Of a stretch of 58,167 bases of DNA, positions 1 to 58,167 are shown piece after piece. Positions within the stretch are counted from its first letter, which is position 1; every line of letters begins with the position of its first letter. The notes beneath the pieces were generated by a model, which was not told where the DNA came from, searched no databases, and saw only the letters and a list, made by a program, of their open reading frames with translations. The position numbers were made by a program, and so were the translations under genes. Origin of the DNA: an uncultured bacterium (GTDB lineage Bacteria; Krumholzibacteriota; Krumholzibacteriia; LZORAL124-64-63); assembly GCA_903859215.1 (NCBI GenBank), contig CAIOLW010000263.1, positions 1 through 58,167 on the forward strand, written 5' to 3'.

Positions 1-200
1 CGCACCCAGGCCGTGTCGGGCCGGGCCGGCGCCAGCAGCCCGGCGGGATAGCCGTCCTCGAGCCGCAGCGGCGCGGTGCTGGTCACGGCACCGACCTGGA
101 ACCGCTCGAGCCAGGGATCGAAGAGCGGCGCGGCGAAGGTCCGCGTCGCCACCAGGGCGAGGCAGCAGGCAGCCAGGACCAGGCGATTGGCGTGTCTCAA
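1..200 (-). CDS. Secreted protein of unknown function, N-terminal fragment
   Basis: Only about 66 codons are inside the window; the gene runs off the left edge. Reading the minus strand from a TTG at 200 that overlaps the stop of the M6 peptidase gene by four bases (TTGA), the product has a short basic start (LRHANR), a hydrophobic stretch (LVLAACCLALVA, residues 7-18) and a signal-peptidase-like site near TFA-AP (residues 21-25). The stop-start overlap implies translational coupling to the upstream peptidase. The remaining residues match no family I recognise. The TTG start is chosen from the overlap and the signal peptide; there is no strong ribosome site. Confidence 0.55.
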   Translation of the reverse strand, partial: MRHANRLVLAACCLALVATRTFAAPLFDPWLERFQVGAVTSTAPLRLEDGYPAGLLAPARPDTAWV

Positions 201-3067
201 TGCGTCAGCACCACCTTGCGCGTGACCGGCGCACCCGCGCCGTCGAGCTTCATGAAATAGGTTCCCGACGGCAGCCGCCGCCCGTCGACATCACGGCCGT
301 CCCACTGCGTAAACTGGGTGCCCGGCGACACCGCCCGCGCATGCACCAAGCGTCCGGCCAGGTCGAAGATGCGCAGGACGGCTTCGCGTCCGGCGGGCAC
401 CTGCAGCGTGAACCGCAGCACGCCGGCGGCGGGATTGGGCCACGGCCGGCCCAGCGCGCCACCTTCCATCGTACCCGCGTCCGCGGCGCCGCCGTCAGCG
501 TACACGGCCACCGGCGACAGCGCGAGCGTTCCCCACAGCGTCGGCCCCACGACGCGCAACTCGTGTCGGGTGCCGGGTGCTCCCACCAGCAGCGTCATGA
601 GCCGCAACGCCGGCACCGGCCCCGACGCATCGGCGAGCACCGTCGCCCACGTGCTGTCGGGCAACGTCCGTGCCTGGATGTCGAAACGGGGCGCGGCGAC
701 GCCGCTGGCCCACGTCCAGTCCCAGTTCAGGCCCGCGTTCCAGTGCGGGTTCTCGTCGCTCGACGCCAGAGGGGCGCCGAGCGCCTCGCAGCGGCCGATC
801 ACCCACCCGCGCCCGCGCCACAGGTTGTTGGCCGCGAACTCGAACCGCAGCCGCCATGGCCCGGTGCCGTGTGCCGGGACCGGGAGGATGTCCGTGCGCC
901 ACAGCGGCCGGTCGCCGGCGACGAGTTCGCCGGGCGCGCCGCCGTAGGCGCCGCGGCCGTGCAGCGCGCTGCCCGATGTCGCGGCCACCCGTGCGGGCCA
1001 GCCGTGGAGCGGCTCAGCCGGTACTTCGGCACCGTCGGGGCCGACCCAGACGGTCGTCGCGCCGTCCATGGGCGTGCCGTCGGGCAAAGCTTCCACGTCC
1101 ACCCAATGCAGGATGCGCACGCCCGCCGTCTCCACCGGGAGGGGACCGCTGGTCAGGGTCGCCCGGGCGCCGTTGCTGTAGGTGACCGCCGGCCAGTCGG
1201 CGGGGACGGCGGCGTCACCGGTGCAGACGAGCACCGGGTTTCCGTCCGGCGCGGGCGAGTCGACGCCCGTCCACCGCCGCCACGACGTCCCTGGGCCAGC
1301 GGGCTGTTCGGCCACCCAGGCGCCGGGCCACGACTGGTCGAAGTCCAGGGTCAGGTACGTCCACGACCACATCCAGGGCCGCTCGTTCGTGAAGGCAGTC
1401 ACGCCGTCGCCGGTCACCGTGTAGCGGAACGTGGTCCAGGCATCGGGCGGCAGCCCGACCTGCGAGTTCCAGACGAGGCCACCCACAGGCCGCCAGAGAC
1501 CGTCAAGACCCGCGGCCAGCGCCACGTCCACGGTGAGCGCATCGTTGTCGAACGCACCCCAGACCCGGCTGCCGAGCGCTTCCATGTGCAGCGAGAGATG
1601 CGTCGCCGCCCCGCCGTGAACGCGGGCCGCGAAGGAGACCTCGCGCATGGGCCCATCGCCGAACGAGACGTCGAAGCTCAGCCACGGCAGGGAAGCCGAA
1701 GCGGTGTGGTGCACGAAACCACCGGCGACCGCCGCGATGCCCGTCACCGAAATGCCGCTCGGCCCCGCATAGCCGTCGCTGGACGGGTTCGTCGCCGGCG
1801 TCAACGCCGTGACGCCGCCGGTGCCCGGGAACACGTCGCCGGGGCCGCCCACATCACGCCCCTGGCGCAGGTCGCCATCGGCATCGGCTTCGACCACGTG
1901 CGCGCGCAGGTGCCATTGCTGGAATCCGTCTTCGCTCCAGCTTCCCTCCGGCACGTCTTCGTCGACGTGCAGCACGACGAGTCCCGCCGGCACCGCGGCG
2001 TCGAACGGCGCGACGGCGGCCGGGTCCCTCGCCTCGAGCAGCAGGAACTCCGCGCCGCCCTCGCCGCGCGTCCAGACGCGGTGCGCAACGGCTGCCCGTG
2101 CACGCAGCGTGTCGCCGCCGGCAGGGCTCGACTCGATCGTCGCGATGTCGCACCAGCCGAGCAGCGCGCGCGAATAGGCGTCGGGCAACGAGGGATTCCA
2201 GCCCCCGCCGGTGCCGCGCGCCCCGGCGGCCATCAGGCTGAACACGCCGAGGCCACCGGCGCCGGCCAAATCGCCGCCGCCGCCAGCGCCGCTGTCCGGA
2301 GGCAGCAGCGGATCGTAGCGGTCCTCCAGGCCCAGAAGGTGCGCTGTCTCGTGCGCCCAGATGCCCGGTCCGCTGTCGAGGCTCGCCACCGCGTAGGCAA
2401 CGGCGCTCACGCCGTCGGCCGCCACCGGCGGGTCGAGGAAATACTGCAGCGCCTGCACGACGCCGTCGGCCGCATTGTTCTCCTGGCCCTGCTCCGCATG
2501 CAGGATGAGCACGCCGTCGACCTGCCCGTCGTCGTCGGCGGTGCCGGGCCGTCCATCGGGACCGTCATCGTCGGCCAGGCGCAGGTCGAAGCCGGCCGTC
2601 GCCACCGCGGTGAGCGCCTCGCGGGCCAGTCGCCGTGAGCGCGTGAAGCCGTTCAGGTCGATGTCGGAATAGTCGCGCGCCACGCCCGGCAGGTGCACGA
2701 GCGGCGCGATGACCGGGGACAAGGCGCAACGGCCGGCGGACGCCACGGTGAAATAGCGGCGCAGCGACTGGCCTTCGTCGGCGCCCAGTCGCGGCGCCAG
2801 CGTAGCGGGATCCCAGCCGGCGGGCAGGCGGTGGTCAGCGAAATCAACGGGAATCACGAGCAGCCCGACATGCGCGGGCGCGGCCTGCGGGTCGGCGAGG
2901 TTCTTGGCGGCGGCGGCCAGGCTGCGCGTGCGGAAGGCGTCGCGCCTTTCGGCGCGCCAGGCGTGCAGCACGACCTCGTCGGGTGTCGCGGCTCGCGCGG
3001 GCGCCGGCGCAGCCGTGGCCAGGAGGCAAGCGAGGACGGCGCCGAGGCTGGCCAGGCGGGCATTCAT
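197..3067 (-). CDS. Secreted M6-family metalloprotease with C-terminal FlgD-like sorting domain
   Basis: A 956-residue secreted zinc protease of the immune-inhibitor-A/M6 family. The N-terminus is a signal peptide ending around APARA (residues 22-26). The catalytic domain shows the typical aspartate-rich stretch (DDDGPDGRPGTADDDG, about residues 165-180) and the zinc motif HETAHLLGLEDRYD (HExxH with the downstream acidic/aromatic residues). A long beta-rich middle follows. The last ~80 residues (from RPWPNPAAG to the end, with LRIFDLAGRLV and SGTYFMKL) form the FlgD Ig-like/type-IX-like C-terminal signal common on exported proteins of FCB-type bacteria. The start has a strong GGAGGG ribosome site. 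It lies 67 bp after purH and overlaps a second secreted gene. Confidence 0.85.
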   Translation of the reverse strand: MNARLASLGAVLACLLATAAPAPARAATPDEVVLHAWRAERRDAFRTRSLAAAAKNLADPQAAPAHVGLLVIPVDFADHRLPAGWDPATLAPRLGADEGQSLRRYFTVASAGRCALSPVIAPLVHLPGVARDYSDIDLNGFTRSRRLAREALTAVATAGFDLRLADDDGPDGRPGTADDDGQVDGVLILHAEQGQENNAADGVVQALQYFLDPPVAADGVSAVAYAVASLDSGPGIWAHETAHLLGLEDRYDPLLPPDSGAGGGGDLAGAGGLGVFSLMAAGARGTGGGWNPSLPDAYSRALLGWCDIATIESSPAGGDTLRARAAVAHRVWTRGEGGAEFLLLEARDPAAVAPFDAAVPAGLVVLHVDEDVPEGSWSEDGFQQWHLRAHVVEADADGDLRQGRDVGGPGDVFPGTGGVTALTPATNPSSDGYAGPSGISVTGIAAVAGGFVHHTASASLPWLSFDVSFGDGPMREVSFAARVHGGAATHLSLHMEALGSRVWGAFDNDALTVDVALAAGLDGLWRPVGGLVWNSQVGLPPDAWTTFRYTVTGDGVTAFTNERPWMWSWTYLTLDFDQSWPGAWVAEQPAGPGTSWRRWTGVDSPAPDGNPVLVCTGDAAVPADWPAVTYSNGARATLTSGPLPVETAGVRILHWVDVEALPDGTPMDGATTVWVGPDGAEVPAEPLHGWPARVAATSGSALHGRGAYGGAPGELVAGDRPLWRTDILPVPAHGTGPWRLRFEFAANNLWRGRGWVIGRCEALGAPLASSDENPHWNAGLNWDWTWASGVAAPRFDIQARTLPDSTWATVLADASGPVPALRLMTLLVGAPGTRHELRVVGPTLWGTLALSPVAVYADGGAADAGTMEGGALGRPWPNPAAGVLRFTLQVPAGREAVLRIFDLAGRLVHARAVSPGTQFTQWDGRDVDGRRLPSGTYFMKLDGAGAPVTRKVVLTH

Positions 3068-3118
3068 GTGGCAATCCCTCCCGCGACGGCCGGGCGACGT
3101 TGCCCGCTGCCTCTGGTC

Positions 3119-3147
3119 AATATAGGTGGCGCCGTCAGTGGTTGAAA
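3119..3147 (-). promoter_or_regulatory. Possible sigma-70-type promoter for the M6 peptidase
   Basis: Minus strand: TTTCAA (3142-3147), a 17-base spacer, then TATATT (3119-3124), about 52 bp before the ATG. The -35 box overlaps the last codons of purH. The -35 match is weak (3/6), so the peptidase may instead be read through from purH. Confidence 0.3.
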
Positions 3148-4661
3148 TGCCGCCGGCCCGTCAGCATGAAGGTGACGCCCAATTCGCCCGCGCGGGCGGC
3201 CACCTCGTCGTCGCGAATGGAACCGGCCGGGGCGACGACGGCCCGCACGCCCGCGGCGGCCAGCTTCTCGATGCCGTCGGGAAACGGGAAGAACCCGTCG
3301 GAGGCCGCCAATGTTCCCTGCAGGTCGAAGCCCTGCGCGCGGGCCTTGGCGATGGCGATCTCCGTCGAGTCGACGCGGCTCATCTGGCCGAAGCCGCAGC
3401 CGACCGTGGCCGTCCCGTCGACCAATACGATGGCGTTGCTCTTGCCGTGCTTGGCCACCTTCCAGCCCATCGCCAGGCCGGCGCGCGTGGCGGCGTCGGG
3501 CTCGGGGCCGGCGGCCAGGCGCCAGTCGTCCAGTTCGGGGAAGCCCTCGTCCTCGTCCTGCTTGAGCACGAGCCCGCCCCACGCCCGCGTGCGGCCGCGC
3601 GTGGCCGCCAGGAAGCGCGGCAGGTCGGCCGAGAGCACGCGCACGTTCTTCTTCTTCGTCAGCCGCGCCAGCGCCTCCGCGCTGAACGACGGCGCGACGA
3701 TGATCTCGAGGAAGCGCTCGGCCAGGATGGCGGCGGCCGCCTCGTCGATCGGCGCGTTGAACGCGAACACGCCGCCGAACGCGGACACCGGGTCGCAGCG
3801 CAACGCAGCTTCGAGCGCCGTCGCGGGCGCTCCCAGCGCGAAACCGCACGGGTTGGTGTGCTTGAGGATCGCGCAGCACGGCTCGGCGAAGTCGCCGGCC
3901 AGCTTCAGTCCCGCCACGAGGTCGACGAGGTTGTTGTACGAGAGTTCCTTGCCGCCGTGCAGCGTGAGCCCCACCGAGGCGAGCTCGTCGCCCGCCGGCA
4001 GGAACATGCGCGCGCCCTGGTGCGGGTTCTCGCCGTAGCGCAGCTGCGTGCCGTGGTCGACGCGCCCGGTCTCGCCCTCCAGCCAGTCGGCGATCGCGTC
4101 GTCGTAGCGCTCGGTCAGCCGGAACACCGCGGCAGCCAGGCGGCGCCGCAGCTCCAGCGTCGTCGTGCCGTCATTCGCGTCGAGTTCGGCCAGGACCTCG
4201 GCGTAGTGCGCGGGGTCGGGCACCACGGTGACGCGTGCGAAGTTCTTCGCCGCGGCGCGCAGCATCGTCGGGCCGCCGACGTCGATCTTCGCCACCAGTT
4301 GCTGCGCGTCGCCGCCCTCGGCGCGCACCTGCCCGAAGCGGTAGAGGTTGACCGCGACCAGGTCGATCGGCGTGATGCCGAGCGTCGCCACCTCGGCGAA
4401 CGACGCCTCGTCAGGCCCGAGGATGCCGCCGTGGATGGCCGGGTGCAGCGTCTTGACGCGCCCGCCGAAGATCTCGGGATAGCCGGTCACCGTGTCGACG
4501 TCGACGACATCCAGTCCCCACCCGCGCAGCGCCGTCGCGGTGCCGCCCGAGGCAAGCAGTTCATAACCGTGCGCAGCGAGCCCGCGCGCGAACGCCTCGA
4601 GCCCGCCCTTGTCGGTGACGCTCAGCAGCGCGCGCCGGCGCCTCACAGGTACGCCTGCCAT
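3135..4661 (-). CDS. purH: Bifunctional AICAR formyltransferase / IMP cyclohydrolase
   Basis: Catalyses the last two steps of de novo IMP synthesis in the cytoplasm. The N-terminal MGS-like cyclohydrolase domain is clear (RALLSVTDKGGLEAFA, then VKTLHPAIHGGIL). It is followed by the AICAR transformylase domain with RYGENPHQGA, KHTNPCG and the C-terminal SNAIVLVDG and DGFFPFPDGIE. At 508 residues it has the family length. It overlaps the end of purC by 19 bp with the ATG used here. A GTG at 4646, overlapping the purC stop as GTGA, would give a start closer to the usual family N-terminus and could be the real one. Confidence 0.96.
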   Translation of the reverse strand: MAGVPVRRRRALLSVTDKGGLEAFARGLAAHGYELLASGGTATALRGWGLDVVDVDTVTGYPEIFGGRVKTLHPAIHGGILGPDEASFAEVATLGITPIDLVAVNLYRFGQVRAEGGDAQQLVAKIDVGGPTMLRAAAKNFARVTVVPDPAHYAEVLAELDANDGTTTLELRRRLAAAVFRLTERYDDAIADWLEGETGRVDHGTQLRYGENPHQGARMFLPAGDELASVGLTLHGGKELSYNNLVDLVAGLKLAGDFAEPCCAILKHTNPCGFALGAPATALEAALRCDPVSAFGGVFAFNAPIDEAAAAILAERFLEIIVAPSFSAEALARLTKKKNVRVLSADLPRFLAATRGRTRAWGGLVLKQDEDEGFPELDDWRLAAGPEPDAATRAGLAMGWKVAKHGKSNAIVLVDGTATVGCGFGQMSRVDSTEIAIAKARAQGFDLQGTLAASDGFFPFPDGIEKLAAAGVRAVVAPAGSIRDDEVAARAGELGVTFMLTGRRHFNH

Positions 4662-5548
4662 GTCGCGGCCTCCTCGGGGAACAGGATCTCCAGGACCTCG
4701 CGGTAGCGTTGCGCGGTGCGCGCCAGGACATCGGCCGGCAGCGGCGGCGGCGGCGGCGCCTTGTCCCAGGTCAGCGTCTCGAGGTGGTTGCGCAGGATCT
4801 GCTTGTCCCAGCTGGGCGGGTCCTGGCCGGGCACGACCTCGCCGGCGGGCCAGAAGCGGCTCGAGTCCGGCGTCATCACCTCGTCGATCAGCGCGATCTT
4901 CCCGTCGATGAGGCCGAACTCGAACTTCGTGTCGGCCAGCACGACGCCGCGCGATCGAGCGTACTCCGCGCCTTCACCGTACAGCTTCAGCGTCAGGTCG
5001 CGCAGCGATGCGGCGTGCGCGGCGCCGACGGCCTGCTCCACCTCGGCGAAGGTGATGTCGAGGTCGTGTCCCTCGTCGGCCTTCGTCGTCGGCGTGAAGA
5101 TCGGCTGCGGCAGCCGGTCGGCCAGCCGCAGGCCCGCGGGCAGTGGTTGTCCGCAGATGGCGCCGCCGGCCTTGTACGACTTGAAGCCCGAACCGGCGAG
5201 GTAGCCGCGCACGACGCACTCGACCGGAAAGCGTTCGGCCTTGCGCACGAGCATCGAGCGGCCGCCGAGCCGGTCGGCATGCGCGGCGAAGGGCGCCGGG
5301 AACCGCAGCGGGTCGGCCGTCACCACGTGGTTGGGCACCGCGTCACGGAAGTGCCGGAACCAGCCGAGGCTCATCACCGTCAGCACGACGCCGCGGCCCG
5401 GGACCAGGTCGTTCATGATGACGTCGAAGGCCGAGACCCGGTCCGTGGCGACGATGAGCAACTGGTCGCCCAGGTCGAAGATGTCGCGGACCTTGCCTTC
5501 TTGATCGGGCAATAGATCCAGGTCGCGCGTGCTGCGCAGGGCAGGCAT
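4643..5548 (-). CDS. purC: SAICAR synthetase (phosphoribosylaminoimidazole-succinocarboxamide synthase)
   Basis: Joins CAIR and aspartate in purine synthesis. Family motifs are present in order: GKVRDIFDLGDQLLIVATDR (residues 17-36), SAFDVIMND, the VVRGYLAGSGFKSY segment and EFGLIDGKIALIDEVMTPDS in the ATP-grasp-like fold. At 301 residues it belongs to the longer PurC subtype rather than the ~237-residue Escherichia form. A GGAGGAAAT ribosome site precedes the ATG. It is the first gene of a purC-purH pair with overlapping ends. The 132-bp upstream gap separates it from comEC. Confidence 0.95.
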   Translation of the reverse strand: MPALRSTRDLDLLPDQEGKVRDIFDLGDQLLIVATDRVSAFDVIMNDLVPGRGVVLTVMSLGWFRHFRDAVPNHVVTADPLRFPAPFAAHADRLGGRSMLVRKAERFPVECVVRGYLAGSGFKSYKAGGAICGQPLPAGLRLADRLPQPIFTPTTKADEGHDLDITFAEVEQAVGAAHAASLRDLTLKLYGEGAEYARSRGVVLADTKFEFGLIDGKIALIDEVMTPDSSRFWPAGEVVPGQDPPSWDKQILRNHLETLTWDKAPPPPPLPADVLARTAQRYREVLEILFPEEAATWQAYL

Positions 5549-5613
5549 GGGATTTCCTCCGGGTGCGCCCCGGGACGTTGCCCGGCGGCGTCAGGTGCGG
5601 TGCGGCGTCTCGT

Positions 5614-5641
5614 CCCGGTCACGTCCCCTGGCCCGGTCACG
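5614..5641. repeat. Short direct repeat upstream of purC
   Basis: CCCGGTCACG occurs twice (5614-5623 and 5632-5641), an 18-bp period, in the 132-bp gap between comEC and purC. No clear promoter hexamers are visible in the gap. The repeat could be an operator but nothing else supports this. Confidence 0.3.
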
Positions 5642-5680
5642 GCGCCGCGGCGGGATGGTAGGCGGCCGTCCCGCGAGGTG

Positions 5681-8218
5681 TCAAGACGCCCCTGTGCGCA
5701 GGCTGCGGGGACCCGGCCAGACGGTTCCCAGGCGCCGTTCCCCGGTCCGGGCGTTCCAGCGGACGGCCAGGGAACCCTGCACGTCCGTGCGGCGGACGGC
5801 CAGGGTATCCCCGGCTATGATATAGGGTCCGTGGCTGGGGTGCCCGTAGCGGTTGCCGAGCCCGCAGCTGATGAGGACGACCCCCGGCCTGAGCCTGTCC
5901 AGCCACGGGGCCCCGCCCGAGGTGTTGCTGCCGTGGTGGCCGGCCTTCCAGATGCCGGCCTGGCCCAGTTCGGGGTGCGCCGCCAGGAGCCGCGCCTCGC
6001 CCCCGTTCTCGAGGTCGCCGCTCCAGACCAGGCGCACGTGGTCGCCCTGCCGCAGGACCAGCACCAGTGAACAGTCGTTCTCGGGCGTGCGCGCGACCGA
6101 CGGGTCGGAGCCGCCGACCAGTTCGACTTGCCAGTCGCGCCAGCGATGAAGAACAGCGGGCGGCAGGTCCGTCGTCGCGCGCAACGTGTCCGGCAGGCCG
6201 GCCAGCGCGCGGGCCGCATGGCCGCCGCACCACCAGCGGTCGACGCGCAGCGCCGTCGCCAGGGCGCGCGCCCCGCCCGTGTGGTCGCGATGCCCGTGCG
6301 TGAGCACGGCCGCATCCAGCCGCCGGATGCCCATCCGGTGCAGCCAGGGCAGCACATCGCGCGTGAACGGCCCCTCGGTGGCGCCGCGCCCGCCGTAGAC
6401 GCCCGCGGTGTCCAGCAGGACATGCCAGCCGTCGGGAAACGCGAGCAGGCCGCAATCGCCCTGCCCGACATCCAGGACGTGCAGCGTCACCTCGCCTGCC
6501 GACCACGGGGCCCGTGCCGGCGCGAGCAACAGCAGCGGCCCGGCCACCGCCGACGCCGCCAGCAACGCGAGGGCCCGCCCGGGCCGGTGGGCGCGCGTGC
6601 AGCGGGCCAGCAGCGCGAGCAGCACGACCGTCAACGCAACCCAGAGCGCGACCCGCGCCGGCGACATCGGCATCATCCCGATATCCCACCCCGCCGCGCG
6701 CGCAGCGGACCAGGCGACGCCCGCCGCCATCAGTCGCCACAGCAGCCAGGCGAGCGCGCCGCACGCCAACCCCGCCGCCGGGATGATGGCCACCAACGCC
6801 AGCGCCACGACCGTCATCCAGACGGCCACGCCGAACAGCGGCACCGCTACGAGATTCGCCAGCGGGGCGACCAGGCTCAGGCGCCCGAACGCCTGCGCCG
6901 TGACCGGCAGCGTGGCCCATTGCGCGGCCAGTGTGACGGCGATGCCGCTGGCGAGCCACGACCAGGGGCGTCGCCGGACGAAGCGAAGGCCGTCGGTGGC
7001 GCGACTGGCCGCGAGGATCCCGGCCGCCGCGATGTACGACAGGCGCAGCCCCGTGTCGAGCGCGGTGAGCGGGTCCCACGCGATGCAGAGCGCGTAGAGC
7101 AGCCCGAGCGCGCGCAGCGTGTCGAGCCGTCGGCCCAGGCATGGCGCCGCCAGCGCCAGCGCGCCGGCCCCCGCCGCGCGGATGACGCAACTGGGCAGGC
7201 CCGTGATCACCGTGTACGGCGCCAGCAGGCACAGCACGGGAACTGCGGCCAGCACCGGGCCGAGCCCGGCCGCGCGCGCGGGCGCCAGCAACAGGGCCAG
7301 CAGGATGCCGACGTGCAGGCCGCCGACCGAGAACAGGTGCACCAGCCCCAGGTCGGTGAACGGCTGGCTCTGCTCGCGTCCGCCGGGGTCGCGCGTGCCC
7401 AGGATCACCGAGGCGCCGAGCGACGCCTCGCGCGGCGGCAGGATGCGATCGAAGCCCTTGCGCAGGGTTGCCTGCAACGGACCCAGCCAGCGCAGTCCCA
7501 GGACGGCGGCGAGGTCGTTCGCGGGCGGGGCGAGCGGGCGGATGTCGTCCGCGCGCGCGGTCCATCCCAGGTCGCGAGCGGCGAGGTGACGGCGGTAGTC
7601 GAAACCGCCCTCGATGCCCGCGCCGCGCGGCCGCGACACCACCGCGCGTGCGGCGATCGACTGCCCGATCGCGGGTGCGTCGCCGCGACCGGTAACCATC
7701 AGGCCCTGTCCGGCCTGCGGACAATCGACGTCGGGAGCGTCGGCGACCCAGGCCAGGAGCCGCGCGGGCGCGCGCCAGCGTCCGTCACCGGTCGGCGACG
7801 GCCAGCCGCTGACGCGCAGCAGCGCGCGTCCCTTTGTCATCACCGCGACGGCCGGAACGCAAGCCGCGGGGGCGCGCGCATCCACGCGGCGCTCGCGCGC
7901 AGTCGCCTCGCCCCAGCTCCAGGCGCCCGCCAGGGCGAAGGTGGCCGCGCCCGCGACCACGGCGCCGGGTCCACCCGTGCCCGCGGCCAGCAGCGGCGTC
8001 AGCAGCGTGGCGCGGCCCCAGCCGGCGGGCGCGTTCGCCCACGGCGCGGGCGCGGCCGCCGACAGCGCGCCACCGCAGGCCAGTCCGCACAGGTGCAGCA
8101 CGGCCCATGCAAGGGGCCACCAGGTTCGCAGGGAAGCAATGAGTGGCGAGGGCGCGCGGTTCAGCGCGGACGCGGGGTCAGTCGCAGGTGATGGCCTTCG
8201 GTGTCCCAGAAATGGCAT
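5681..8218 (-). CDS. comEC: ComEC/Rec2-type DNA uptake channel with C-terminal metallo-beta-lactamase domain
   Basis: Inner-membrane channel that carries single-stranded DNA into the cytoplasm during natural transformation. The order is typical: N-terminal membrane segments and an OB-like soluble domain, the competence core with multiple hydrophobic helices (LGLVHLFSVGGLHVGILLAL and following), then a metallo-beta-lactamase-like domain with LHVLDVGQGDCGLL, THGHRDHTGG (HxHxDH) and KAGHHGSNTSG. The product is about 845 residues from the ATG at 8218. This ATG lies 58 bp inside the diguanylate cyclase gene and has no obvious ribosome site, so the exact start is uncertain. The reading frame continues upstream in the shadow of that gene, but that part is not ComEC-like. 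Confidence 0.9.
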   Translation of the reverse strand: MPFLGHRRPSPATDPASALNRAPSPLIASLRTWWPLAWAVLHLCGLACGGALSAAAPAPWANAPAGWGRATLLTPLLAAGTGGPGAVVAGAATFALAGAWSWGEATARERRVDARAPAACVPAVAVMTKGRALLRVSGWPSPTGDGRWRAPARLLAWVADAPDVDCPQAGQGLMVTGRGDAPAIGQSIAARAVVSRPRGAGIEGGFDYRRHLAARDLGWTARADDIRPLAPPANDLAAVLGLRWLGPLQATLRKGFDRILPPREASLGASVILGTRDPGGREQSQPFTDLGLVHLFSVGGLHVGILLALLLAPARAAGLGPVLAAVPVLCLLAPYTVITGLPSCVIRAAGAGALALAAPCLGRRLDTLRALGLLYALCIAWDPLTALDTGLRLSYIAAAGILAASRATDGLRFVRRRPWSWLASGIAVTLAAQWATLPVTAQAFGRLSLVAPLANLVAVPLFGVAVWMTVVALALVAIIPAAGLACGALAWLLWRLMAAGVAWSAARAAGWDIGMMPMSPARVALWVALTVVLLALLARCTRAHRPGRALALLAASAVAGPLLLLAPARAPWSAGEVTLHVLDVGQGDCGLLAFPDGWHVLLDTAGVYGGRGATEGPFTRDVLPWLHRMGIRRLDAAVLTHGHRDHTGGARALATALRVDRWWCGGHAARALAGLPDTLRATTDLPPAVLHRWRDWQVELVGGSDPSVARTPENDCSLVLVLRQGDHVRLVWSGDLENGGEARLLAAHPELGQAGIWKAGHHGSNTSGGAPWLDRLRPGVVLISCGLGNRYGHPSHGPYIIAGDTLAVRRTDVQGSLAVRWNARTGERRLGTVWPGPRSLRTGAS

Positions 8219-9549
8219 TGGTCGCGACCGAGGTCCTTGGAGAGGTAGAGCATCGCATCGGCTTTGCGGTACAGCTCGAACGGGTCGAGGCCCGCGCCGG
8301 GGAACGTGACGGCGCCTGCCGAGAACGTCACGCGCGCGGACCGGCTCTGGCCGTCTTCGTCCACCGTCTCGAGGTAGTCGGCGTCCAGGAGTCGGCCCAC
8401 GACCTCGTGCGCGGCCTCGGCGGGCGTGTCCGGCAGGATCAGCGCGAACTCCTCGCCGCCCACGCGGCAGACATGGTCGATCCGGCGCAGCGCTTCCTGC
8501 AGGCGACGCGCCATCATGCGCAGCACCCGGTCGCCGGCCTGGTGGCCGTAGCGGTCGTTGACGCCCTTGAAGTGGTCGAGGTCGGCCAGCACGAGCGTCA
8601 GCGGGCCCTGGGAACGGCGCGCGCGCTCGATCTCGATGGGGAACTGGCTGTCGAAATAGGCGCGGTTGAAGGCGCCGGTCAGGCCGTCCTTGTGGATGCG
8701 GAGGTTCACCTCGCGCTGGTTCTGCCAACGGCGGGTGACGAAGCGCGACAGGCGTTCGGCCAGGCGCAGCAGGGGCTCGCGGCCCCAGTCGCCGGCGGCG
8801 GTCAGGTAGAGCAGGCCGGCCTCGGCGGCGGGCTCGGCGCCGTCGCCCGGTCGCACCGGCTCCCAGAGCGGAACGGCAACGCCGCAGGTGGCAGGCTGGC
8901 CGCGACGGCTCTGGTACTGTTCGCGGATGTGCGCCGGAAGTTCGGCGGCGGACGGGATCCACACCGAGTGGCCTGCCGGGCGCAGGGACTGCCAGCCTTC
9001 GGTGCGCGTCGCGGGGCCCAGGGCGAAGACGTGATCGCTGTCGTCGGGCGCGTTTTCACCCGCCGGCAGCTGAAGGTGCAGGTCGAACTGGGGCACGAAG
9101 CGCCCGACCAGGCGCAGCACGCCGGCCAGGATGCTGCCCTTGTCGGCCGTGCGCAGGTCGGCGATTTCGAGATCCTGCGCGAATTCCATCGCGCCGAGCA
9201 GGTCGGCGACGTCACCGAGGTCGGTCGTGGCCGTCGTGAGTTCCAGCGTTTGCAAAGGCACGACAACTCGCGGGGCGTCAGGCCCGAGCAGACTGAGGTC
9301 GATCAGGCGGGTGCTTCCCGCCACGAGCACATACGCGGCGCCCGGTTGCCCGGCGCCCTCCACGGCCACGCGCAGGAGGCGACCGCTGCGCAGCAGTTCC
9401 CCGACGACCGCGCGCGCCACGGCCCGCAGACGGGCCGGGTCGCCGGCGCGCAGGGCGCGGCGGACGGCGTCCCGCTGCTCCGGCCCGACGCCGTCGAGCG
9501 GCAGTTCAAGGGCGAGCAGGCGGCGAAGACCGGTCAGGCTCATGTCCAT
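8161..9549 (-). CDS. Diguanylate cyclase (GGDEF domain)
   Basis: Predicted to make cyclic di-GMP from GTP. The C-terminal ~160 residues carry a full GGDEF domain: DLDHFKGVNDRYGHQAGD, then RVGGEEFALILPDTP with the active-site GGEEF. An RRID motif five residues before it matches the RxxD inhibitory site, so feedback by c-di-GMP is likely. The ~300-residue N-terminal part has no transmembrane helix and looks like a soluble sensory region (possibly GAF-like in its second half), but I cannot name it. The ATG at 9549 is chosen over the upstream TTG (9600) because an AAGGGGCG stretch precedes it. The gene is divergent from the lytic transglycosylase. Confidence 0.88.
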   Translation of the reverse strand: MDMSLTGLRRLLALELPLDGVGPEQRDAVRRALRAGDPARLRAVARAVVGELLRSGRLLRVAVEGAGQPGAAYVLVAGSTRLIDLSLLGPDAPRVVVPLQTLELTTATTDLGDVADLLGAMEFAQDLEIADLRTADKGSILAGVLRLVGRFVPQFDLHLQLPAGENAPDDSDHVFALGPATRTEGWQSLRPAGHSVWIPSAAELPAHIREQYQSRRGQPATCGVAVPLWEPVRPGDGAEPAAEAGLLYLTAAGDWGREPLLRLAERLSRFVTRRWQNQREVNLRIHKDGLTGAFNRAYFDSQFPIEIERARRSQGPLTLVLADLDHFKGVNDRYGHQAGDRVLRMMARRLQEALRRIDHVCRVGGEEFALILPDTPAEAAHEVVGRLLDADYLETVDEDGQSRSARVTFSAGAVTFPGAGLDPFELYRKADAMLYLSKDLGRDQCHFWDTEGHHLRLTPRPR

Positions 9550-9600
9550 GGTGGCCCGTCGCCCCTTTCTGGGCTGGGGTGCAGCGCGCTCTGGCCTCAA

Positions 9601-9616
9601 TTATGACATATCATAA
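9601..9616. promoter_or_regulatory. AT-rich inverted repeat between divergent genes
   Basis: TTATGA-CATA-TCATAA, a perfect 6-bp inverted repeat in an otherwise GC-rich context, about 50 bp upstream of the cyclase start. On the minus strand it contains TATGAT, a good -10 hexamer, although no convincing -35 lies 16-18 bp upstream. It may be an operator, the cyclase -10 region, or both. Confidence 0.4.
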
Positions 9617-9637
9617 GGATTTTTTCAAGCATTGACG

Positions 9638-9666
9638 TTGGCGACCCGCAAACGACCTGCTATCTT
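9638..9666 (+). promoter_or_regulatory. Possible sigma-70 promoter of the lytic transglycosylase gene
   Basis: TTGGCG (9638-9643), exactly 17 bases, TATCTT (9661-9666), about 90 bp upstream of the ATG at 9756. The match is moderate at both boxes. Confidence 0.4.
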
Positions 9667-9755
9667 CCGAAATCCGCCCCCTCAGGAATGATGTCCGGGA
9701 ACCGGGACACACGCCGTCCGTTCCAAGACATTCCCGACCGGAAGGACAGGCACGG

Positions 9756-11633
9756 ATGATTTGTGTGAAGTTGCACGGCGGCAACGAGTTGACATGGAAG
9801 TCGAAGTTTGCCGCAGGGGGTCGCGCGCTCCTTCTGGCGGGCTCAGTCGCCCTGGCGGGCCTGCTCGCCGGCTGTGCCTCGACGCACGACGCGGCCACGC
9901 GCCCCACGCCCCGCCCCCAGCCGCACGCCCGGGAAGCCGTCGCGGACATCTTCCCTGACGACAACAGTTTTTCGCGTCGGCCGGCGGCTGCCGACACCGC
10001 CGACACTGCGGATGAGGGCGCCCTCGACCTGACGGCCGAGGACGCGATCGACCTGGCGGTCGACGCCGAGGGGCGCGCCTCGCTGGAGGCTCTGGAGAAG
10101 CTCAGCCGCACGGCCCTCTCGCTGGCAGCCGACGACCGGCTGGACGAGGCCCAGGACCACGTCTTCGTGCTCCAGGACCAGGCCGGGATGCCTGCGCCCG
10201 CGGGCGCGGATTCCCTCTACATCGAACACCAGCTCAGCCTGCAGCGCCGCGCCGACCTCCTGGGCGCCGTGGTGGCCGAGCAGTACGCATTCTCGGGCGA
10301 ACCCTCCCAGGCCGACTCGCTGCTGGCCGACGGCTACGCCCGGTTGGCGCAGGGCGCCTTCCCCGATTCGCTGGTGCCGGCCACGGGCGCGCAGTTGTCT
10401 CCGATCACGGTCGACCTGCTCAAGGTGGACAACCAGGAAGTCAGCCGCTGGGTGACGTACTTCTCGGGCCGCGGGCGCGACCATTTCCAGGTCTGGCTCG
10501 AGCGCCGCGCCCAGGTCGATTCGATGATCACCGCGATCCTCGACGAAAACGGGCTGCCTCGCGAACTGATCTACCTGGCGATGATCGAGAGCGGGCTCAG
10601 TTCGCGCGCCGTGTCGAACGTCGGCGCCGTCGGTCCGTGGCAGTTCATGGCGCCGACCGGTCGGGCCCACGGGTTGCGCACCGACTGGTGGATTGACGAG
10701 CGCCGCGATATGGAGATGTCGACACGCGCGGCCTGCAAGTACATCCGTCGCCTGTATGCGCAGTTCAACGACTGGGCGCTGGTGCTCGCGGCGTACAACA
10801 CCGGTGAGGGCCGCGTCGAGCGCGTGATCGGGCAGACCGGCCACAACGACTTCTGGAACCTGCGCCTGCCCAGCCAGACGACGGCGCACATCCCGAAATT
10901 CATTGCCGCGGCACGCATCGGCGAGGACCCCGGTCGCTACGGCTTCGTCGTGCCGGCTGCGCGGCCGCTGCACTACGATGTGCTGCCGGTCGACGACGCG
11001 TTCGACCTCGAGGTCATCGCGAAGTGCGCCAATGTCGACGTGTCGGAGATCAAGGCGCTCAATCCCGGCCTGGTGCGCGGGATGACCTCGCCCGACCACA
11101 AGGGCTACCAGGTCCGCGTGCCGGACGGCCGCGGCAGTGCGACACAACTGGCGCTGTCGAAGGTGCCGGCCGAAAAGCGCCTGACCTGGAGCCGCCACCA
11201 TGTCGCGCGCGGCGAGACGCTCGGGCGCATCGCCGCGAACTACGGCACGACCGTGGGCGACATCGCGCGCCTGAACAAGATGAACACGCCGTACCTGATC
11301 CACCCGGGCGACGAACTGCTGGTGCCGATGCCCGGCGAACTGAGCGAGAAGGCGCGCCTGCGCCTCGAGTCGGCGGCAGCCTCGGGCAAGTCGACGAAGG
11401 GCAAGCCCGGCAAGGCCACGGCCGCGAAGACGGGCAAGGCGCCCGCGCGCTACGAACCGCCCACGGGCTGGGAGCGCGTCAGTTACGACGTGCGCCAGGG
11501 CGACACCGTCGGCAACATCGCCAGGAAGCTGGGCGTGACCGTGGCGCACCTGCGGCAGGTCAACCGGATCCCGCGCAGCAACATGATCCACGTCGGCCAG
11601 AAGCTCCTCGCCTACCGGCCGCCGCGCGGCTGA
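9756..11633 (+). CDS. MltD-like membrane-bound lytic transglycosylase with LysM repeats
   Basis: A lipoprotein that cleaves peptidoglycan in the periplasm. The N-terminus has a hydrophobic segment ending in a lipobox (LLAGC, the cysteine near residue 40). The SLT catalytic domain shows ELIYLAMIESGLSSRAVS with the catalytic glutamate, followed by GPWQFMAPTGRAHGL and AYNTGEGRVERVI. Two LysM modules end the protein (HHVARGETLGRIAANYGTT and YDVRQGDTVGNIARKLGVT), joined by a Lys/Gly-rich linker. At 625 residues it is longer than Escherichia MltD because of an extended region before the catalytic domain. A TTG about 12 codons downstream is an alternative start that would give a more typical lipoprotein signal. 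Confidence 0.9.
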   Translation: MICVKLHGGNELTWKSKFAAGGRALLLAGSVALAGLLAGCASTHDAATRPTPRPQPHAREAVADIFPDDNSFSRRPAAADTADTADEGALDLTAEDAIDLAVDAEGRASLEALEKLSRTALSLAADDRLDEAQDHVFVLQDQAGMPAPAGADSLYIEHQLSLQRRADLLGAVVAEQYAFSGEPSQADSLLADGYARLAQGAFPDSLVPATGAQLSPITVDLLKVDNQEVSRWVTYFSGRGRDHFQVWLERRAQVDSMITAILDENGLPRELIYLAMIESGLSSRAVSNVGAVGPWQFMAPTGRAHGLRTDWWIDERRDMEMSTRAACKYIRRLYAQFNDWALVLAAYNTGEGRVERVIGQTGHNDFWNLRLPSQTTAHIPKFIAAARIGEDPGRYGFVVPAARPLHYDVLPVDDAFDLEVIAKCANVDVSEIKALNPGLVRGMTSPDHKGYQVRVPDGRGSATQLALSKVPAEKRLTWSRHHVARGETLGRIAANYGTTVGDIARLNKMNTPYLIHPGDELLVPMPGELSEKARLRLESAAASGKSTKGKPGKATAAKTGKAPARYEPPTGWERVSYDVRQGDTVGNIARKLGVTVAHLRQVNRIPRSNMIHVGQKLLAYRPPRG

Positions 11634-11671
11634 GGGGCGTCACGCCGCCCGCGGGATGGACACTGAAGAAA

Positions 11672-11700
11672 GAAGGAGCCCGCCGCTGGCGGGCTCCTTC
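11672..11700. terminator. Bidirectional terminator between converging genes
   Basis: A perfect 13-bp stem (GAAGGAGCCCGCC, loop GCT, GGCGGGCTCCTTC) lies between the convergent transglycosylase and PorV-like genes. A-rich sequence precedes it on the plus strand, which gives a short T-rich tail when read from the minus strand. Confidence 0.8.
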
Positions 11701-11733
11701 ACGTTCCATCCGCGTGCAGCCGGTCGGCCGGTC

Positions 11734-12792
11734 CTAGAACCTCGCCGACACGCTGATCTGGTGCGTGGCCTCGTTGATCTCGAGGGCGTCGCCGGCGTAG
11801 GCGTAGTCGATCGTCAGCGGGTTCAGCTTGAAGCCCGCGCCCGCCGCGAAGTGCCCGCCGTCGAAGGCGCCGTCGTATCCCGCACGCACGAAGACCTTCT
11901 GCGAGAAGCCGACTTCCAGGCCGGTGTGCGTGTTGAAGCTCAGCGCGCCGGCGTGGAACTGGTCGGCGTCGCCGCGATTGTCGAAGCGCGTCTCGACGGC
12001 CCCGGCCAGGGTCAGGTCCATGTCCCACTTCGGCAGCGCCTGCCGCCACGCCAGCCCGGGCACCACGGCCGGGCTGATGATCTCGGTGTGGCCCGTGCTC
12101 CACGACAGGTAGGTCGTGGTGATGTCCTGCAGCTTGAGGCCGAAATCGAGGTGACGCCACACGGCCGGCCGCAGGAAGGCCACGTCGGCGCCGACGCCCA
12201 GGCTCGAGTACGGCCCGACGCTCTGGCGCACGAACTTCAGCGTGCCGCCCACGCGCCAGGCGCCCTTCTGCTCGCCGTACGACAGCAGCAGTCCCAGTTC
12301 CTGGTCGCTCTTGTAGCGGATCTGGTCCTGCAGGTCGAACAGGCCGAGCAACTCGGTGTTGTCCACCACGCCGTCGTGGTTCGTGTCGAGCTGGTCCTGG
12401 AGATGGTTCGTGAACGGAATGTCGTCCACGCCCAGCCGGATGAGCGAGATGCCGATGCCGGCGCTGGTGCCGCCCAGCAGGTTCCAGCCCACCGGCTGCA
12501 CGAAGGCGACGAAGTCGCGATCGATGAGGTCGCCGAAGCGCTCGCTGTGCATCAGCATCAGCTCGCGGCCCGTGACGCCGGCCAGCCCGGCCGGGTTCCA
12601 GAACGTCGTCGACGGGTCGTCGGCGACGGCGGTGAACGCCGCGCCCATGCCGAGCGCGCGGGCCCCGCCCCCGTTCTCCATGAAGGAGCCGGCGAACTTG
12701 TCGGCGTGGGCGGCGCCGGGAAGGGCGGCGCCCAGCAGCACGGCGGCCAGCAGACTCAGGCGCCGCAACGGGCGCGCCGGGTTGACGATCAT
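11734..12792 (-). CDS. PorV/PorQ-family outer-membrane beta-barrel protein
   Basis: Predicted outer-membrane barrel of the PorV/PorQ (UPF0164) type found in FCB-like bacteria. A signal peptide (LSLLAAVLLGAALPGAAHA) is followed by the hallmark start of the mature protein: GGGARALGMGAAFTAVADDP and TFWNPAGLAG. It ends in an aromatic residue (QISVSARF) as barrels do. The ATG at 12792 is preferred over upstream in-frame codons because it starts the signal peptide and has a GAGG ribosome site. Residues ~136-147 read DTNHDGVVDNTE, an EF-hand/dockerin-like calcium loop in what should be an extracellular loop. It is the last gene before the terminator, with its own promoter. Confidence 0.8.
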   Translation of the reverse strand: MIVNPARPLRRLSLLAAVLLGAALPGAAHADKFAGSFMENGGGARALGMGAAFTAVADDPSTTFWNPAGLAGVTGRELMLMHSERFGDLIDRDFVAFVQPVGWNLLGGTSAGIGISLIRLGVDDIPFTNHLQDQLDTNHDGVVDNTELLGLFDLQDQIRYKSDQELGLLLSYGEQKGAWRVGGTLKFVRQSVGPYSSLGVGADVAFLRPAVWRHLDFGLKLQDITTTYLSWSTGHTEIISPAVVPGLAWRQALPKWDMDLTLAGAVETRFDNRGDADQFHAGALSFNTHTGLEVGFSQKVFVRAGYDGAFDGGHFAAGAGFKLNPLTIDYAYAGDALEINEATHQISVSARF

Positions 12793-12858
12793 GCCTGCCT
12801 CGCGATCCAGGGGTGGTTGGCGCCCGCGCACGGGCGATATCCGGGTGTCCGTGACGAG

Positions 12859-12886
12859 ATTATAGGGCAATTCCCGTTCCCCGCAA
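12859..12886 (-). promoter_or_regulatory. Sigma-70-type promoter of the PorV-like gene
   Basis: Minus strand: TTGCGG (12881-12886), 16-base spacer, perfect TATAAT (12859-12864), about 67 bp before the start codon. It is the best sigma-70 -10 box in the window. Confidence 0.6.
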
Positions 12887-12915
12887 AGCACGGCCTGAGC
12901 CCCCCGGTGTTCTGC

Positions 12916-14442
12916 TCACAGGCCATAGGCCCGGATCTTCCGGTACAGCGTCCGCTCGCTGATGCCCAGCCTCTCGGCCGCCTGCCTTCGGTTTCCGGCG
13001 TGCGTGCGCAGGGCCGCCTCGACCAGGGTCCGCTCGGCGGTCTGCAGGTCGCCGCCGGCGCTGCCCGGCAGCGGACCGTAGGCATCGGTGCTGCCGAAGG
13101 TCTCGACCACCCCGGTGGCGGGCTCCCACGTGGTGGTGTCCGCGGGGTGCCAGGAGGCGGAACCGCCGGCCGGCCGGGCCCCGCCGACCAGCGCGGCCTT
13201 GATCTCCCGGATCTCCTGCCGGATCGCCAGCAGCGTCGACGCCAGCATCGCCATGTCCAGTTCGGGCGCGTTGACGGCGCCCAGCGGCACCGGCAGGTAC
13301 GGCCGGGGCGCGGTCCCGGGGCGCCAGTCGGCCGGCAGGTCGGCCACGTCGATCAGCCCGGCCTGCTTCATCACCACCGCCGAACTGACGAGGTTGCGCA
13401 ACTCCCGCACGTTGCCGGGCCAGTCGTGCTCGAGCAGCGCCTGCTCGGCCGCGCGCGTCAGGCCGCGCACATGCAGGTGGTGCTTCCCGTTTTCGGCACG
13501 CAGGAACGTATCGGTCAGGATCGGGATGTCCTCGGGGTGGACGCGCAGGGGCGGCGTCTGGATGACGACCACGCGCAGCCGGTAGTACAGGTCCTGCCGG
13601 AAGCGGCCGCGCGCGACGTCGTCGGCCAGGTTGCTATGGGTGGCGGCCACCAGGCGGATGTTGCTGGTGCGCGGCGCTCGGCCGCCGACGGGCGTGAACT
13701 CGCCGGTTTCCAGCGCGCGCAAAAAGCGCGTCTGCATGCCGAGGGGCATCTCGGCCACCTCGTCCAGGAACAGCGTGCCGCCGTCGGCGCGCTTGAAGAC
13801 GCCGTCGTGGTCGGCCACCGCGCCGGTGAACGAGCCGCGCGCGTGGCCGAACAGTTCGCTCTCGAGCACGCCCTCGCTCATCGCCCCGCAGTTGAGGCTG
13901 ACGAACGGTCCGTTCGCGCGGCGCGAGTTGTCGTGGATGGCGCGCGCGACGAGTTCCTTGCCCGTGCCGCTCTCGCCCAGGATCAGGATGTTGACGTCCA
14001 GCGGCGCGGCGTGGGCCACCAGCGAGAGCACCTCCTGGATTGCCTGGCTGCGGCCGACGATGCCGCTGCTCTCGCGCACGCGGCGCAGGCGCAGGTGGCG
14101 CTCGATGGTCTGGAAGATCTCCTGCGGCTCGGAAGTGTCCGGCAGGCTTGTGACCGCGCCGGTCGCGGTGACGGCCGGCTCGTGCGCGTCTTCGCCGTCG
14201 CCCTCGGTGCCGACCAGGACAAGGTCGGCATCGACGCGCATCGAGAGGAACTTCCGCACGACGTGGCGATGCCGCGGGTAGTCGCGGGTGTCGAAGACGA
14301 AGACCGCCGTCTTGCCCAGCGAGAGCTTGGCCAGCGCCTCGGACGGCGAATCGAACAGGAAGAGCTCCACCCCGGGCATCTGCCAGCCCGCGGCCGCGGC
14401 ATAGAGCCGGTGGCGACGGCTCAGCAGGACTACCATGCGCAT
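12916..14442 (-). CDS. FleQ-like sigma-54-dependent transcription activator with pseudo-receiver domain
   Basis: A 508-residue NtrC-family enhancer-binding protein. Residues 1-118 resemble a receiver fold (MRMVVLLSRRHRL, LGKTAVFVFDTRD) but lack the acidic triad and switch residues, as in FleQ/FlrA. The AAA+ domain has Walker A GESGTGKE (~156-163), ESELFGHARGSFTGA, Walker B GGTLFLDEVAEM and HDWPGNVRELRNLV. The sigma-54 contact loop is GSFTGA instead of GAFTGA. A Fis-type helix-turn-helix ends the protein (NRRQAAERLGISERTLYRKI). AGGAGG five bases before the ATG at 14442 fixes the start. Sitting at the end of the flagellar cluster with its own promoter, it is a candidate master regulator; direct targets are inference. 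Confidence 0.85.
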   Translation of the reverse strand: MRMVVLLSRRHRLYAAAAGWQMPGVELFLFDSPSEALAKLSLGKTAVFVFDTRDYPRHRHVVRKFLSMRVDADLVLVGTEGDGEDAHEPAVTATGAVTSLPDTSEPQEIFQTIERHLRLRRVRESSGIVGRSQAIQEVLSLVAHAAPLDVNILILGESGTGKELVARAIHDNSRRANGPFVSLNCGAMSEGVLESELFGHARGSFTGAVADHDGVFKRADGGTLFLDEVAEMPLGMQTRFLRALETGEFTPVGGRAPRTSNIRLVAATHSNLADDVARGRFRQDLYYRLRVVVIQTPPLRVHPEDIPILTDTFLRAENGKHHLHVRGLTRAAEQALLEHDWPGNVRELRNLVSSAVVMKQAGLIDVADLPADWRPGTAPRPYLPVPLGAVNAPELDMAMLASTLLAIRQEIREIKAALVGGARPAGGSASWHPADTTTWEPATGVVETFGSTDAYGPLPGSAGGDLQTAERTLVEAALRTHAGNRRQAAERLGISERTLYRKIRAYGL

Positions 14443-14475
14443 GTCGGCCTCCTGACCGGATACTGTCATTGTGGC

Positions 14476-14504
14476 AGGATAGCGCGGGCGGACGCGCGGT
14501 GCAA
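14476..14504 (-). promoter_or_regulatory. Possible sigma-70 promoter of the FleQ-like gene
   Basis: Minus strand: TTGCAC (14499-14504), 17-base spacer, TATCCT (14476-14481), 34 bp before the start codon, within the 93-bp gap after the HDOD gene. Confidence 0.45.
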
Positions 14505-14535
14505 GGCCAAGCGCAAGATCTTGTGTCAAAGCGGC

Positions 14536-15447
14536 TTAGATGGACAGGAAGGCAGCTGCGCGGGCGATGTCCTCGCGGATGGCGTCGTGTTCGGCGGTCA
14601 CCTCTTCGGGCGTCAGCCCCGTGGCGGCGTGCAGGCGGGCCGCGTCGGACGCGTCCGCGTCAAAGCCCAGGTCGCCGCGCGGCGGGTCGATGGTATTGGC
14701 CACCAGGTCGGCCAGGCCCACGATCGCGGTGGCCATGGCGTCGCGCGTCGTCGCCCGTCCGATCATCGCCGTGTGGTGCTCGCCGAAGGCCTGCACGAGG
14801 ATGGGCGGGAACCGCCACGATTCCGCGAAGGCGGCACCGAGTTCGGCATGGTCGAAGCCGAAGGTCGCGCGCTCCATCTCCGTCAGGGACAGGCTGCGCG
14901 CGTGGCGGTCGGCGATCAATCGCCCGTACATCTGGGGTGCGTACACCTCGAGCACGAACTTGCCCAGGTCGTGCAGCAGGCCGGCGGTGAACGCCTCCTC
15001 CGGGTCCGGGTAGCCGACCAGGCGCGCGAGGTGGCGCGAGATGGCGCCGGTGACCACCGAGTGTCGCCACAGTTCGCGGTAGTCCAGCCGGCCGCCCGCG
15101 TTTTCCACGGCGCTCATCAGGCTCGAGGCCACCGTGATGCAGATGGCCACCTGGCGCACCGTACGGTAGCCGAGCACCGCCACGCAGCGATTGATGTCGG
15201 CCAGGTCGGCGCGGCTGGAATAGTACGGGGAGTTGGCCAGCCGCAGCACCTTGGTCATGACCGGCGCGTCCATGCGCACGACGCGCGTCAGGTCGGCGGG
15301 CCCGCTGGCCGGGTCGTCGAGGACCTTCAGGATGCGGATGAGCGTCTCGGGGATCGACGGCAGGTCGTCGACTTCGGCGAGCATCTGGCGCAGGTCGACC
15401 GGGTGGGTCGCTGTCGCGTGCATCGTCGTGCCGGTTGCCGTGGCCAT
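14536..15447 (-). CDS. HDOD-domain signalling protein
   Basis: A 303-residue protein made of one HDOD domain, a degenerate relative of HD phosphohydrolases used in regulatory output. Visible family marks are LPSIPETLIRILKVLDDP, MTKVLRLANSPYYSS, AVLGYRTVRQVAI, the HD-like GLLHDLGKFVLE and FGFDHAELGAAFAESWRFP. It is followed by a short C-terminal tail. A GAGGAGA ribosome site precedes the ATG. It lies 7 bp after another HDOD gene and the two were probably produced by duplication, though they have diverged. In other bacteria HDOD proteins act in motility, chemotaxis or c-di-GMP circuits. The exact role here is unknown. Confidence 0.85.
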   Translation of the reverse strand: MATATGTTMHATATHPVDLRQMLAEVDDLPSIPETLIRILKVLDDPASGPADLTRVVRMDAPVMTKVLRLANSPYYSSRADLADINRCVAVLGYRTVRQVAICITVASSLMSAVENAGGRLDYRELWRHSVVTGAISRHLARLVGYPDPEEAFTAGLLHDLGKFVLEVYAPQMYGRLIADRHARSLSLTEMERATFGFDHAELGAAFAESWRFPPILVQAFGEHHTAMIGRATTRDAMATAIVGLADLVANTIDPPRGDLGFDADASDAARLHAATGLTPEEVTAEHDAIREDIARAAAFLSI

Positions 15448-15454
15448 GGTCTCC

Positions 15455-16351
15455 TCAAACGTAGATTTCCATCTCGTTCTCCAGCGTGGTCTGGAGAACC
15501 TCGGCCGCCTGCTCGAACGACGAGCGCGGCAGTTGCAGGATGCGGTTGGCCGGGCAGTCGAGGATGTCCAGCTCGGGATCGTCGATGAACCCGATGCCCA
15601 TCTTCTTGCACAGCTTGTTGCCCAGGTCCAGGTACAGCAGCAGCGGGTTGTCGGCCGTCAGCGCCTCGGGATTGTGGTGGTTGAGGATGGACTCCTCCAG
15701 CGCCGGCGACAGCTTCCACTTGTTGACCAGCAGCGCCCCGACCTGCGTGTGGTCGAAGCCGAGGATCTCGACCTCGGTCAGGTGGAACGGCTGGTTCTCG
15801 TTGTAGACGATCTGGACGATCTGGTCGAACTTCTCGGGCACGCGCAGGTTCAGCACGAGCTTGCCGATGTCGTGCATCAGTCCCGCCAGGAAGGCCTCCT
15901 CGGCCAGCAGAGGCGCGCGTTCGGCCGCGAGCAGCCGGCAGGCGATGGCGCCGCCGATCGAATGCTCCCACAACAGGCGTTCCTTCAGCCCCGTGCGGCT
16001 CTTGCGCGTATTGTAGAGGTTGCGCGCCGCACTCGTGACCACGAGCGAGCGGATCGAATTGAAGCCCAGCATCACGATCGCCTCGTTCAGCGTCTTGATG
16101 CGGCGGCTGCACGAGTACATGGCGCTGTTGGCGATCTTGAGGATGCGACCGGTCATGGCCTGGTCGTCGGAGATGACCTGCTGCAACTGCGCGGCGGAAG
16201 TGTCGGGGTCGGAGGCGAGTTCGATGACCTTGGCGGCCACCTGCGGCATCGCGGGCAGGTCGCGGGTGGTCATGACGATGCCCTGGAGGCGCTCGGCAGT
16301 CTCCGGCGCCAGCAGGGCTACGCTTCCCTCGACGTCGACCGATGTGGTCAT
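15455..16351 (-). CDS. HDOD-domain signalling protein (first of a tandem pair)
   Basis: A 298-residue single HDOD-domain protein. Motifs in order: DLPAMPQVAAKVIELASDP, MTGRILKIANSAMYSCSRR, LGFNSIRSLVVT, GLMHDIGKLVLN and LGFDHTQVGALLVNKWKL. It keeps an HD pair, but HDOD domains generally lack hydrolase activity. A CAGGAG ribosome site precedes the ATG. It is separated from the flagellar operon upstream by 87 bp containing a hairpin and is followed after 7 bp by its paralogue. Co-orientation with the flagellar genes suggests a link to motility control (inference). Confidence 0.85.
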   Translation of the reverse strand: MTTSVDVEGSVALLAPETAERLQGIVMTTRDLPAMPQVAAKVIELASDPDTSAAQLQQVISDDQAMTGRILKIANSAMYSCSRRIKTLNEAIVMLGFNSIRSLVVTSAARNLYNTRKSRTGLKERLLWEHSIGGAIACRLLAAERAPLLAEEAFLAGLMHDIGKLVLNLRVPEKFDQIVQIVYNENQPFHLTEVEILGFDHTQVGALLVNKWKLSPALEESILNHHNPEALTADNPLLLYLDLGNKLCKKMGIGFIDDPELDILDCPANRILQLPRSSFEQAAEVLQTTLENEMEIYV

Positions 16352-16415
16352 CCCGACTCCTGGAGAACGCTGTATCCGGGCGAGGCGACGATCGTCGGTG
16401 ACGATCGGCGGTCAC

Positions 16416-16438
16416 GGGCCGGAGCGCTCCCCCGGCCC
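16416..16438 (-). terminator. Hairpin after the last small flagellar-operon gene
   Basis: GGGCCGG / CCGGCCC, a 7-bp stem with a 9-base loop directly after the stop of the 140-residue membrane protein gene. There is no T-tract, so it may only attenuate read-through into the HDOD genes. Confidence 0.35.
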
Positions 16439-16861
16439 CTAACCGACGCCCCGGCGAACCTTGAGATCGACCCCGCCGGGGGTCCCCTTTAGCCGGGAAT
16501 CGGAAGTGGCCTCGCGGAGTTCGGCCAGGCGGTCGCTGGCGCGGCGCAGGCGGGCCAGGGCCGGGCCGAGGTCGGCCGCCGGCGCGGAGGCGCTGGGCAG
16601 GCTCTGGACGGCCTGGCGGGCCGCCGGGGCGTAGCCGCCGGGCACGGCGCGGGCCAGGCCGGGGGCCGGGGTGGCGCCGTGGCGCCGGGGCCGGTGGAAT
16701 GAGAATCTGCCGAAGCGCGGAAACCGGATTCGCAGCCGCCAGCGGCGGGCCTGCATCAGGAGGGCCGCCACCAGCAGGGACGCGCCGAGGGCGGCCGCGG
16801 CCGCCGATCCCCAGAACAGGGGGCCCTGCCCGTTGGCGAGGTTCTGGAGCGCGGTCAACAT
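16439..16861 (-). CDS. Small membrane-anchored protein of unknown function, flagellar operon
   Basis: 140 residues. One transmembrane segment (SAAAAALGASLLVAALLM, about residues 19-36) is followed by a strongly basic stretch (RRWRLRIRFPRF) and a soluble Ala/Pro-rich tail that ends in a possible short helix (LARLRRASDRLAELREAT). By the positive-inside rule the tail is cytoplasmic. AAAGGACGG precedes the ATG. It is the last of two small genes after fliA. A similarly placed small membrane protein (DUF6115-like) follows fliA in some other flagellar loci, but I see only positional similarity and cannot claim homology. Confidence 0.65.
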   Translation of the reverse strand: MLTALQNLANGQGPLFWGSAAAAALGASLLVAALLMQARRWRLRIRFPRFGRFSFHRPRRHGATPAPGLARAVPGGYAPAARQAVQSLPSASAPAADLGPALARLRRASDRLAELREATSDSRLKGTPGGVDLKVRRGVG

Positions 16862-16882
16862 CGGATCCGTCCTTTCACGGGC

Positions 16883-17230
16883 TCAGGCCCGCAAGTCGAC
16901 CAGATGGCCCAGGGGCGAGGCGTCCTCGGCCGGATCGCCCTCGTTGTCATCGCCGTCGTCCTCGAGGTCGACCCCGCCGTCCTGCTGCTCCTGCCGCCGT
17001 TGCCGCCGGCGCTGGCGCTTGTCGAGGTTGCCCTCTTCCGGGTCAACGCGCTTCTGGGCCTGTTTCTCGGCCGTCTCCTGGACGCGGTGGGCCTGGAGCT
17101 CGCCCTTCTCCTCCAGGCGGTCGGCGAACGCCGTCCCCGGCTGGGGGTGGCTGGTCGCCCTGACCTGTACCTTGGCGACGTCGCCCATCTGGGCAAGCGT
17201 CGTGGGCATGGATACTCCGTCACCAGCCAT
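16883..17230 (-). CDS. Small charged protein downstream of fliA, unknown function
   Basis: 115 residues, soluble and highly charged: a middle helix rich in Glu/Gln/Lys (FADRLEEKGELQAHRVQE and onward), then an Arg/Lys block (KRQRRRQRRQ) and an acidic tail (DLEDDGDDNEGD). A GGAGG ribosome site precedes the ATG. It follows fliA by 38 bp and precedes the membrane protein by 21 bp, so it is co-transcribed. Short charged proteins of this kind occur after fliA in several bacterial flagellar clusters. I cannot assign a function. Confidence 0.6.
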   Translation of the reverse strand: MAGDGVSMPTTLAQMGDVAKVQVRATSHPQPGTAFADRLEEKGELQAHRVQETAEKQAQKRVDPEEGNLDKRQRRRQRRQEQQDGGVDLEDDGDDNEGDPAEDASPLGHLVDLRA

Positions 17231-17268
17231 GGGCGCCTCCGTTGCGCCACCCGCTCGCTACACGGGCG

Positions 17269-18246
17269 CTAGGTCGGCCAGTTGCCGCTGCGCGCCAGCC
17301 AGGCCAGGCAGGACGCGACTTGGAACAGCGACAGGCACGCCATCACGTTGACCGGTTCGAACTCGCGCCGGCCCGTCTTGACACCGGCGACGACCGGCTC
17401 TTCCGTATCGACCCGTTCCGTCTCTTCCTGACGGCGGCGGATCTGCTTCGTGATCTGGCCGATGGAACTGCGGCCCTCGTTGCGGTCGATCTTGCCCTTC
17501 AGGCGCATGATCGCGCGCGTGTGGATCTGGCAGACGCGGCTCTCGGTCACGTCGAGGATCTCGCCGATCTCCTTCAGCGTCAGTTCCTCGTAGTAGTAGA
17601 GCACCAGCACCAGCTGCTCCTTCTCGGGCAGCTCGGCCATGCGCGCGGCGATCAGGTCCTTCATCTCCTGGCGCGCGATGACCTTCTCGATGTCTTCGGT
17701 GCGCGAGTCGGCCAGGTAGTCGCCCAGGCTGGTCGAGTTCTCGCTGTCGTCACCCGAGGTGTCGGCATCCAGCGAGACGATGGTCGCCACGGCGACCTCG
17801 CCCAGGATACCGTCCAGCTCGTTGATGTCGATGGACAGGCGCTTGGCCACCTCGGCGTCGGTCGCCGGCCGGCCCAGCTGGACCTCGAGGGTGCCGTAGG
17901 CCTCCTCCAGCATCTTCGCCTTGCGCCGGAGTGAGCGCGGGAACCAGTCCTGGCTGCGCAACTCGTCGAGGATGGCGCCGCGGATGCGCGGGATGGCGTA
18001 GGTTTCGAACTTGATCCCCCGTTCGGGATCGAAATTGTCGACAGCCTGCAGCAAACCAAGCAGGCCGGCGGAGATCAGGTCGTTGAACTCGACGTAATGC
18101 GGCAGGCCGATCGCCATCCGGCCGGCCACATACTTGACGATCCGGGCATGAAGATCGACCAGCTGGCGGCGGCAATCCTGGCAGTTCTCCCGCCGATACT
18201 TGCGCCACACTTCAAGATGCTGGATCGGGAGCACGGTCTCGGTCAT
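17269..18246 (-). CDS. fliA: Flagellar sigma factor sigma-28 (FliA/WhiG type) with unusual C-terminal extension
   Basis: Directs RNA polymerase to late flagellar promoters. Region 2 (DLISAGLLGLLQAVDNFDPE, FETYAIPRIRGAILDELR), region 3 (RKAKMLEEAYGTLEVQLGR) and region 4 (LPEKEQLVLVLYYYEELTL, then EIGEILDVTESRVCQIHTRA) are all present. The ATG at 18246 is chosen because a sigma-54 promoter lies just upstream (18284-18299), so the longer upstream reading would start inside the promoter. The protein is 325 residues; the family is usually about 240-260. The extra ~68 residues after region 4 are charged, then end with a hydrophobic segment (VMACLSLFQVASCLAWLA). Confidence 0.94.
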   Translation of the reverse strand: MTETVLPIQHLEVWRKYRRENCQDCRRQLVDLHARIVKYVAGRMAIGLPHYVEFNDLISAGLLGLLQAVDNFDPERGIKFETYAIPRIRGAILDELRSQDWFPRSLRRKAKMLEEAYGTLEVQLGRPATDAEVAKRLSIDINELDGILGEVAVATIVSLDADTSGDDSENSTSLGDYLADSRTEDIEKVIARQEMKDLIAARMAELPEKEQLVLVLYYYEELTLKEIGEILDVTESRVCQIHTRAIMRLKGKIDRNEGRSSIGQITKQIRRRQEETERVDTEEPVVAGVKTGRREFEPVNVMACLSLFQVASCLAWLARSGNWPT

Positions 18247-18283
18247 GCTGGTACCTTTCTGGAGAAGCGTCCGGATACCGGGT

Positions 18284-18299
18284 TGCAGAATCCATGCCA
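18284..18299 (-). promoter_or_regulatory. Sigma-54 (-24/-12) promoter of fliA
   Basis: Minus strand TGGCATG-GATT-CTGCA: GG and GC are exactly 10 bases apart, with one mismatch in the -24 element and one in the -12 element. It lies 38 bp upstream of the fliA ATG in the 70-bp gap after the small membrane protein. Confidence 0.65.
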
Positions 18300-18316
18300 C
18301 GGGTGACGGCTAGTGT

Positions 18317-18511
18317 TCACGGCCGGTTCTCCCGGGATTGCAGGGCCCCCGAGCGCACCATTAACAGCAGCAGGGAGCCCAGGATGAAGAAGCCCAGGTA
18401 GGCGATGCCGGCGCGCTTGAGCACCGCCATGGTGCCCCAGTCCCGCCAGAGGCCCACGGCCAGCACGGCGCTCGCCGCGCCGACAGCCACGGTCTGGATG
18501 ATCTGCGCCAT
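18317..18511 (-). CDS. Small two-helix membrane protein between flhF and fliA
   Basis: 64 residues with two predicted membrane helices (IIQTVAVGAASAVLAVGLW and IAYLGFFILGSLLLLMV) joined by a short basic turn. The ATG shares one base with the flhF stop (TGATG), so translation is coupled. An in-frame GTG one codon earlier is possible. In many flagellar operons the position between flhF and fliA is held by flhG, which is not seen here. Function unknown; a membrane-bound partner of FlhF or the export gate is only a guess. Confidence 0.6.
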   Translation of the reverse strand: MAQIIQTVAVGAASAVLAVGLWRDWGTMAVLKRAGIAYLGFFILGSLLLLMVRSGALQSRENRP

Positions 18512-19677
18512 CACCGCAGGACCTCACGGTCCAGCCGGCCGGCGCCGGTCGCGGGCGCCGCAGGCGGCAGCACCAATGCGGCCACGGTGGCCGACGAAGC
18601 GACGGTCAGTTCGCCGCCGTGCAGCGGGTCGCGACCCAGCAGGGAGACGGCCAGGGGCACGGACTCGAGCACGTCGAGCAGCTTGCCGGTGCGGCGCGTG
18701 CGGTCCAGGCGCGTGAATGCCACCCAGTCGCAGTTCCAATCGCGCGTGGCGCCGGCCAGGCCGGGCTGGTCGGCGAGGTCGCGGTCGGCCGCCACGACGA
18801 GGTGCCGGTGGAAGCCGGGATTCGCGGCCAGCCAGGCGTGCAACTGCCCGCCCACGGCCATCGCCGGGGCGTCCAGGCGCGGCAGTTCGACGAGCACGGC
18901 GTCGTAGGTGGCGAAATGCGGTTCGGCATCGGCCAGGTTCTGCGCGCCGGTCACGACGGCGGCGTCGTAGCCGCCCGCCGCCGCGGCGTCCTGCAGCCGG
19001 TGCGTGTAGCCCGGGTCGGCCGGCATGACGGCCAGCACGAGCGTGCGGCGCCCCTGCGCCTGCAGTTGCGCGGCCGTGGCGAGCACCAGGTCCGAGCGCC
19101 CGCAGCCGCTGTCGCCCAGGAACGCATGGCAGCCGTAGAAACCTTCCCACCCGCAGTTGCTCGCGCGCAGTTGGGTGGCCAGCCAGCCGCGCATCTCGGC
19201 GGGATCGGCAGCGCCGCGCCCGGTGGCGCCGTGGCGGGCCGCAACGCGTCGGGACACCGCCGGCGAGGCGCCCGCGGCCACGAGCAGTTCGGTCACCGGG
19301 TCCGCCGCCGCCCAGGCCCCGTCGGCGCGGCGGCGGTCGTACTCGGCCGAGACCTGCTCGACCAGCGACTCGATGCGTTCGATCTCGCGGAGCAGCTCGG
19401 CGGGCACCGCAGCCTCGGTCGGCGACTCGAGCCCCAGGCGGGCGGATGCCGCGTTGTACCGCGCCGCACCCGTGCCCGGCGGCTGCACGACCACCTCCAC
19501 GCCACGCTCCTGGCCGAGGCCGAGCTCATGGCGCCGGGTCACCGTGCGCGTGCTGATGATCACCGCGTCGTCGCCGAAGCGTTCGCGGATGCGTCGGTGG
19601 GCGGTCTGCAGCGAAGGCGCCGAGATCACCACCGGGCCGTTATCAACCGACGGCCTGCTGTTCGAGCTTCGAGCCAC
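18511..19677 (-). CDS. flhF: FlhF-like protein with degenerate GTPase motifs
   Basis: Recognised by position (after flhA), by the FlhF-type N-terminus (AHRRIRERFGDDAVIIST, about residues 26-43) and by SRP-GTPase-like layout. Yet the nucleotide-binding motifs are lost: the P-loop reads GDSGCGRS (188-195) with Arg in place of the catalytic Lys, DTAG is replaced by VELPRL (263-268), and TKLD is TRLD (322-325). It is therefore unlikely to bind or hydrolyse GTP in the usual way. The start used is a GTG overlapping flhA by 35 bp; GTG codons near 19632 are alternatives. FlhF normally sets the site and number of flagella with FlhG, which is missing here. Confidence 0.75.
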   Translation of the reverse strand: MARSSNSRPSVDNGPVVISAPSLQTAHRRIRERFGDDAVIISTRTVTRRHELGLGQERGVEVVVQPPGTGAARYNAASARLGLESPTEAAVPAELLREIERIESLVEQVSAEYDRRRADGAWAAADPVTELLVAAGASPAVSRRVAARHGATGRGAADPAEMRGWLATQLRASNCGWEGFYGCHAFLGDSGCGRSDLVLATAAQLQAQGRRTLVLAVMPADPGYTHRLQDAAAAGGYDAAVVTGAQNLADAEPHFATYDAVLVELPRLDAPAMAVGGQLHAWLAANPGFHRHLVVAADRDLADQPGLAGATRDWNCDWVAFTRLDRTRRTGKLLDVLESVPLAVSLLGRDPLHGGELTVASSATVAALVLPPAAPATGAGRLDREVLR

Positions 19678-21766
19678 TGGTCACCACCGTTCCGGCGGAC
19701 ACAATGGACGCCGAGGATGCGACCTCGGTGTAGCCCATCACCGCAAGGTTGGGATAGGTCGGCTCCACGAGCCGCTTGACGAACATCCGGATGGGGGTCG
19801 GCACCAGCAGCACCGGCGGCGTGCCGCTGGCGTAGGCCGACCGGAGCACCGTCTCGAGGCGCCCCAGGAATTCGCGCGTGAAGCCCGGCGCGATGGCCAC
19901 ACCGCCGCTGCTCTCGGAGTCGCGCGCCGCCGAGACGAGGATCTGCTCGCATTCGGGGTGCAGCGCCACGACGTGCAGCTTGTTGCCGGCCTCGCTGTAG
20001 AGGGCGGTGATCGAGCGCGACAGGGCCTCGCGCACCCGGGCGACCAGGTAGTCCGGCCCGTGCCCGCCGCCGCTGTGGTTGCCCAGCGTCTCGAGGATGG
20101 TGACGATGTCCTTGACCGGCACGCGCTCGTGGAGCAGGGACTTCAGGACGTTGTGCAGCGTGTTCACCGGCACGCGATCGGGGACCAGGTCCTCGACCAG
20201 CGAGGGCGCGAACTCGCGCACGGACTCGCACATGTCCTTGATGTCCTGGCGGCTGAGCAGCTCGTCCGAGTGGCTGCGCACGATCTCCGACAGGTGCGTC
20301 GCCAGGACGGCCGCCGGCTCGACCACCGTGTAGCCCTCGCGCTCGGCGCGCGTGCGGCCTTCGGGATCGATCCAGACCGCCGGCAGGTTGAACGCCGGCT
20401 CGGTCGTCGCCACGCCGTCGATGTGGCCGCAGTCGGGGCGCGTGCTCATCGCGAGCAGGCGGCCGGGGCTCAGTTCGGCCCGCGCCACCTCCACGCCCTT
20501 CAGCTTGATGACGTACTCGTGCGCCCCCAGTTGCAGGTTGTCGCGCACGCGGATCGGGTGGATGAAGATGCCCAACTCGGCGCCCACCTGGCGGCGGATG
20601 CTGCCGATGCGGTGCAGCAGGTCGCCGCCGCGGGCCTCGTCCACCAGGGTGATCAGCCCGTAGCCGATCTCGAGTTCCAGCTTGTCCAGCACGAAGAGCT
20701 CCTCGTTGCGCGGTCCGGGACGTTCGTCGGCGGCCTTGCCATGGGCCTCGGCCGGGGATGTCGACTCCCGCTCGATCTCCATGTCGGCGTCGAACTTCTT
20801 CACGCGGGCGCCCATCAGCTTGCCGGTGATGGCCGTGCCGGCGGCGAACAGGAGGAACGGCACCGTGGGCAGGCCGGGAATCAGGCCCAGCACGGCCAGC
20901 GCGGCCGAACTGAGGTAGAGCGCCTTCGTCTGGCGGAAGACCTGGACCGTGATCGACTGGCCCAGGTTCAGTTCGCCGGAGGTGCGCGTGACGACCAGGC
21001 CGGCCGCGGTCGAGACCAGCAGGGCCGGGACCTGGCTGACGAGACCGTCGCCGACGGTCAGCATGGTGAACCGCGAGAGCGCCTCGCCCGCCGGCAGGTG
21101 CATCTGCAGCATGCCGATGGCGAAGCCGCCCACGATGTTGATGACCGTGATGATGATGCCGGCGGTGGCGTCGCCCTTGACGAACTTGCTGGCGCCGTCC
21201 ATGGCCCCGAAGAACTCGGCCTCGCGGGCCACCTCGCTGCGCCGCTCGCGGGCCTGCTTCTCGGTGATCATGCCGGCGTTCAGGTCGGCGTCGATCGCCA
21301 TCTGCTTGCCGGGCATGGCGTCCAGGGTGAAGCGGGCGGCAACTTCGGCGATGCGGCCCGAACCCTTGGTGATGACCATGAAGTTGATGATCACCAGGAT
21401 GATGAACACGATCACGCCGATGACATAATTGCCGCCGATCACGAAGTGACCGAAAGCACTGATCACCTGGCCGGCTTCGCCCCGGCTGAGAATCATCCGG
21501 GTTGACGCGACATTGAGCGACAGCCTGAGCAGGGTCAGGATCAGCAGCAGCGACGGGAAACTGTTGAATTGGAGCGGTTCCTTGAGGTACAGGGCGACCA
21601 GGAGCACCGTCACCGAGAACGCGATGCTGAAGGTCAGCATCAGGTCCAGCAGGATCGGGGGCACCGGGACGATCATGAGGCCCAGCACCAAAAGCACCGC
21701 TACGGCGCTCAGGATGTTGCTGTTTGCCAGCACGAGATCCCGGTTGATGACCTGTTCCTGATCCAC
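19643..21766 (-). CDS. flhA: Flagellar export gate protein FlhA
   Basis: Core of the flagellar type III export gate in the inner membrane. 707 residues, the usual length. The N-terminal half has about eight membrane helices (ILSAVAVLLVLGLMIVPVP and onward) with the FHIPEP-like region (STRMILSRGEAGQVISAFG, GGNYVIGVIVFIIL). The C-terminal half is the cytosolic nonameric domain that docks substrates and chaperones (PDLVEDLVPDRVPVNTLHNV-type segment, DYLVARVREALSRSITALY). It starts at a GTG with a GGGATAG ribosome site, 23 bp after flhB, and overlaps flhF. Confidence 0.96.
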   Translation of the reverse strand: MDQEQVINRDLVLANSNILSAVAVLLVLGLMIVPVPPILLDLMLTFSIAFSVTVLLVALYLKEPLQFNSFPSLLLILTLLRLSLNVASTRMILSRGEAGQVISAFGHFVIGGNYVIGVIVFIILVIINFMVITKGSGRIAEVAARFTLDAMPGKQMAIDADLNAGMITEKQARERRSEVAREAEFFGAMDGASKFVKGDATAGIIITVINIVGGFAIGMLQMHLPAGEALSRFTMLTVGDGLVSQVPALLVSTAAGLVVTRTSGELNLGQSITVQVFRQTKALYLSSAALAVLGLIPGLPTVPFLLFAAGTAITGKLMGARVKKFDADMEIERESTSPAEAHGKAADERPGPRNEELFVLDKLELEIGYGLITLVDEARGGDLLHRIGSIRRQVGAELGIFIHPIRVRDNLQLGAHEYVIKLKGVEVARAELSPGRLLAMSTRPDCGHIDGVATTEPAFNLPAVWIDPEGRTRAEREGYTVVEPAAVLATHLSEIVRSHSDELLSRQDIKDMCESVREFAPSLVEDLVPDRVPVNTLHNVLKSLLHERVPVKDIVTILETLGNHSGGGHGPDYLVARVREALSRSITALYSEAGNKLHVVALHPECEQILVSAARDSESSGGVAIAPGFTREFLGRLETVLRSAYASGTPPVLLVPTPIRMFVKRLVEPTYPNLAVMGYTEVASSASIVSAGTVVTSGSKLEQQAVG

Positions 21767-21789
21767 TCGCTATCCCAATCCCTTCAGGG

Positions 21790-22851
21790 TCACGACCGCT
21801 TCAGGCGGTAGACATAGGCCAGTACTTCAGCCACGGCCTGGAAGAGGCTCTCGGGCACATAGTTGCCCACCTCCACCTGTGCATGCAGCGCCCGTGCCAA
21901 AGGCTTGTTCTCGATGACCGGCACGCGGTTCTCGCGCGCCAGCTTCCGGATGATGCCCGCCAGGTGGTCCGCGCCCTTGGCGACGACTTTCGGGGCCGGC
22001 GAGCCCTTCTCGTACTTCAGCGCCACGGCGAAGTGGGTCGGGTTGGTCACCACGACGTCGGCCGTGGGCACCGCCTGGAGCATCCGCTTGCGGATCGCCT
22101 CGAACTGCAGGCCCCTGATCCTCGCCTTGATCTGCGGATCGCCCTCGTAGTCCTTGTGCTCCTGCTTGATCTCGTACTTGGACATCTTGAGGTTCTCTTC
22201 GTAGCGCCACTTCTGCCAGAACCAGTCGCCCAGGGCCAGGACCACGCAGAACGCCAGCAGCTTGGCCACCAGCTTGATGAAGGCGGCCTTGCCGGTGGCG
22301 ACGACCGCGGGCAGCGTCAGCAGCGAGCTGCCGATGATCGTGTCCATCAGCCCGTCGATGGTCTTCCAGGCCAGCAGCGAGACGAGGATGATCTTGAACA
22401 GGTTCTTCAGCACGTCGAAGGCGGCCTGGGCCTTGAAGAACTTCTGCATGCCGGAGACGGGGTTCATGCGGTCGAACTTCAGTCCCATCGCCTTGGGCGA
22501 GATCTTGAAGCCGAACTGGGCGACGTTGCCCCAGACCGAGGCGATCATGACGCCGATCAAGAGCGGCGTCATGGCGATGGCGACGGGCCAGAACGAGCCC
22601 TCGAGCAGCTCGCGGGCGGCGTAGACGTTGATCGGGGCCAGGATGTGCGCCTGGCCGAGCAGGTAGCTGGTGTTTTCGCAGAGTTTGCGGGACATGAAGC
22701 CGGAGCTCGCGACCAGGAGCGTCATGCCGGCGATGAGCACGACGGCGCTGCTGACCTCGGTACTCCGGGCGACGGTGCCCTCGTCGCGCGCTTCCTCGCG
22801 CCGTTTACCTGTCGCAGTTTCTGTGCGCTCGCCCGTTCCGTTGTCGGCCAT
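21790..22851 (-). CDS. flhB: Flagellar export switch protein FlhB
   Basis: Controls the switch from hook to filament export. The N-terminus is basic and charged (GERTETATGKRREEARDEG). It is followed by four membrane helices and a cytosolic domain with the autocleavage motif NPTH in VVTNPTHFAVALKYEKG, then the conserved ARENRVPVIENKPLARALHA. At 353 residues it has the family length. A GGGAGG ribosome site precedes the ATG. It lies between fliR and flhA in the usual order. Confidence 0.96.
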   Translation of the reverse strand: MADNGTGERTETATGKRREEARDEGTVARSTEVSSAVVLIAGMTLLVASSGFMSRKLCENTSYLLGQAHILAPINVYAARELLEGSFWPVAIAMTPLLIGVMIASVWGNVAQFGFKISPKAMGLKFDRMNPVSGMQKFFKAQAAFDVLKNLFKIILVSLLAWKTIDGLMDTIIGSSLLTLPAVVATGKAAFIKLVAKLLAFCVVLALGDWFWQKWRYEENLKMSKYEIKQEHKDYEGDPQIKARIRGLQFEAIRKRMLQAVPTADVVVTNPTHFAVALKYEKGSPAPKVVAKGADHLAGIIRKLARENRVPVIENKPLARALHAQVEVGNYVPESLFQAVAEVLAYVYRLKRS

Positions 22852-22890
22852 CACTCACCTCCCGCGCGGTGCGTCCGCTGGTTGGGGCCC

Positions 22891-23673
22891 CTACTGCATT
22901 GCCGAGAGCGTGCGGGCCAACTGGTCCGGCAGCGCCGCGTACATGCCCATCACGACCTGGCGGAAGAAGACCAGCGAAGCGCCCAGCGTCACCAGGCCGA
23001 CGCCGATCTTCACCGGGAAACCGACCACCAGCACGTTGAGCTGCGGGATGGTCTTGACGATGACGCCCATCGCGGCGCTGACCAGCAGCAGCACGATGAT
23101 GATGGGCGCCGCGATGCGCAGGCCCACCTGGAAGACCGTGCTGAACTCCTGCAGCAGGTGCCAGGCGCCGCCGGTCAGCATGCTGGTCCCGAACGGCGGC
23201 AGTATCAGGCACGACTGGAACATCGCCGAGATCAGCACGGTGTGCGCGTTGGTCACGAAGAACAGCAGCACCGCCAGCAGGTGGTAGAGCTGCGAGATGA
23301 TGGAGATCTGGCTGTTGCTCATGGGGTCGAAGGCATTGACGATCGAGAAGCCGATCTGCATGCCGGCCACGTCGCCGGCGAAGCGCACCGCCACGAAGAC
23401 GAGGTTGATCGTGAAGCCCATCATCATGCCGATGACCAGCGACCGGGCCGCCTCGGTGACGAGCGGCTGCCAGGCCAGCGTCACGGCGCCGACCGGGACG
23501 GCGGGCATGATGGCCGGCGCCAGCGCGACGGCCATCGTCCCGGCAAGCGCCAGTCGCCAGAGCGCCGGCACGGCCCGGACATCCAGCATCGGCAGCGTGG
23601 CCGCCAGCACGCCGAAGCGGATGGTCAGGGCCATGATGACGCCGAGCAGGGTGATGTCGATCTCGAAGTTCAC
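22891..23673 (-). CDS. fliR: Flagellar export apparatus protein FliR
   Basis: Integral membrane part of the FliP/Q/R export channel. 260 residues, family length, with about six hydrophobic helices. Recognisable segments are RFGVLAATLPML, the GMMMGFTINLVFVAVRFAGD stretch and GLRIAAPIIIVLLLVSAAMG. It starts at a GTG at 23673 with a weak TAGGGA ribosome site, 7 bp after fliQ. It is followed by flhB after 39 bp. Confidence 0.94.
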   Translation of the reverse strand: MNFEIDITLLGVIMALTIRFGVLAATLPMLDVRAVPALWRLALAGTMAVALAPAIMPAVPVGAVTLAWQPLVTEAARSLVIGMMMGFTINLVFVAVRFAGDVAGMQIGFSIVNAFDPMSNSQISIISQLYHLLAVLLFFVTNAHTVLISAMFQSCLILPPFGTSMLTGGAWHLLQEFSTVFQVGLRIAAPIIIVLLLVSAAMGVIVKTIPQLNVLVVGFPVKIGVGLVTLGASLVFFRQVVMGMYAALPDQLARTLSAMQ

Positions 23674-23680
23674 GACGTCC

Positions 23681-23944
23681 CTACATGTTCGCGACGCGTG
23701 TGAACATCGCCTCGGTGAAGGCCGTCAGCTGCTTGATGGTCCGGGGCAGGGTGATGATCAGGACGACGAACACGGCGAGGATCTTCGGCACGAAGGTCAT
23801 CGTCATCTCGTTGATCTGGGTCGCTGCCTGGAAGATGGAGATCACCAGGCCGACGATCATGCCGGTGATCAGCATGGGGCCCGCCACCATCACCACGGTG
23901 CGCATCGCGTACTGGCCGATCTCGACCACGCTTTCGGGAGTCAT
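23681..23944 (-). CDS. fliQ: Flagellar export apparatus protein FliQ
   Basis: An 87-residue subunit of the export channel with two membrane helices (VVMVAGPMLITGMIVGLVIS and the second after the loop). Family marks are ESVVEIGQYAMRT at the start and FQAATQINEMTMTFVPKIL in the cytosolic turn. AAAGGA precedes the ATG. It is tightly packed between fliP (18 bp) and fliR (7 bp). Confidence 0.95.
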   Translation of the reverse strand: MTPESVVEIGQYAMRTVVMVAGPMLITGMIVGLVISIFQAATQINEMTMTFVPKILAVFVVLIITLPRTIKQLTAFTEAMFTRVANM

Positions 23945-23962
23945 CGGAGTCCTTTCCCGGCC

Positions 23963-24808
23963 CTACTGGAAGGCCTGGACGAGCGATTTGACGACCAGGA
24001 ACCACCCGTCCACGAGGACGAACAGGAGGATCTTGAAGGGGAGGCTGATCAGGACCGGTGGCAGCATCATCATGCCCATGGACATCAGGACCGAGGCCAC
24101 CACCATGTCGATGATCAGGAACGGCATGAAGAGCACGAATCCCATCTGGAACGCGGTCTTGAGTTCGCCGATCACGAAGGCGGGCACGACGACCAGCATC
24201 GGCAGCTCTTCGGGCGATCCCGGCACCGGCGTCTTGGTCAGGTCCAGGAACAGCGCGATGTCCTTCTCGCGCACCTGGCGCAGCATGAATTCCTTCAGGG
24301 GCACCTGCGCGCGCGTGAACGCCTCGCGCTGGCTGATGGTCTCGGTCAGCAGGGGCTGTACGGCCTCGTTGTTGATGCGCGTGAAGGTCGGGGCCATGAT
24401 CACCATGGTCAGGAAGACGGCCAGGCCGATCAGGATCTGGTTGGCGGGCGCCTGGTTGGCGCCGATGGCCTGCCTGAGGAAGCCCAGCACGATGACGATG
24501 CGCGTGAAGCTCGTCATCAGCATCAGGATGGCCGGCGCCAGCGACAGCACGGTCATCAGGATGACGATCTTCAGGGCCGAGCCCATGGCCTTCGGGCCAT
24601 CGGCGCCCTGGATCTCGAGCGTCAGCTTCGGCGAGGCCGCGGGCGCCGTCTTGAGCGGGCTGATCGGCCGGATCGGGGCCGGCGGCGACGCGGCGAACGC
24701 CGGCAGGGCGATCCCGGCCAGCAGGAAGGCGACGAGCGCCAGGAAGGCCAGGCGCGTGGCGCGCCCATGCGGGCGGGCGGTGGTGCGGATGACAAGCTGG
24801 TCTGACAA
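23963..24808 (-). CDS. fliP: Flagellar export apparatus protein FliP
   Basis: Forms the core of the export channel. The N-terminal signal-like segment (LAFLALVAFLLAGIALPAFA) is followed by the mature FliP domain: LKIVILMTVLSLAPAILMLM, SFTRIVIVLGFLRQAIG, QVREKDIALFLDLT and LKTAFQMGFVLFMPFLIIDM. The open frame extends to 24883, but that end lies inside a perfect hairpin (24871-24900). The TTG at 24808 with GGGGAA upstream is therefore chosen, giving 281 residues. The exact start is uncertain. A 212-bp gap separates it from fliO. Confidence 0.92.
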   Translation of the reverse strand: MSDQLVIRTTARPHGRATRLAFLALVAFLLAGIALPAFAASPPAPIRPISPLKTAPAASPKLTLEIQGADGPKAMGSALKIVILMTVLSLAPAILMLMTSFTRIVIVLGFLRQAIGANQAPANQILIGLAVFLTMVIMAPTFTRINNEAVQPLLTETISQREAFTRAQVPLKEFMLRQVREKDIALFLDLTKTPVPGSPEELPMLVVVPAFVIGELKTAFQMGFVLFMPFLIIDMVVASVLMSMGMMMLPPVLISLPFKILLFVLVDGWFLVVKSLVQAFQ

Positions 24809-24870
24809 GCGATTCCCCGTTTCAGGCGTGGTCCCGCCCCCATGGCGGCGACTGCCGGGCGGGTAACGCA

Positions 24871-24900
24871 ACGGCCGTGCCACCGAAGGGGCACGGCCGT
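24871..24900. terminator. Perfect hairpin in the fliO-fliP gap
   Basis: An 11-bp perfect stem (ACGGCCGTGCC / GGCACGGCCGT) with an 8-base loop. It has no T-tract in either direction. Inside an operon it may act as an attenuator, an mRNA-processing site or an insulator between fliO and fliP. Confidence 0.5.
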
Positions 24901-25020
24901 TTGGGCCTGATGGAGCGCAAGTGGTTATTATTGCATCAGTTGCAGAATCGTGCCTGGGCCTTCCGGGGGCCCACCGGCCCGCGCCTGCGGGGCGCCGTCA
25001 GCCAGGCGGCCATATTCTGG

Positions 25021-25443
25021 TCAGTCCCGCAAGCCGGCCGGTCGGAGCGCCGAGGATTTGAACCAGCGGGTCACCGAAGCCGGCAGGGTCAGGCTGCCCG
25101 CGGGGCCGGCGGCCACCGTCTCGCCATACTGCCGGCGGTAGGCTTCCCATTCCTCCTGGCGCAGCAGGACCATCGCGTTCTCGTGCTTGTAGACGTAGGA
25201 GACCTCCTCGCCCAGGCGCAGGATCTGGATCTCCCGGCGCGGCCCCAGGTGCCAGACGGCCACCATGCGGGCCTGCGCGGCGGCGCCGCGGCGCCCGAAC
25301 CGGGCCAGCAGCTTCAGGCACAGGAACAGCAGCCCGAAGACCACGGCCAGGCCGCCGATCGTTCGCCACCAGCTGCCGGCGCCGAGGCTGGCGGGGTCGA
25401 GCGTCACCGTGTTCACGGCCGCCAGAAAGAGCCCGCCGCCCAT
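25021..25443 (-). CDS. fliO: Flagellar export accessory protein FliO
   Basis: 140 residues with one membrane helix (TIGGLAVVFGLLFLCLKLLA) and a cytosolic domain (MVAVWHLGPRREIQILRLG, then VYKHENAMVLLRQEEWEAY) typical of FliO/FliZ. FliO stabilises assembly of the FliP ring. The ATG shares one base with the fliN stop (TGATG), so the two are coupled. Sequence identity in this family is low. The assignment rests on topology and on the order fliM-fliN-fliO-fliP. Confidence 0.85.
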   Translation of the reverse strand: MGGGLFLAAVNTVTLDPASLGAGSWWRTIGGLAVVFGLLFLCLKLLARFGRRGAAAQARMVAVWHLGPRREIQILRLGEEVSYVYKHENAMVLLRQEEWEAYRRQYGETVAAGPAGSLTLPASVTRWFKSSALRPAGLRD

Positions 25444-25808
25444 CACAGCGCCCGCTTGAGCCGCTCGACGCGGTTCAGGAGCTTGGTGATGCGGACGGCG
25501 AAGTGGTCGTCGACGACCACGACCTCGCCGCTGGCGAGCAGGGCCCCGTTCACCATGATGTCCACCGGCTCGCTCGTCTGGCGGCCCAGTTCCACGACCG
25601 AGCCGGACGACAGGTTCAGCACGTCGCGGAACTTCAGGCGCGCGCGGCCCAGTTCCACCGAGATCTCCAGGTTGACGTCGAGCAGCAGGTCCAGGTTGGC
25701 GGCGCCCACCAGGTCCTCGCCCAGGTCGGCGATCAGGGCCCCGGATTCGTCGTCGGCCAGACCCGTGGCGCCGTTGCCGCCACGCCGGGCGTTGTCGTCG
25801 TTGCTCAT
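25443..25808 (-). CDS. fliN: Flagellar motor switch protein FliN
   Basis: A C-ring component that works with FliM and FliG in torque and direction switching. 121 residues; the last ~75 are the SpoA domain (LLLDVNLEISVELGRARLKF, VLNLSSGSVVELGRQTSEPV, VNGALLASGEVVVVDDHFAV). The N-terminal ~40 residues are acidic and disordered. AAGGAG precedes the ATG. It follows fliM by 6 bp and overlaps fliO. Confidence 0.96.
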   Translation of the reverse strand: MSNDDNARRGGNGATGLADDESGALIADLGEDLVGAANLDLLLDVNLEISVELGRARLKFRDVLNLSSGSVVELGRQTSEPVDIMVNGALLASGEVVVVDDHFAVRITKLLNRVERLKRAL

Positions 25809-25814
25809 GCCGCG

Positions 25815-26843
25815 CTACTCCTTGCTCAGCTGCTGGATCAGTTTCACCGCGCGCTTCTGGCCGAGGCGCCCCGCCTCGCCCAACCACGCGTTCTGGCCCT
25901 CGATCCTGACCCGCAGCGGGCCGTTCACGGCCTGCGGCAGGTGGAGGACGTCACCGGGGGCCAGCTTCATGACTTCCTCGAGGTTCATCTCGATCTCGCC
26001 CAGGACGACCACCAGTTCGCTGCTGGTGGCGCGCACCATATCCAGGATCTTCCGGCGGTCGTCCCGCAGCTCGGGAGCCGTGCGCATCTCGATCGCGTCG
26101 CGCGGGTCGAAGATGTCGCGCACCGGGCCGAAGGCCGACTGCGGGATCGCCAGATGGACCGGCCCCTCGACCGTGTCCATGCGGATCTGGAATTTCATGA
26201 TGATCAGCGACTCGCCGTCGTTGATGCCGCTCAGGTAGTTGGCGTTGTTCTCCAGCGAGGAGAACGCCGGCTCCAGCTTGACCAGTTTCTGGGCCGAGCG
26301 CCGGAAGATGTCCAGGAAACGCTCGATCATGCCGGCGACGATGCCGCGCTCGATCTCCGTGAATTCGCGCACCACATCCTCGGCGTCAGGGATGCCTCCC
26401 ATCAGCTTCTTCATGAAGACGAAGCCGAGGCCCAGATCCACGTGGCAGAGGGCGTAGCCCTTGAGCGGCGGCAGCGTGACCATCGCGACGCAGGTCGGGT
26501 TCGGCAGGTCCTGCACGTACTCGCCGAACGTGCACTGGCGCAGGCCCTTGTAGTCGATCTGCACGCTCATGCGCAGCAGGCTGGTGAAGTCGATGGAACC
26601 GGTCTTGGCGAAACCGTCGGCCACGGCCTGCAGGTTGTGCTCGAACGTACGGGAGATGTTGTGCGGGCGGTAGAAATCGTAACGGCGCAGCGACGAGCCC
26701 GCGTCGTCGTCGGGACCGGCGCGCAGGACCTCCTCCAGGTCCATGCCGCCGGCGCCGTCGACCATGCCGGCCATGTCCTCGGCGGCGTCGATGGCCGCTT
26801 CGAGGCCCTGGTTGTCGTCGTTGGTGTTGCCCGGACGCGCCAT
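25815..26843 (-). CDS. fliM: Flagellar motor switch protein FliM
   Basis: C-ring protein that in other bacteria receives CheY-P. 342 residues with the FliM middle domain (YDFYRPHNISRTFEHNLQAV, FTSLLRMSVQIDYKGLRQCT, LGLGFVFMKKLMGG) and a C-terminal SpoA domain (ATSSELVVVLGEIEMNLEEV). The N-terminus has EEVLRAG instead of a clear LSQxEIDALL CheY-binding peptide, so CheY docking may differ. It lies 18 bp after fliL and 6 bp before fliN. Confidence 0.95.
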   Translation of the reverse strand: MARPGNTNDDNQGLEAAIDAAEDMAGMVDGAGGMDLEEVLRAGPDDDAGSSLRRYDFYRPHNISRTFEHNLQAVADGFAKTGSIDFTSLLRMSVQIDYKGLRQCTFGEYVQDLPNPTCVAMVTLPPLKGYALCHVDLGLGFVFMKKLMGGIPDAEDVVREFTEIERGIVAGMIERFLDIFRRSAQKLVKLEPAFSSLENNANYLSGINDGESLIIMKFQIRMDTVEGPVHLAIPQSAFGPVRDIFDPRDAIEMRTAPELRDDRRKILDMVRATSSELVVVLGEIEMNLEEVMKLAPGDVLHLPQAVNGPLRVRIEGQNAWLGEAGRLGQKRAVKLIQQLSKE

Positions 26844-26861
26844 CGTTTTCTCCGCGGACTG

Positions 26862-27488
26862 CTACTGGACGACGAGGTCGGTGAAATACACGTTCAGGAC
26901 TCCGCCCTCGGGGCTGAGTTCGGTGGCGCGGTTGAAGATCTCCTCGCGCAGCCGTTTCTTACCGTCGGGCGTGGCCAGCATCGCCGCGGTCTTGTCCGAG
27001 AGGGCCATGATCACGGCGTCCCGCAGCTGCGGGCGCTTTTCCTCGAGCAGCGTCTTGGTCTCGGGGTCGGCTGTCTCGATGTTGACGCCCAGGCGCAGGT
27101 AGCGTGGGCGGGCCGAATCGCCGGCCAGGGTGACGACGATCTCCTGGAGGTCCACCAGCGTGCCCCCGGCGCCTTCGCCCTCGCCCTTCTTCTCGCCCTT
27201 CTTCTCCGCCTTCTTCTCGCTCTTCTTCTCGGGCTTCTTTTCCCCGCCCTTGCCCTCGACCTTGGCCCCCGGGATGCCGCCGCTCTCGGCGCCGGCGACC
27301 ACGGCCGCCTCGCCCTTGCCGGCCTGCAGGCGGGGCACGATGACGAACTGGGTCAAGCCGATCGCGATGGCGGCCTGCGCCACCACGATCACTCCCAGAA
27401 CGATCGCCTTGTTCTCGAACAGGTTCGGCTTCGCCTTGGCCTTGGGGGCCGGCTTCTCCTGTTCCGCATCCGTCTTCTTGTCGGCCAT
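26862..27488 (-). CDS. fliL: Flagellar basal-body-associated protein FliL
   Basis: 208 residues. One membrane helix (AIVLGVIVVAQAAIAIGL) follows a Lys/Pro-rich cytosolic start. The C-terminal periplasmic domain is FliL-like (VDLQEIVVTLAGDSARPRYL, RLGVNIETADPETKTLLEEK, LREEIFNRATELSPEGGVLN). Between them lies a ~30-residue linker of repeated KKxEKK units, unusually charged for a periplasmic spacer. FliL supports stator function. AAGGAG precedes the ATG. It opens the fliLMNOPQR-flhBAF block, with a sigma-54-like site about 200 bp upstream. Confidence 0.93.
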   Translation of the reverse strand: MADKKTDAEQEKPAPKAKAKPNLFENKAIVLGVIVVAQAAIAIGLTQFVIVPRLQAGKGEAAVVAGAESGGIPGAKVEGKGGEKKPEKKSEKKAEKKGEKKGEGEGAGGTLVDLQEIVVTLAGDSARPRYLRLGVNIETADPETKTLLEEKRPQLRDAVIMALSDKTAAMLATPDGKKRLREEIFNRATELSPEGGVLNVYFTDLVVQ

Positions 27489-27683
27489 CTTGGGCTCCTT
27501 GCCTTGATCGGCGGCCGTCCCGCCGCCCGTCAGCCATCGGCGGGCAGGCCGGTATTTGGCCGCCCCGCCGGTATTTCAGGCACCCGCCGGACCTCCGGTC
27601 CCACCGGATCCGCCCGGGAGCGCCGTTTGGGGCGCCGCCGGGCCGGGCCGCCGCGCGCGGCGGCCGGGGTCAACCCGGCACGT

Positions 27684-27699
27684 TGAAAGTATCGTGCCA
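27684..27699 (-). promoter_or_regulatory. Sigma-54-like promoter upstream of fliL (imperfect -12)
   Basis: Minus strand TGGCACG-ATAC-TTTCA: a perfect -24 element, but the -12 element reads TTTC where TTGC is expected. It also sits in an inverted repeat GGCACG-N10-CGTGCC (27677-27698). It lies in the 228-bp gap between flbD and fliL, about 196 bp before the fliL ATG. Confidence 0.4.
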
Positions 27700-27716
27700 G
27701 CCGGCCTGTCCCGGCC

Positions 27717-27932
27717 TCAGGCCGGCTCGACCTGCATGGGCACCAGCAGCGATCGCGCAGCGCGGGCCTTGAACTCCATGGTCCGCCGGATGACCTCGTC
27801 GGGACTCTCCCGCACCATGATCTTCCGGTCGGTCGTCAGTGAAATGAGCGTGTCGGGGCCGGCGTGGATGTATTCGATGAGCTCGGCGTTGACCACGATT
27901 TCCTGGCCGTCGAGCTTGGTGAGTCGGATCAT
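27717..27932 (-). CDS. flbD: Flagellar protein FlbD
   Basis: A 71-residue protein of the FlbD (swarming motility SwrD-like) family: MIRLTKLDGQEIVVNAELIE at the start, then PDTLISLTTDRKIMVRESPD and a short helical tail. It is not the Caulobacter activator also called FlbD. In Bacillus the homologue raises stator power. GGGAG precedes the ATG. It follows flgE by 77 bp. In many clusters motA and motB come next; here they are absent and a promoter-like gap leads to fliL. Confidence 0.92.
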   Translation of the reverse strand: MIRLTKLDGQEIVVNAELIEYIHAGPDTLISLTTDRKIMVRESPDEVIRRTMEFKARAARSLLVPMQVEPA

Positions 27933-28009
27933 GCGGATGCGCTCCCGGGACCGCGCCCGCCGCGGGCCCCCATCGGGACCCGCGGCGACGCCCTGTTCCT
28001 ACCGGCGAC

Positions 28010-30037
28010 CTACCGGACCAGGTTCACGAGTTCCTGCATGACCTGGTCGGCCGTGGTGATCACGCGGCTGTTGGCCTGGAAGGCGCGCTGGGCGACGACC
28101 AGGTTCGTGAATTCGCGCGCCAGGTCGACATTGCTGGTCTCGAGCGCGCCCGTGACCAGCGAGATGCCGTTGCCCGCCCCGGCGAACATCTCCATCGCCT
28201 CGCCGGAGTTGCCGCTGCGGCGGTACGTGTTGTTGGCTTCCCGCGTCAGGCCGTCACGGTTCGAGAACGTCGCCAGCGCGATCTGGCCGATCGCCTGCGA
28301 GGTGTCGTTCGAGAAGACGCCGGTGATCAGGCCGCTCTGGTCGATGTTGAAATCGACCAGCGAGCCCGTGCCGTAACCGTCGGCCACCGACTTGAGCGTG
28401 CCGCTGCCCTCGAACTGCGTGAGGCCGTTCAGGGCGCCGATGTCGCCGTAATCCAGGGCCAGCGTGACGTTGGCGGCGCCGTCCTGGTTGGCGGACTGCG
28501 GGCGGAATTCCAGGCCGCTGCTGCCGTCGTCGAACGAGAAACTGCTGATGGCGCCGGTCTCGCTGAACCGCATGCGGCCCGACTCGCCCGCAACGATGGT
28601 CTCGCCGCCTTCCATCGTGGCGTTCCAGAGCCACTCGTTCTGGCCGGGCACCTTCTCGAACTGGAAGTTCACCGTGTGCTCGCCGCCCAGCGAGTCGTAG
28701 GTCGTCGTGGCCATCGAGAACGTCTTCTTGTCGGTGGCCTGCTGCGTCTCGGTGAACGTGAAGGCCTTGGCAAGTACCTGGTTCGTGACGCCGGCCTGAT
28801 CGACCGAAACGTCGCCGATGGCCGCAGCCGTGCCGACCTCGCCGCTCACGACGATCTGGCCGTCGGAATTGACTTCGACGGGGGTCGAGTTCGCGCCGAG
28901 CGTGTACTGGATCTGCTGCATCAGGTCGGCCAGCGTCGTCGTGGCCGTCACCGCGAGGGTGCTGTCGGCCGTCGGCGTGCCGCCCACGTCGCCGCCCAGG
29001 GTCAGGTTGATGGGCCCTGCGGCGGGGTCGAGCCCCAGGGACGTACCGGCGTAGTTGCGCAGGTCGGTCAGCAGGTCCGTGGACGTCGCTGCGGCCAGGG
29101 CCGCGGCCGACGACCCGGTACCGCCGTTGGCGATCGTGCCGCTGAACGAGAACACGGTGGAATTGTCCACCGACAGGGCCAGGCCGTTGACGTCGGCGCC
29201 GGCGTTGGCGGCCGTCAGGGAGCCGTCCGCGCCAATCGACAGGGTCACGCTCTGGGCGTTGGCCGTCAGCGAAGCGTTGATCTGGTCCACCATGTCCTGG
29301 TAGGTCATGCCGTCGGTCACCGTCACCGACGCCGCGTTGAACGGGGTGCCGCCGGCGTTGCCGTTGATCTTGATGACGTCGCCGGCATTCAGCCCGTACG
29401 AGCCCGTCGCGCCCCGCGTGAGGCCGGACAGGAGGTCGGTGCCGTCGGCCGCCACAAGGAACCGCGTGCTTTCGCGCACCGTGCCCTTGGCGTCGCTGTT
29501 CGAGTCCAGGTTGCCCATCAGCGCGACGCTGCTCGACGGCTGCGCCGGCACGACCAGCGACGGGTCGATGAAGAGGTCGGTCAACGGGCCGTTGACGACG
29601 TTGCCCGACGAATCCGCCATCAGGCCCTGCACGCGCAGGCCGGTGGTCGGGTTGACGAGCTGGTTCTCGCTGTCCAGGCCGAAGACGCCGGCGCGCGTGT
29701 AGACGCGGCTGGTGCCGTCGCTGAGCACGAAGAACCCGGGGCCCTGGATGGCGATGTCGGTCTTCTTGCCGGTCGTCTGGAAGTTGCCCTGGTTGAAGTT
29801 GGTGTCGATGCTGCCCACCATCGTGCCGAGGCCGATCTGCGCGGCATTGGTGCCGCCGAGGCCGCCGCTGACCGGCCGGCTCGCCGACTTGATGGTCTGC
29901 GTGAGCATCTCGTTGAAGGTGACGCGGCCCGACTTGAACCCCACGGTGTTGCTGTTGGCGATGTTGTTGCCGATGACGTCGAGGTTCGTCAGGTTGGCAC
30001 CGAGGCCCGACACACCGGAGTAGAGAGACTTGAACAT
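28010..30037 (-). CDS. flgE: Flagellar hook protein FlgE
   Basis: Forms the extracellular hook. 675 residues, longer than the ~400 of Escherichia because of an expanded variable middle rich in Ala, Thr, Ser and Gly. The N-terminus is the classical rod/hook motif (MFKSLYSGVSGLGANLTNLD, then VIGNNIANSNTVGFK), followed by DIAIQGPGFFVLSDG and TRAGVFGLDSENQLVN. The C-terminus (LETSNVDLAREFTNLVVAQR, AFQANSRVITTADQVMQELV) packs with the N-terminus. GGGAGG precedes the ATG. It follows the cap gene flgD by 45 bp. Confidence 0.94.
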   Translation of the reverse strand: MFKSLYSGVSGLGANLTNLDVIGNNIANSNTVGFKSGRVTFNEMLTQTIKSASRPVSGGLGGTNAAQIGLGTMVGSIDTNFNQGNFQTTGKKTDIAIQGPGFFVLSDGTSRVYTRAGVFGLDSENQLVNPTTGLRVQGLMADSSGNVVNGPLTDLFIDPSLVVPAQPSSSVALMGNLDSNSDAKGTVRESTRFLVAADGTDLLSGLTRGATGSYGLNAGDVIKINGNAGGTPFNAASVTVTDGMTYQDMVDQINASLTANAQSVTLSIGADGSLTAANAGADVNGLALSVDNSTVFSFSGTIANGGTGSSAAALAAATSTDLLTDLRNYAGTSLGLDPAAGPINLTLGGDVGGTPTADSTLAVTATTTLADLMQQIQYTLGANSTPVEVNSDGQIVVSGEVGTAAAIGDVSVDQAGVTNQVLAKAFTFTETQQATDKKTFSMATTTYDSLGGEHTVNFQFEKVPGQNEWLWNATMEGGETIVAGESGRMRFSETGAISSFSFDDGSSGLEFRPQSANQDGAANVTLALDYGDIGALNGLTQFEGSGTLKSVADGYGTGSLVDFNIDQSGLITGVFSNDTSQAIGQIALATFSNRDGLTREANNTYRRSGNSGEAMEMFAGAGNGISLVTGALETSNVDLAREFTNLVVAQRAFQANSRVITTADQVMQELVNLVR

Positions 30038-30082
30038 GGATTCCTCCCGGGTTCCCGTTCTGCCCCTGTTCGGGGCGCCACG

Positions 30083-30733
30083 TCAGCTGACCTTGTAGAT
30101 CTCCGAAACGAAGAATTCCTGGCCGTTGATCATGACCACGGCCTGGTTATCACTGTACCGCAGGCCGGACACGGCCCCGGTCATCAGGGTCTTGAACGAA
30201 ACGTCCGCGCCGCTCCGGTCCTTGATGGACGCGGAGATCGTGTACTTGCCGTCCACTGCGACCGTGCCGTCCTCCAGCTTCCCGTCCCACTTGACCGTGT
30301 TGAGGCCCTTGGTGACAGGCACCGGGAACGTGCGGACGACATGGCCGGTGGCGTCGGTGATGCTCACGGTGGCGGTGCCGCCCGCGGTCGCGGCAATGCC
30401 GTTCTCGCTCGCCGCGCCGTTGCTCATCGTCAGGTTGTTGCCCTCGACCGTCGCGTTGCGGCCGACGAGCGCGAGCATGGCGGTATTGTTGATGGCGGTG
30501 CCGACCGCCACATTGTCCTGCATGCTCTTGGACATCGTCTCGAGCTGGTCCAGCATGGAGAATTGCGTGATCTGGCTCGTGAACGCCGCGTTGTCCATGG
30601 GACTGGTCGGGTCCTGGTTCTTGATCTGGGCGACCAGCAGCGCCATGAAGTCGAGCTTGCTGACCTGCGAGATGTCGCGGGTGGGCTGGCCCAGCGAAGG
30701 CCCGGTCCCGTCAGTGATTCCGGCGATGGACAT
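30083..30733 (-). CDS. flgD: Flagellar hook-capping protein FlgD
   Basis: Scaffold needed for hook polymerisation. The conserved N-terminal block is clear (DFMALLVAQIKNQDPTSPMD, then NAAFTSQITQFSMLDQLETM). It is followed by FlgD Ig-like/tudor domains (GHVVRTFPVPVTKGLNTVKW, VDGKYTISASI). The ATG at 30733, giving 216 residues, sits 2 bp after the fliK stop, with CAGGAGG as ribosome site. The longer upstream reading falls inside fliK and is not used. Confidence 0.95.
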   Translation of the reverse strand: MSIAGITDGTGPSLGQPTRDISQVSKLDFMALLVAQIKNQDPTSPMDNAAFTSQITQFSMLDQLETMSKSMQDNVAVGTAINNTAMLALVGRNATVEGNNLTMSNGAASENGIAATAGGTATVSITDATGHVVRTFPVPVTKGLNTVKWDGKLEDGTVAVDGKYTISASIKDRSGADVSFKTLMTGAVSGLRYSDNQAVVMINGQEFFVSEIYKVS

Positions 30734-30735
30734 GG

Positions 30736-32586
30736 TCAGACCTCCTGCGAGGGTTGCGAAAGGTCGGTGAAGGCGCGGACCCATGCTTCGTGCGCGCCGT
30801 CCGTATTCTCCGTCCGCCGGCCGCGGGCTTCGTCGCGGCCTTCGCGACGACCGTCCTGCTGCCGACCGTCCTGCTTCTGGTCCTGGTGGCGGTCCTCCTG
30901 GCGGTCGGTCCGCAGGGGACCGCCGTCACGGGACTCGACGCGCACTTCCACGTGCTGGAACCGCCCCGAACGTTCCATGATGCTGTCGGTCAGTTCACGC
31001 GCGCCCAGGCGCAGCGCCTGCTCCGCCTCGGGCGTCGCGGCGCGCATGGTAATGACGAGGCGGTCGTTGCTTGCGCGGAAATCGACGTCCACCTGGCCGA
31101 GGTCCTCCGGCGTCAGCCGGATCGTGAGCTTCTCCTCGCCCTTGCCGGCCTGCAGGCCGCGCGAGACCTGCTCGGCCACCTGAGCGCGGATCGAGGCGGC
31201 GTTGGGCCCGGCAACCTGGGCGCGGATCCGGGCCGCAGCGGTCGGATCCGCCAATTCGCCCGGCAGCCGCGAGCCGGTGCCTTCGCCGGCGCCCGCGGCG
31301 TCGTCGGCAGCCAGGAACTCATTCACGAGCGCCGAGAACACGGCCGTCCGGCCCGGCGCGACAGCCGGCTCGCCGGTCGATTCGGCTGGCGCAGGCTCGG
31401 CCATGGCGGCGCGCGGCGCCGACAGGCCGGCGGTCTTCAGGTAGGTGTGCAGGCCGACACCCAGCAGCGCCTGTTCGGCGGCAGTCGGTCCTGCGGGCGC
31501 GTGCGGTTGCCGGGCCGCGGCCTCGGCAGGCTCACCAGCGGCCGCCTCGTCCGTGGCGACGGGCTTGTCGGCGGGCACCGCGTCCGCGGCGACGGCTTCG
31601 GCCGCCGGTTCCTCACCGGCCGCCACGGCGGCCTGCAGCGCCGCGGCGACGCTCAGGGGCGCGGCGGCCAGGGCCGGGACTTCGGAGTCCGGCTGCGCGG
31701 GCTGCGCGCGATCCGGTTCGGCAGAGGTCACGGGCGTCGCGGGGCGCGCCACGCCCGTGTGCGCGGCCTTGAGCAGCGCCTGCACGGCTGCGGGATCCAG
31801 CGTTGCCGTGGCCGGGGCCCGCCCGTCCGCGGCGGCGGGATCCTGGGCCTGGCCGGTGGCGCCATCTGCCGGCCTGGCCTCCGTCGCTGCAGGATCCGCG
31901 GGGCTGGCGGCGCTGCCTGACGCCGCGCCGATGTCTTCGCTGACGACCGTGGCCGGCGCGGCGATTGCGTCGGGACCCGGCGTCGTCGACACGTTCAAGG
32001 CGGGTGTGGCCGACGCCGGCGTGGTCGCGGTTGTCAAGGTCGGCGCGACCACGGCCGTGGCGGTGGCGGCAGCATCTGCGACCTGCGGGCCTGCCGGCAC
32101 GGTGGGCGAGGCAGCTGCCGGCGTCGTGGTCGTCGGCGCATTCGGCTGCCCGGCGGTGGCAAGGCCGGTCGGATCCGGTGTGGCCGGTGTGGCTGCGATG
32201 TCGGTCGCGGGAACGACAGCCGCCGTCGCGGTCACGGCGGTCACCGCGGTCGTCGGGGTCGTCGGGACCGTCGCGGCCGCCGGGGCCGTCGCGCTCGTTG
32301 AGGTCGTCGCGTTCGTCGCGCCGGAGGCGTCGGCCTGCGTCGCGGCAGCCTCGACCTGGGCGGTCGGCGTCGCGACAGCTGCTGCGTCCGCGGCCACGGC
32401 GTACCCCGACGCAGCGACGGACCTGGCGCCTGCAGGCGCCGCCACGGCAGGCACGGCCGGCACGGCGGCGAGGACGCCCGCGAACCCGGCGGCGGCCTCG
32501 GCTTCGGCCGCACCGCTGACGCGGGCCGCGGCGCCGAGGCCCCGGGCCGGCGCGACCGGCAGCAGGTTGCCCAGCATGGCGTCCAT
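30736..32586 (-). CDS. fliK: Flagellar hook-length control protein FliK
   Basis: A secreted ruler that measures hook length and triggers the export switch in FlhB. 616 residues. The first ~450 are extremely Ala/Thr/Pro/Val-rich and low in complexity. The C-terminal Flg_hook domain is recognisable (EKLTIRLTPEDLGQVDVDFR, LVITMRAATPEAEQALRLGA, ELTDSIMERSGRFQHVEVRV), and an Arg/Gln/Asp-rich tail ends the protein. The start overlaps the stop of the MotE-like gene by one base, and flgD follows by 2 bp. The biased composition gives long spurious open frames in other frames. Confidence 0.88.
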   Translation of the reverse strand: MDAMLGNLLPVAPARGLGAAARVSGAAEAEAAAGFAGVLAAVPAVPAVAAPAGARSVAASGYAVAADAAAVATPTAQVEAAATQADASGATNATTSTSATAPAAATVPTTPTTAVTAVTATAAVVPATDIAATPATPDPTGLATAGQPNAPTTTTPAAASPTVPAGPQVADAAATATAVVAPTLTTATTPASATPALNVSTTPGPDAIAAPATVVSEDIGAASGSAASPADPAATEARPADGATGQAQDPAAADGRAPATATLDPAAVQALLKAAHTGVARPATPVTSAEPDRAQPAQPDSEVPALAAAPLSVAAALQAAVAAGEEPAAEAVAADAVPADKPVATDEAAAGEPAEAAARQPHAPAGPTAAEQALLGVGLHTYLKTAGLSAPRAAMAEPAPAESTGEPAVAPGRTAVFSALVNEFLAADDAAGAGEGTGSRLPGELADPTAAARIRAQVAGPNAASIRAQVAEQVSRGLQAGKGEEKLTIRLTPEDLGQVDVDFRASNDRLVITMRAATPEAEQALRLGARELTDSIMERSGRFQHVEVRVESRDGGPLRTDRQEDRHQDQKQDGRQQDGRREGRDEARGRRTENTDGAHEAWVRAFTDLSQPSQEV

Positions 32587-33110
32587 CAGCTGCCGCCCTT
32601 CAGGCTCATGCGCGTGCTGACCTGCGCCGCCAGGGAAGCATCCATGCAGGCGAGGATCTTCGCCGCCGGGCGTTCCTTCATGCGGCCCATGATGTCGAGG
32701 ATGATCTCGATATCCATCGCGCTGATGATGGGCGCGGCAGCCGTCGGCTTCATCGCCTCGTACATCTTGGCCAGCTTCGCGGCGGAGGCGTCGCGCTCGG
32801 TGGCGTAGACCTTCGAACGCTCCTCCAGCTTCGTGATGACCAGCAGCAACTGCTCGCGCTCCTGGGTCAGGATGGCCTGCTGGGCGGCGGTGGACTGCTT
32901 CATGGCGGTCAGTTCCTCGCGCTCCTGCTGGATGCGGTCGCGTTCGACGGCCATGTCCCGGAAGACGCGCTCGGCGCCCTCGTAGTCGGTCGCGGTCAGC
33001 TGGGGACCGGCGGCGGGAGGGGCGGCCTGCTTGATCTGGGTACTCAGCAACACGACGCCGCCGAAGATCAGCGCGAAGGTCAGGGCCGAGATGATCAGGA
33101 CGCTCTTCAT
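32586..33110 (-). CDS. MotE-like (MgtE intracellular N-domain) flagellar protein
   Basis: 174 residues. An N-terminal membrane helix (VLIISALTFALIFGGVVLLS), then a long coiled coil (RDRIQQEREELTAMKQ and following), then a C-terminal MgtE-N-like domain (DIEIILDIMGRMKERPAAKI, LACMDASLAAQVSTRMS). This architecture matches the MotE/FliG-adjacent 'MgtE N domain' proteins found in flagellar operons; in Helicobacter MotE acts as a chaperone of the stator protein MotB. The ATG at 33110 with GGGGAAAG upstream is chosen over a longer reading. It overlaps fliK by one base. Confidence 0.75.
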   Translation of the reverse strand: MKSVLIISALTFALIFGGVVLLSTQIKQAAPPAAGPQLTATDYEGAERVFRDMAVERDRIQQEREELTAMKQSTAAQQAILTQEREQLLLVITKLEERSKVYATERDASAAKLAKMYEAMKPTAAAPIISAMDIEIILDIMGRMKERPAAKILACMDASLAAQVSTRMSLKGGS

Positions 33111-33314
33111 GCCAACTTTCCCCTCAAGTTCCGGTCGCACCTGCCGACCGCCCACGCTCCGGACGCAACCTCTGTTCCCATCGGGCCGGGTCCCGGCCGA
33201 TCGGGCCGCTTTCGTCGCCAATCACCCCGCAGCGGCCCATCCTGATGCCCCGTCGGCGGTTCGCGCCGCCGGCGAACCCCGCCGCGACCCGGCCCCGGAG
33301 GCAACTCGTGCCGC
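33111..33314. other. 204-bp gap between fliJ and the MotE-like gene
   Basis: No gene is seen. It contains a short GC-rich hairpin (GGCCGGG / CCCGGCC around 33184-33198) and the MotE-like ribosome site. I find no -24/-12 or sigma-28 site with correct spacing. Confidence 0.5.
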
Positions 33315-33773
33315 TCAGGCGGAAATCCTTGACCGCTTCAGCCGGTCGGCCCGGATGCCGCCGACCTCGTCCAGTTGACGGCCCTCGACGCGCCGCTGCT
33401 CCTCGTCCCACTGCTCGCGGCGCCGGTCCTCCAGCTTCCTGAGCACCTCGACGTCGCGCCAGGCCTCGGTCAGTCGGGCGCGCTCGCGATCCAGGGCCAG
33501 GCTCGCCAGCTTCGTGTCGCGCGCGGCCTCGGCCCGCAGTTCGCCGAGCCGGCGCAGGCGCAGGGCCTGCTCGGCCAGGTCGCGCACGTCGACAGCCGAA
33601 CCGGTAGCCGCCGGCGCGGCGCCGGCCAGCTTCGTGTACGTCGCGGCCAGCTGCTGCTCGCGCTCGACGCAGCGCTGGCGCGCGCGGTCGGCGGCGGCAA
33701 CCTCGCGACCGCGCTGGTCCAGCACGCGCTGGCGCACCTTCAGGACCTTGGCGAGACGGAAGCGGAACGGCAT
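33315..33773 (-). CDS. fliJ: Flagellar export protein FliJ
   Basis: A 152-residue, almost fully helical coiled-coil protein (FRLAKVLKVRQRVLDQRGRE, then long Arg/Glu/Ala-rich helices and RRREQWDEEQRRVEGRQLDE). FliJ fills the centre of the FliI hexamer and helps recycle chaperones at the export gate. The start lies 1 bp after the fliI stop. The family is defined by shape rather than by motifs, so the call depends partly on position. Confidence 0.88.
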   Translation of the reverse strand: MPFRFRLAKVLKVRQRVLDQRGREVAAADRARQRCVEREQQLAATYTKLAGAAPAATGSAVDVRDLAEQALRLRRLGELRAEAARDTKLASLALDRERARLTEAWRDVEVLRKLEDRRREQWDEEQRRVEGRQLDEVGGIRADRLKRSRISA

Positions 33774-33774
33774 G

Positions 33775-35091
33775 TCAGTCGACCCCGGTCAGGCGGCGCA
33801 GGCCGGCCAGGCTGGCCTCGACGTTGGTGGATTCCTGCACGTCCTGGCGCAGGAAGGCCTTGATGTCGTTTTCGCGCGCCAGCGCCTCGTCCAGCACGGG
33901 ATCGGCCCCGGGCACGTAGGCGCCGATATTCACCAGGTCGCGGTTGTCCTCGAGCGTCTTCAGCCAGCGCATCAGGCGGGCGCCGGCCTCGCGGTCGCCC
34001 TTCTCGACGATGTCGCTGCGCAGGCGGCTGATGCTGCCGAGCACGTCGACGGCCGGATAGTGGTGCTGGCGCGCCAGGTCGCGACTGAGCATGACGTGGC
34101 CGTCGAGGATCGAGCGCATGGCGTCGCCCACGGGGTCGTGGATGTCGTCGCCTTCGATCAGGACGGTGAAGAAGGCGGTCATCGCGTTGATTTCGGACCA
34201 TCCGGCCCGCTCGCACAGGCGCGGCAGCGCGGCGAAAGTGGACGGCGGGTAGCCCTTCGTGGTCGGGGGCTCGCCGGCCGCCAGGCCGATCTCGCGCAGG
34301 GCCATCGCGTAACGCGTGGCCGAATCCATCATGAAGAGCACTTCGTGGTCGGTGTCGCGGAAATGCTCGGCGATGCTCATGGCCGTATCGGCGCCCTTGG
34401 CGCGCATCACGGCGCTCTCGTCGGACGTGACGACGACCACGACGCTGCGGGCCAGGCCCTCGGGGCCGAGGTCGCGCTCGATGAACTCGCGGACCTCGCG
34501 GCCGCGTTCGCCGATCAGCGCCAGCACGTTCACGTCGACGCGCGCCTGCCTCGCGAGCATGCCCATCAGCACGGACTTGCCGACACCCGAACCGGCGAAG
34601 ATCCCCATGCGCTGCCCGCGGGCCGTCGTGATCATGCTGTCGAGGGAGCGGATGCCGGTGGACACGGCGTCGGTGACGCGCTTCCGCTTCATGGCGTTCG
34701 GGGGTGAACCCCCCAGCCGCACGCGCGGGACGTTGCCCAGCGGCGGGCCGTTGTCGATGGGGCGCCCGAGGCCGTCCAGCACACGGCCGAGCAGCGCCGG
34801 TCCCGCGGGAGCGGTCAACTGGCTGGCCAGGACCGTGGCGCGGCAGCCCGGGGCGATGCCGCGGGCCTCGTGGTAGGGCATGACCAGCAGGCGGTCCTCG
34901 CGGAAGCCGACGACCTCGCACATCACCGGCGGGTCGTTGCGCCCGGTCTCGATGCGGCACAGCGAACCCACCGGCGCGCCCAGGTCGGCGACCTCGACGA
35001 TCATGCCGACCAGGTTCGAGACACGGCCAATCGCGCGACCGGGATCGGCGTAACGCAGGCGCGTTTCGAGGGCGTTCCAGTCCAGGCTCAT
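33775..35091 (-). CDS. fliI: Flagellum-specific export ATPase FliI
   Basis: Hexameric ATPase powering unfolding and release of export substrates. 438 residues. The Walker A P-loop is FAGSGVGKSVLMGM, followed by ALIGERGREVREFIERDLG, the Walker B region VLFMMDSATRYAMALREIGL, and GYPPSTFAALPRLCERAG, all typical of the flagellar/type III ATPases. The ATG at 35091 overlaps the fliH stop (ATGA). The open frame continues upstream but only as a shadow of fliH. The family-specific N-terminus (MSLDWNALETRLRYADP) supports this start. Confidence 0.96.
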   Translation of the reverse strand: MSLDWNALETRLRYADPGRAIGRVSNLVGMIVEVADLGAPVGSLCRIETGRNDPPVMCEVVGFREDRLLVMPYHEARGIAPGCRATVLASQLTAPAGPALLGRVLDGLGRPIDNGPPLGNVPRVRLGGSPPNAMKRKRVTDAVSTGIRSLDSMITTARGQRMGIFAGSGVGKSVLMGMLARQARVDVNVLALIGERGREVREFIERDLGPEGLARSVVVVVTSDESAVMRAKGADTAMSIAEHFRDTDHEVLFMMDSATRYAMALREIGLAAGEPPTTKGYPPSTFAALPRLCERAGWSEINAMTAFFTVLIEGDDIHDPVGDAMRSILDGHVMLSRDLARQHHYPAVDVLGSISRLRSDIVEKGDREAGARLMRWLKTLEDNRDLVNIGAYVPGADPVLDEALARENDIKAFLRQDVQESTNVEASLAGLRRLTGVD

Positions 35092-35849
35092 GCGGGTTCC
35101 GGCTCCGAACCGGAGGCCTCGCCGCGCTTGCGGGTAGCCAGCGCTTCGGCGATGATCTCTCCGAGCGTCTCGAGCTGGCCGTCGATGGTCAGGTCCCACT
35201 CGCGGCCGTCCGAACGCACGCGGCAGTCGCCGTTGCCGAGGCGCCGGTCGGCTGCCACGGCCTCGATGTTGAGGCGCGCCCGCATCTCGGTGTTCCCGTT
35301 CAGCCACTCCGCATCCGCCGGGCTGACCCACACCTGCAGCGGAGAAGCGCCCTGCTGCCGGTGCAGCACGGTCTCGAGCGCGCGCGTCAGCACGCCATGG
35401 TCGATGGCGACGACCTCGCGCACGAGCTTGCCGGCGATCTGGATGGCCAGGCGCGCCGCGCCGGCCGCCGCAAGCGCCAGGTCCTCGCGCACGATCTCCT
35501 CCATCCCGGCGGTCCATTCCGCTAGGCGGGCCTCGGTCTCCCGCCGGGTCTCGGCCAGGTTGGCCTCGAACTGCGACACCTGTTCGGCCTGACGCGCCTC
35601 GTAGGCGCCGGCCACGTCCAGTTCCGCCAGTTCGTAGAGATCGGTCCGTTCCTGGCGGGTGAGCGTCGCCAGCAGCGACCGCGGGTCCGTGTAGCCGGTC
35701 TCGCGTCGGAACTGCTGCGTTTCGTCGGGCGAAGCCACCTCGGCGGCCCCGGCGCAACCGGGCCCGCCCACTCCCCGGAATACCGTCGCGACCTCAGGCG
35801 ACTCGAAAGTCGCCGTGGTCGTGAACGGCTCAGGACACCATTTCTGCAT
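35088..35849 (-). CDS. fliH: Flagellar assembly protein FliH
   Basis: Negative regulator and tether of FliI. 253 residues with a long helical Glu/Ala/Arg-rich central part (EANLAETRRETEARLAEWTA) and the FliH/YscL-type C-terminal domain (LVREVVAIDHGVLTRALETV, LQVWVSPADAEWLN, CRVRSDGREWDLTIDGQLE). The N-terminal ~60 residues are not conserved. It overlaps the end of fliG by 20 bp and fliI by 4 bp. Confidence 0.9.
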   Translation of the reverse strand: MQKWCPEPFTTTATFESPEVATVFRGVGGPGCAGAAEVASPDETQQFRRETGYTDPRSLLATLTRQERTDLYELAELDVAGAYEARQAEQVSQFEANLAETRRETEARLAEWTAGMEEIVREDLALAAAGAARLAIQIAGKLVREVVAIDHGVLTRALETVLHRQQGASPLQVWVSPADAEWLNGNTEMRARLNIEAVAADRRLGNGDCRVRSDGREWDLTIDGQLETLGEIIAEALATRKRGEASGSEPEPA

Positions 35850-36831
35850 CCTTGCCGCCCTTGCCGAGGGTGATGGTGCCGGCTTCCTCCAGGCTGCGGA
35901 TGACCTCGACGACGCGCTGCTGCGCCTCCTCGACCTCCGACAGCTTGACCGCGCCCATGAGTTCCATGTCTTCCTGGATGCCTTCGCCGGCCCGCTTGGA
36001 CATGTTCTTGAAGACCTTGCGCCGGATCTCGTCCGTGGCGCCCTTGAGGGCCATCGTCAGTTCCTTGCTGTCGATCTCCTTCAGCACTTCCTGGATGTGC
36101 TGGTCGCTCAGCAGGACGATGTCCTCGAACACGAACATCAGGTTGTTGACCTCGTTGGCGACCTCGTCGTCGATCTCGCGCATCTCGTCGAGGATCTCCT
36201 GCCAGACCTCGCGCTCGATCTCGTTGAGGATCTCGGCGACCTGTTTCTTGCCGCCGTACTTGCTGTCCTTGGCCGCGACCTCGCCCTGGAGCTGCCCGGC
36301 GAGCACCTTTTCCACGGCGCGCAGCGTTTCCGGGTGCGGCGCCTCGAGGACGGCCATCCGGTGCGCGACGGTCCCCTGCATCTCGGCGGGGAGCAGCTGG
36401 AGGATCGGACCGCTGCTGCGGGGATCCATGTGGGCCAAGACGACGGCGATCGTCTGCGGATGCTCGTTCTTCAGGTAGTTGGCGATGGTCAGCGGATCGA
36501 CGGTCCGCAGGCTCTCGAAGTTCTTGATCTCGCTGTAGCTGGTGACGCGGCTCAGCAGCGACGAAGCCTTGTGCGTGCCGAAACCGGCCTCGAGGATCTG
36601 CTTGGCCGTCTCCTCGCCGCCGAACGCGATGCCCGAGATCTGCCCGCTCTTGGCGATGAACTCGGTCAGGACCTTGCGCTTCTCCTGGTACGTCACATGG
36701 CCGATGGAAGCGATGTTGTGCGTCAGTTCCTCGACCATCGACTCGGGCAGCTTCGACATGACGAGTCCCGCCACGTCAGGCCCCAGCGACATCAGGAACA
36801 CCGCGGCCTTGCGTACCGACTGCTCCTTCAT
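35830..36831 (-). CDS. fliG: Flagellar motor switch protein FliG
   Basis: Rotor protein that transmits torque from the stator. 333 residues, family length. Motifs: RKAAVFLMSLGPDVAGLVMS, the EHPQTIAVVL signature in NYLKNEHPQTIAVVLAHMDP, and the C-terminal torque helix region (DDEVANEVNNLMFVFEDIVL, LKEIDSKELTMALKGATDEI). The start is 1 bp after the fliF stop, with GGAG as ribosome site inside fliF. Confidence 0.97.
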   Translation of the reverse strand: MKEQSVRKAAVFLMSLGPDVAGLVMSKLPESMVEELTHNIASIGHVTYQEKRKVLTEFIAKSGQISGIAFGGEETAKQILEAGFGTHKASSLLSRVTSYSEIKNFESLRTVDPLTIANYLKNEHPQTIAVVLAHMDPRSSGPILQLLPAEMQGTVAHRMAVLEAPHPETLRAVEKVLAGQLQGEVAAKDSKYGGKKQVAEILNEIEREVWQEILDEMREIDDEVANEVNNLMFVFEDIVLLSDQHIQEVLKEIDSKELTMALKGATDEIRRKVFKNMSKRAGEGIQEDMELMGAVKLSEVEEAQQRVVEVIRSLEEAGTITLGKGGKDAEMVS

Positions 36832-36832
36832 G

Positions 36833-38380
36833 TCAGTTCTCCACCGTTTCGCGCCCGGCGCCGTTCATGTCGATCTCGCGAATCCAGCTCTGGATGACTT
36901 CGGCCACACGCTCCGGGTTCTCGGCCGCGTAGTCGCGGATATCGCCGACGACCTGGTCGTTCAATTCCGGGATGCCGTCGAAGTGCTCGGTGTCCTCGGG
37001 CATGGCCGCTGCCGCGCGCCCGCCGGCCGCCGAACGTCCGGCCGCGGTCGCGGGCTGGCTGCTACCGCCGCTGGCGACCATCTTGCCGAGGCTGCGGCGC
37101 AGGGTCAGGGCCATCACGGCGAGGACGATCACCAGCAGCACCTTGCCGCCGTATTCGGTGACCATGCCCATCCAGTCGCTCATCGGGCTGGCCGTCAGGG
37201 GCTCCTCGACCGTGCGGAACTGCATGTTCACGACTTCGATCTGGTCGCCGCGCACCTGGTTCAAGCCGACGGCGGTCTGCACGACGCGGCGCAACTGGCC
37301 CAGCTCGTCCTCGGTCAGCGGGGTGTAGGTGGGCTCGGCGCCCTTCGCGCCCGGCGTGTAGTGCCCGTCGACGAACACGGCCACCGAAAGAGTGTTCACG
37401 CCACCGGTCTGGCCGACGATGTGCTCGACCGTGCGGTTGACCTCGTAGTTGGTCGTGCTGTTCTCGCGCTGCAGCCCGGTCTGGGGATTGGTCTCCTCCT
37501 CGCGGACCTCGCTGCGCACGACGGTCGAGGCGGGATCGTAGATCTCGCGTTCGCGGTCGATCTTCTCGAAGTTCAGCGTGGCGTCCACGCGCACGATCGA
37601 GCGGCCGGCGCCCAGCACCTTGTCCAGCATGCTGGTGGCCTTCTCGGTCATGTAGTCCTCGACCTCTTTCCGGAGCGCCAGTTGGCTCTCGGAGCGGCCG
37701 GTGTCGCCGTCCTGGGGCGCGGGCGAGAGCACCCGGCCGGTCTGGTCGATAACCGTGACGCGCTCGATCGCGAGGTTCTCGACGCTGCCCGAGACCAGCG
37801 CCTGGATGCCGGCGATCTGGCTCTCGCTGAGCTTGGCGCCGCGGCCAAGCCGCAGCACGACGCTGGCGGTGGCGCCGGCGTCCTCCTTCTTGAAGATCGA
37901 CGGCTGCGGCAGCACCAGGTGCACGCGCGCCTGCTGGATCCCCTGGAGCGACAGGATGGATTTGGTGAGCTCGCCCTCGAGGGCGCGCTTGAAGTTGACG
38001 TTCTGCAGGAACTCGGTCAGCCCGTACTGCTTGCCGTCGAAGATCTCGAAACCGATCGGGCCGTTCGAGACGACGCCCTTGCCGGCCAGGTCGATGCGCA
38101 GGCGCGCAACCATGCTCTCGGGGACCATGATGGTCCCGCCGCCGTTCTTCAGTTCGGTCGGGACGTCCTGCTTCGCCAGTTCCTCGAGGGTCGCCGAGGC
38201 GTCCTCCGGGCTCAGGTTCGAATACAGGACCGCCATGTCCTCTTTCTGGAGCCACAGGCTGAAGACCGCCACGCTGATGATGCTGGCGACCGCCACGACC
38301 CCGAGCAGGACCTTCTGGTTGAACGAAAGTTCACCAAGCCTGGCTCTAAGGTTGTCAGTCAGTGTCTTGAAGCTATCCAC
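36833..38380 (-). CDS. fliF: Flagellar MS-ring protein FliF
   Basis: Builds the inner-membrane MS ring, the first flagellar structure. 515 residues. Two membrane helices flank the large periplasmic part (VLLGVVAVASIISVAVFSLW near the start and YGGKVLLVIVLAVMALTL near residue 430). Ring-building motifs include MAVLYSNLSPEDASATLEEL, RALEGELTKSILSLQGIQQA and ARVHLVLPQPSIFKKED. The C-terminal tail for FliG binding is present. It starts at a GTG with GAGG upstream, 33 bp after fliE. Confidence 0.97.
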   Translation of the reverse strand: MDSFKTLTDNLRARLGELSFNQKVLLGVVAVASIISVAVFSLWLQKEDMAVLYSNLSPEDASATLEELAKQDVPTELKNGGGTIMVPESMVARLRIDLAGKGVVSNGPIGFEIFDGKQYGLTEFLQNVNFKRALEGELTKSILSLQGIQQARVHLVLPQPSIFKKEDAGATASVVLRLGRGAKLSESQIAGIQALVSGSVENLAIERVTVIDQTGRVLSPAPQDGDTGRSESQLALRKEVEDYMTEKATSMLDKVLGAGRSIVRVDATLNFEKIDREREIYDPASTVVRSEVREEETNPQTGLQRENSTTNYEVNRTVEHIVGQTGGVNTLSVAVFVDGHYTPGAKGAEPTYTPLTEDELGQLRRVVQTAVGLNQVRGDQIEVVNMQFRTVEEPLTASPMSDWMGMVTEYGGKVLLVIVLAVMALTLRRSLGKMVASGGSSQPATAAGRSAAGGRAAAAMPEDTEHFDGIPELNDQVVGDIRDYAAENPERVAEVIQSWIREIDMNGAGRETVEN

Positions 38381-38413
38381 GCTCTACCTCGGCTCCGTCG
38401 CTGTAATGTGGGC

Positions 38414-38719
38414 CTAAACCTGCACCCGCATGATCTCCTGATACGCTTCCAGGAGCTTGTTGCGGATCTCCAAAAGCATTTCGAAGGCCAGTTGCGATTC
38501 ACGGGCCGCAATCAGCACATCGTGGGCTTCGGTGACCTTCCCGGCGACCATGCCGTCGGCCAGCTGGTCGCTGTTCTTCTGCAGGCTGTCGACCTTCTCG
38601 AAGGCCCGCATCAGCTGGTCCGAGAAGCCCGTCGGGGCGGGTCCGGTCGCAGCCGGCAGGGAGCCGTAGGCCGCCCTGGGGTCGATCGAACCGAGTGCCT
38701 TGATCGTGTCCAACGCCAT
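38414..38719 (-). CDS. fliE: Flagellar basal-body protein FliE
   Basis: Small 101-residue junction protein between the MS ring and the rod. The C-terminal half is typical (FEKVDSLQKNSDQLADGMVA, GKVTEAHDVLIAARESQLAF, EMLLEIRNKLLEAYQEIMRV). It lies between flgC (24 bp) and fliF (33 bp), the conserved flgBC-fliEFG order. Confidence 0.95.
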   Translation of the reverse strand: MALDTIKALGSIDPRAAYGSLPAATGPAPTGFSDQLMRAFEKVDSLQKNSDQLADGMVAGKVTEAHDVLIAARESQLAFEMLLEIRNKLLEAYQEIMRVQV

Positions 38720-38743
38720 GACCGGTACCTTCCGCCGGACGCC

Positions 38744-39247
38744 CTAGATCTTGAGGGCGTCGCTGAACATGTCCTTGGACGACTGCACGGCGCTCACATT
38801 GGCCTCGTAGGCCCTGCTGGCCGTGATCATGTCCACCATTTCGCTGATCGGGTTGATGTTCGGCATCAGGACGTAACCCGACTCGTCGGCGTCCGGGTGC
38901 CCCGGGTCGTAGACGACCCGGAAGTCCGAGGCGTCCGGCGCCACGCTCACTTCGCTGGAGACGCCGCCGCCGTCGGTCATCACGCTGCTGGACGTCTCGA
39001 GCATGTGGGCCGGGTTCGTCCGCGCCAGGCGGCTCTCCTGCTCGCGGCCGAGAAGCGTCTGGTGCTCGCGCACCTTTTCACCCAGCACCTCCTGGAAGAC
39101 GGCGCGCTGGCGCCGGTAGGGCGTTCCCTCGGCCGTTTGCGTCGTCTCCGCATTCGCCAGGTTGCGCGCGACCACGTCCATCTTGAGGCGCTGCCCCTTG
39201 AGGCCCGTGGCGCTCGCCTTGATCGCTCCGAACAATCCGTCGCTCAT
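38744..39247 (-). CDS. flgC: Flagellar basal-body rod protein FlgC
   Basis: Proximal rod subunit of 167 residues. The N-terminal rod motif (LKGQRLKMDVVARNLANAET) and the C-terminal FlgC signature (GYVLMPNINPISEMVDMITA, SRAYEANVSAVQSSKDMFSD) are intact. GAGGAGG precedes the ATG. It is 18 bp after flgB. Confidence 0.96.
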   Translation of the reverse strand: MSDGLFGAIKASATGLKGQRLKMDVVARNLANAETTQTAEGTPYRRQRAVFQEVLGEKVREHQTLLGREQESRLARTNPAHMLETSSSVMTDGGGVSSEVSVAPDASDFRVVYDPGHPDADESGYVLMPNINPISEMVDMITASRAYEANVSAVQSSKDMFSDALKI

Positions 39248-39265
39248 GTCCCCTCCTCAGCCTGA

Positions 39266-39676
39266 CTAGGCCATGCGCCCGCGGATGGCGCCGCGCAGCG
39301 TGTTGTAGCGCCCGCTCAGGAGCCGCGTGGCCAGGCGGTAACTCAGGTCGTTGGTCGCCAGCGTGGTCATCTCGTTGTCGATGTCCACGTTGTTGATCCC
39401 GTTGTCGAAGTCGGTGTTCGCGTCCTCGACGCGCTCCTGGACGTGGGTCGGGTCGTCGTTGCCGATCCGCATGTGGTCGGGCTGCGTCTGGTACCCGCGC
39501 AGGCGCATGTTCTCGCCGGAGAGCATGTCCTCGAAATTGACCTTCTGCGCCCGGTAGCCCGTCGTCTCGACGTTGCTGATGTTCTGGACCGTCACCTCGT
39601 GGCGCTTCGCGTAGACGTCGAGCGCCTTCTTCAGCGAGTCCAGGTGATCGTTGTTGAACAGTCCGGTTTGGATCAT
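39266..39676 (-). CDS. flgB: Flagellar basal-body rod protein FlgB
   Basis: Proximal rod subunit of 136 residues (YAKRHEVTVQNISNVETTGY near the start; VDIDNEMTTLATNDLSYRLA and TRLLSGRYNTLRGAIRG near the end). It follows the FlrC-like regulator by only 4 bp, so it is expressed from the operon that starts upstream of the helical-repeat gene rather than from its own promoter. Confidence 0.95.
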   Translation of the reverse strand: MIQTGLFNNDHLDSLKKALDVYAKRHEVTVQNISNVETTGYRAQKVNFEDMLSGENMRLRGYQTQPDHMRIGNDDPTHVQERVEDANTDFDNGINNVDIDNEMTTLATNDLSYRLATRLLSGRYNTLRGAIRGRMA

Positions 39677-39680
39677 GACC

Positions 39681-41051
<1,371 letters not shown>

Positions 41052-41078
41052 CGTCCACCATTCCTCCGTGAAGCGGGC

Positions 41079-41789
41079 TCAGCCCGTGACCTCGGCCACC
41101 TCGAGCGTGACCGTCGTCCCCTGTCCCGGCGTGGACACCAGCGTCCAGGCCAGTCCGTACATCTCCATCAGTGTCTGGACGCGGGTCAGCCCCACGCCCA
41201 GGTGTCCGTCCTTCGTCGTCACGAACGGGTCGCAGGCCTGCGCCAGCAGGGCGCCGCCGATCCCGTCGCCTTCGTCGCGCAGCCGCAACGCCAGCCGACC
41301 GGTCGGCTGCAGGGCGGCCGTGACCTCGACCCGAACCGGGCGCGGCGCCCCATCGGCGCCCTCGAAGCTGTTCATCAGCAGTTCCGTCAGCACCAGGCAG
41401 AGGTCGCCCTTCGGCAACAGGATGCGGCCCGGCTGCATGCGACCGCACATCACCTGCAGGCCCGGGCAGCGGCGCTCGCAGACCGCGAACACGTCGTCCA
41501 GCAGGTGCGGCAGGTCGACCCCGATGTCGGGATGCCGGCGCGGGGCCGTCAGGTCGTGCACGGAGCGGTAGATGGCCTCCATGCTCTCGACCTCGCGGAT
41601 GATCTTCTGGGCCCAGGCGGCGCGCTTGGCGATGTCCTGGTCGGGCGAGGCGATGAGGCTTGCATAGCCCTTGATCCCGCACAGGCTGTTGCTGGTCTTG
41701 TGCAGGTACGAGCGCAACAGGCGCTCGGCCCCGGCCGCCGGCAATGCCGGCGCGGCGACGGTGGCCGCTTCCTGGAGGGCGGCGCTCAA
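41079..41789 (-). CDS. FlrB/FleS-like histidine kinase, small and soluble
   Basis: 236 residues from a TTG that overlaps the FlgN-like stop (TTGA). It lacks membrane helices and sensor domains. The H-box-like segment is LRSYLHKTSNSLCGIKGYAS. The ATPase domain is complete: N-box (LVLTELLMNSFEGADG), G1 (LRDEGDGIGG) and F/G2 (FVTTKDGHLGVGLTRVQTLM). It probably phosphorylates the regulator encoded 27 bp downstream. As a bare kinase core it would need to sense flagellar assembly through a partner protein. Confidence 0.8.
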   Translation of the reverse strand: MSAALQEAATVAAPALPAAGAERLLRSYLHKTSNSLCGIKGYASLIASPDQDIAKRAAWAQKIIREVESMEAIYRSVHDLTAPRRHPDIGVDLPHLLDDVFAVCERRCPGLQVMCGRMQPGRILLPKGDLCLVLTELLMNSFEGADGAPRPVRVEVTAALQPTGRLALRLRDEGDGIGGALLAQACDPFVTTKDGHLGVGLTRVQTLMEMYGLAWTLVSTPGQGTTVTLEVAEVTG

Positions 41790-42184
41790 GACACACCCGT
41801 CATCGCGAAGAGATCCAGGTCGTTGGCTTCCTCGCAGGCGATGATGCTTTCGATCAGGCCGCCGACGCGGTCGAGGGCGGCCCGCAGGCGCACGCGGCTG
41901 GGCGCGGACATGCCGTGCCGGCGGCTCTCCCATTCCCGTTTCGTGGCGGCCTCGGCGCGCTCAAGGCGGGCGATCAGGTCCAGGCAGCCCTTCTTCTGTT
42001 CCACCAGTCGCCTGACCTCGCCGAACGGCGCGCCCTGGCGCACGGCATCGCCCTGCCGCTTCGACAACTCGAGCACGCGCGTATACACGCGGGCCTCCTC
42101 GTCGTAGAGGCTCAGCAGCCGCCCCAGCAGTTCGTTCTCGCCGGCCACGCGGGGCTCAGCGACGGAAGTTTGCGTCAGCGCCAT
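41786..42184 (-). CDS. FlgN-like export chaperone (putative)
   Basis: 132 residues, predicted all-helical with heptad-like stretches (LLGRLLSLYDEEARVYTRVL, FGEVRRLVEQKKGCLDLIAR, LERAEAATKREWESRR). Size, helical content and place in a flagellar operon fit the FlgN family, chaperones of FlgK/FlgL. AAGGGGAG precedes the ATG, which lies 29 bp inside the preceding gene. Sequence alone is weak, and a FliT-like role is possible. Confidence 0.55.
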   Translation of the reverse strand: MALTQTSVAEPRVAGENELLGRLLSLYDEEARVYTRVLELSKRQGDAVRQGAPFGEVRRLVEQKKGCLDLIARLERAEAATKREWESRRHGMSAPSRVRLRAALDRVGGLIESIIACEEANDLDLFAMTGVS

Positions 42185-43409
42185 AGCGCTCCCCTTCAGT
42201 CATCAGGCGATCCAGACGAGCCGCGATGTCGGCCATCGCGCAGGCGTGCGGGCCCCACAGGCCCTGTTTGTCGTTCTGGCAGATCTCACGGTATCCGGCG
42301 CCGGCCTCCCCGTAGCGGTGGCCCACGAAGGCGAGCCCGGCGGCCTGCAACTGCCCCCACTGGCGCAGCGTCGGCACCGTGCTCGTGGCCAGGCGCGTGT
42401 AGAGCGCGGTTGCGGTCGGCGTCGCGCCCTGCAGCAGCAGGAGGTCCGCGGTCGCGGTCAGCACCCAGCAGCGCTCGCGCTCACCCAGCACGCGTCCGTT
42501 GCCGCCGAGGGCCAGCAGCGCGTCGAGTTGCGCCAGGCACTCCGGGCGGCGGTCGAGGGCCGACAGCGCGTAGGCGCGCCAGAAAGCCACCCGCGCGTCG
42601 GCGGTCAGTTCGGGCGCCTCCGTGCGCTGGAGCAGCCAGCCCAGGCCCGCCGTGTCGTTGCGGTTGAGCAGCCAGCGGAAAGCCAGAACGACCTCGCCTT
42701 CGCGGCCGACCAGCTCGGGCGCCTGCAACGTGGACGCGACGGCAAGGCCGGCGGCCACGGTGTCGCGGGCGCAGATCGCGGCGGCCAGCTTCTCGCGGCC
42801 GGTCTCGCGACGGAAGTCGCCGCCGGCGTCGCGCGAGGCGGCCTGCGCGTACCACTCGAGGGCCTTGTCGTATTCACTGAGGTTCAGGTAGTTGCGGGCG
42901 TTGGCCAGGGCCAGCAGCGGCGACCCGGCGCGCGTGACCTCGGTCGGTTCCTCGCGGCGGCGCCCGCGGCCCGTCTCGGCCTTCGCGGTGGCGCCTTCCT
43001 CGAGCTGGCCGACGGCCTTGGCGATTGCCAGGTGCCGGTAAGGCTGCGCACCGGCGCCAATGGCCGGCGCATTGTTGTCCATGGGGTACAGCAGGCCGGT
43101 CTCTGGCGGGGTGCCGGCAACCCGGCCGGCCATCGTTGCTTCGAGCGCTGTCAGCCACAGCGTCCAGCCGCCCGCGCCCGCCAGGGTGTCCGGGATGGTC
43201 GCCACCAGGTCGCCGCCGAGCGGCAGGCCGATCTCGTCGAAACCGGGCTCGTGCACGGCAGGCGCACCTTCACCCGCGCCGGCCGTGGCCCGCGTCGCGG
43301 GCACAGCGGCGCCGTGCGCCGGCGTCGATGTTCCCGCACCGAGCGCCGCCCCCGTCCCGAGGGCCAGCACCAGGCCGCTGATGATCCCGATTCTCTCGTG
43401 GCTCCGCAT
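42156..43409 (-). CDS. Secreted helical-repeat (TPR-like) protein heading the flagellar operon
   Basis: 417 residues. A signal peptide (IGIISGLVLALGTGAALGA) is followed by an Ala/Pro/Thr-rich stretch and then helical repeats in TPR style (LALANARNYLNLSEYDKALE, WYAQAASRDAGGDF, FWRAYALSALDRRPECLAQL, GHRYGEAGAGYREI). The ATG at 43409 has AAAGGAAG upstream, and a sigma-54 promoter lies 52 bp further. It is the first gene of the large flagellar operon. It could be a periplasmic scaffold or sensor of basal-body assembly, but no known flagellar protein is recognised. Confidence 0.7.
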   Translation of the reverse strand: MRSHERIGIISGLVLALGTGAALGAGTSTPAHGAAVPATRATAGAGEGAPAVHEPGFDEIGLPLGGDLVATIPDTLAGAGGWTLWLTALEATMAGRVAGTPPETGLLYPMDNNAPAIGAGAQPYRHLAIAKAVGQLEEGATAKAETGRGRRREEPTEVTRAGSPLLALANARNYLNLSEYDKALEWYAQAASRDAGGDFRRETGREKLAAAICARDTVAAGLAVASTLQAPELVGREGEVVLAFRWLLNRNDTAGLGWLLQRTEAPELTADARVAFWRAYALSALDRRPECLAQLDALLALGGNGRVLGERERCWVLTATADLLLLQGATPTATALYTRLATSTVPTLRQWGQLQAAGLAFVGHRYGEAGAGYREICQNDKQGLWGPHACAMADIAARLDRLMTEGERYGADANFRR

Positions 43410-43460
43410 GGCTTCCTTTTTCCCCCTGCTGGGCACAATCGTCCTGTCCGGGGGCCCAAG

Positions 43461-43476
43461 CGCAAGCGGCGTGCCG
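43461..43476 (-). promoter_or_regulatory. Sigma-54 (-24/-12) promoter of the main flagellar operon
   Basis: Minus strand CGGCACG-CCGC-TTGCG, with exact GG-N10-GC spacing and only the flanking bases off consensus, 52 bp upstream of the helical-repeat gene. It is the only promoter seen ahead of the kinase/regulator, rod, MS-ring and export genes. Confidence 0.7.
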
Positions 43477-43555
43477 ACACCGTCGATCACGGCAATTCAT
43501 GCCGGTCCCGTTCGGTGGACCTGGGCAATCATCTCTCGTGAAACCCACAGGAGAT

Positions 43556-43564
43556 TTATCCACA
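43556..43564 (+). promoter_or_regulatory. Single DnaA-box-like sequence
   Basis: TTATCCACA, identical to the classical DnaA box, in the non-coding gap 80 bp upstream of the sigma-54 promoter. It is a lone 9-mer and could be chance. Confidence 0.25.
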
Positions 43565-43680
43565 AGGAGTTATGCGTCGTCATTGAAGTGGAATCTGGAT
43601 GGGGCAATCGGCGGCTGGCGGTAGGGCCGAACCTGCCAGCGGGCCCGGATCGGGGCCTGCGGCCGGTGGTTGGACAACAC

Positions 43681-43719
43681 CGGGCAGGGGCTGGACAATC
43701 ACTTGCCAGCCCCTGCCCG
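43681..43719. terminator. Strong hairpin after the second NtrC-type regulator
   Basis: A perfect 14-bp stem (CGGGCAGGGGCTGG / CCAGCCCCTGCCCG) with an 11-base loop, 28 bp past the regulator's stop codon. No T-tract, but the stability and place suggest it separates the kinase/regulator pair from the flagellar operon. The rest of 43477-43747 holds no gene. Confidence 0.6.
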
Positions 43720-43747
43720 CGCTTCCGGATGGCGTCTGGAGCCGGCC

Positions 43748-45190
43748 TCAGCCTTCCGCTTCGGCGCTCTTGAGGTCGCCGTCGTCGACCTCGCCGTATT
43801 GGCGGAGCTTCTCGCGCAGGGTCTGCCGGCTGATGCCGAGGATGCGCGCCGCCTTCGACTTGTTGTTTTCGGTCATCTCGAGCGTGTAGAGGATCTGCGT
43901 CCGCTCCACCTCGGCCAGCGGCTGCAGACCGGTCAGGCCCGCGCTGCTGGCCCGACCGGCCGAGCGCGGGTTCCGCCCGTCCAGGACGTGCGGCGGAAAG
44001 TGGCTTTCGCTCAGGCGCTCGGGCTCCTCGAGGATCATGATCCGCTTGAGCACGTTCTTCAGTTCGCGGACATTGCCCGGCCACGGGTACCGCTGCAGGG
44101 TCTCCAGCAGCGCCGCGTCGATCGGCTCGGTGTGCAGGCCCAGTTGCGTGTTCAGCTCGCGCAGGAAGGCGTTGACCAGGATCTCCAGGTCCTGGGGCCG
44201 CTCGCGCAGGGGCGGCACGTCGATCTCCACCACCTGCAGACGGTAGTAGAGGTCGTTGCGGAACGTGCCGGCCTCGATCGCCTCGCTCAGCTTGCGGTTG
44301 GTGGCCGCGACGATGCGCGCGCGCACCTCGTAGTCGTCCTTGCCCCCCACGCGCCGGCAGCGGCGGTTTTCCAGCACGCGCAGCAGGCGACTCTGGAGCA
44401 GGATGCCCATCTCGCCGATCTCGTCCAGGAAGATGGTCCCGGCGCCGGCCAGTTCGAACAGGCCCTCCTTCGCGGTCTTCGCGTCGGTGAAGGCGCCCTT
44501 CGCGTGCCCGAAGAGCTCGCTCTCGAGCAGCGTCTCGGGCACGGCCGCGCAGTTGATCTCCATGAACCGCTCGCTGCGGGCCGACGAGACTTCATGGATG
44601 GCCCGCGCGACGATCTCCTTGCCCGAGCCGGACTCGCCGCCGATCAGGATCGACGTATCGTTGCCGCTGCGGCTGTGGCCGATCTTCTCCAGCACGCGGG
44701 CCACCTTCTCGAGGCCCGGGCACGAGCGGATCATGCGCATGTACTGGCCATCGAGGTTGGCCGCGGCGGCCGGGGGCGCGGCGGCGGCAGGCGTTTCGAC
44801 GGAATCGGAAAGGCCCGTCGGCTCGGCCGTCGCCCGCAACGCGGCGCGCACCTGCTTGCGCAGCAACGTCAGCTTGAACGGCTTGGGGATGAAGTCGTAG
44901 GCCCCGAGGCGCATCGCGCTGACGGCGGTGTCGACGTCGCCGTAGGCGGTCATCATGATCACCGGCGTCTGCTTGCCCTGGTTGCGCAGGGCCTGCAGGA
45001 TCTCGAGCCCGCTGACGCCCGGCAGCTTCAGGTCGGTGATGACCAGGTCGTAGGCGGTGGCGTGGCAGCGGGCCAGCGCTTCCTCGCCGGATTCGGCGGC
45101 ATCGGTATCGTACCCGTCGGCCGCCAGGGCTTCCAGCAGCGACGCGCGGATGGTCGCCTCGTCGTCGACGATCAGGATCCGGTGGTTCAT
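43748..45190 (-). CDS. NtrC-family sigma-54 response regulator (second pair)
   Basis: 480 residues. Intact receiver (ILIVDDEATIRASLLEALAA, Asp in DLVITDLKLPGVSGLE, PKPF Lys), AAA+ domain with GESGSGKE, LFGHAKGAFTDAKTAKEG, TIFLDEIGEMG and YPWPGNVRELKNVLK, and a Fis-type C-terminus (NKSKAARILGISRQTLREKL). The sigma-54 loop is GAFTDA rather than GAFTGA, a variant that recurs in this family. The ATG overlaps the kinase stop (ATGA). A role in flagellar control is suggested only by position between the flagellar operon and flgM. Confidence 0.9.
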   Translation of the reverse strand: MNHRILIVDDEATIRASLLEALAADGYDTDAAESGEEALARCHATAYDLVITDLKLPGVSGLEILQALRNQGKQTPVIMMTAYGDVDTAVSAMRLGAYDFIPKPFKLTLLRKQVRAALRATAEPTGLSDSVETPAAAAPPAAAANLDGQYMRMIRSCPGLEKVARVLEKIGHSRSGNDTSILIGGESGSGKEIVARAIHEVSSARSERFMEINCAAVPETLLESELFGHAKGAFTDAKTAKEGLFELAGAGTIFLDEIGEMGILLQSRLLRVLENRRCRRVGGKDDYEVRARIVAATNRKLSEAIEAGTFRNDLYYRLQVVEIDVPPLRERPQDLEILVNAFLRELNTQLGLHTEPIDAALLETLQRYPWPGNVRELKNVLKRIMILEEPERLSESHFPPHVLDGRNPRSAGRASSAGLTGLQPLAEVERTQILYTLEMTENNKSKAARILGISRQTLREKLRQYGEVDDGDLKSAEAEG

Positions 45191-47460
45191 GAGGCCTCCT
45201 CTTGCTTCTGGCGCAGCACGGCGGACGGATCCGCCGGCAGGATCACACGGAATACGGTCTGGTTTTCACGGCGCTCGGCGCGGATCTCGCCGCCATGCGC
45301 GTCGACGATCTTCTGGCACAGCGACAGGCCCAGGCCGGTGCCCGAGCTCTTGGTCGTGAAGAACGGCTGGAAAAGCCGCGCCGCGTCGCCTTCCCGGAAG
45401 CCGGGCCCGTCGTCCCGCACCTCCAGGCTGACGCCGGCACCCCAGCGATGGCTGCCCGAGCGCGCGTCCGGCAGGTCGCACTGCTCGTGGCGTTCGAGCG
45501 CGAGCGTGACGTGGCCGCCTGACGGCGCGGCGTCGATGGCGTTGAGCAGCAGGTTCAGGAGCACCTGCTTGAGCTGGCCGGCATCCGCCTTCAGCGCGAA
45601 GGCGGTGTCGGGATCCGCAGCGTCGCCGGCGTCGAGCGCCAGGGCAACGGTCGCGGCGGCAGCGCGCGGGCGCACGAGGTCGATCGCATCGCGCGCGGCC
45701 TCCCAGAGCCGGCATTCGCCGAGGGCCGGCTCGTACGGGCGAACGTAGTTGAGCATGCGCGTGATGGTCTCGTTGATGCGCTCGACCTCGCGCGTGATCA
45801 CGTCGAGGTAGCGCCCGCGCGGATCGCCGTCGGGCAATTGCGCCGCCAGCAATTCGGCCTGCGCGCTGAGGCCCGCGAGCGGATTGCGGATCTCGTGCGC
45901 CAGCGTCGCGGACATCTCGACCAGCGTCTGCAGGCGGCCGGCGCGCAGGCGCTCGCTCTCCAGCCGGCGCGCCGGGCGCAGGTCCTCGGCCACGACCACC
46001 AGCCACTGCTCGCCCGGCAGGCGGCCGGGCATGAACGACGTCTGCAACTGCACCGGGATGGCCGCGCCGTCGTCGCGCCGGATCTCGCCTTCGCCCTGGA
46101 AACCGCCGTCGCTCGCCTCGCGCAACAGCGTCAGCACTGGGCCGCCCTCGCCCGGCAGCGCCAGTCGCGCGTCCAGGAACAGCTCGGGCAGGCCCGGGGC
46201 CGGGTCGGGAGTGGCGCCGCGACCGCGACCGACGCGGAAGAGGAACTCCTCGGGGGTGGTCTCGTCGAAAACCTGCCCGGTCAGCATCTCCTGGCCGGCC
46301 CGGTTGCAGTAGACGGTGCGCCCGCGCTCGTCGGTCACCCAGATGGCGCTGCTGACGGTCTGCAGCACGCGGGCGTTGAACGCCCCCACCTCGCGCACGC
46401 GGTCGGAATGCTGCGCACCGGCGATCTCCTCGGCCAGCACCACGCGCACCGTCTGCAGGAAGGGCAGGTAGCGGCGCGAAACGGCGTCGCGCGCCTCGGG
46501 GCTGACGAACAGCAGCAGCAGGTAGCCCAGGCGAACGTCATTGTGCTCGAGCGGCAGCGCGATCAACCGCTGCCCGGTCGACCCGCCCGGCCCCTGGCCG
46601 GGTTCGACGCGGAACACGCCCGGCGCCAGGATGCTCTCGGCGACGGCCGCGTCCACCTGGTCCTGCAGGTTGACCAGCACCTTGTCCCAGGCGCTCTCCT
46701 CCCACTGCCAGGTCTGCCGCGGCGAATACGTGCCGCCGGCCGCCGCGCGGAGCACGAGCGCCGCGCCGCCGGCGCCGATGAAGCCGGTCAGGCTGCTGAG
46801 GATCTCCCGCAGCACGGCGTCCCAGTTGCTCGCGGCGCTCAGTTCGCGACCGAAGCGGTACAGCAACGAGAGTTCGGCCATCGCATCGCTCAGTTGGCGA
46901 TTGGCGGTCTGCAGGCTGTCGCGCGCCTGGAGCAACTCGGCCGGCGTTTCCTGTTCCTGCGCAAGTTCCTTCTGCAGCTTGCGCAGTGTCTCGCGCGTGT
47001 GGCCGGCCGAGGCCAGCAGCAACCGCCCCTGGTGCCGCTTTTCGATCTGTTTTTCGGCGCGGATGAGCATGTTCACCCACGCGGCGCGCGCGACCGGCAC
47101 GGCCATCGCATCGAAAAGTCCGGCGCGGAAGAAATCCACCAGTTGAGGGGCCGGCAGGTCGCCGTGCAGCAGCACGGGCAAGAGCGGCGCGCGCAGGGCG
47201 GACACCGCATCGAGCCAATCGGCGAACCGGTCGGCGCCGTCATGCCCGGCGAAGGCGTCCTGGTGGATGATGACAAGGCGGGAACGGGTCAGGTCGGCGG
47301 CCACCGCAGTGCGGAGCCATCCCAGGGCTGCGGCCGGGTCGGTGTGCGCGGCGCCGCCGGGGGCCGGCGCGGGATCAGCGCCGGGCCATCCCGAGGGGCC
47401 CAGCCACACCGCATCGGCCGGCCAGGGTCGCGGAACATCGAAGAGCTTGCCGTCGATCAT
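45187..47460 (-). CDS. Multi-domain sensor histidine kinase (pseudo-receiver, GAF, PAS, HisKA, HATPase)
   Basis: 757 residues, no membrane helix, so cytosolic. Layout: residues ~1-150 form an alpha/beta domain like a receiver without a clear phospho-acceptor (SRLVIIHQDAFAGHDGADRF, FFRAGLFDAMAVPV); a coiled coil (LRKLQKELAQEQETPAELLQ); a GAF-like domain; a PAS domain (SSAIWVTDERGRTVYCNRAG); HisKA with SATLAHEIRNPLAGLSAQAE; and HATPase with LNLLLNAIDAAPSGG, EVRDDGPGF and SSGTGLGLSLCQKIV. The ATG at 47460 is preferred because the likely promoter -10 box covers the upstream TTG. It is coupled to the regulator gene by a 4-bp overlap. Confidence 0.88.
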   Translation of the reverse strand: MIDGKLFDVPRPWPADAVWLGPSGWPGADPAPAPGGAAHTDPAAALGWLRTAVAADLTRSRLVIIHQDAFAGHDGADRFADWLDAVSALRAPLLPVLLHGDLPAPQLVDFFRAGLFDAMAVPVARAAWVNMLIRAEKQIEKRHQGRLLLASAGHTRETLRKLQKELAQEQETPAELLQARDSLQTANRQLSDAMAELSLLYRFGRELSAASNWDAVLREILSSLTGFIGAGGAALVLRAAAGGTYSPRQTWQWEESAWDKVLVNLQDQVDAAVAESILAPGVFRVEPGQGPGGSTGQRLIALPLEHNDVRLGYLLLLFVSPEARDAVSRRYLPFLQTVRVVLAEEIAGAQHSDRVREVGAFNARVLQTVSSAIWVTDERGRTVYCNRAGQEMLTGQVFDETTPEEFLFRVGRGRGATPDPAPGLPELFLDARLALPGEGGPVLTLLREASDGGFQGEGEIRRDDGAAIPVQLQTSFMPGRLPGEQWLVVVAEDLRPARRLESERLRAGRLQTLVEMSATLAHEIRNPLAGLSAQAELLAAQLPDGDPRGRYLDVITREVERINETITRMLNYVRPYEPALGECRLWEAARDAIDLVRPRAAAATVALALDAGDAADPDTAFALKADAGQLKQVLLNLLLNAIDAAPSGGHVTLALERHEQCDLPDARSGSHRWGAGVSLEVRDDGPGFREGDAARLFQPFFTTKSSGTGLGLSLCQKIVDAHGGEIRAERRENQTVFRVILPADPSAVLRQKQEEAS

Positions 47461-47507
47461 CGCTAGGCAGCCGTCCGGTAGGGTTTGGCGCGCGACAACG
47501 TTGGGCA

Positions 47508-47536
47508 ACTGTAAAGTTATTTACCAGCCTATGCAA
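47508..47536 (-). promoter_or_regulatory. Possible sigma-70 promoter of the kinase/regulator pair
   Basis: Minus strand TTGCAT (47531-47536), 17-base spacer, TACAGT (47508-47513) in an AT-richer patch, 48 bp before the ATG at 47460. Both boxes are only partial matches. Confidence 0.35.
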
Positions 47537-47540
47537 CAAG

Positions 47541-47568
47541 AAAAGGGACCCCGCGGAGCGGAATCCCT
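47541..47568 (-). terminator. Rho-independent terminator of flgM
   Basis: Minus strand: AGGGA, an internal mismatch, CCGC-TCC-GCGG, then TCCCT running into TTTTCTTGTT. It lies 47 bp after the flgM stop. Confidence 0.65.
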
Positions 47569-47614
47569 CTTCCGATGGCGGCGACGCCAGGGCGCCCGCC
47601 GCTGAAATCCCGGC

Positions 47615-47971
47615 TTAGAGGCTGTCGAGGCCGGCCACGACGCCAGCCACGCGATCAGCAACCGCCTCGCGCACCTCGACCGAGTTGTAGAAACCGGTGG
47701 CCAGTCGTTCCCGTGCGGCCGAGACCTTTTCCGGTCGCACGTCGGGCAGGTCCGCCAGTGCGCGGCGCCCGGCATCCACGGCCTGCCTCAGGTCGATCAG
47801 GCGACGGGCGGCATCACTGATGTCCGCCTTGTCCGCGGTGGTCCCGAGGTTCGGGTCTGCGACCGAACCGGGGTCGGCTCCGGCCTGGTTCGCGCCGCGC
47901 TCGGCGCCGCGGAATCGGTCCAGAATCCCCTGCCGCAGCAGCGGCGACCCGTTGATCTTGTCCATGGCCAT
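47615..47971 (-). CDS. flgM: Anti-sigma-28 factor FlgM
   Basis: Holds FliA inactive until it is exported through the finished hook. 118 residues from the ATG at 47971 (an ATG two codons later is possible). The FlgM signature fills the C-terminal half: ADKADISDAARRLIDLRQAV, DVRPEKVSAARERLATGFYN, SVEVREAVADRVAG. The N-terminal half is disordered, as expected for an exported protein. It stands alone with a sigma-54-like promoter and a terminator, about 29 kb from fliA. Confidence 0.88.
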   Translation of the reverse strand: MAMDKINGSPLLRQGILDRFRGAERGANQAGADPGSVADPNLGTTADKADISDAARRLIDLRQAVDAGRRALADLPDVRPEKVSAARERLATGFYNSVEVREAVADRVAGVVAGLDSL

Positions 47972-48034
47972 CACGAACCTGCCTGGTTGACCGGATGAAA
48001 GCTGTGGTTGCCGTTCGCGTTGCGTCTCTCTATA

Positions 48035-48050
48035 TGCAAACCCGGTGCCG
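48035..48050 (-). promoter_or_regulatory. Sigma-54 (-24/-12) promoter of flgM
   Basis: Minus strand CGGCACC-GGGT-TTGCA, exact GG-N10-GC spacing and a perfect -12 element, 64 bp before the flgM ATG and directly after the stop of the glycosyltransferase gene. Confidence 0.65.
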
Positions 48051-49100
48051 TCAGGTGCCACTGCCGCCCTTGAAGTTGTTATCGGCAGGCAGGGCTTGAA
48101 CTTGAGCCGCCAGAGCCGCCACCCTCGGGTCCCGGGGGAACAGCCGGGAGACTTCGCCCAGGGCTGCCTGGGCGCCGGGCTGGTCGCCGGTCAGCCAGCG
48201 GACGCGGACAAGATCCAGCCAGGTCTCCGGCAAGTCGGGCCGCAGGGCGATGGCCCGCGTGAACGCCTCGAGGGCCCGCGCCGCCTTCCCTTCGGCCAGG
48301 GCCAGCCTTCCGAGCAGGCTCCAGGCATCGGCACTTCGCGGCCCGTCGGGGGACTCGGCGACGAGGGCCTCCAGGAGTCGCTGCGCGAGGTCGGGCCGCT
48401 CTTCCCCCAGCAGTTGGGCGGCCATTTCGTAGCGGGCCCGCGGGTTGGCGGGGTCCTCCTGGAGTTTCAACCGCAGCAGTCGGCCATCGCGCGCGCGCCG
48501 CGCCGCCTCGCGGGCCGGGTTGCCGCAGTGTCCCGCGTGGTGGACCGGGGTCCCGAGGCGGGCGACCGGCAGGCCGGCCGCCACGAGGGCCGGCTCGACC
48601 GTCTCGTGGACGCGACCGCTGTAGCGGGCACCGGGCCCCGCCGGGAACACGCGCACCTGGTGCGACACGACATAGCCGCTCGCGCCGTTAGCTTCGGCCG
48701 CCGACTCCGGGGCGACGGGGTGCCAGCCCGACAGGCCGGCGTCGTCGGTGTAGTTCCACTGCGGCAGGACCAGGCCGGCCGGCTCCGAGGCCGCGATCCG
48801 TTCCCGCAACGGCGCCTGGTCGCCGGGAGCAATGTGTTCGTCGGCGTCCAGGACCAGCACCCAGGGCCCGCGGCACAGCGCGAGGGCGGCGTTGCGGGCG
48901 GCGCTGAAATCGTCACACCAGGCGAAGGCTTCGACCCGGGCGCCCAGGCCGCGGGCGAGCGCTGCCGAGTCGTCGGACGACCCGGTGTCGACGACGACAG
49001 CCTCGTCCCACAGCTCGCGGTGGCCGTCCAGCAGGCGCGGCAGCGCCGCGGCCTCGTCGCGGACGATGACTGCCAGGCTGATGAGGGGTTCGCGGGGCAC
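48051..49100 (-). CDS. Family-2 glycosyltransferase with C-terminal TPR repeats
   Basis: 349 residues. The GT-A fold is at the N-terminus: ISLAVIVRDEAAALPRLLDG, VVVDTGSSDDSAALARGLG, FSAARNAALALCRGPWVLVL and the metal-binding DADEH. The second half is tetratricopeptide-like (DPANPRARYEMAAQLLGEER, LGRLALAEGKAARALEAFTR, AIALRPDLPETWL). The start is a GTG with TGGAGG upstream. It is the last gene of a GNAT-GT-GT operon next to the flagellins. GT2-TPR enzymes of this form modify proteins or cell-surface glycans; flagellin as substrate is inference. Confidence 0.85.
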   Translation of the reverse strand: MPREPLISLAVIVRDEAAALPRLLDGHRELWDEAVVVDTGSSDDSAALARGLGARVEAFAWCDDFSAARNAALALCRGPWVLVLDADEHIAPGDQAPLRERIAASEPAGLVLPQWNYTDDAGLSGWHPVAPESAAEANGASGYVVSHQVRVFPAGPGARYSGRVHETVEPALVAAGLPVARLGTPVHHAGHCGNPAREAARRARDGRLLRLKLQEDPANPRARYEMAAQLLGEERPDLAQRLLEALVAESPDGPRSADAWSLLGRLALAEGKAARALEAFTRAIALRPDLPETWLDLVRVRWLTGDQPGAQAALGEVSRLFPRDPRVAALAAQVQALPADNNFKGGSGT

Positions 49101-49149
49101 GGGTCCTCCAGGTTCGCGAGTGCCGATGGTAGCAGCGCCGCCGCCGGCT

Positions 49150-50262
49150 TCAGGCGCCGGGAGGGCGCGAGAGCCGCTCGTGCAGCGCGCGGATGTCTTC
49201 CCAGCCCGGGCATGTCGCCACCAGTCGCGCCGCCACGTTGCGCGCGGCGTCCAACTGGCCGGTGCGCACCAGGGCCACGAGTTCCTCGCGGTCCAGCAGC
49301 GGTTCGTCGTCGCCGCAGGCCGTGCGCGCCGCGGCGAGCGCGGTGGACACCTCGCGCCAGCGTTCGCGCGCGGCCAGCCATCGCACGTGTTCGACCCAGC
49401 CGAACACGAACGCGGGATCGTCGCGCACGGCGGCCGCGAACAGATGGCCGGCTTCCTCCAGCCGCCCTTCCTCGCACCGCAGGCGTCCCAGAAGAAAGCG
49501 ACCTCGCGCCACCGGCCTCAGGCAGCCGGATCCCTGCACCAGGACCTCGAGTTCGGCGGCGGCGGCGGCGACCCGCCCGCCCTCCAGCAGCGCCGTCGCG
49601 TACTCCAGGCGCGCACCCGGGTCTCCGGGCGCGTCCGCCAGCTTGCGGGCCGCGAGCGTCTCGTACAGGAGCCGCCGCCGTTCGTCGACTCCGGCCGACA
49701 GCACGTAACCGTAGTGGTGCACCGGAACCTCCAGCGGCCGCACGGCCACGCCGGCGGCTTCGCACGCCGGCAGCACCGACTCGTGGATGCGCCCGCTGAA
49801 GCGGACGTCGTCGCGCAACGGGAACAGCCCCACGCGCCGCGCGACGAAGCAGCCGGCGTGCCCGGCTTCCTCTTCCAGGTAGCGCCCGCGAACCGGTCGC
49901 CATTCGAGGTGCGAGCGCTGGTCGGTGTAGTTGATGGTCTCCTGCAACCACGCGCACGGCTCGAGCGCTGCCGCCCGCAGCCGTTCGAAGTCGCGCCCGG
50001 CGATCCTCTCGTCGGCATCCAGCAGCAGGGCACGGTCGCCGGTCGCGACGGCCAGTCCCGCGTTGCGGGCGGCCGAGAAGTCGTCTTCCCACGGAGCGCT
50101 GAGCACGCGCGCGCCGGCCGCGGCCGCGATTCCAGCGGTCCCGTCCACCGAACCCGTGTCCACGACCACGGCCTCGTCCCACAGACCGGCGTGGTGCGCG
50201 AGGAACCCCGGCAGCAGCGCCGCCGCATCCCTGACGATCATCACGAGCGACAGTCGCGTCAT
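49150..50262 (-). CDS. Family-2 glycosyltransferase with C-terminal helical repeats
   Basis: 370 residues, a paralogue of the downstream glycosyltransferase. LSLVMIVRDAAALLPGFLAH, VVVDTGSVDGTAGIAAAAGA, FSAARNAGLAVATGDRALLL and DADERI define the GT2 catalytic domain. The C-terminal part is made of helical repeats (ARLEYATALLEGGRVAAAAA, GRFLLGRLRCEEGRLEEAGH). The ATG overlaps the acetyltransferase stop (ATGA), so it is coupled. Two glycosyltransferases in a row suggest successive addition of sugars to one acceptor. Confidence 0.85.
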   Translation of the reverse strand: MTRLSLVMIVRDAAALLPGFLAHHAGLWDEAVVVDTGSVDGTAGIAAAAGARVLSAPWEDDFSAARNAGLAVATGDRALLLDADERIAGRDFERLRAAALEPCAWLQETINYTDQRSHLEWRPVRGRYLEEEAGHAGCFVARRVGLFPLRDDVRFSGRIHESVLPACEAAGVAVRPLEVPVHHYGYVLSAGVDERRRLLYETLAARKLADAPGDPGARLEYATALLEGGRVAAAAAELEVLVQGSGCLRPVARGRFLLGRLRCEEGRLEEAGHLFAAAVRDDPAFVFGWVEHVRWLAARERWREVSTALAAARTACGDDEPLLDREELVALVRTGQLDAARNVAARLVATCPGWEDIRALHERLSRPPGA

Positions 50263-51245
50263 ACCGAGTCGAACCCCCACACGGCCACCGCCAGCGGTCC
50301 CGGCTCCACGGCGCCGTCGTCGGCCACGCCGCCCAGCCAGGCGCGGGGCGAGGTCGGGTCGTCCGGCGGGGCGATCCCCGCCGCCGCCGCCGCGGCGACC
50401 AGCAGTTCCGGCCGGATCACGGCCCAGCAGCCGGCCGTCAGCGCTACCGGCACGGTGCCGAGCGCGGCCAGTCGCGCGACAAAATCCTCCTCGCCGCGCG
50501 GAACCAGCACCGCGCCGGCGAGCCCCCGCTCCCGCGCCGCGGCCAGCAACCTAAGCGCAAGGTCGAGGTCGCCGTCCCACTCCGTGACGTACCCGGGAAA
50601 GTCGGCGCCCTTGCCGCAGAAGACGGCGGCCCGGACCTCGCCCGCCGCTTCGGCGACCAGGCCGGCCGTCCCGGGCATCCCGTACAGCTGCTCCGCATCG
50701 CCCGCGTGGCGCACCGTCCGCCAGCGGTGCTGTTCATAGAGGCGCTGTGTTGCGGCCGCGTCGCGGGGCTCCCATGCGCGCACCGTCACCTCCGCCGACG
50801 CCCCGGACGGCAGGGAGGCCGAATCCAGCCCGACATGCCATTCGATCCCGGCCGGAACGAACCCCCGCCCGGCATAAATTTCCGGCCGATCGGTCCAGAG
50901 TGCCGCCAGCGGCACGTCGTTCCGGCGCAGCGCCGCCACCGCCGCAGCCTGCAGATGCGCGCTCAGCCCGCGCCCGCGACAATCGGGCCGCGTGACCACG
51001 CTGCCGATCGCGCCGACTGCGATTTCCCCGCAACTGGTTGTAAAGCTACGGACTAGCGTCGCGATGCCGCCGGCCAGCCGGCCGCGTTCGTCGAACGCCC
51101 CCATTTGCCAGGCCAGGTTTCCCGCGCCCAGCGCGAGCGGGAAATCGTCCAGCGCCCGCGTGCCGGAGCCCTGTGGCCTGATCTCTGCATTAACGAGTTC
51201 AAGATACTCGGCGTGCTGGGTGACGGTCAGACCGGCGATCTCCAT
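50259..51245 (-). CDS. GNAT-family N-acetyltransferase
   Basis: 328 residues. The acetyl-CoA binding motif is clear (VVTRPDCRGRGLSAHLQAAA, with RGRG as the pyrophosphate loop), preceded by beta strands (LAGGIATLVRSFTTSCGEIA) and followed by WTDRPEIYAGRGFVPAG. The C-terminal half (from ~180) looks like a second GNAT-like or sterol-carrier-like domain as in Eis-type proteins, but I cannot name it. GGGAG precedes the ATG at 51245. It is first in an operon with two glycosyltransferases and divergent from flagellin 1, so it may acetylate a sugar or flagellin side chains (inference). Confidence 0.82.
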   Translation of the reverse strand: MEIAGLTVTQHAEYLELVNAEIRPQGSGTRALDDFPLALGAGNLAWQMGAFDERGRLAGGIATLVRSFTTSCGEIAVGAIGSVVTRPDCRGRGLSAHLQAAAVAALRRNDVPLAALWTDRPEIYAGRGFVPAGIEWHVGLDSASLPSGASAEVTVRAWEPRDAAATQRLYEQHRWRTVRHAGDAEQLYGMPGTAGLVAEAAGEVRAAVFCGKGADFPGYVTEWDGDLDLALRLLAAARERGLAGAVLVPRGEEDFVARLAALGTVPVALTAGCWAVIRPELLVAAAAAAGIAPPDDPTSPRAWLGGVADDGAVEPGPLAVAVWGFDSV

Positions 51246-51326
51246 GGCGGCTCCCGCTGAGGGGTCTGCAGGGCGGAACCGGGTCAGACTACGGGCACGC
51301 TCAACGAACCGGCAAGCGCCATTTGT

Positions 51327-51353
51327 TTCGGGCAGTGGTCTGAAGGCTGATAA
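51327..51353 (+). promoter_or_regulatory. Possible sigma-28 promoter of flagellin 1
   Basis: The -10 element GCTGATAA (51346-51353) matches GCCGATAA at 7 of 8 bases. The -35 position 15 bp upstream (51327-51330) reads TTCG, a poor match to TAAA. It is about 80 bp before the ATG. Confidence 0.4.
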
Positions 51354-51386
51354 ACGGGCGCGGTGGAACCAGCGGCAATCCTGTCC

Positions 51387-51402
51387 GCGGATCCGGATCC
51401 GC
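51387..51402. repeat. Perfect 16-bp palindrome in the flagellin 1 leader
   Basis: GCGGATCCGGATCCGC, its own reverse complement, 30 bp upstream of the flagellin 1 ATG and just before the ribosome site. It could be a protein-binding site or, in RNA, a 6-bp stem with a CCGG loop. Confidence 0.5.
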
Positions 51403-51432
51403 CAAAGCGCACAGCGAGTCACGGAGGAAGAC

Positions 51433-52278
51433 ATGGGACTCAGAGTCAATACTAACGTCGCGTCGCTGAATGCTCAGCGGCACCTGTACGACACGACCTC
51501 CCGCTTCGGCAAGTCGATGGAGCGCCTGAGTTCCGGCCTGCGGATCAACCGTTCGGGCGATGACGCGGCCGGCCTCGCCATCAGCGAGAGCCTCAAGTCC
51601 GACATCCGCGCGCTGCAACAGGCGTCCCGCAACGCTGCCGACGGCGTCTCGCTGGTGCAGACGGCGGAAGGTTCACTGGACGAAGTGAACAGCATCCTGC
51701 TGCGCCTGCGTGAACTGGCGGAACAGGCTGCGACGGAAACCCTGGGCGCCGATGAGCGTGTCTACCTGAACAACGAGTTCCAGGAACTGCTCGACGAGGT
51801 CAACCGCATCAGCAGCACGGCCGAGTTCAACGGCATCAAGTTGCTGGACGGCACCGCGCAGACGCTGCGCGTGCAGGTGGGCATCGGCACCGACGCCACG
51901 ACGAGCGCCGTGTCGATCGACCTCACGCAGGCGATGAGCGCCTCCGCGCTGGACCTGACGGCCGGCGTGCTGGTCATCACCGGCACCAACGGCATCGCCG
52001 CGCGAAACGCGATCGGCAGCATCACCGCCGCCACCGGCCGCGTGAGTTCCATGCGCGCCAACTTCGGCGCGGCGCAGAACCGGTTCGAGACCTCGATCCG
52101 CAACATCGGCATGACGGCGGAAAACCTCGCGGCCGCGAACAGCCGTATCCGCGACGTGGACGTGGCCCTCGAGACGTCGACGATGACCTCGCTGCAGATC
52201 CTGCAGCAGGCCGGCGTGTCGATCCTGAGCCAGGCCAACATGACCTCGCAGCTGGCGCTCAAGCTGCTGCAGGGCTAG
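51433..52278 (+). CDS. fliC: Flagellin 1 (divergent copy)
   Basis: 281 residues, a short flagellin with only the D0/D1 core. N-terminal LRVNTNVASLNAQRHLYDTT, LSSGLRINRSGDDAAGLAIS; C-terminal AENLAAANSRIRDVDVALET, ILQQAGVSILSQANMTSQLA. GGAGGAAG precedes the ATG. It is the most different of the four tandem flagellins, with an extra few residues in the centre and LLRLRELAEQAATETL instead of LLRMKELAEQSLNGTL. It has its own terminator, so it is a separate transcript, perhaps a proximal or minor filament component. Confidence 0.95.
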   Translation: MGLRVNTNVASLNAQRHLYDTTSRFGKSMERLSSGLRINRSGDDAAGLAISESLKSDIRALQQASRNAADGVSLVQTAEGSLDEVNSILLRLRELAEQAATETLGADERVYLNNEFQELLDEVNRISSTAEFNGIKLLDGTAQTLRVQVGIGTDATTSAVSIDLTQAMSASALDLTAGVLVITGTNGIAARNAIGSITAATGRVSSMRANFGAAQNRFETSIRNIGMTAENLAAANSRIRDVDVALETSTMTSLQILQQAGVSILSQANMTSQLALKLLQG

Positions 52279-52311
52279 TCCGGCGGCGGGCGCGCCCGCC
52301 TTCCCGGCGAC

Positions 52312-52359
52312 AATTCCGGCGGTCCTTCCCCTTCGTGGGCGGCCGCCGGAATTTTTTTT
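52312..52359 (+). terminator. Rho-independent terminator of flagellin 1
   Basis: AATTCCGGCGG / CCGCCGGAATT, an 11-bp perfect stem with a 20-base loop followed by eight T residues. Confidence 0.85.
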
Positions 52360-52369
52360 CATTTCCCGC

Positions 52370-52396
52370 TCAAGCCCCCTCCCCCGCCGACGATAC
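52370..52396 (+). promoter_or_regulatory. Sigma-28 promoter of flagellin 2
   Basis: TCAA (52370-52373), 15-base spacer, GACGATAC (52389-52396; 6/8 to GCCGATAA). The geometry equals that of the flagellin 4 promoter. The resulting leader is about 120 nt. Confidence 0.6.
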
Positions 52397-52422
52397 CCCT
52401 CGTGTCACGCAATGATGGTCGG

Positions 52423-52442
52423 GCAGCGAAAGGACTCGCTGC
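52423..52442 (+). promoter_or_regulatory. Leader hairpin with AAGGAC loop (possible CsrA site), flagellin 2
   Basis: GCAGCGA / TCGCTGC, a perfect 7-bp stem with the six-base loop AAGGAC. CsrA is known to bind GGA in hairpin loops. A second GGA lies in the AAGGAGG ribosome site (52511-52517). Another hairpin (GCCCC-GAGC-GGGGC, 52471-52484) lies between them. Confidence 0.5.
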
Positions 52443-52523
52443 ACGCAGCCGGAGCGGGACGAACATCCGGGCCCCGAGCGGGGCGTACGGCAAATCCACC
52501 CAGCGTTTTCAAGGAGGAAAACC

Positions 52524-53351
52524 ATGGGCATCCGCATCAATACCAACGTTTCGTCGATCAACACGCGCCGCCACCTCCAGGGCTCCACGACCGCTTTCAA
52601 CAAGTCGATGGAAAAGCTCAGCTCCGGCCTGCGGATCAACCGCGCCGGTGATGACGCGGCCGGACTCGCCATCAGCGAAAGCCTCAAGTCGGACATCCGC
52701 GCCCTCGACCAGGCTGCGCGCAACGCTGCCGACGGCATCTCGCTGATCCAGACGGCGGAAGGCTCCCTGGACGAGGTCAGCAACATCCTGCTGCGCATGA
52801 AGGAACTCGCCGAGCAGTCCCTGAACGGCACGCTGTCGAACACCGACCGCGGCTACCTCAACTCGGAATTCACCGCGCTCAGGAGCGAGATCGACCGCAT
52901 CAGCGACAGCGTCGACTTCAACAACGTGAAGCTGCTCGACGGCACGGGCGGCACCGTGGGCATCCAGGTGGGCATCGGCACTACCGGCGCCGACAGCGTG
53001 GCCATCGATCTCGGCACCGACCTCGACACCGCGCACATGGGCCTGAGCTCCAGCGTCGACACCTACAGCAACGCTGCGATCGCGATGGACCAGGTCGACG
53101 CCGCCGTGTCGCAGGTCGTCAGCGCCCGCGGCGGCTTCGGCGCCATCCAGAACCGCCTGGAGAGCTCGATCCGCAACATCAACATGACCTCTGAGAATCT
53201 GGCGGCCGCCAACAGCCGCATCCGCGACGTGGATGTGGCCCAGGAGACGTCGAACATGACGTCGTACCAGATCCTGCAGCAGGCCGGCGTGGCCATGTTG
53301 GCGCAGGCCAACACCACGACGGGCCTGGCGATGAATCTGCTGCGCGGCTAG
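52524..53351 (+). CDS. fliC: Flagellin 2
   Basis: 275 residues, D0/D1 core only. IRINTNVSSINTRRHLQGST, LSSGLRINRAGDDAAGLAIS and LLRMKELAEQSLNGTLSNTD at the N-terminal side; NLAAANSRIRDVDVAQETSN and QQAGVAMLAQANTTTGLAMN at the end. AAGGAGG precedes the ATG. Its last 217 bp differ from flagellin 3 at only two positions, whereas the 5' half shows many silent differences. Expression is probably from the sigma-28 promoter upstream. No terminator follows, so flagellin 3 may be on the same transcript. Confidence 0.96.
   Translation: MGIRINTNVSSINTRRHLQGSTTAFNKSMEKLSSGLRINRAGDDAAGLAISESLKSDIRALDQAARNAADGISLIQTAEGSLDEVSNILLRMKELAEQSLNGTLSNTDRGYLNSEFTALRSEIDRISDSVDFNNVKLLDGTGGTVGIQVGIGTTGADSVAIDLGTDLDTAHMGLSSSVDTYSNAAIAMDQVDAAVSQVVSARGGFGAIQNRLESSIRNINMTSENLAAANSRIRDVDVAQETSNMTSYQILQQAGVAMLAQANTTTGLAMNLLRG
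53135..53351 (+). repeat. Near-identical tract shared with flagellin 3 (copy 1)
   Basis: From CTTCGGCGCC to the stop codon, 217 bp, with two mismatches to 54111-54327. Both are silent. Neighbouring upstream sequence is far less alike. Confidence 0.85.
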
Positions 53352-53413
53352 GCGGCGGACGCGGGCGGACGCTTGCGCGCCGCCGGCCAGCCGTAGCTGG
53401 GCAGCTGATGGAA

Positions 53414-53443
53414 GCCGGACCGGCTATCGGTTGCGGGTCCGGC
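53414..53443 (+). repeat. Inverted repeat in the flagellin 2-3 gap
   Basis: GCCGGACC / GGTCCGGC, a perfect 8-bp stem with a 14-base loop and no T-tract. It probably folds in the mRNA between flagellins 2 and 3. The 148-bp gap holds no gene. Confidence 0.45.
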
Positions 53444-53452
53444 GGAAGTGAA

Positions 53453-53470
53453 GCGGGCAAGGACGCCCGC
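53453..53470 (+). promoter_or_regulatory. Leader hairpin with AAGGAC loop (possible CsrA site), flagellin 3
   Basis: GCGGGC / GCCCGC, a perfect 6-bp stem with loop AAGGAC, the same loop as in the flagellin 2 leader, 30 bp before the flagellin 3 ATG and just upstream of the GGGAGGAA ribosome site. Confidence 0.5.
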
Positions 53471-53499
53471 GAGGGGAACGATCAGGGAGGAACTGAACC

Positions 53500-54327
53500 A
53501 TGGGTATCCGCATCAACACGAACGTGTCGTCGATCAACACTCGCCGGCACCTGGCAACCTCGACGAACGCCTTCAACAAGTCGATGGAAAAGCTCTCTTC
53601 GGGTCTCCGGATCAACCGCGCCGGCGACGACGCGGCGGGCCTGGCCATCAGCGAGAGCTTGAAGTCGGACATCCGGGCCCTGGACCAGGCGTCGCGCAAC
53701 GCTGCCGACGGCATCTCGCTGGTGCAGACGGGTGAAGGTTCGCTGGACGAAGTGTCGTCGATCCTGCTGCGCATGAAGGAGCTGGCCGAGCAGTCGCTGA
53801 ACGGTACGCTGTCGAACACCGACCGCGGCTACCTGAACAGTGAATTCGGCGCGCTCTCCAGTGAAATCAACCGCATCTCGGATGCGACCGATTTCAACGG
53901 CGTCAAGCTGCTCGACGGCAACGGCGGCACGATCTCCATCCAGGTCGGCATCGGCACGAACACGTCGGACAAGGTCGACATCAACCTGGCCACGGCGCGC
54001 GACACCGGTACCCTCGGCCTGTCGGCTACCATCGACAGCGCTTCGGGCGCGGGCACGGCCATGAGCCAGATCGACGCTGCGATCTCGACCGTGACCAGCG
54101 CGCGTTCGGACTTCGGCGCCATCCAGAACCGCCTGGAGAGCTCGATCCGCAACATCAACATGACCTCTGAGAATCTGGCAGCCGCCAACAGCCGCATCCG
54201 CGACGTGGATGTGGCCCAGGAGACGTCGAACATGACGTCGTACCAGATCCTGCAGCAGGCCGGCGTGGCCATGTTGGCGCAGGCCAACACCACGACGGGC
54301 CTGGCGATGAACCTGCTGCGCGGCTAG
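53500..54327 (+). CDS. fliC: Flagellin 3 (mosaic copy)
   Basis: 275 residues, D0/D1 core only (IRINTNVSSINTRRHLATST at the start, QQAGVAMLAQANTTTGLAMN at the end). The centre (SEINRISDATDFNGVKLLDG, GTISIQVGIGTNTSDKVDIN) is close to flagellin 4, while the last 217 bp are almost identical to flagellin 2. This makes it a mosaic. GGGAGGAA precedes the ATG. I find no sigma-28 promoter in the 148-bp gap, so it is likely read through from flagellin 2. A strong terminator follows. Confidence 0.96.
   Translation: MGIRINTNVSSINTRRHLATSTNAFNKSMEKLSSGLRINRAGDDAAGLAISESLKSDIRALDQASRNAADGISLVQTGEGSLDEVSSILLRMKELAEQSLNGTLSNTDRGYLNSEFGALSSEINRISDATDFNGVKLLDGNGGTISIQVGIGTNTSDKVDINLATARDTGTLGLSATIDSASGAGTAMSQIDAAISTVTSARSDFGAIQNRLESSIRNINMTSENLAAANSRIRDVDVAQETSNMTSYQILQQAGVAMLAQANTTTGLAMNLLRG
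54111..54327 (+). repeat. Near-identical tract shared with flagellin 2 (copy 2)
   Basis: Matches 53135-53351 at 215 of 217 positions, in the same orientation, and ends at the stop codon. Confidence 0.85.
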
Positions 54328-54362
54328 TCAATCCTTCGCTGACCGGCCGGGGCCGGCGGGGT

Positions 54363-54395
54363 GCGGGGTGCCTTCGGGCACCCCGCTACTTTTTA
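54363..54395 (+). terminator. Rho-independent terminator of flagellin 3
   Basis: GCGGGGTGCC-TTCG-GGCACCCCGC, a perfect 10-bp stem with a UUCG tetraloop, followed by TACTTTTTAT. Confidence 0.92.
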
Positions 54396-54441
54396 TCCCG
54401 GCCCAAAGCTCAGAAAATATCTGTAAGACAAAAAACACTCC

Positions 54442-54468
54442 TAAAGTGCAAACGGCTGATGTCGATCA
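54442..54468 (+). promoter_or_regulatory. Sigma-28 promoter of flagellin 4
   Basis: Perfect TAAA (54442-54445), 15-base spacer, GTCGATCA (54461-54468; 6/8 to GCCGATAA), in an AT-rich island right after the flagellin 3 terminator. It leaves a leader of about 120 nt. Confidence 0.7.
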
Positions 54469-54536
54469 TTTCCGTACCGGAGGACAAATATCTGCCACCC
54501 GGAAGAATGAGGGCCTCTCAGACCACCGCATGTGAC

Positions 54537-54572
54537 CCGGGCCGCGAGCCCGGCTGAGGGCAAGGAAGTCCC
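54537..54572 (+). promoter_or_regulatory. Structured flagellin 4 leader with AAGGAA loop
   Basis: Two small hairpins: CCGGGC-CGCGA-GCCCGG (54537-54553) and GGGC-AAGGAA-G(T)CCC (54558-54572), the second with a bulged T. The GGA-bearing loop sits at a place comparable to that in flagellin 3, before the AAGGAGG ribosome site. Confidence 0.35.
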
Positions 54573-54596
54573 GCACGCATTTCAAGGAGGAATGTC

Positions 54597-55421
54597 ATGG
54601 GAATCCGGATCAACACCAACATCAGTTCGTTGAACACGCAGCGCCACCTGTCCCGCAGCTCCACCGAGTTCCAGAAGTCGATGGAGAAGCTGAGCTCGGG
54701 TCTCCGGATCAACCGCGCCGGTGACGACGCGGCCGGCCTGGCCATCAGCGAGGGCTTGAAGTCCGACATCCGCGCCCTGGACCAGGCGTCCCGGAACGCG
54801 GCCGACGGCATCTCGCTCGTGCAGACGGGTGAAGGCTCGCTGGACGAGGTGTCCTCGATCCTGCTGCGCATGAAGGAACTGGCCGAGCAGTCCCTGAACG
54901 GCACGCTGTCGAACACCGACCGCGGCTACCTGAACAGTGAATTCGGCGCGCTCAGCAGTGAAATCAACCGCATCTCGGATGCGACCGAGTTCAACGGCGT
55001 CAAGCTCCTTGACGGCAACGGCGGCACGATCTCCATCCAGGTCGGCATCGGCACGAACACCTCCGACAAGGTCGACGTCAACCTGGCTACCGCGCGTGAC
55101 ACCGCCACCCTGGGCCTGTCGGCCACGATCGACAGCGCTTCGGCTGCCGGCACTGCCATGGGCCAGATCGACGCTGCGATCTCGACCGTGACCAGCGCTC
55201 GTTCGGACTTCGGCGCCATCCAGAACCGTCTGGAGAGCTCGATCCGCAACATCAACATGACCTCGGAGAACCTGGCGGCTGCCAACAGCCGTATCCGTGA
55301 CGTGGACATCGCGAAGGAAACCTCGCGCATGACCAGTTACCAGATCCTCCAGCAGGCGGGCGTCTCGATGCTGGCCCAGGCCAACACGAGCACCAGCCTG
55401 GCGATGGCTCTGCTGCGCTAG
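54597..55421 (+). CDS. fliC: Flagellin 4
   Basis: 274 residues, D0/D1 core only. IRINTNISSLNTQRHLSRSS, LSSGLRINRAGDDAAGLAIS; C-terminal NLAAANSRIRDVDIAKETSR and QQAGVSMLAQANTSTSLAMA. It has the best sigma-28 promoter of the set, so it is a good candidate for a major filament protein. AAGGAGG precedes the ATG. The centre is about 90% identical to flagellin 3 at DNA level, while the start and end differ. Confidence 0.96.
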   Translation: MGIRINTNISSLNTQRHLSRSSTEFQKSMEKLSSGLRINRAGDDAAGLAISEGLKSDIRALDQASRNAADGISLVQTGEGSLDEVSSILLRMKELAEQSLNGTLSNTDRGYLNSEFGALSSEINRISDATEFNGVKLLDGNGGTISIQVGIGTNTSDKVDVNLATARDTATLGLSATIDSASAAGTAMGQIDAAISTVTSARSDFGAIQNRLESSIRNINMTSENLAAANSRIRDVDIAKETSRMTSYQILQQAGVSMLAQANTSTSLAMALLR

Positions 55422-55429
55422 TTGGACCC

Positions 55430-55453
55430 GGGGCCCCGCTTCGGCGGGGCCCC
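55430..55453 (+). terminator. Hairpin after flagellin 4
   Basis: GGGGCCCCGC-TTCG-GCGGGGCCCC, a perfect 10-bp stem with a UUCG loop, without a T-tract. Partial termination before flaG is likely. Confidence 0.6.
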
Positions 55454-55454
55454 A

Positions 55455-55474
55455 TCCCCATCCGCAGATGGGGA
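55455..55474 (+). promoter_or_regulatory. Second hairpin directly upstream of flaG
   Basis: TCCCCATC-CGCA-GATGGGGA, a perfect 8-bp stem one base after the preceding hairpin and ending next to the flaG ribosome site (AGGGAG). It could stabilise the processed mRNA or limit flaG translation. Confidence 0.4.
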
Positions 55475-55489
55475 AGGGAGATATGCGTC

Positions 55490-55864
55490 ATGAGTACGAT
55501 CCAGGTCATCCCTTCGGTCGTCGCTCCGCGGCAGGCAGCCGCAGCCGCCGGTACCGGCCGCGCCGAGGCGGCCGCCGGCCCGGGCCTTCCCGGGAGCGGG
55601 TCCTCCCTGCCCGCAGGGGACATCCCGGCCCTTGACCCGCAGCAGGCGCAGGAATACGTCCGGCACGTCCAGGAGGTCCTCGACAGCGCGGTGCCGCAAC
55701 CGCACAAAATCACCTTCAGGCAGGACGAAACGACAAAGAATTTCGTCATCGAGGTCCGCAACCCGGACGGCTCGCTGGTTCGTCAATATCCCCCCGAGAA
55801 ATTGCTAAACCTCCGCCGCAAACTGGACGAACTGTCCGGCATGGTCATCGACGAGATGACTTGA
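55490..55864 (+). CDS. flaG: FlaG-family protein
   Basis: 124 residues. The first half is Ala/Gly/Pro-rich and disordered. The C-terminal half is the FlaG domain (KITFRQDETTKNFVIEVRNP, DGSLVRQYPPEKLLNLRRKL). FlaG proteins influence filament length in other bacteria. AGGGAG precedes the ATG. It lies between the last flagellin and fliD, the usual place. Confidence 0.9.
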   Translation: MSTIQVIPSVVAPRQAAAAAGTGRAEAAAGPGLPGSGSSLPAGDIPALDPQQAQEYVRHVQEVLDSAVPQPHKITFRQDETTKNFVIEVRNPDGSLVRQYPPEKLLNLRRKLDELSGMVIDEMT

Positions 55865-55919
55865 CGGAGCGCGGGCGGGTCGACGGATCGACTAGCTGTC
55901 TGTCACGGGGGAGCCGATC

Positions 55920-57236
55920 ATGTCGTCAGTTTCGTTCTCCGGCCTGGCCACGGGGCTGGACACCGGATCCATCATCTCCCAGCTGGTGGAGCTCAAGCGC
56001 GCCCCGGTCTACCGCCTCCAGAAGGACAAGCAGTCCTTCCAGGACCAGATCAGCTCCCTGACGACGCTGAAGTCCAAGCTCGTGGCGCTGCAGACCGCCG
56101 CCAAGAAGCTCGACACGGCCTCCGAATTCTCCACCGCCAAGGCCACCAGCAGCGATACCGATGCGCTCAGCGTTTCGGCCGGCGGCACCGCCGCTCCCGG
56201 GCAGTACAAGGTCAGGATCACCTCGCTCGCAACGGCGCAGAAGGTCCAGTCGCAGGGTTACAACAGCAAGCTCGACACCGTCGGCTCCGGCAAGGTCGTC
56301 ATCACGGTCGGCGGCAAGACCCGGGAACTGTCCCTGGTCGGCGCCAGCACGCTGCAGGGCCTGGCCAACCTGATCAACGACAACGTCGAGGGCGTCTCCG
56401 CGGCGATCGTCAATTCGGGCGCAGCGACCGGCGGCTACACGCTGGTCGTCAACGGCACCGAAGCCGGGACCGCCAATGCCTTCACACTCGACGTGAGCGG
56501 CCTGACGGGCGGCGTGCCCCCCGTCATGACCACGAAGTCGACCGCGGCCGACGCCGCCCTCACGATCGACGACATCCCCATCACGGCCGACAGCAACACG
56601 CCCGACGACGTGATCTCGGGCCTGACGCTGCACCTGATGCAGTCGGACATCGGCAAGGACATCACCGTCACCGTCGCCCGCGACACCGACGGCATCTCGG
56701 ACAAGGTCAAGGGCATGACCGACGCCTACAACGACCTGTTCACCTTCATCTCGAAGGAGACCGCCTCGGGCGGCAGCCTGCGGGACAACACGGCGCTGCG
56801 CACCGTCGCGAGCACGATCGAGAACATGTTCAGCGGTTCGCTCACAGGCGGCCTCGGCGAAATCACCATGTTGGCCCAGATGGGCGTCAAACGCGGCTCG
56901 AACCGCCAGGTCGAGTTCGACGCCTCCAAGTTCAAGGACGTGCTGGCCGCCGAGTTCGGCTCGGTGCGCGATTTCTTCGTCAAGCGCGAGGGCAACATCG
57001 GCAAGGCCTCGCAGCTCGATACCCTGATCACGAAGCTGACCGCCAGCACCGACGGCGTGTTCAAGTCGTCCACCACGGCCCTGAACAAGCGCATCGAGAA
57101 CGCGGACGACAGCATCGCGCGCTATGAACGCGGCATCGAATCGTACCAGACCACGCTCCAGAGGCGCTTCACCGCCATGGAGCAGATGGTCTCGCAGCTG
57201 CAGGCGCAGGGCAACTATCTCAGCAGCATCCGGTAG
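55920..57236 (+). CDS. fliD: Flagellar filament cap protein FliD
   Basis: 438 residues. The N-terminal FliD motif is clear (SFSGLATGLDTGSIISQLVE, LKRAPVYRLQKDKQSFQDQI), followed by KATSSDTDALSVSAGGTAAP and the middle domain. The C-terminal half has MTDAYNDLFTFISKETASGG and ends in a long helix (YERGIESYQTTLQRRFTAME, QMVSQLQAQGNYL). FliD folds exported flagellin at the filament tip. It follows flaG by 55 bp and precedes fliS by 29 bp. Confidence 0.95.
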   Translation: MSSVSFSGLATGLDTGSIISQLVELKRAPVYRLQKDKQSFQDQISSLTTLKSKLVALQTAAKKLDTASEFSTAKATSSDTDALSVSAGGTAAPGQYKVRITSLATAQKVQSQGYNSKLDTVGSGKVVITVGGKTRELSLVGASTLQGLANLINDNVEGVSAAIVNSGAATGGYTLVVNGTEAGTANAFTLDVSGLTGGVPPVMTTKSTAADAALTIDDIPITADSNTPDDVISGLTLHLMQSDIGKDITVTVARDTDGISDKVKGMTDAYNDLFTFISKETASGGSLRDNTALRTVASTIENMFSGSLTGGLGEITMLAQMGVKRGSNRQVEFDASKFKDVLAAEFGSVRDFFVKREGNIGKASQLDTLITKLTASTDGVFKSSTTALNKRIENADDSIARYERGIESYQTTLQRRFTAMEQMVSQLQAQGNYLSSIR

Positions 57237-57265
57237 CGGACACGGGAAACCGGGAAGGCAAACAC

Positions 57266-57799
57266 ATGTACGGCAATCAGGGCGTTCTGCGATACCGGGA
57301 GACCGACCTGGGGACCATGTCCCGGGAACGGATGATCGTCCTTCTCTACGAGAAGATGACCAGCGACCTCGAGGAAGCGATCGCGGCCATCGAGGCCGGC
57401 GACCGCGCGACGTTCACCAAGCGCGTGACCCACTCGCAGCGGATCGTGTCCGAGCTGCGCCAGGCCCTGGACCACAAGACCGGCGGCGAGATCGCCGGCA
57501 ACCTCGACGCGATCTACGACTTCCTGTTCCGCGAGCACCTGAGCCTTCTGCTGGACCGCGAGCCGCGCCGGGCCAGGGCCTGCATGGACGTCCTGCGTCC
57601 GCTGCTGGACGCCTGGCGCCAGATCCCGAACGGGACCGGCGAAAACGAACTGCGGGCGCGGGCGCGCACCGCGGCGGGCGGTGGCGCGGATCCTGCATCG
57701 CCACGCACGGGCAATGACGGCAACCAGGTCGTCAGCCCGGCAACGGCAACTCCCGAGGCACTGGCGGGACGTACCGGCCTGCTCTCGGTGTCAGCGTAA
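57266..57799 (+). CDS. fliS: Flagellin export chaperone FliS with C-terminal extension
   Basis: 177 residues. Residues ~1-125 are the FliS four-helix bundle (MSRERMIVLLYEKMTSDLEE, RATFTKRVTHSQRIVSELRQ, IYDFLFREHLSLLLDREPRR, MDVLRPLLDAWRQI). FliS usually ends there at ~125-135 residues; here ~50 more Ala/Gly/Thr-rich residues follow and look disordered. It binds flagellin C-termini in the cytoplasm. Confidence 0.92.
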   Translation: MYGNQGVLRYRETDLGTMSRERMIVLLYEKMTSDLEEAIAAIEAGDRATFTKRVTHSQRIVSELRQALDHKTGGEIAGNLDAIYDFLFREHLSLLLDREPRRARACMDVLRPLLDAWRQIPNGTGENELRARARTAAGGGADPASPRTGNDGNQVVSPATATPEALAGRTGLLSVSA

Positions 57800-57812
57800 T
57801 GGGGACCCGCGC

Positions 57813-58154
57813 ATGGATCTGCTGGAGCACATCGATCGCGCTGAAAAGCTGACGGCCGCGCTGGGCGCCGCCCTGGCGGCCGGCGACGATCCGGCGTGCC
57901 TGGAACTCCTGGCGGCGCGGGGCGACGCCCTGGCCGCCCTGGCCGGCGCGACGGCCGCGGACCCCGCAGGGTCCTCCCGACTCCAAACGCGCCTCCACTC
58001 CCTGGTCGACGCTGACCGCCGCCTGCAGACCGAAGCGCAGAGCGCCCTGGCCGCCGCCGGCGCCGCTTTCGACCTCAGCATCGCCACGGGCAGCCGCCCC
58101 CACGCGGGGCGCGACGCGGAGACGCTGCCGTCCGCGGTCGACCGCCACGCCTGA
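57813..58154 (+). CDS. FliT-like flagellar chaperone (putative)
   Basis: 113 residues, helical and Ala/Leu-rich (LEHIDRAEKLTAALGAALAA, CLELLAARGDALAALAGATA, RLQTEAQSALAAAGAAFDLS). The small size, helical nature and place directly after fliS match FliT, the FliD chaperone. GGGGA precedes the ATG. Sequence similarity is too low to be sure. The window ends 13 bp after its stop. Confidence 0.55.
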   Translation: MDLLEHIDRAEKLTAALGAALAAGDDPACLELLAARGDALAALAGATAADPAGSSRLQTRLHSLVDADRRLQTEAQSALAAAGAAFDLSIATGSRPHAGRDAETLPSAVDRHA

Positions 58155-58167
58155 ACCGGACAGCCGC

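Follow-up and report, generated by a model that had tools for sequence, protein, structure and literature searches.

Three of the four flagellin genes in the analysed stretch of Krumholzibacteriia DNA (58,167 nt, hereafter the window), fla2, fla3 and fla4, have leaders with hairpins that present GGA in the loop. These hairpins are very probably CsrA operator sites of a CsrA–FliW–flagellin homeostasis switch, as judged from loop identity, compensatory change and gene linkage. The genes belong to a late-flagellar cluster at the window end with the order fla1, fla2, fla3, fla4, a flaG-like short ORF, fliD and a fliS-like ORF, all on the + strand; the names flaG, fliD and fliS rest on place and sequence (for fliD, on its N-terminal sequence and cluster position). 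The genes and predicted promoters are as follows.

51433..52278, + strand: flagellin 1 (fla1), with a leader without ANGGAN hairpin.
52370..52396, + strand: predicted sigma-28-like promoter of fla2, TCAAG..CGACGATAC, from a consensus scan.
52524..53351, + strand: flagellin 2 (fla2), 275 aa.
53500..54327, + strand: flagellin 3 (fla3), 275 aa.
54442..54468, + strand: predicted sigma-28-like promoter of fla4, TAAAG..GTCGATCA, from a consensus scan.
54597..55421, + strand: flagellin 4 (fla4), 274 aa.
55920..57236, + strand: fliD (filament cap).

The position of the putative fla2 promoter is kept in fla2-class relatives, where it reads TAAAG..CCGATA. The consensus scan found no sigma-28-like promoter for fla3 itself, and fla3 is likely co-transcribed with fla2.

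Each of the fla2, fla3 and fla4 leaders contains an upstream hairpin and a second hairpin over the Shine–Dalgarno sequence (SD), given here with the loops in brackets.

52423..52442, + strand: fla2 upstream CsrA-type hairpin (BS1), GCAGCGA[AAGGAC]TCGCTGC, 7 bp, hexaloop 52430-52435, supported by shuffles and covariation.
52505..52522, + strand: fla2 SD hairpin (BS2), GTTTTC[AAGGAG]GAAAAC, perfect 6 bp, hexaloop 52511-52516.
53453..53470, + strand: fla3 upstream CsrA-type hairpin, GCGGGC[AAGGAC]GCCCGC, 6 bp, hexaloop 53459-53464.
53482..53496, + strand: fla3 SD hairpin, TCAG[GGAGGAA]CTGA, 4 bp, 7-nt loop.
54558..54571, + strand: fla4 upstream CsrA-type hairpin, GGGC[AAGGAA]GTCC, 4 bp including one G-U, hexaloop 54562-54567.
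54581..54592, + strand: fla4 SD hairpin, TTC[AAGGAG]GAA, a 3-bp hexaloop, with a 7-bp pentaloop stem (GCATTTC/GGAATGT) as alternative.

The original prediction had claimed unrelated perfect stems of 7 bp (fla2) and 6 bp (fla3) closing the same AAGGAC loop, and the sequences are exactly so; the weaker fla4 hairpin with AAGGAA is likewise present, and a GGA lies at the ribosome site behind each of the three upstream hairpins, where the SD itself is in a hairpin. That prediction was silent on the SD hairpins, the apparently exempt fla1 and the sites at csrA and fliD described below.

All three leaders therefore share at least two GGA sites, one of them over the SD, and differ in form: fla2 has a hexaloop hairpin both upstream and over the SD, fla3 has the ANGGAN hexaloop upstream and fla4 has it in weak form. 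From the coordinates, GGA-to-GGA spacing is ~81 nt in fla2 and ~22–25 nt in fla3 (about 24 nt) and fla4 (about 22 nt). The fla2 spacing, which lies far above the cited optimum of 18 nt (PMC4894983), speaks against the switch; intervening hairpins shorten the distance. The fla3 upstream hairpin is identical in two same-genus genomes, and same-genus relatives have TCAA/TTGA or TCAG/TTGA as SD hairpin arms in the same place. The fla4 upstream stem is the weakest of the three because it has 4 bp with one G-U and is absent from the minimum-energy fold, in which its GGC pairs with an upstream GCC; the hairpin and this longer-range stem are mutually exclusive in the predicted fold. Most fla4-class relatives retain the fla4 loop, and one (G023) has lost the GGA; this loss and the weak stem also count against the switch.

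Hexaloops of this form with such stems are rare by chance. In 4000 dinucleotide shuffles per leader (region -150 to -20), an ANGGAN hexaloop stem of such length arose 0/4000 times for fla2, with P values of 0.002 for fla3 and 0.011 for fla4. The two strands of the whole window together contain 258 ANGGAN sites; just five of them close a stem of at least 6 bp, and three of these five lie in flagellin leaders, the third being the fla2 ribosome site. Among 51 fla2–4-type leaders, a count that, like the other leader and SD counts given here, includes related sequences and hence events that are not independent, 19 contain an ANGGAN hexaloop with a stem of at least 6 bp (0.05 expected) and 29 a 4-bp ANGGAN hairpin (0.52 expected). 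Leader folding energy was uninformative (z-scores -0.8 for fla2, -2.0 for fla3 and +0.3 for fla4): the signal is loop identity plus stem, rather than total stability.

Comparison with relatives shows that the structure is kept in the fla2 class by compensatory change, with the loop fixed as A-N-G-G-A-N, and the conservation of stems and loops anticipated by the original prediction was thus found. In other genera, the fla2-class upstream hairpin lies at -84 to -98; its stems are entirely different in sequence (e.g. CCGTCGA/TCGACGG, CCGCCAA/TTGGCGG, CGGGGA/TCCCCG and GGGCGACC/GGTCGCCC), and the loop is always ANGGAN. We aligned, without gaps, 15 distinct fla2-class hairpins from this genome and its relatives, admitted by a TTTTC-type SD arm and ANGGAN at the upstream place, with pairing as no criterion. 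All seven pairs (7/7) have double-sided changes; pairing reaches 92.4% of the cells, whereas shuffling gives 64.4% and sliding no more than 55%; the covariation score of 0.79 compares with 0.24 for shuffled alignments (0/500 shuffles); and the A and GGA of the loop are invariant. Three more sequences fitting the entry rule, all from genus g8 (G010, G019 and G027), were reserved for a second alignment: their ANGGAN at -90 does not pair as a hexaloop, and a pentaloop reading, e.g. TCC[AGGAT]GGA, fits two of the three. With these misfits added, 83% of cells are paired and the score is 0.68, still with 0/500. One other leader (L059) has a TTTTC-type SD arm but no ANGGAN at the upstream place. A looser test, which took all ANGGAN sites in -105 to -75 of leaders other than those of the fla1 class or divergent ones, gave 65% paired against 45% when re-dealt (0/5000).

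These results bear on whether the resemblance is due to chance or to copying among flagellin paralogues. The genes are tandem duplicates and very close relatives share stems, as copying would have it; yet stem sequences differ among paralogues and among genera, shuffle expectations are exceeded several-hundredfold, and the covariation and shuffle results contradict such an origin, which we regard as practically negligible.

Loop specificity bears on another explanation, namely that the hairpins have nothing to do with CsrA and instead stabilise the 5' end or serve as standby structures, in which case the GGA loop would be either a loop rich in purines or a site for ribosome standby. Hairpins at the 5' end are generally frequent on highly expressed mRNAs, but a stabiliser has no need for A-N-G-G-A-N, which nevertheless forms the loop of half (20/39) of the hexaloop hairpins of at least 6 bp in fla2–4-type leaders, compared with 59/2276 (2.6%) of such hairpins over all fetched family loci on both strands; the ANGGAN share of 6-mers in these leaders is 1.2%. 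The stem is also free to change while the loop stays, and csrA and fliD have the same loop form (see below). We therefore consider an origin unrelated to CsrA very improbable.

The SD hairpins point in the same direction. ANGGAG hexaloops with stems of at least 6 bp occur at 20 of 72 flagellin SDs, related sequences included, compared with 6 of 479 other ANGGAG sites. ANGGAN-type hairpins also occur with the divergent flagellin paralogues that begin VGIRI.. or LGIRI..; one example is a 7-bp SD stem, CTGACGG[AAGGAA]CCGTCGG, in genome G002. The position of these hairpins matters for how CsrA might act. Its main action could be on mRNA stability, or the abundant flagellin mRNA could titrate it, rather than ribosome entry being blocked: the C. 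jejuni flaA leader also titrates CsrA (PMC4894983), sites are found here on each of three flagellin mRNAs, and the fla2 upstream site lies ~80 nt from the SD. However, in fla2 and many relatives the SD itself forms the ANGGAN loop of a hairpin, a placement that suggests that CsrA competes directly with the ribosome. We consider stability or titration unlikely as the main mode of action, and note that it and a ribosome block are not exclusive.

The genome also encodes the two proteins of the proposed switch, whose genes the original prediction had named as the ones to look for; they are adjacent and present in one copy each: csrA (PF02599, E 4e-23, 83.7 bits) and fliW (PF02623, E 3.5e-26). Both lie on contig C72 (locus L003), which joins the window end.

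58047..58167: 121-bp exact overlap of the window end with the first 121 bases of contig C72.
L003:190-432, - strand: csrA.
L003:484-1023, - strand: fliW.

Past the overlap, the gene order of the contig is csrA(-), fliW(-), flgL(-) and flgK(-). Since the window and this contig share 121 bp, csrA would end ~70 bp further on, in convergent orientation to fla–fliD–fliS; the join is supported by a same-genus genome (G003) that has csrA ~3 kb from a flagellin array on one contig. Our analysis indicates that this CsrA has RNA-binding residues and a FliW-type C-terminal extension: it retains L4 and R44, the positions at which the E. coli protein contacts RNA. Among PDB entries, both proteins match the FliW–CsrA complex 5DMB best, CsrA with the CsrA chain (over residues 2-79, through the C-terminal extension) and FliW with the FliW chain. 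Both csrA and fliW are present in nearly all of 40 genomes with a flagellin match; the assemblies of the exceptions (G001, G020, G029 and G033), which have flagellin and not both genes, are fragmented or incomplete. In two genomes csrA is present, whereas fliW and flagellin are both missing.

Our hairpin scans, which covered the window, locus L003 and the fetched loci, revealed candidate sites at two further genes. The csrA SD of this genome reads GGAC[AGGGAG]GTCC, and GGAC[ANGGAG]GTCC occurs at -11 in 12/12 Krumholzibacteriia csrA leaders (this one included), with only N varying. The second candidate lies in the leader of fliD.

55878..55893, + strand: fliD leader hairpin, GGTCG[ACGGAT]CGACT, hexaloop 55883-55888, 37 nt before the fliD start.

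Among 25 other distinct fliD leaders, GTCG[A(C/A)GGA(T/A)]CG(A/G)C is present at -32 to -38 in 14, and the hairpin is missing in genera g13, g8, g6, g3 and others. Covariation is unable to confirm the csrA and fliD stems because their cores hardly vary; the loop positions that do vary are those expected of an ANGGAN site. The CsrA switch thus probably covers fliD and csrA itself as well, and we infer autoregulation of csrA at its own SD from the kept GGA hairpin that overlaps this SD. Loop-specific conservation, the SD hairpin, the co-occurrence and adjacency of csrA and fliW, and the csrA and fliD hairpins all argue for the CsrA reading that was first proposed for these leaders.

By contrast, fla1 appears to be exempt from hairpin control. 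A scan of its leader (gene start at 51433) found no ANGGAN hairpin, and only 1 of 21 fla1-class leaders has a 6-bp ANGGAN hairpin. The lack of a hairpin in fla1 and most of its class is a further observation against the switch. The upstream region of fla1 is organised differently. One arrangement, to which we give somewhat less than even credence, is a CsrA–FliW filament regulon in which fla2–4 (sigma-28-type), fliD and csrA would be under ANGGAN hexaloops, while the exempt fla1 would give the first filament segment under CsrA repression of the bulk flagellins.

We then compared these leaders with known systems. The C. jejuni flaA leader presents two ANGGA hexaloops, 21 nt apart, of which the second covers the ribosome site. 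CsrA is proven to bind it, FliW acts as antagonist, and other Campylobacter species show compensatory changes (PMC4894983). The Krumholzibacteriia case resembles it in the two ANGGA hexaloop stem-loops with the second over the SD, the compensatory changes, FliW as putative antagonist and a main flagellin with a predicted sigma-28 promoter, but differs in that (i) each of three flagellin paralogues is preceded by its own hairpins; (ii) the GGA spacing in fla2 is much longer; (iii) fliW and csrA are neighbours and lie next to the flagellins, in contrast to Epsilonproteobacteria, where fliW is apart from csrA; and (iv) candidate sites also occur at fliD and csrA. In the B. subtilis hag leader, CsrA binds at two sites, of which one covers the SD, and FliW is a non-competitive antagonist acting via the CsrA C-terminus (review PMC7652899). 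Two leader sites with one over the SD, adjacent fliW and csrA and a CsrA C-terminal extension that FliW binds in B. subtilis and would bind here are likenesses; B. subtilis, however, has a single main flagellin gene, whereas the flagellins here form a tandem array in which one paralogue seems to be exempt, and both putative sites of fla2 are hexaloop hairpins. In E. coli glgC and other targets, the CsrA dimer is tethered by a high-affinity hairpin loop and reaches from there to the SD (review PMC7652899). The combination of a hairpin site and an SD site is similar here, but glgC is another class of target, and the antagonists there are the CsrB/CsrC RNAs rather than, as proposed here, FliW. 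The present case has every defining feature of a CsrA–FliW–flagellin switch that sequence can test.

In the proposed mechanism, a CsrA dimer would bind the upstream ANGGAN hexaloop and the ribosome-site GGA (in fla2, the second ANGGAN hexaloop hairpin) and thereby block ribosome entry. FliW would bind the C-terminal extension of CsrA, causing the release of CsrA when flagellin is exported. Retained flagellin, in turn, would sequester FliW and bring repression back, so that flagellin would be made only when exportable.

Outside Krumholzibacteriia, the two-hairpin leader recurs in some groups. The group of 41 Desulfobacterota-type leaders takes in a few other or unnamed records; upstream ANGGAN hairpins of at least 4 bp occur in 10 of the 41 (0.56 expected), and SD hairpins of at least 4 bp in 18. 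Six loci (L095, L122, L128, L132, L138 and L151) resemble the leaders described here in having an upstream and SD pair of ANGGAN hexaloops (e.g. CACCGC[ATGGAA]GCGGTG and AATATTC[ATGGAG]GAATATT), but their upstream hairpin is closer to the SD. No ANGGAN hairpins were found in 13 Planctomycetota and 3 Cloacimonadota leaders, though most of those genomes have csrA. The two-hairpin leader therefore seems to be widespread, yet not universal among csrA carriers. In Phycisphaerae, csrA is present in 8 of the 10 genomes checked, yet the flagellin leaders are without hairpins; this rules out csrA alone as a predictor of hairpins and is also an observation against the switch.

The system itself is known from Bacillus and Campylobacter, and a limited literature search of open-licence papers found no report of CsrA–FliW flagellin control in Krumholzibacteriota; its occurrence in Krumholzibacteriia, as indicated by these leaders, extends its range. 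For an uncultured phylum that is distant from both of these genera, this is strong comparative evidence of such control. With stems that are entirely replaced and a loop that persists, the leaders form a clean natural mutagenesis set for the requirements of CsrA. Our results further suggest that the two-hexaloop leader is widespread, Desulfobacterota-type bacteria included, and the family suggests a wider filament regulon, with fliD and csrA as members and one exempt flagellin.

The flagellin genes of the window share the genome with csrA, whose own ribosome site also resembles a CsrA target:

L003 (a locus on another contig of the same genome), 190-432: csrA, its Shine–Dalgarno sequence forming the hexaloop of a hairpin, GGAC[ANGGAG]GTCC

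This hairpin is kept at the csrA ribosome site in 12 genomes, and its conservation suggests that CsrA autoregulates csrA.

In fla2-class leaders, an additional GGA-containing motif lies between the two hairpins, ∼25 nt past the upstream one (window ∼52447-52460). Its variants (e.g. CCGGAGCGGGAC, CTGGAGTCGGCAGAC and GGTCGGAGCGGGCAGAC) recur in several genera, and CsrA may make a third contact there. Flagellins that share 63-82% identity with fla2 also occur in records titled as non-Krumholzibacteriia groups:

L089 and L093 (JAHOYV01): titled 'Gemmatimonadales'
L075: titled 'Reyranella'
L094: titled 'Gammaproteobacteria'

These are likely mislabelled or contaminated Krumholzibacteriia metagenome bins.

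The fla4-class leaders have a motif in common:

Window 54500-54570: shared motif CTCTCAG...CTGAGGGC

It is able to pair as a long-range stem that is mutually exclusive with the GGGC[AAGGAA]GTCC hairpin; an upstream AAAGGAG is also present in many fla4-class relatives. The leader may act as a structural switch.

Both CsrA-type hairpins and a sigma-28-like promoter are mostly missing from fla1-class leaders (window 51433 and relatives), and a conserved GGGCAAGCTGCAA element lies ∼70-110 nt upstream of the start in those of many other genera. Regulation of fla1 may be separate, perhaps similar to that of C. jejuni flaB. Farther upstream is a second element:

Window 51174-51189: sigma-54-like 16-mer TGGCCTGATCTCTGCA, pattern GG-N10-GC

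The 16-mer is found 219-259 nt upstream of fla1 in 13 genomes, within a divergent acetyltransferase-like ORF; it may be a promoter, or may merely reflect coding conservation (NAEIRPQ).
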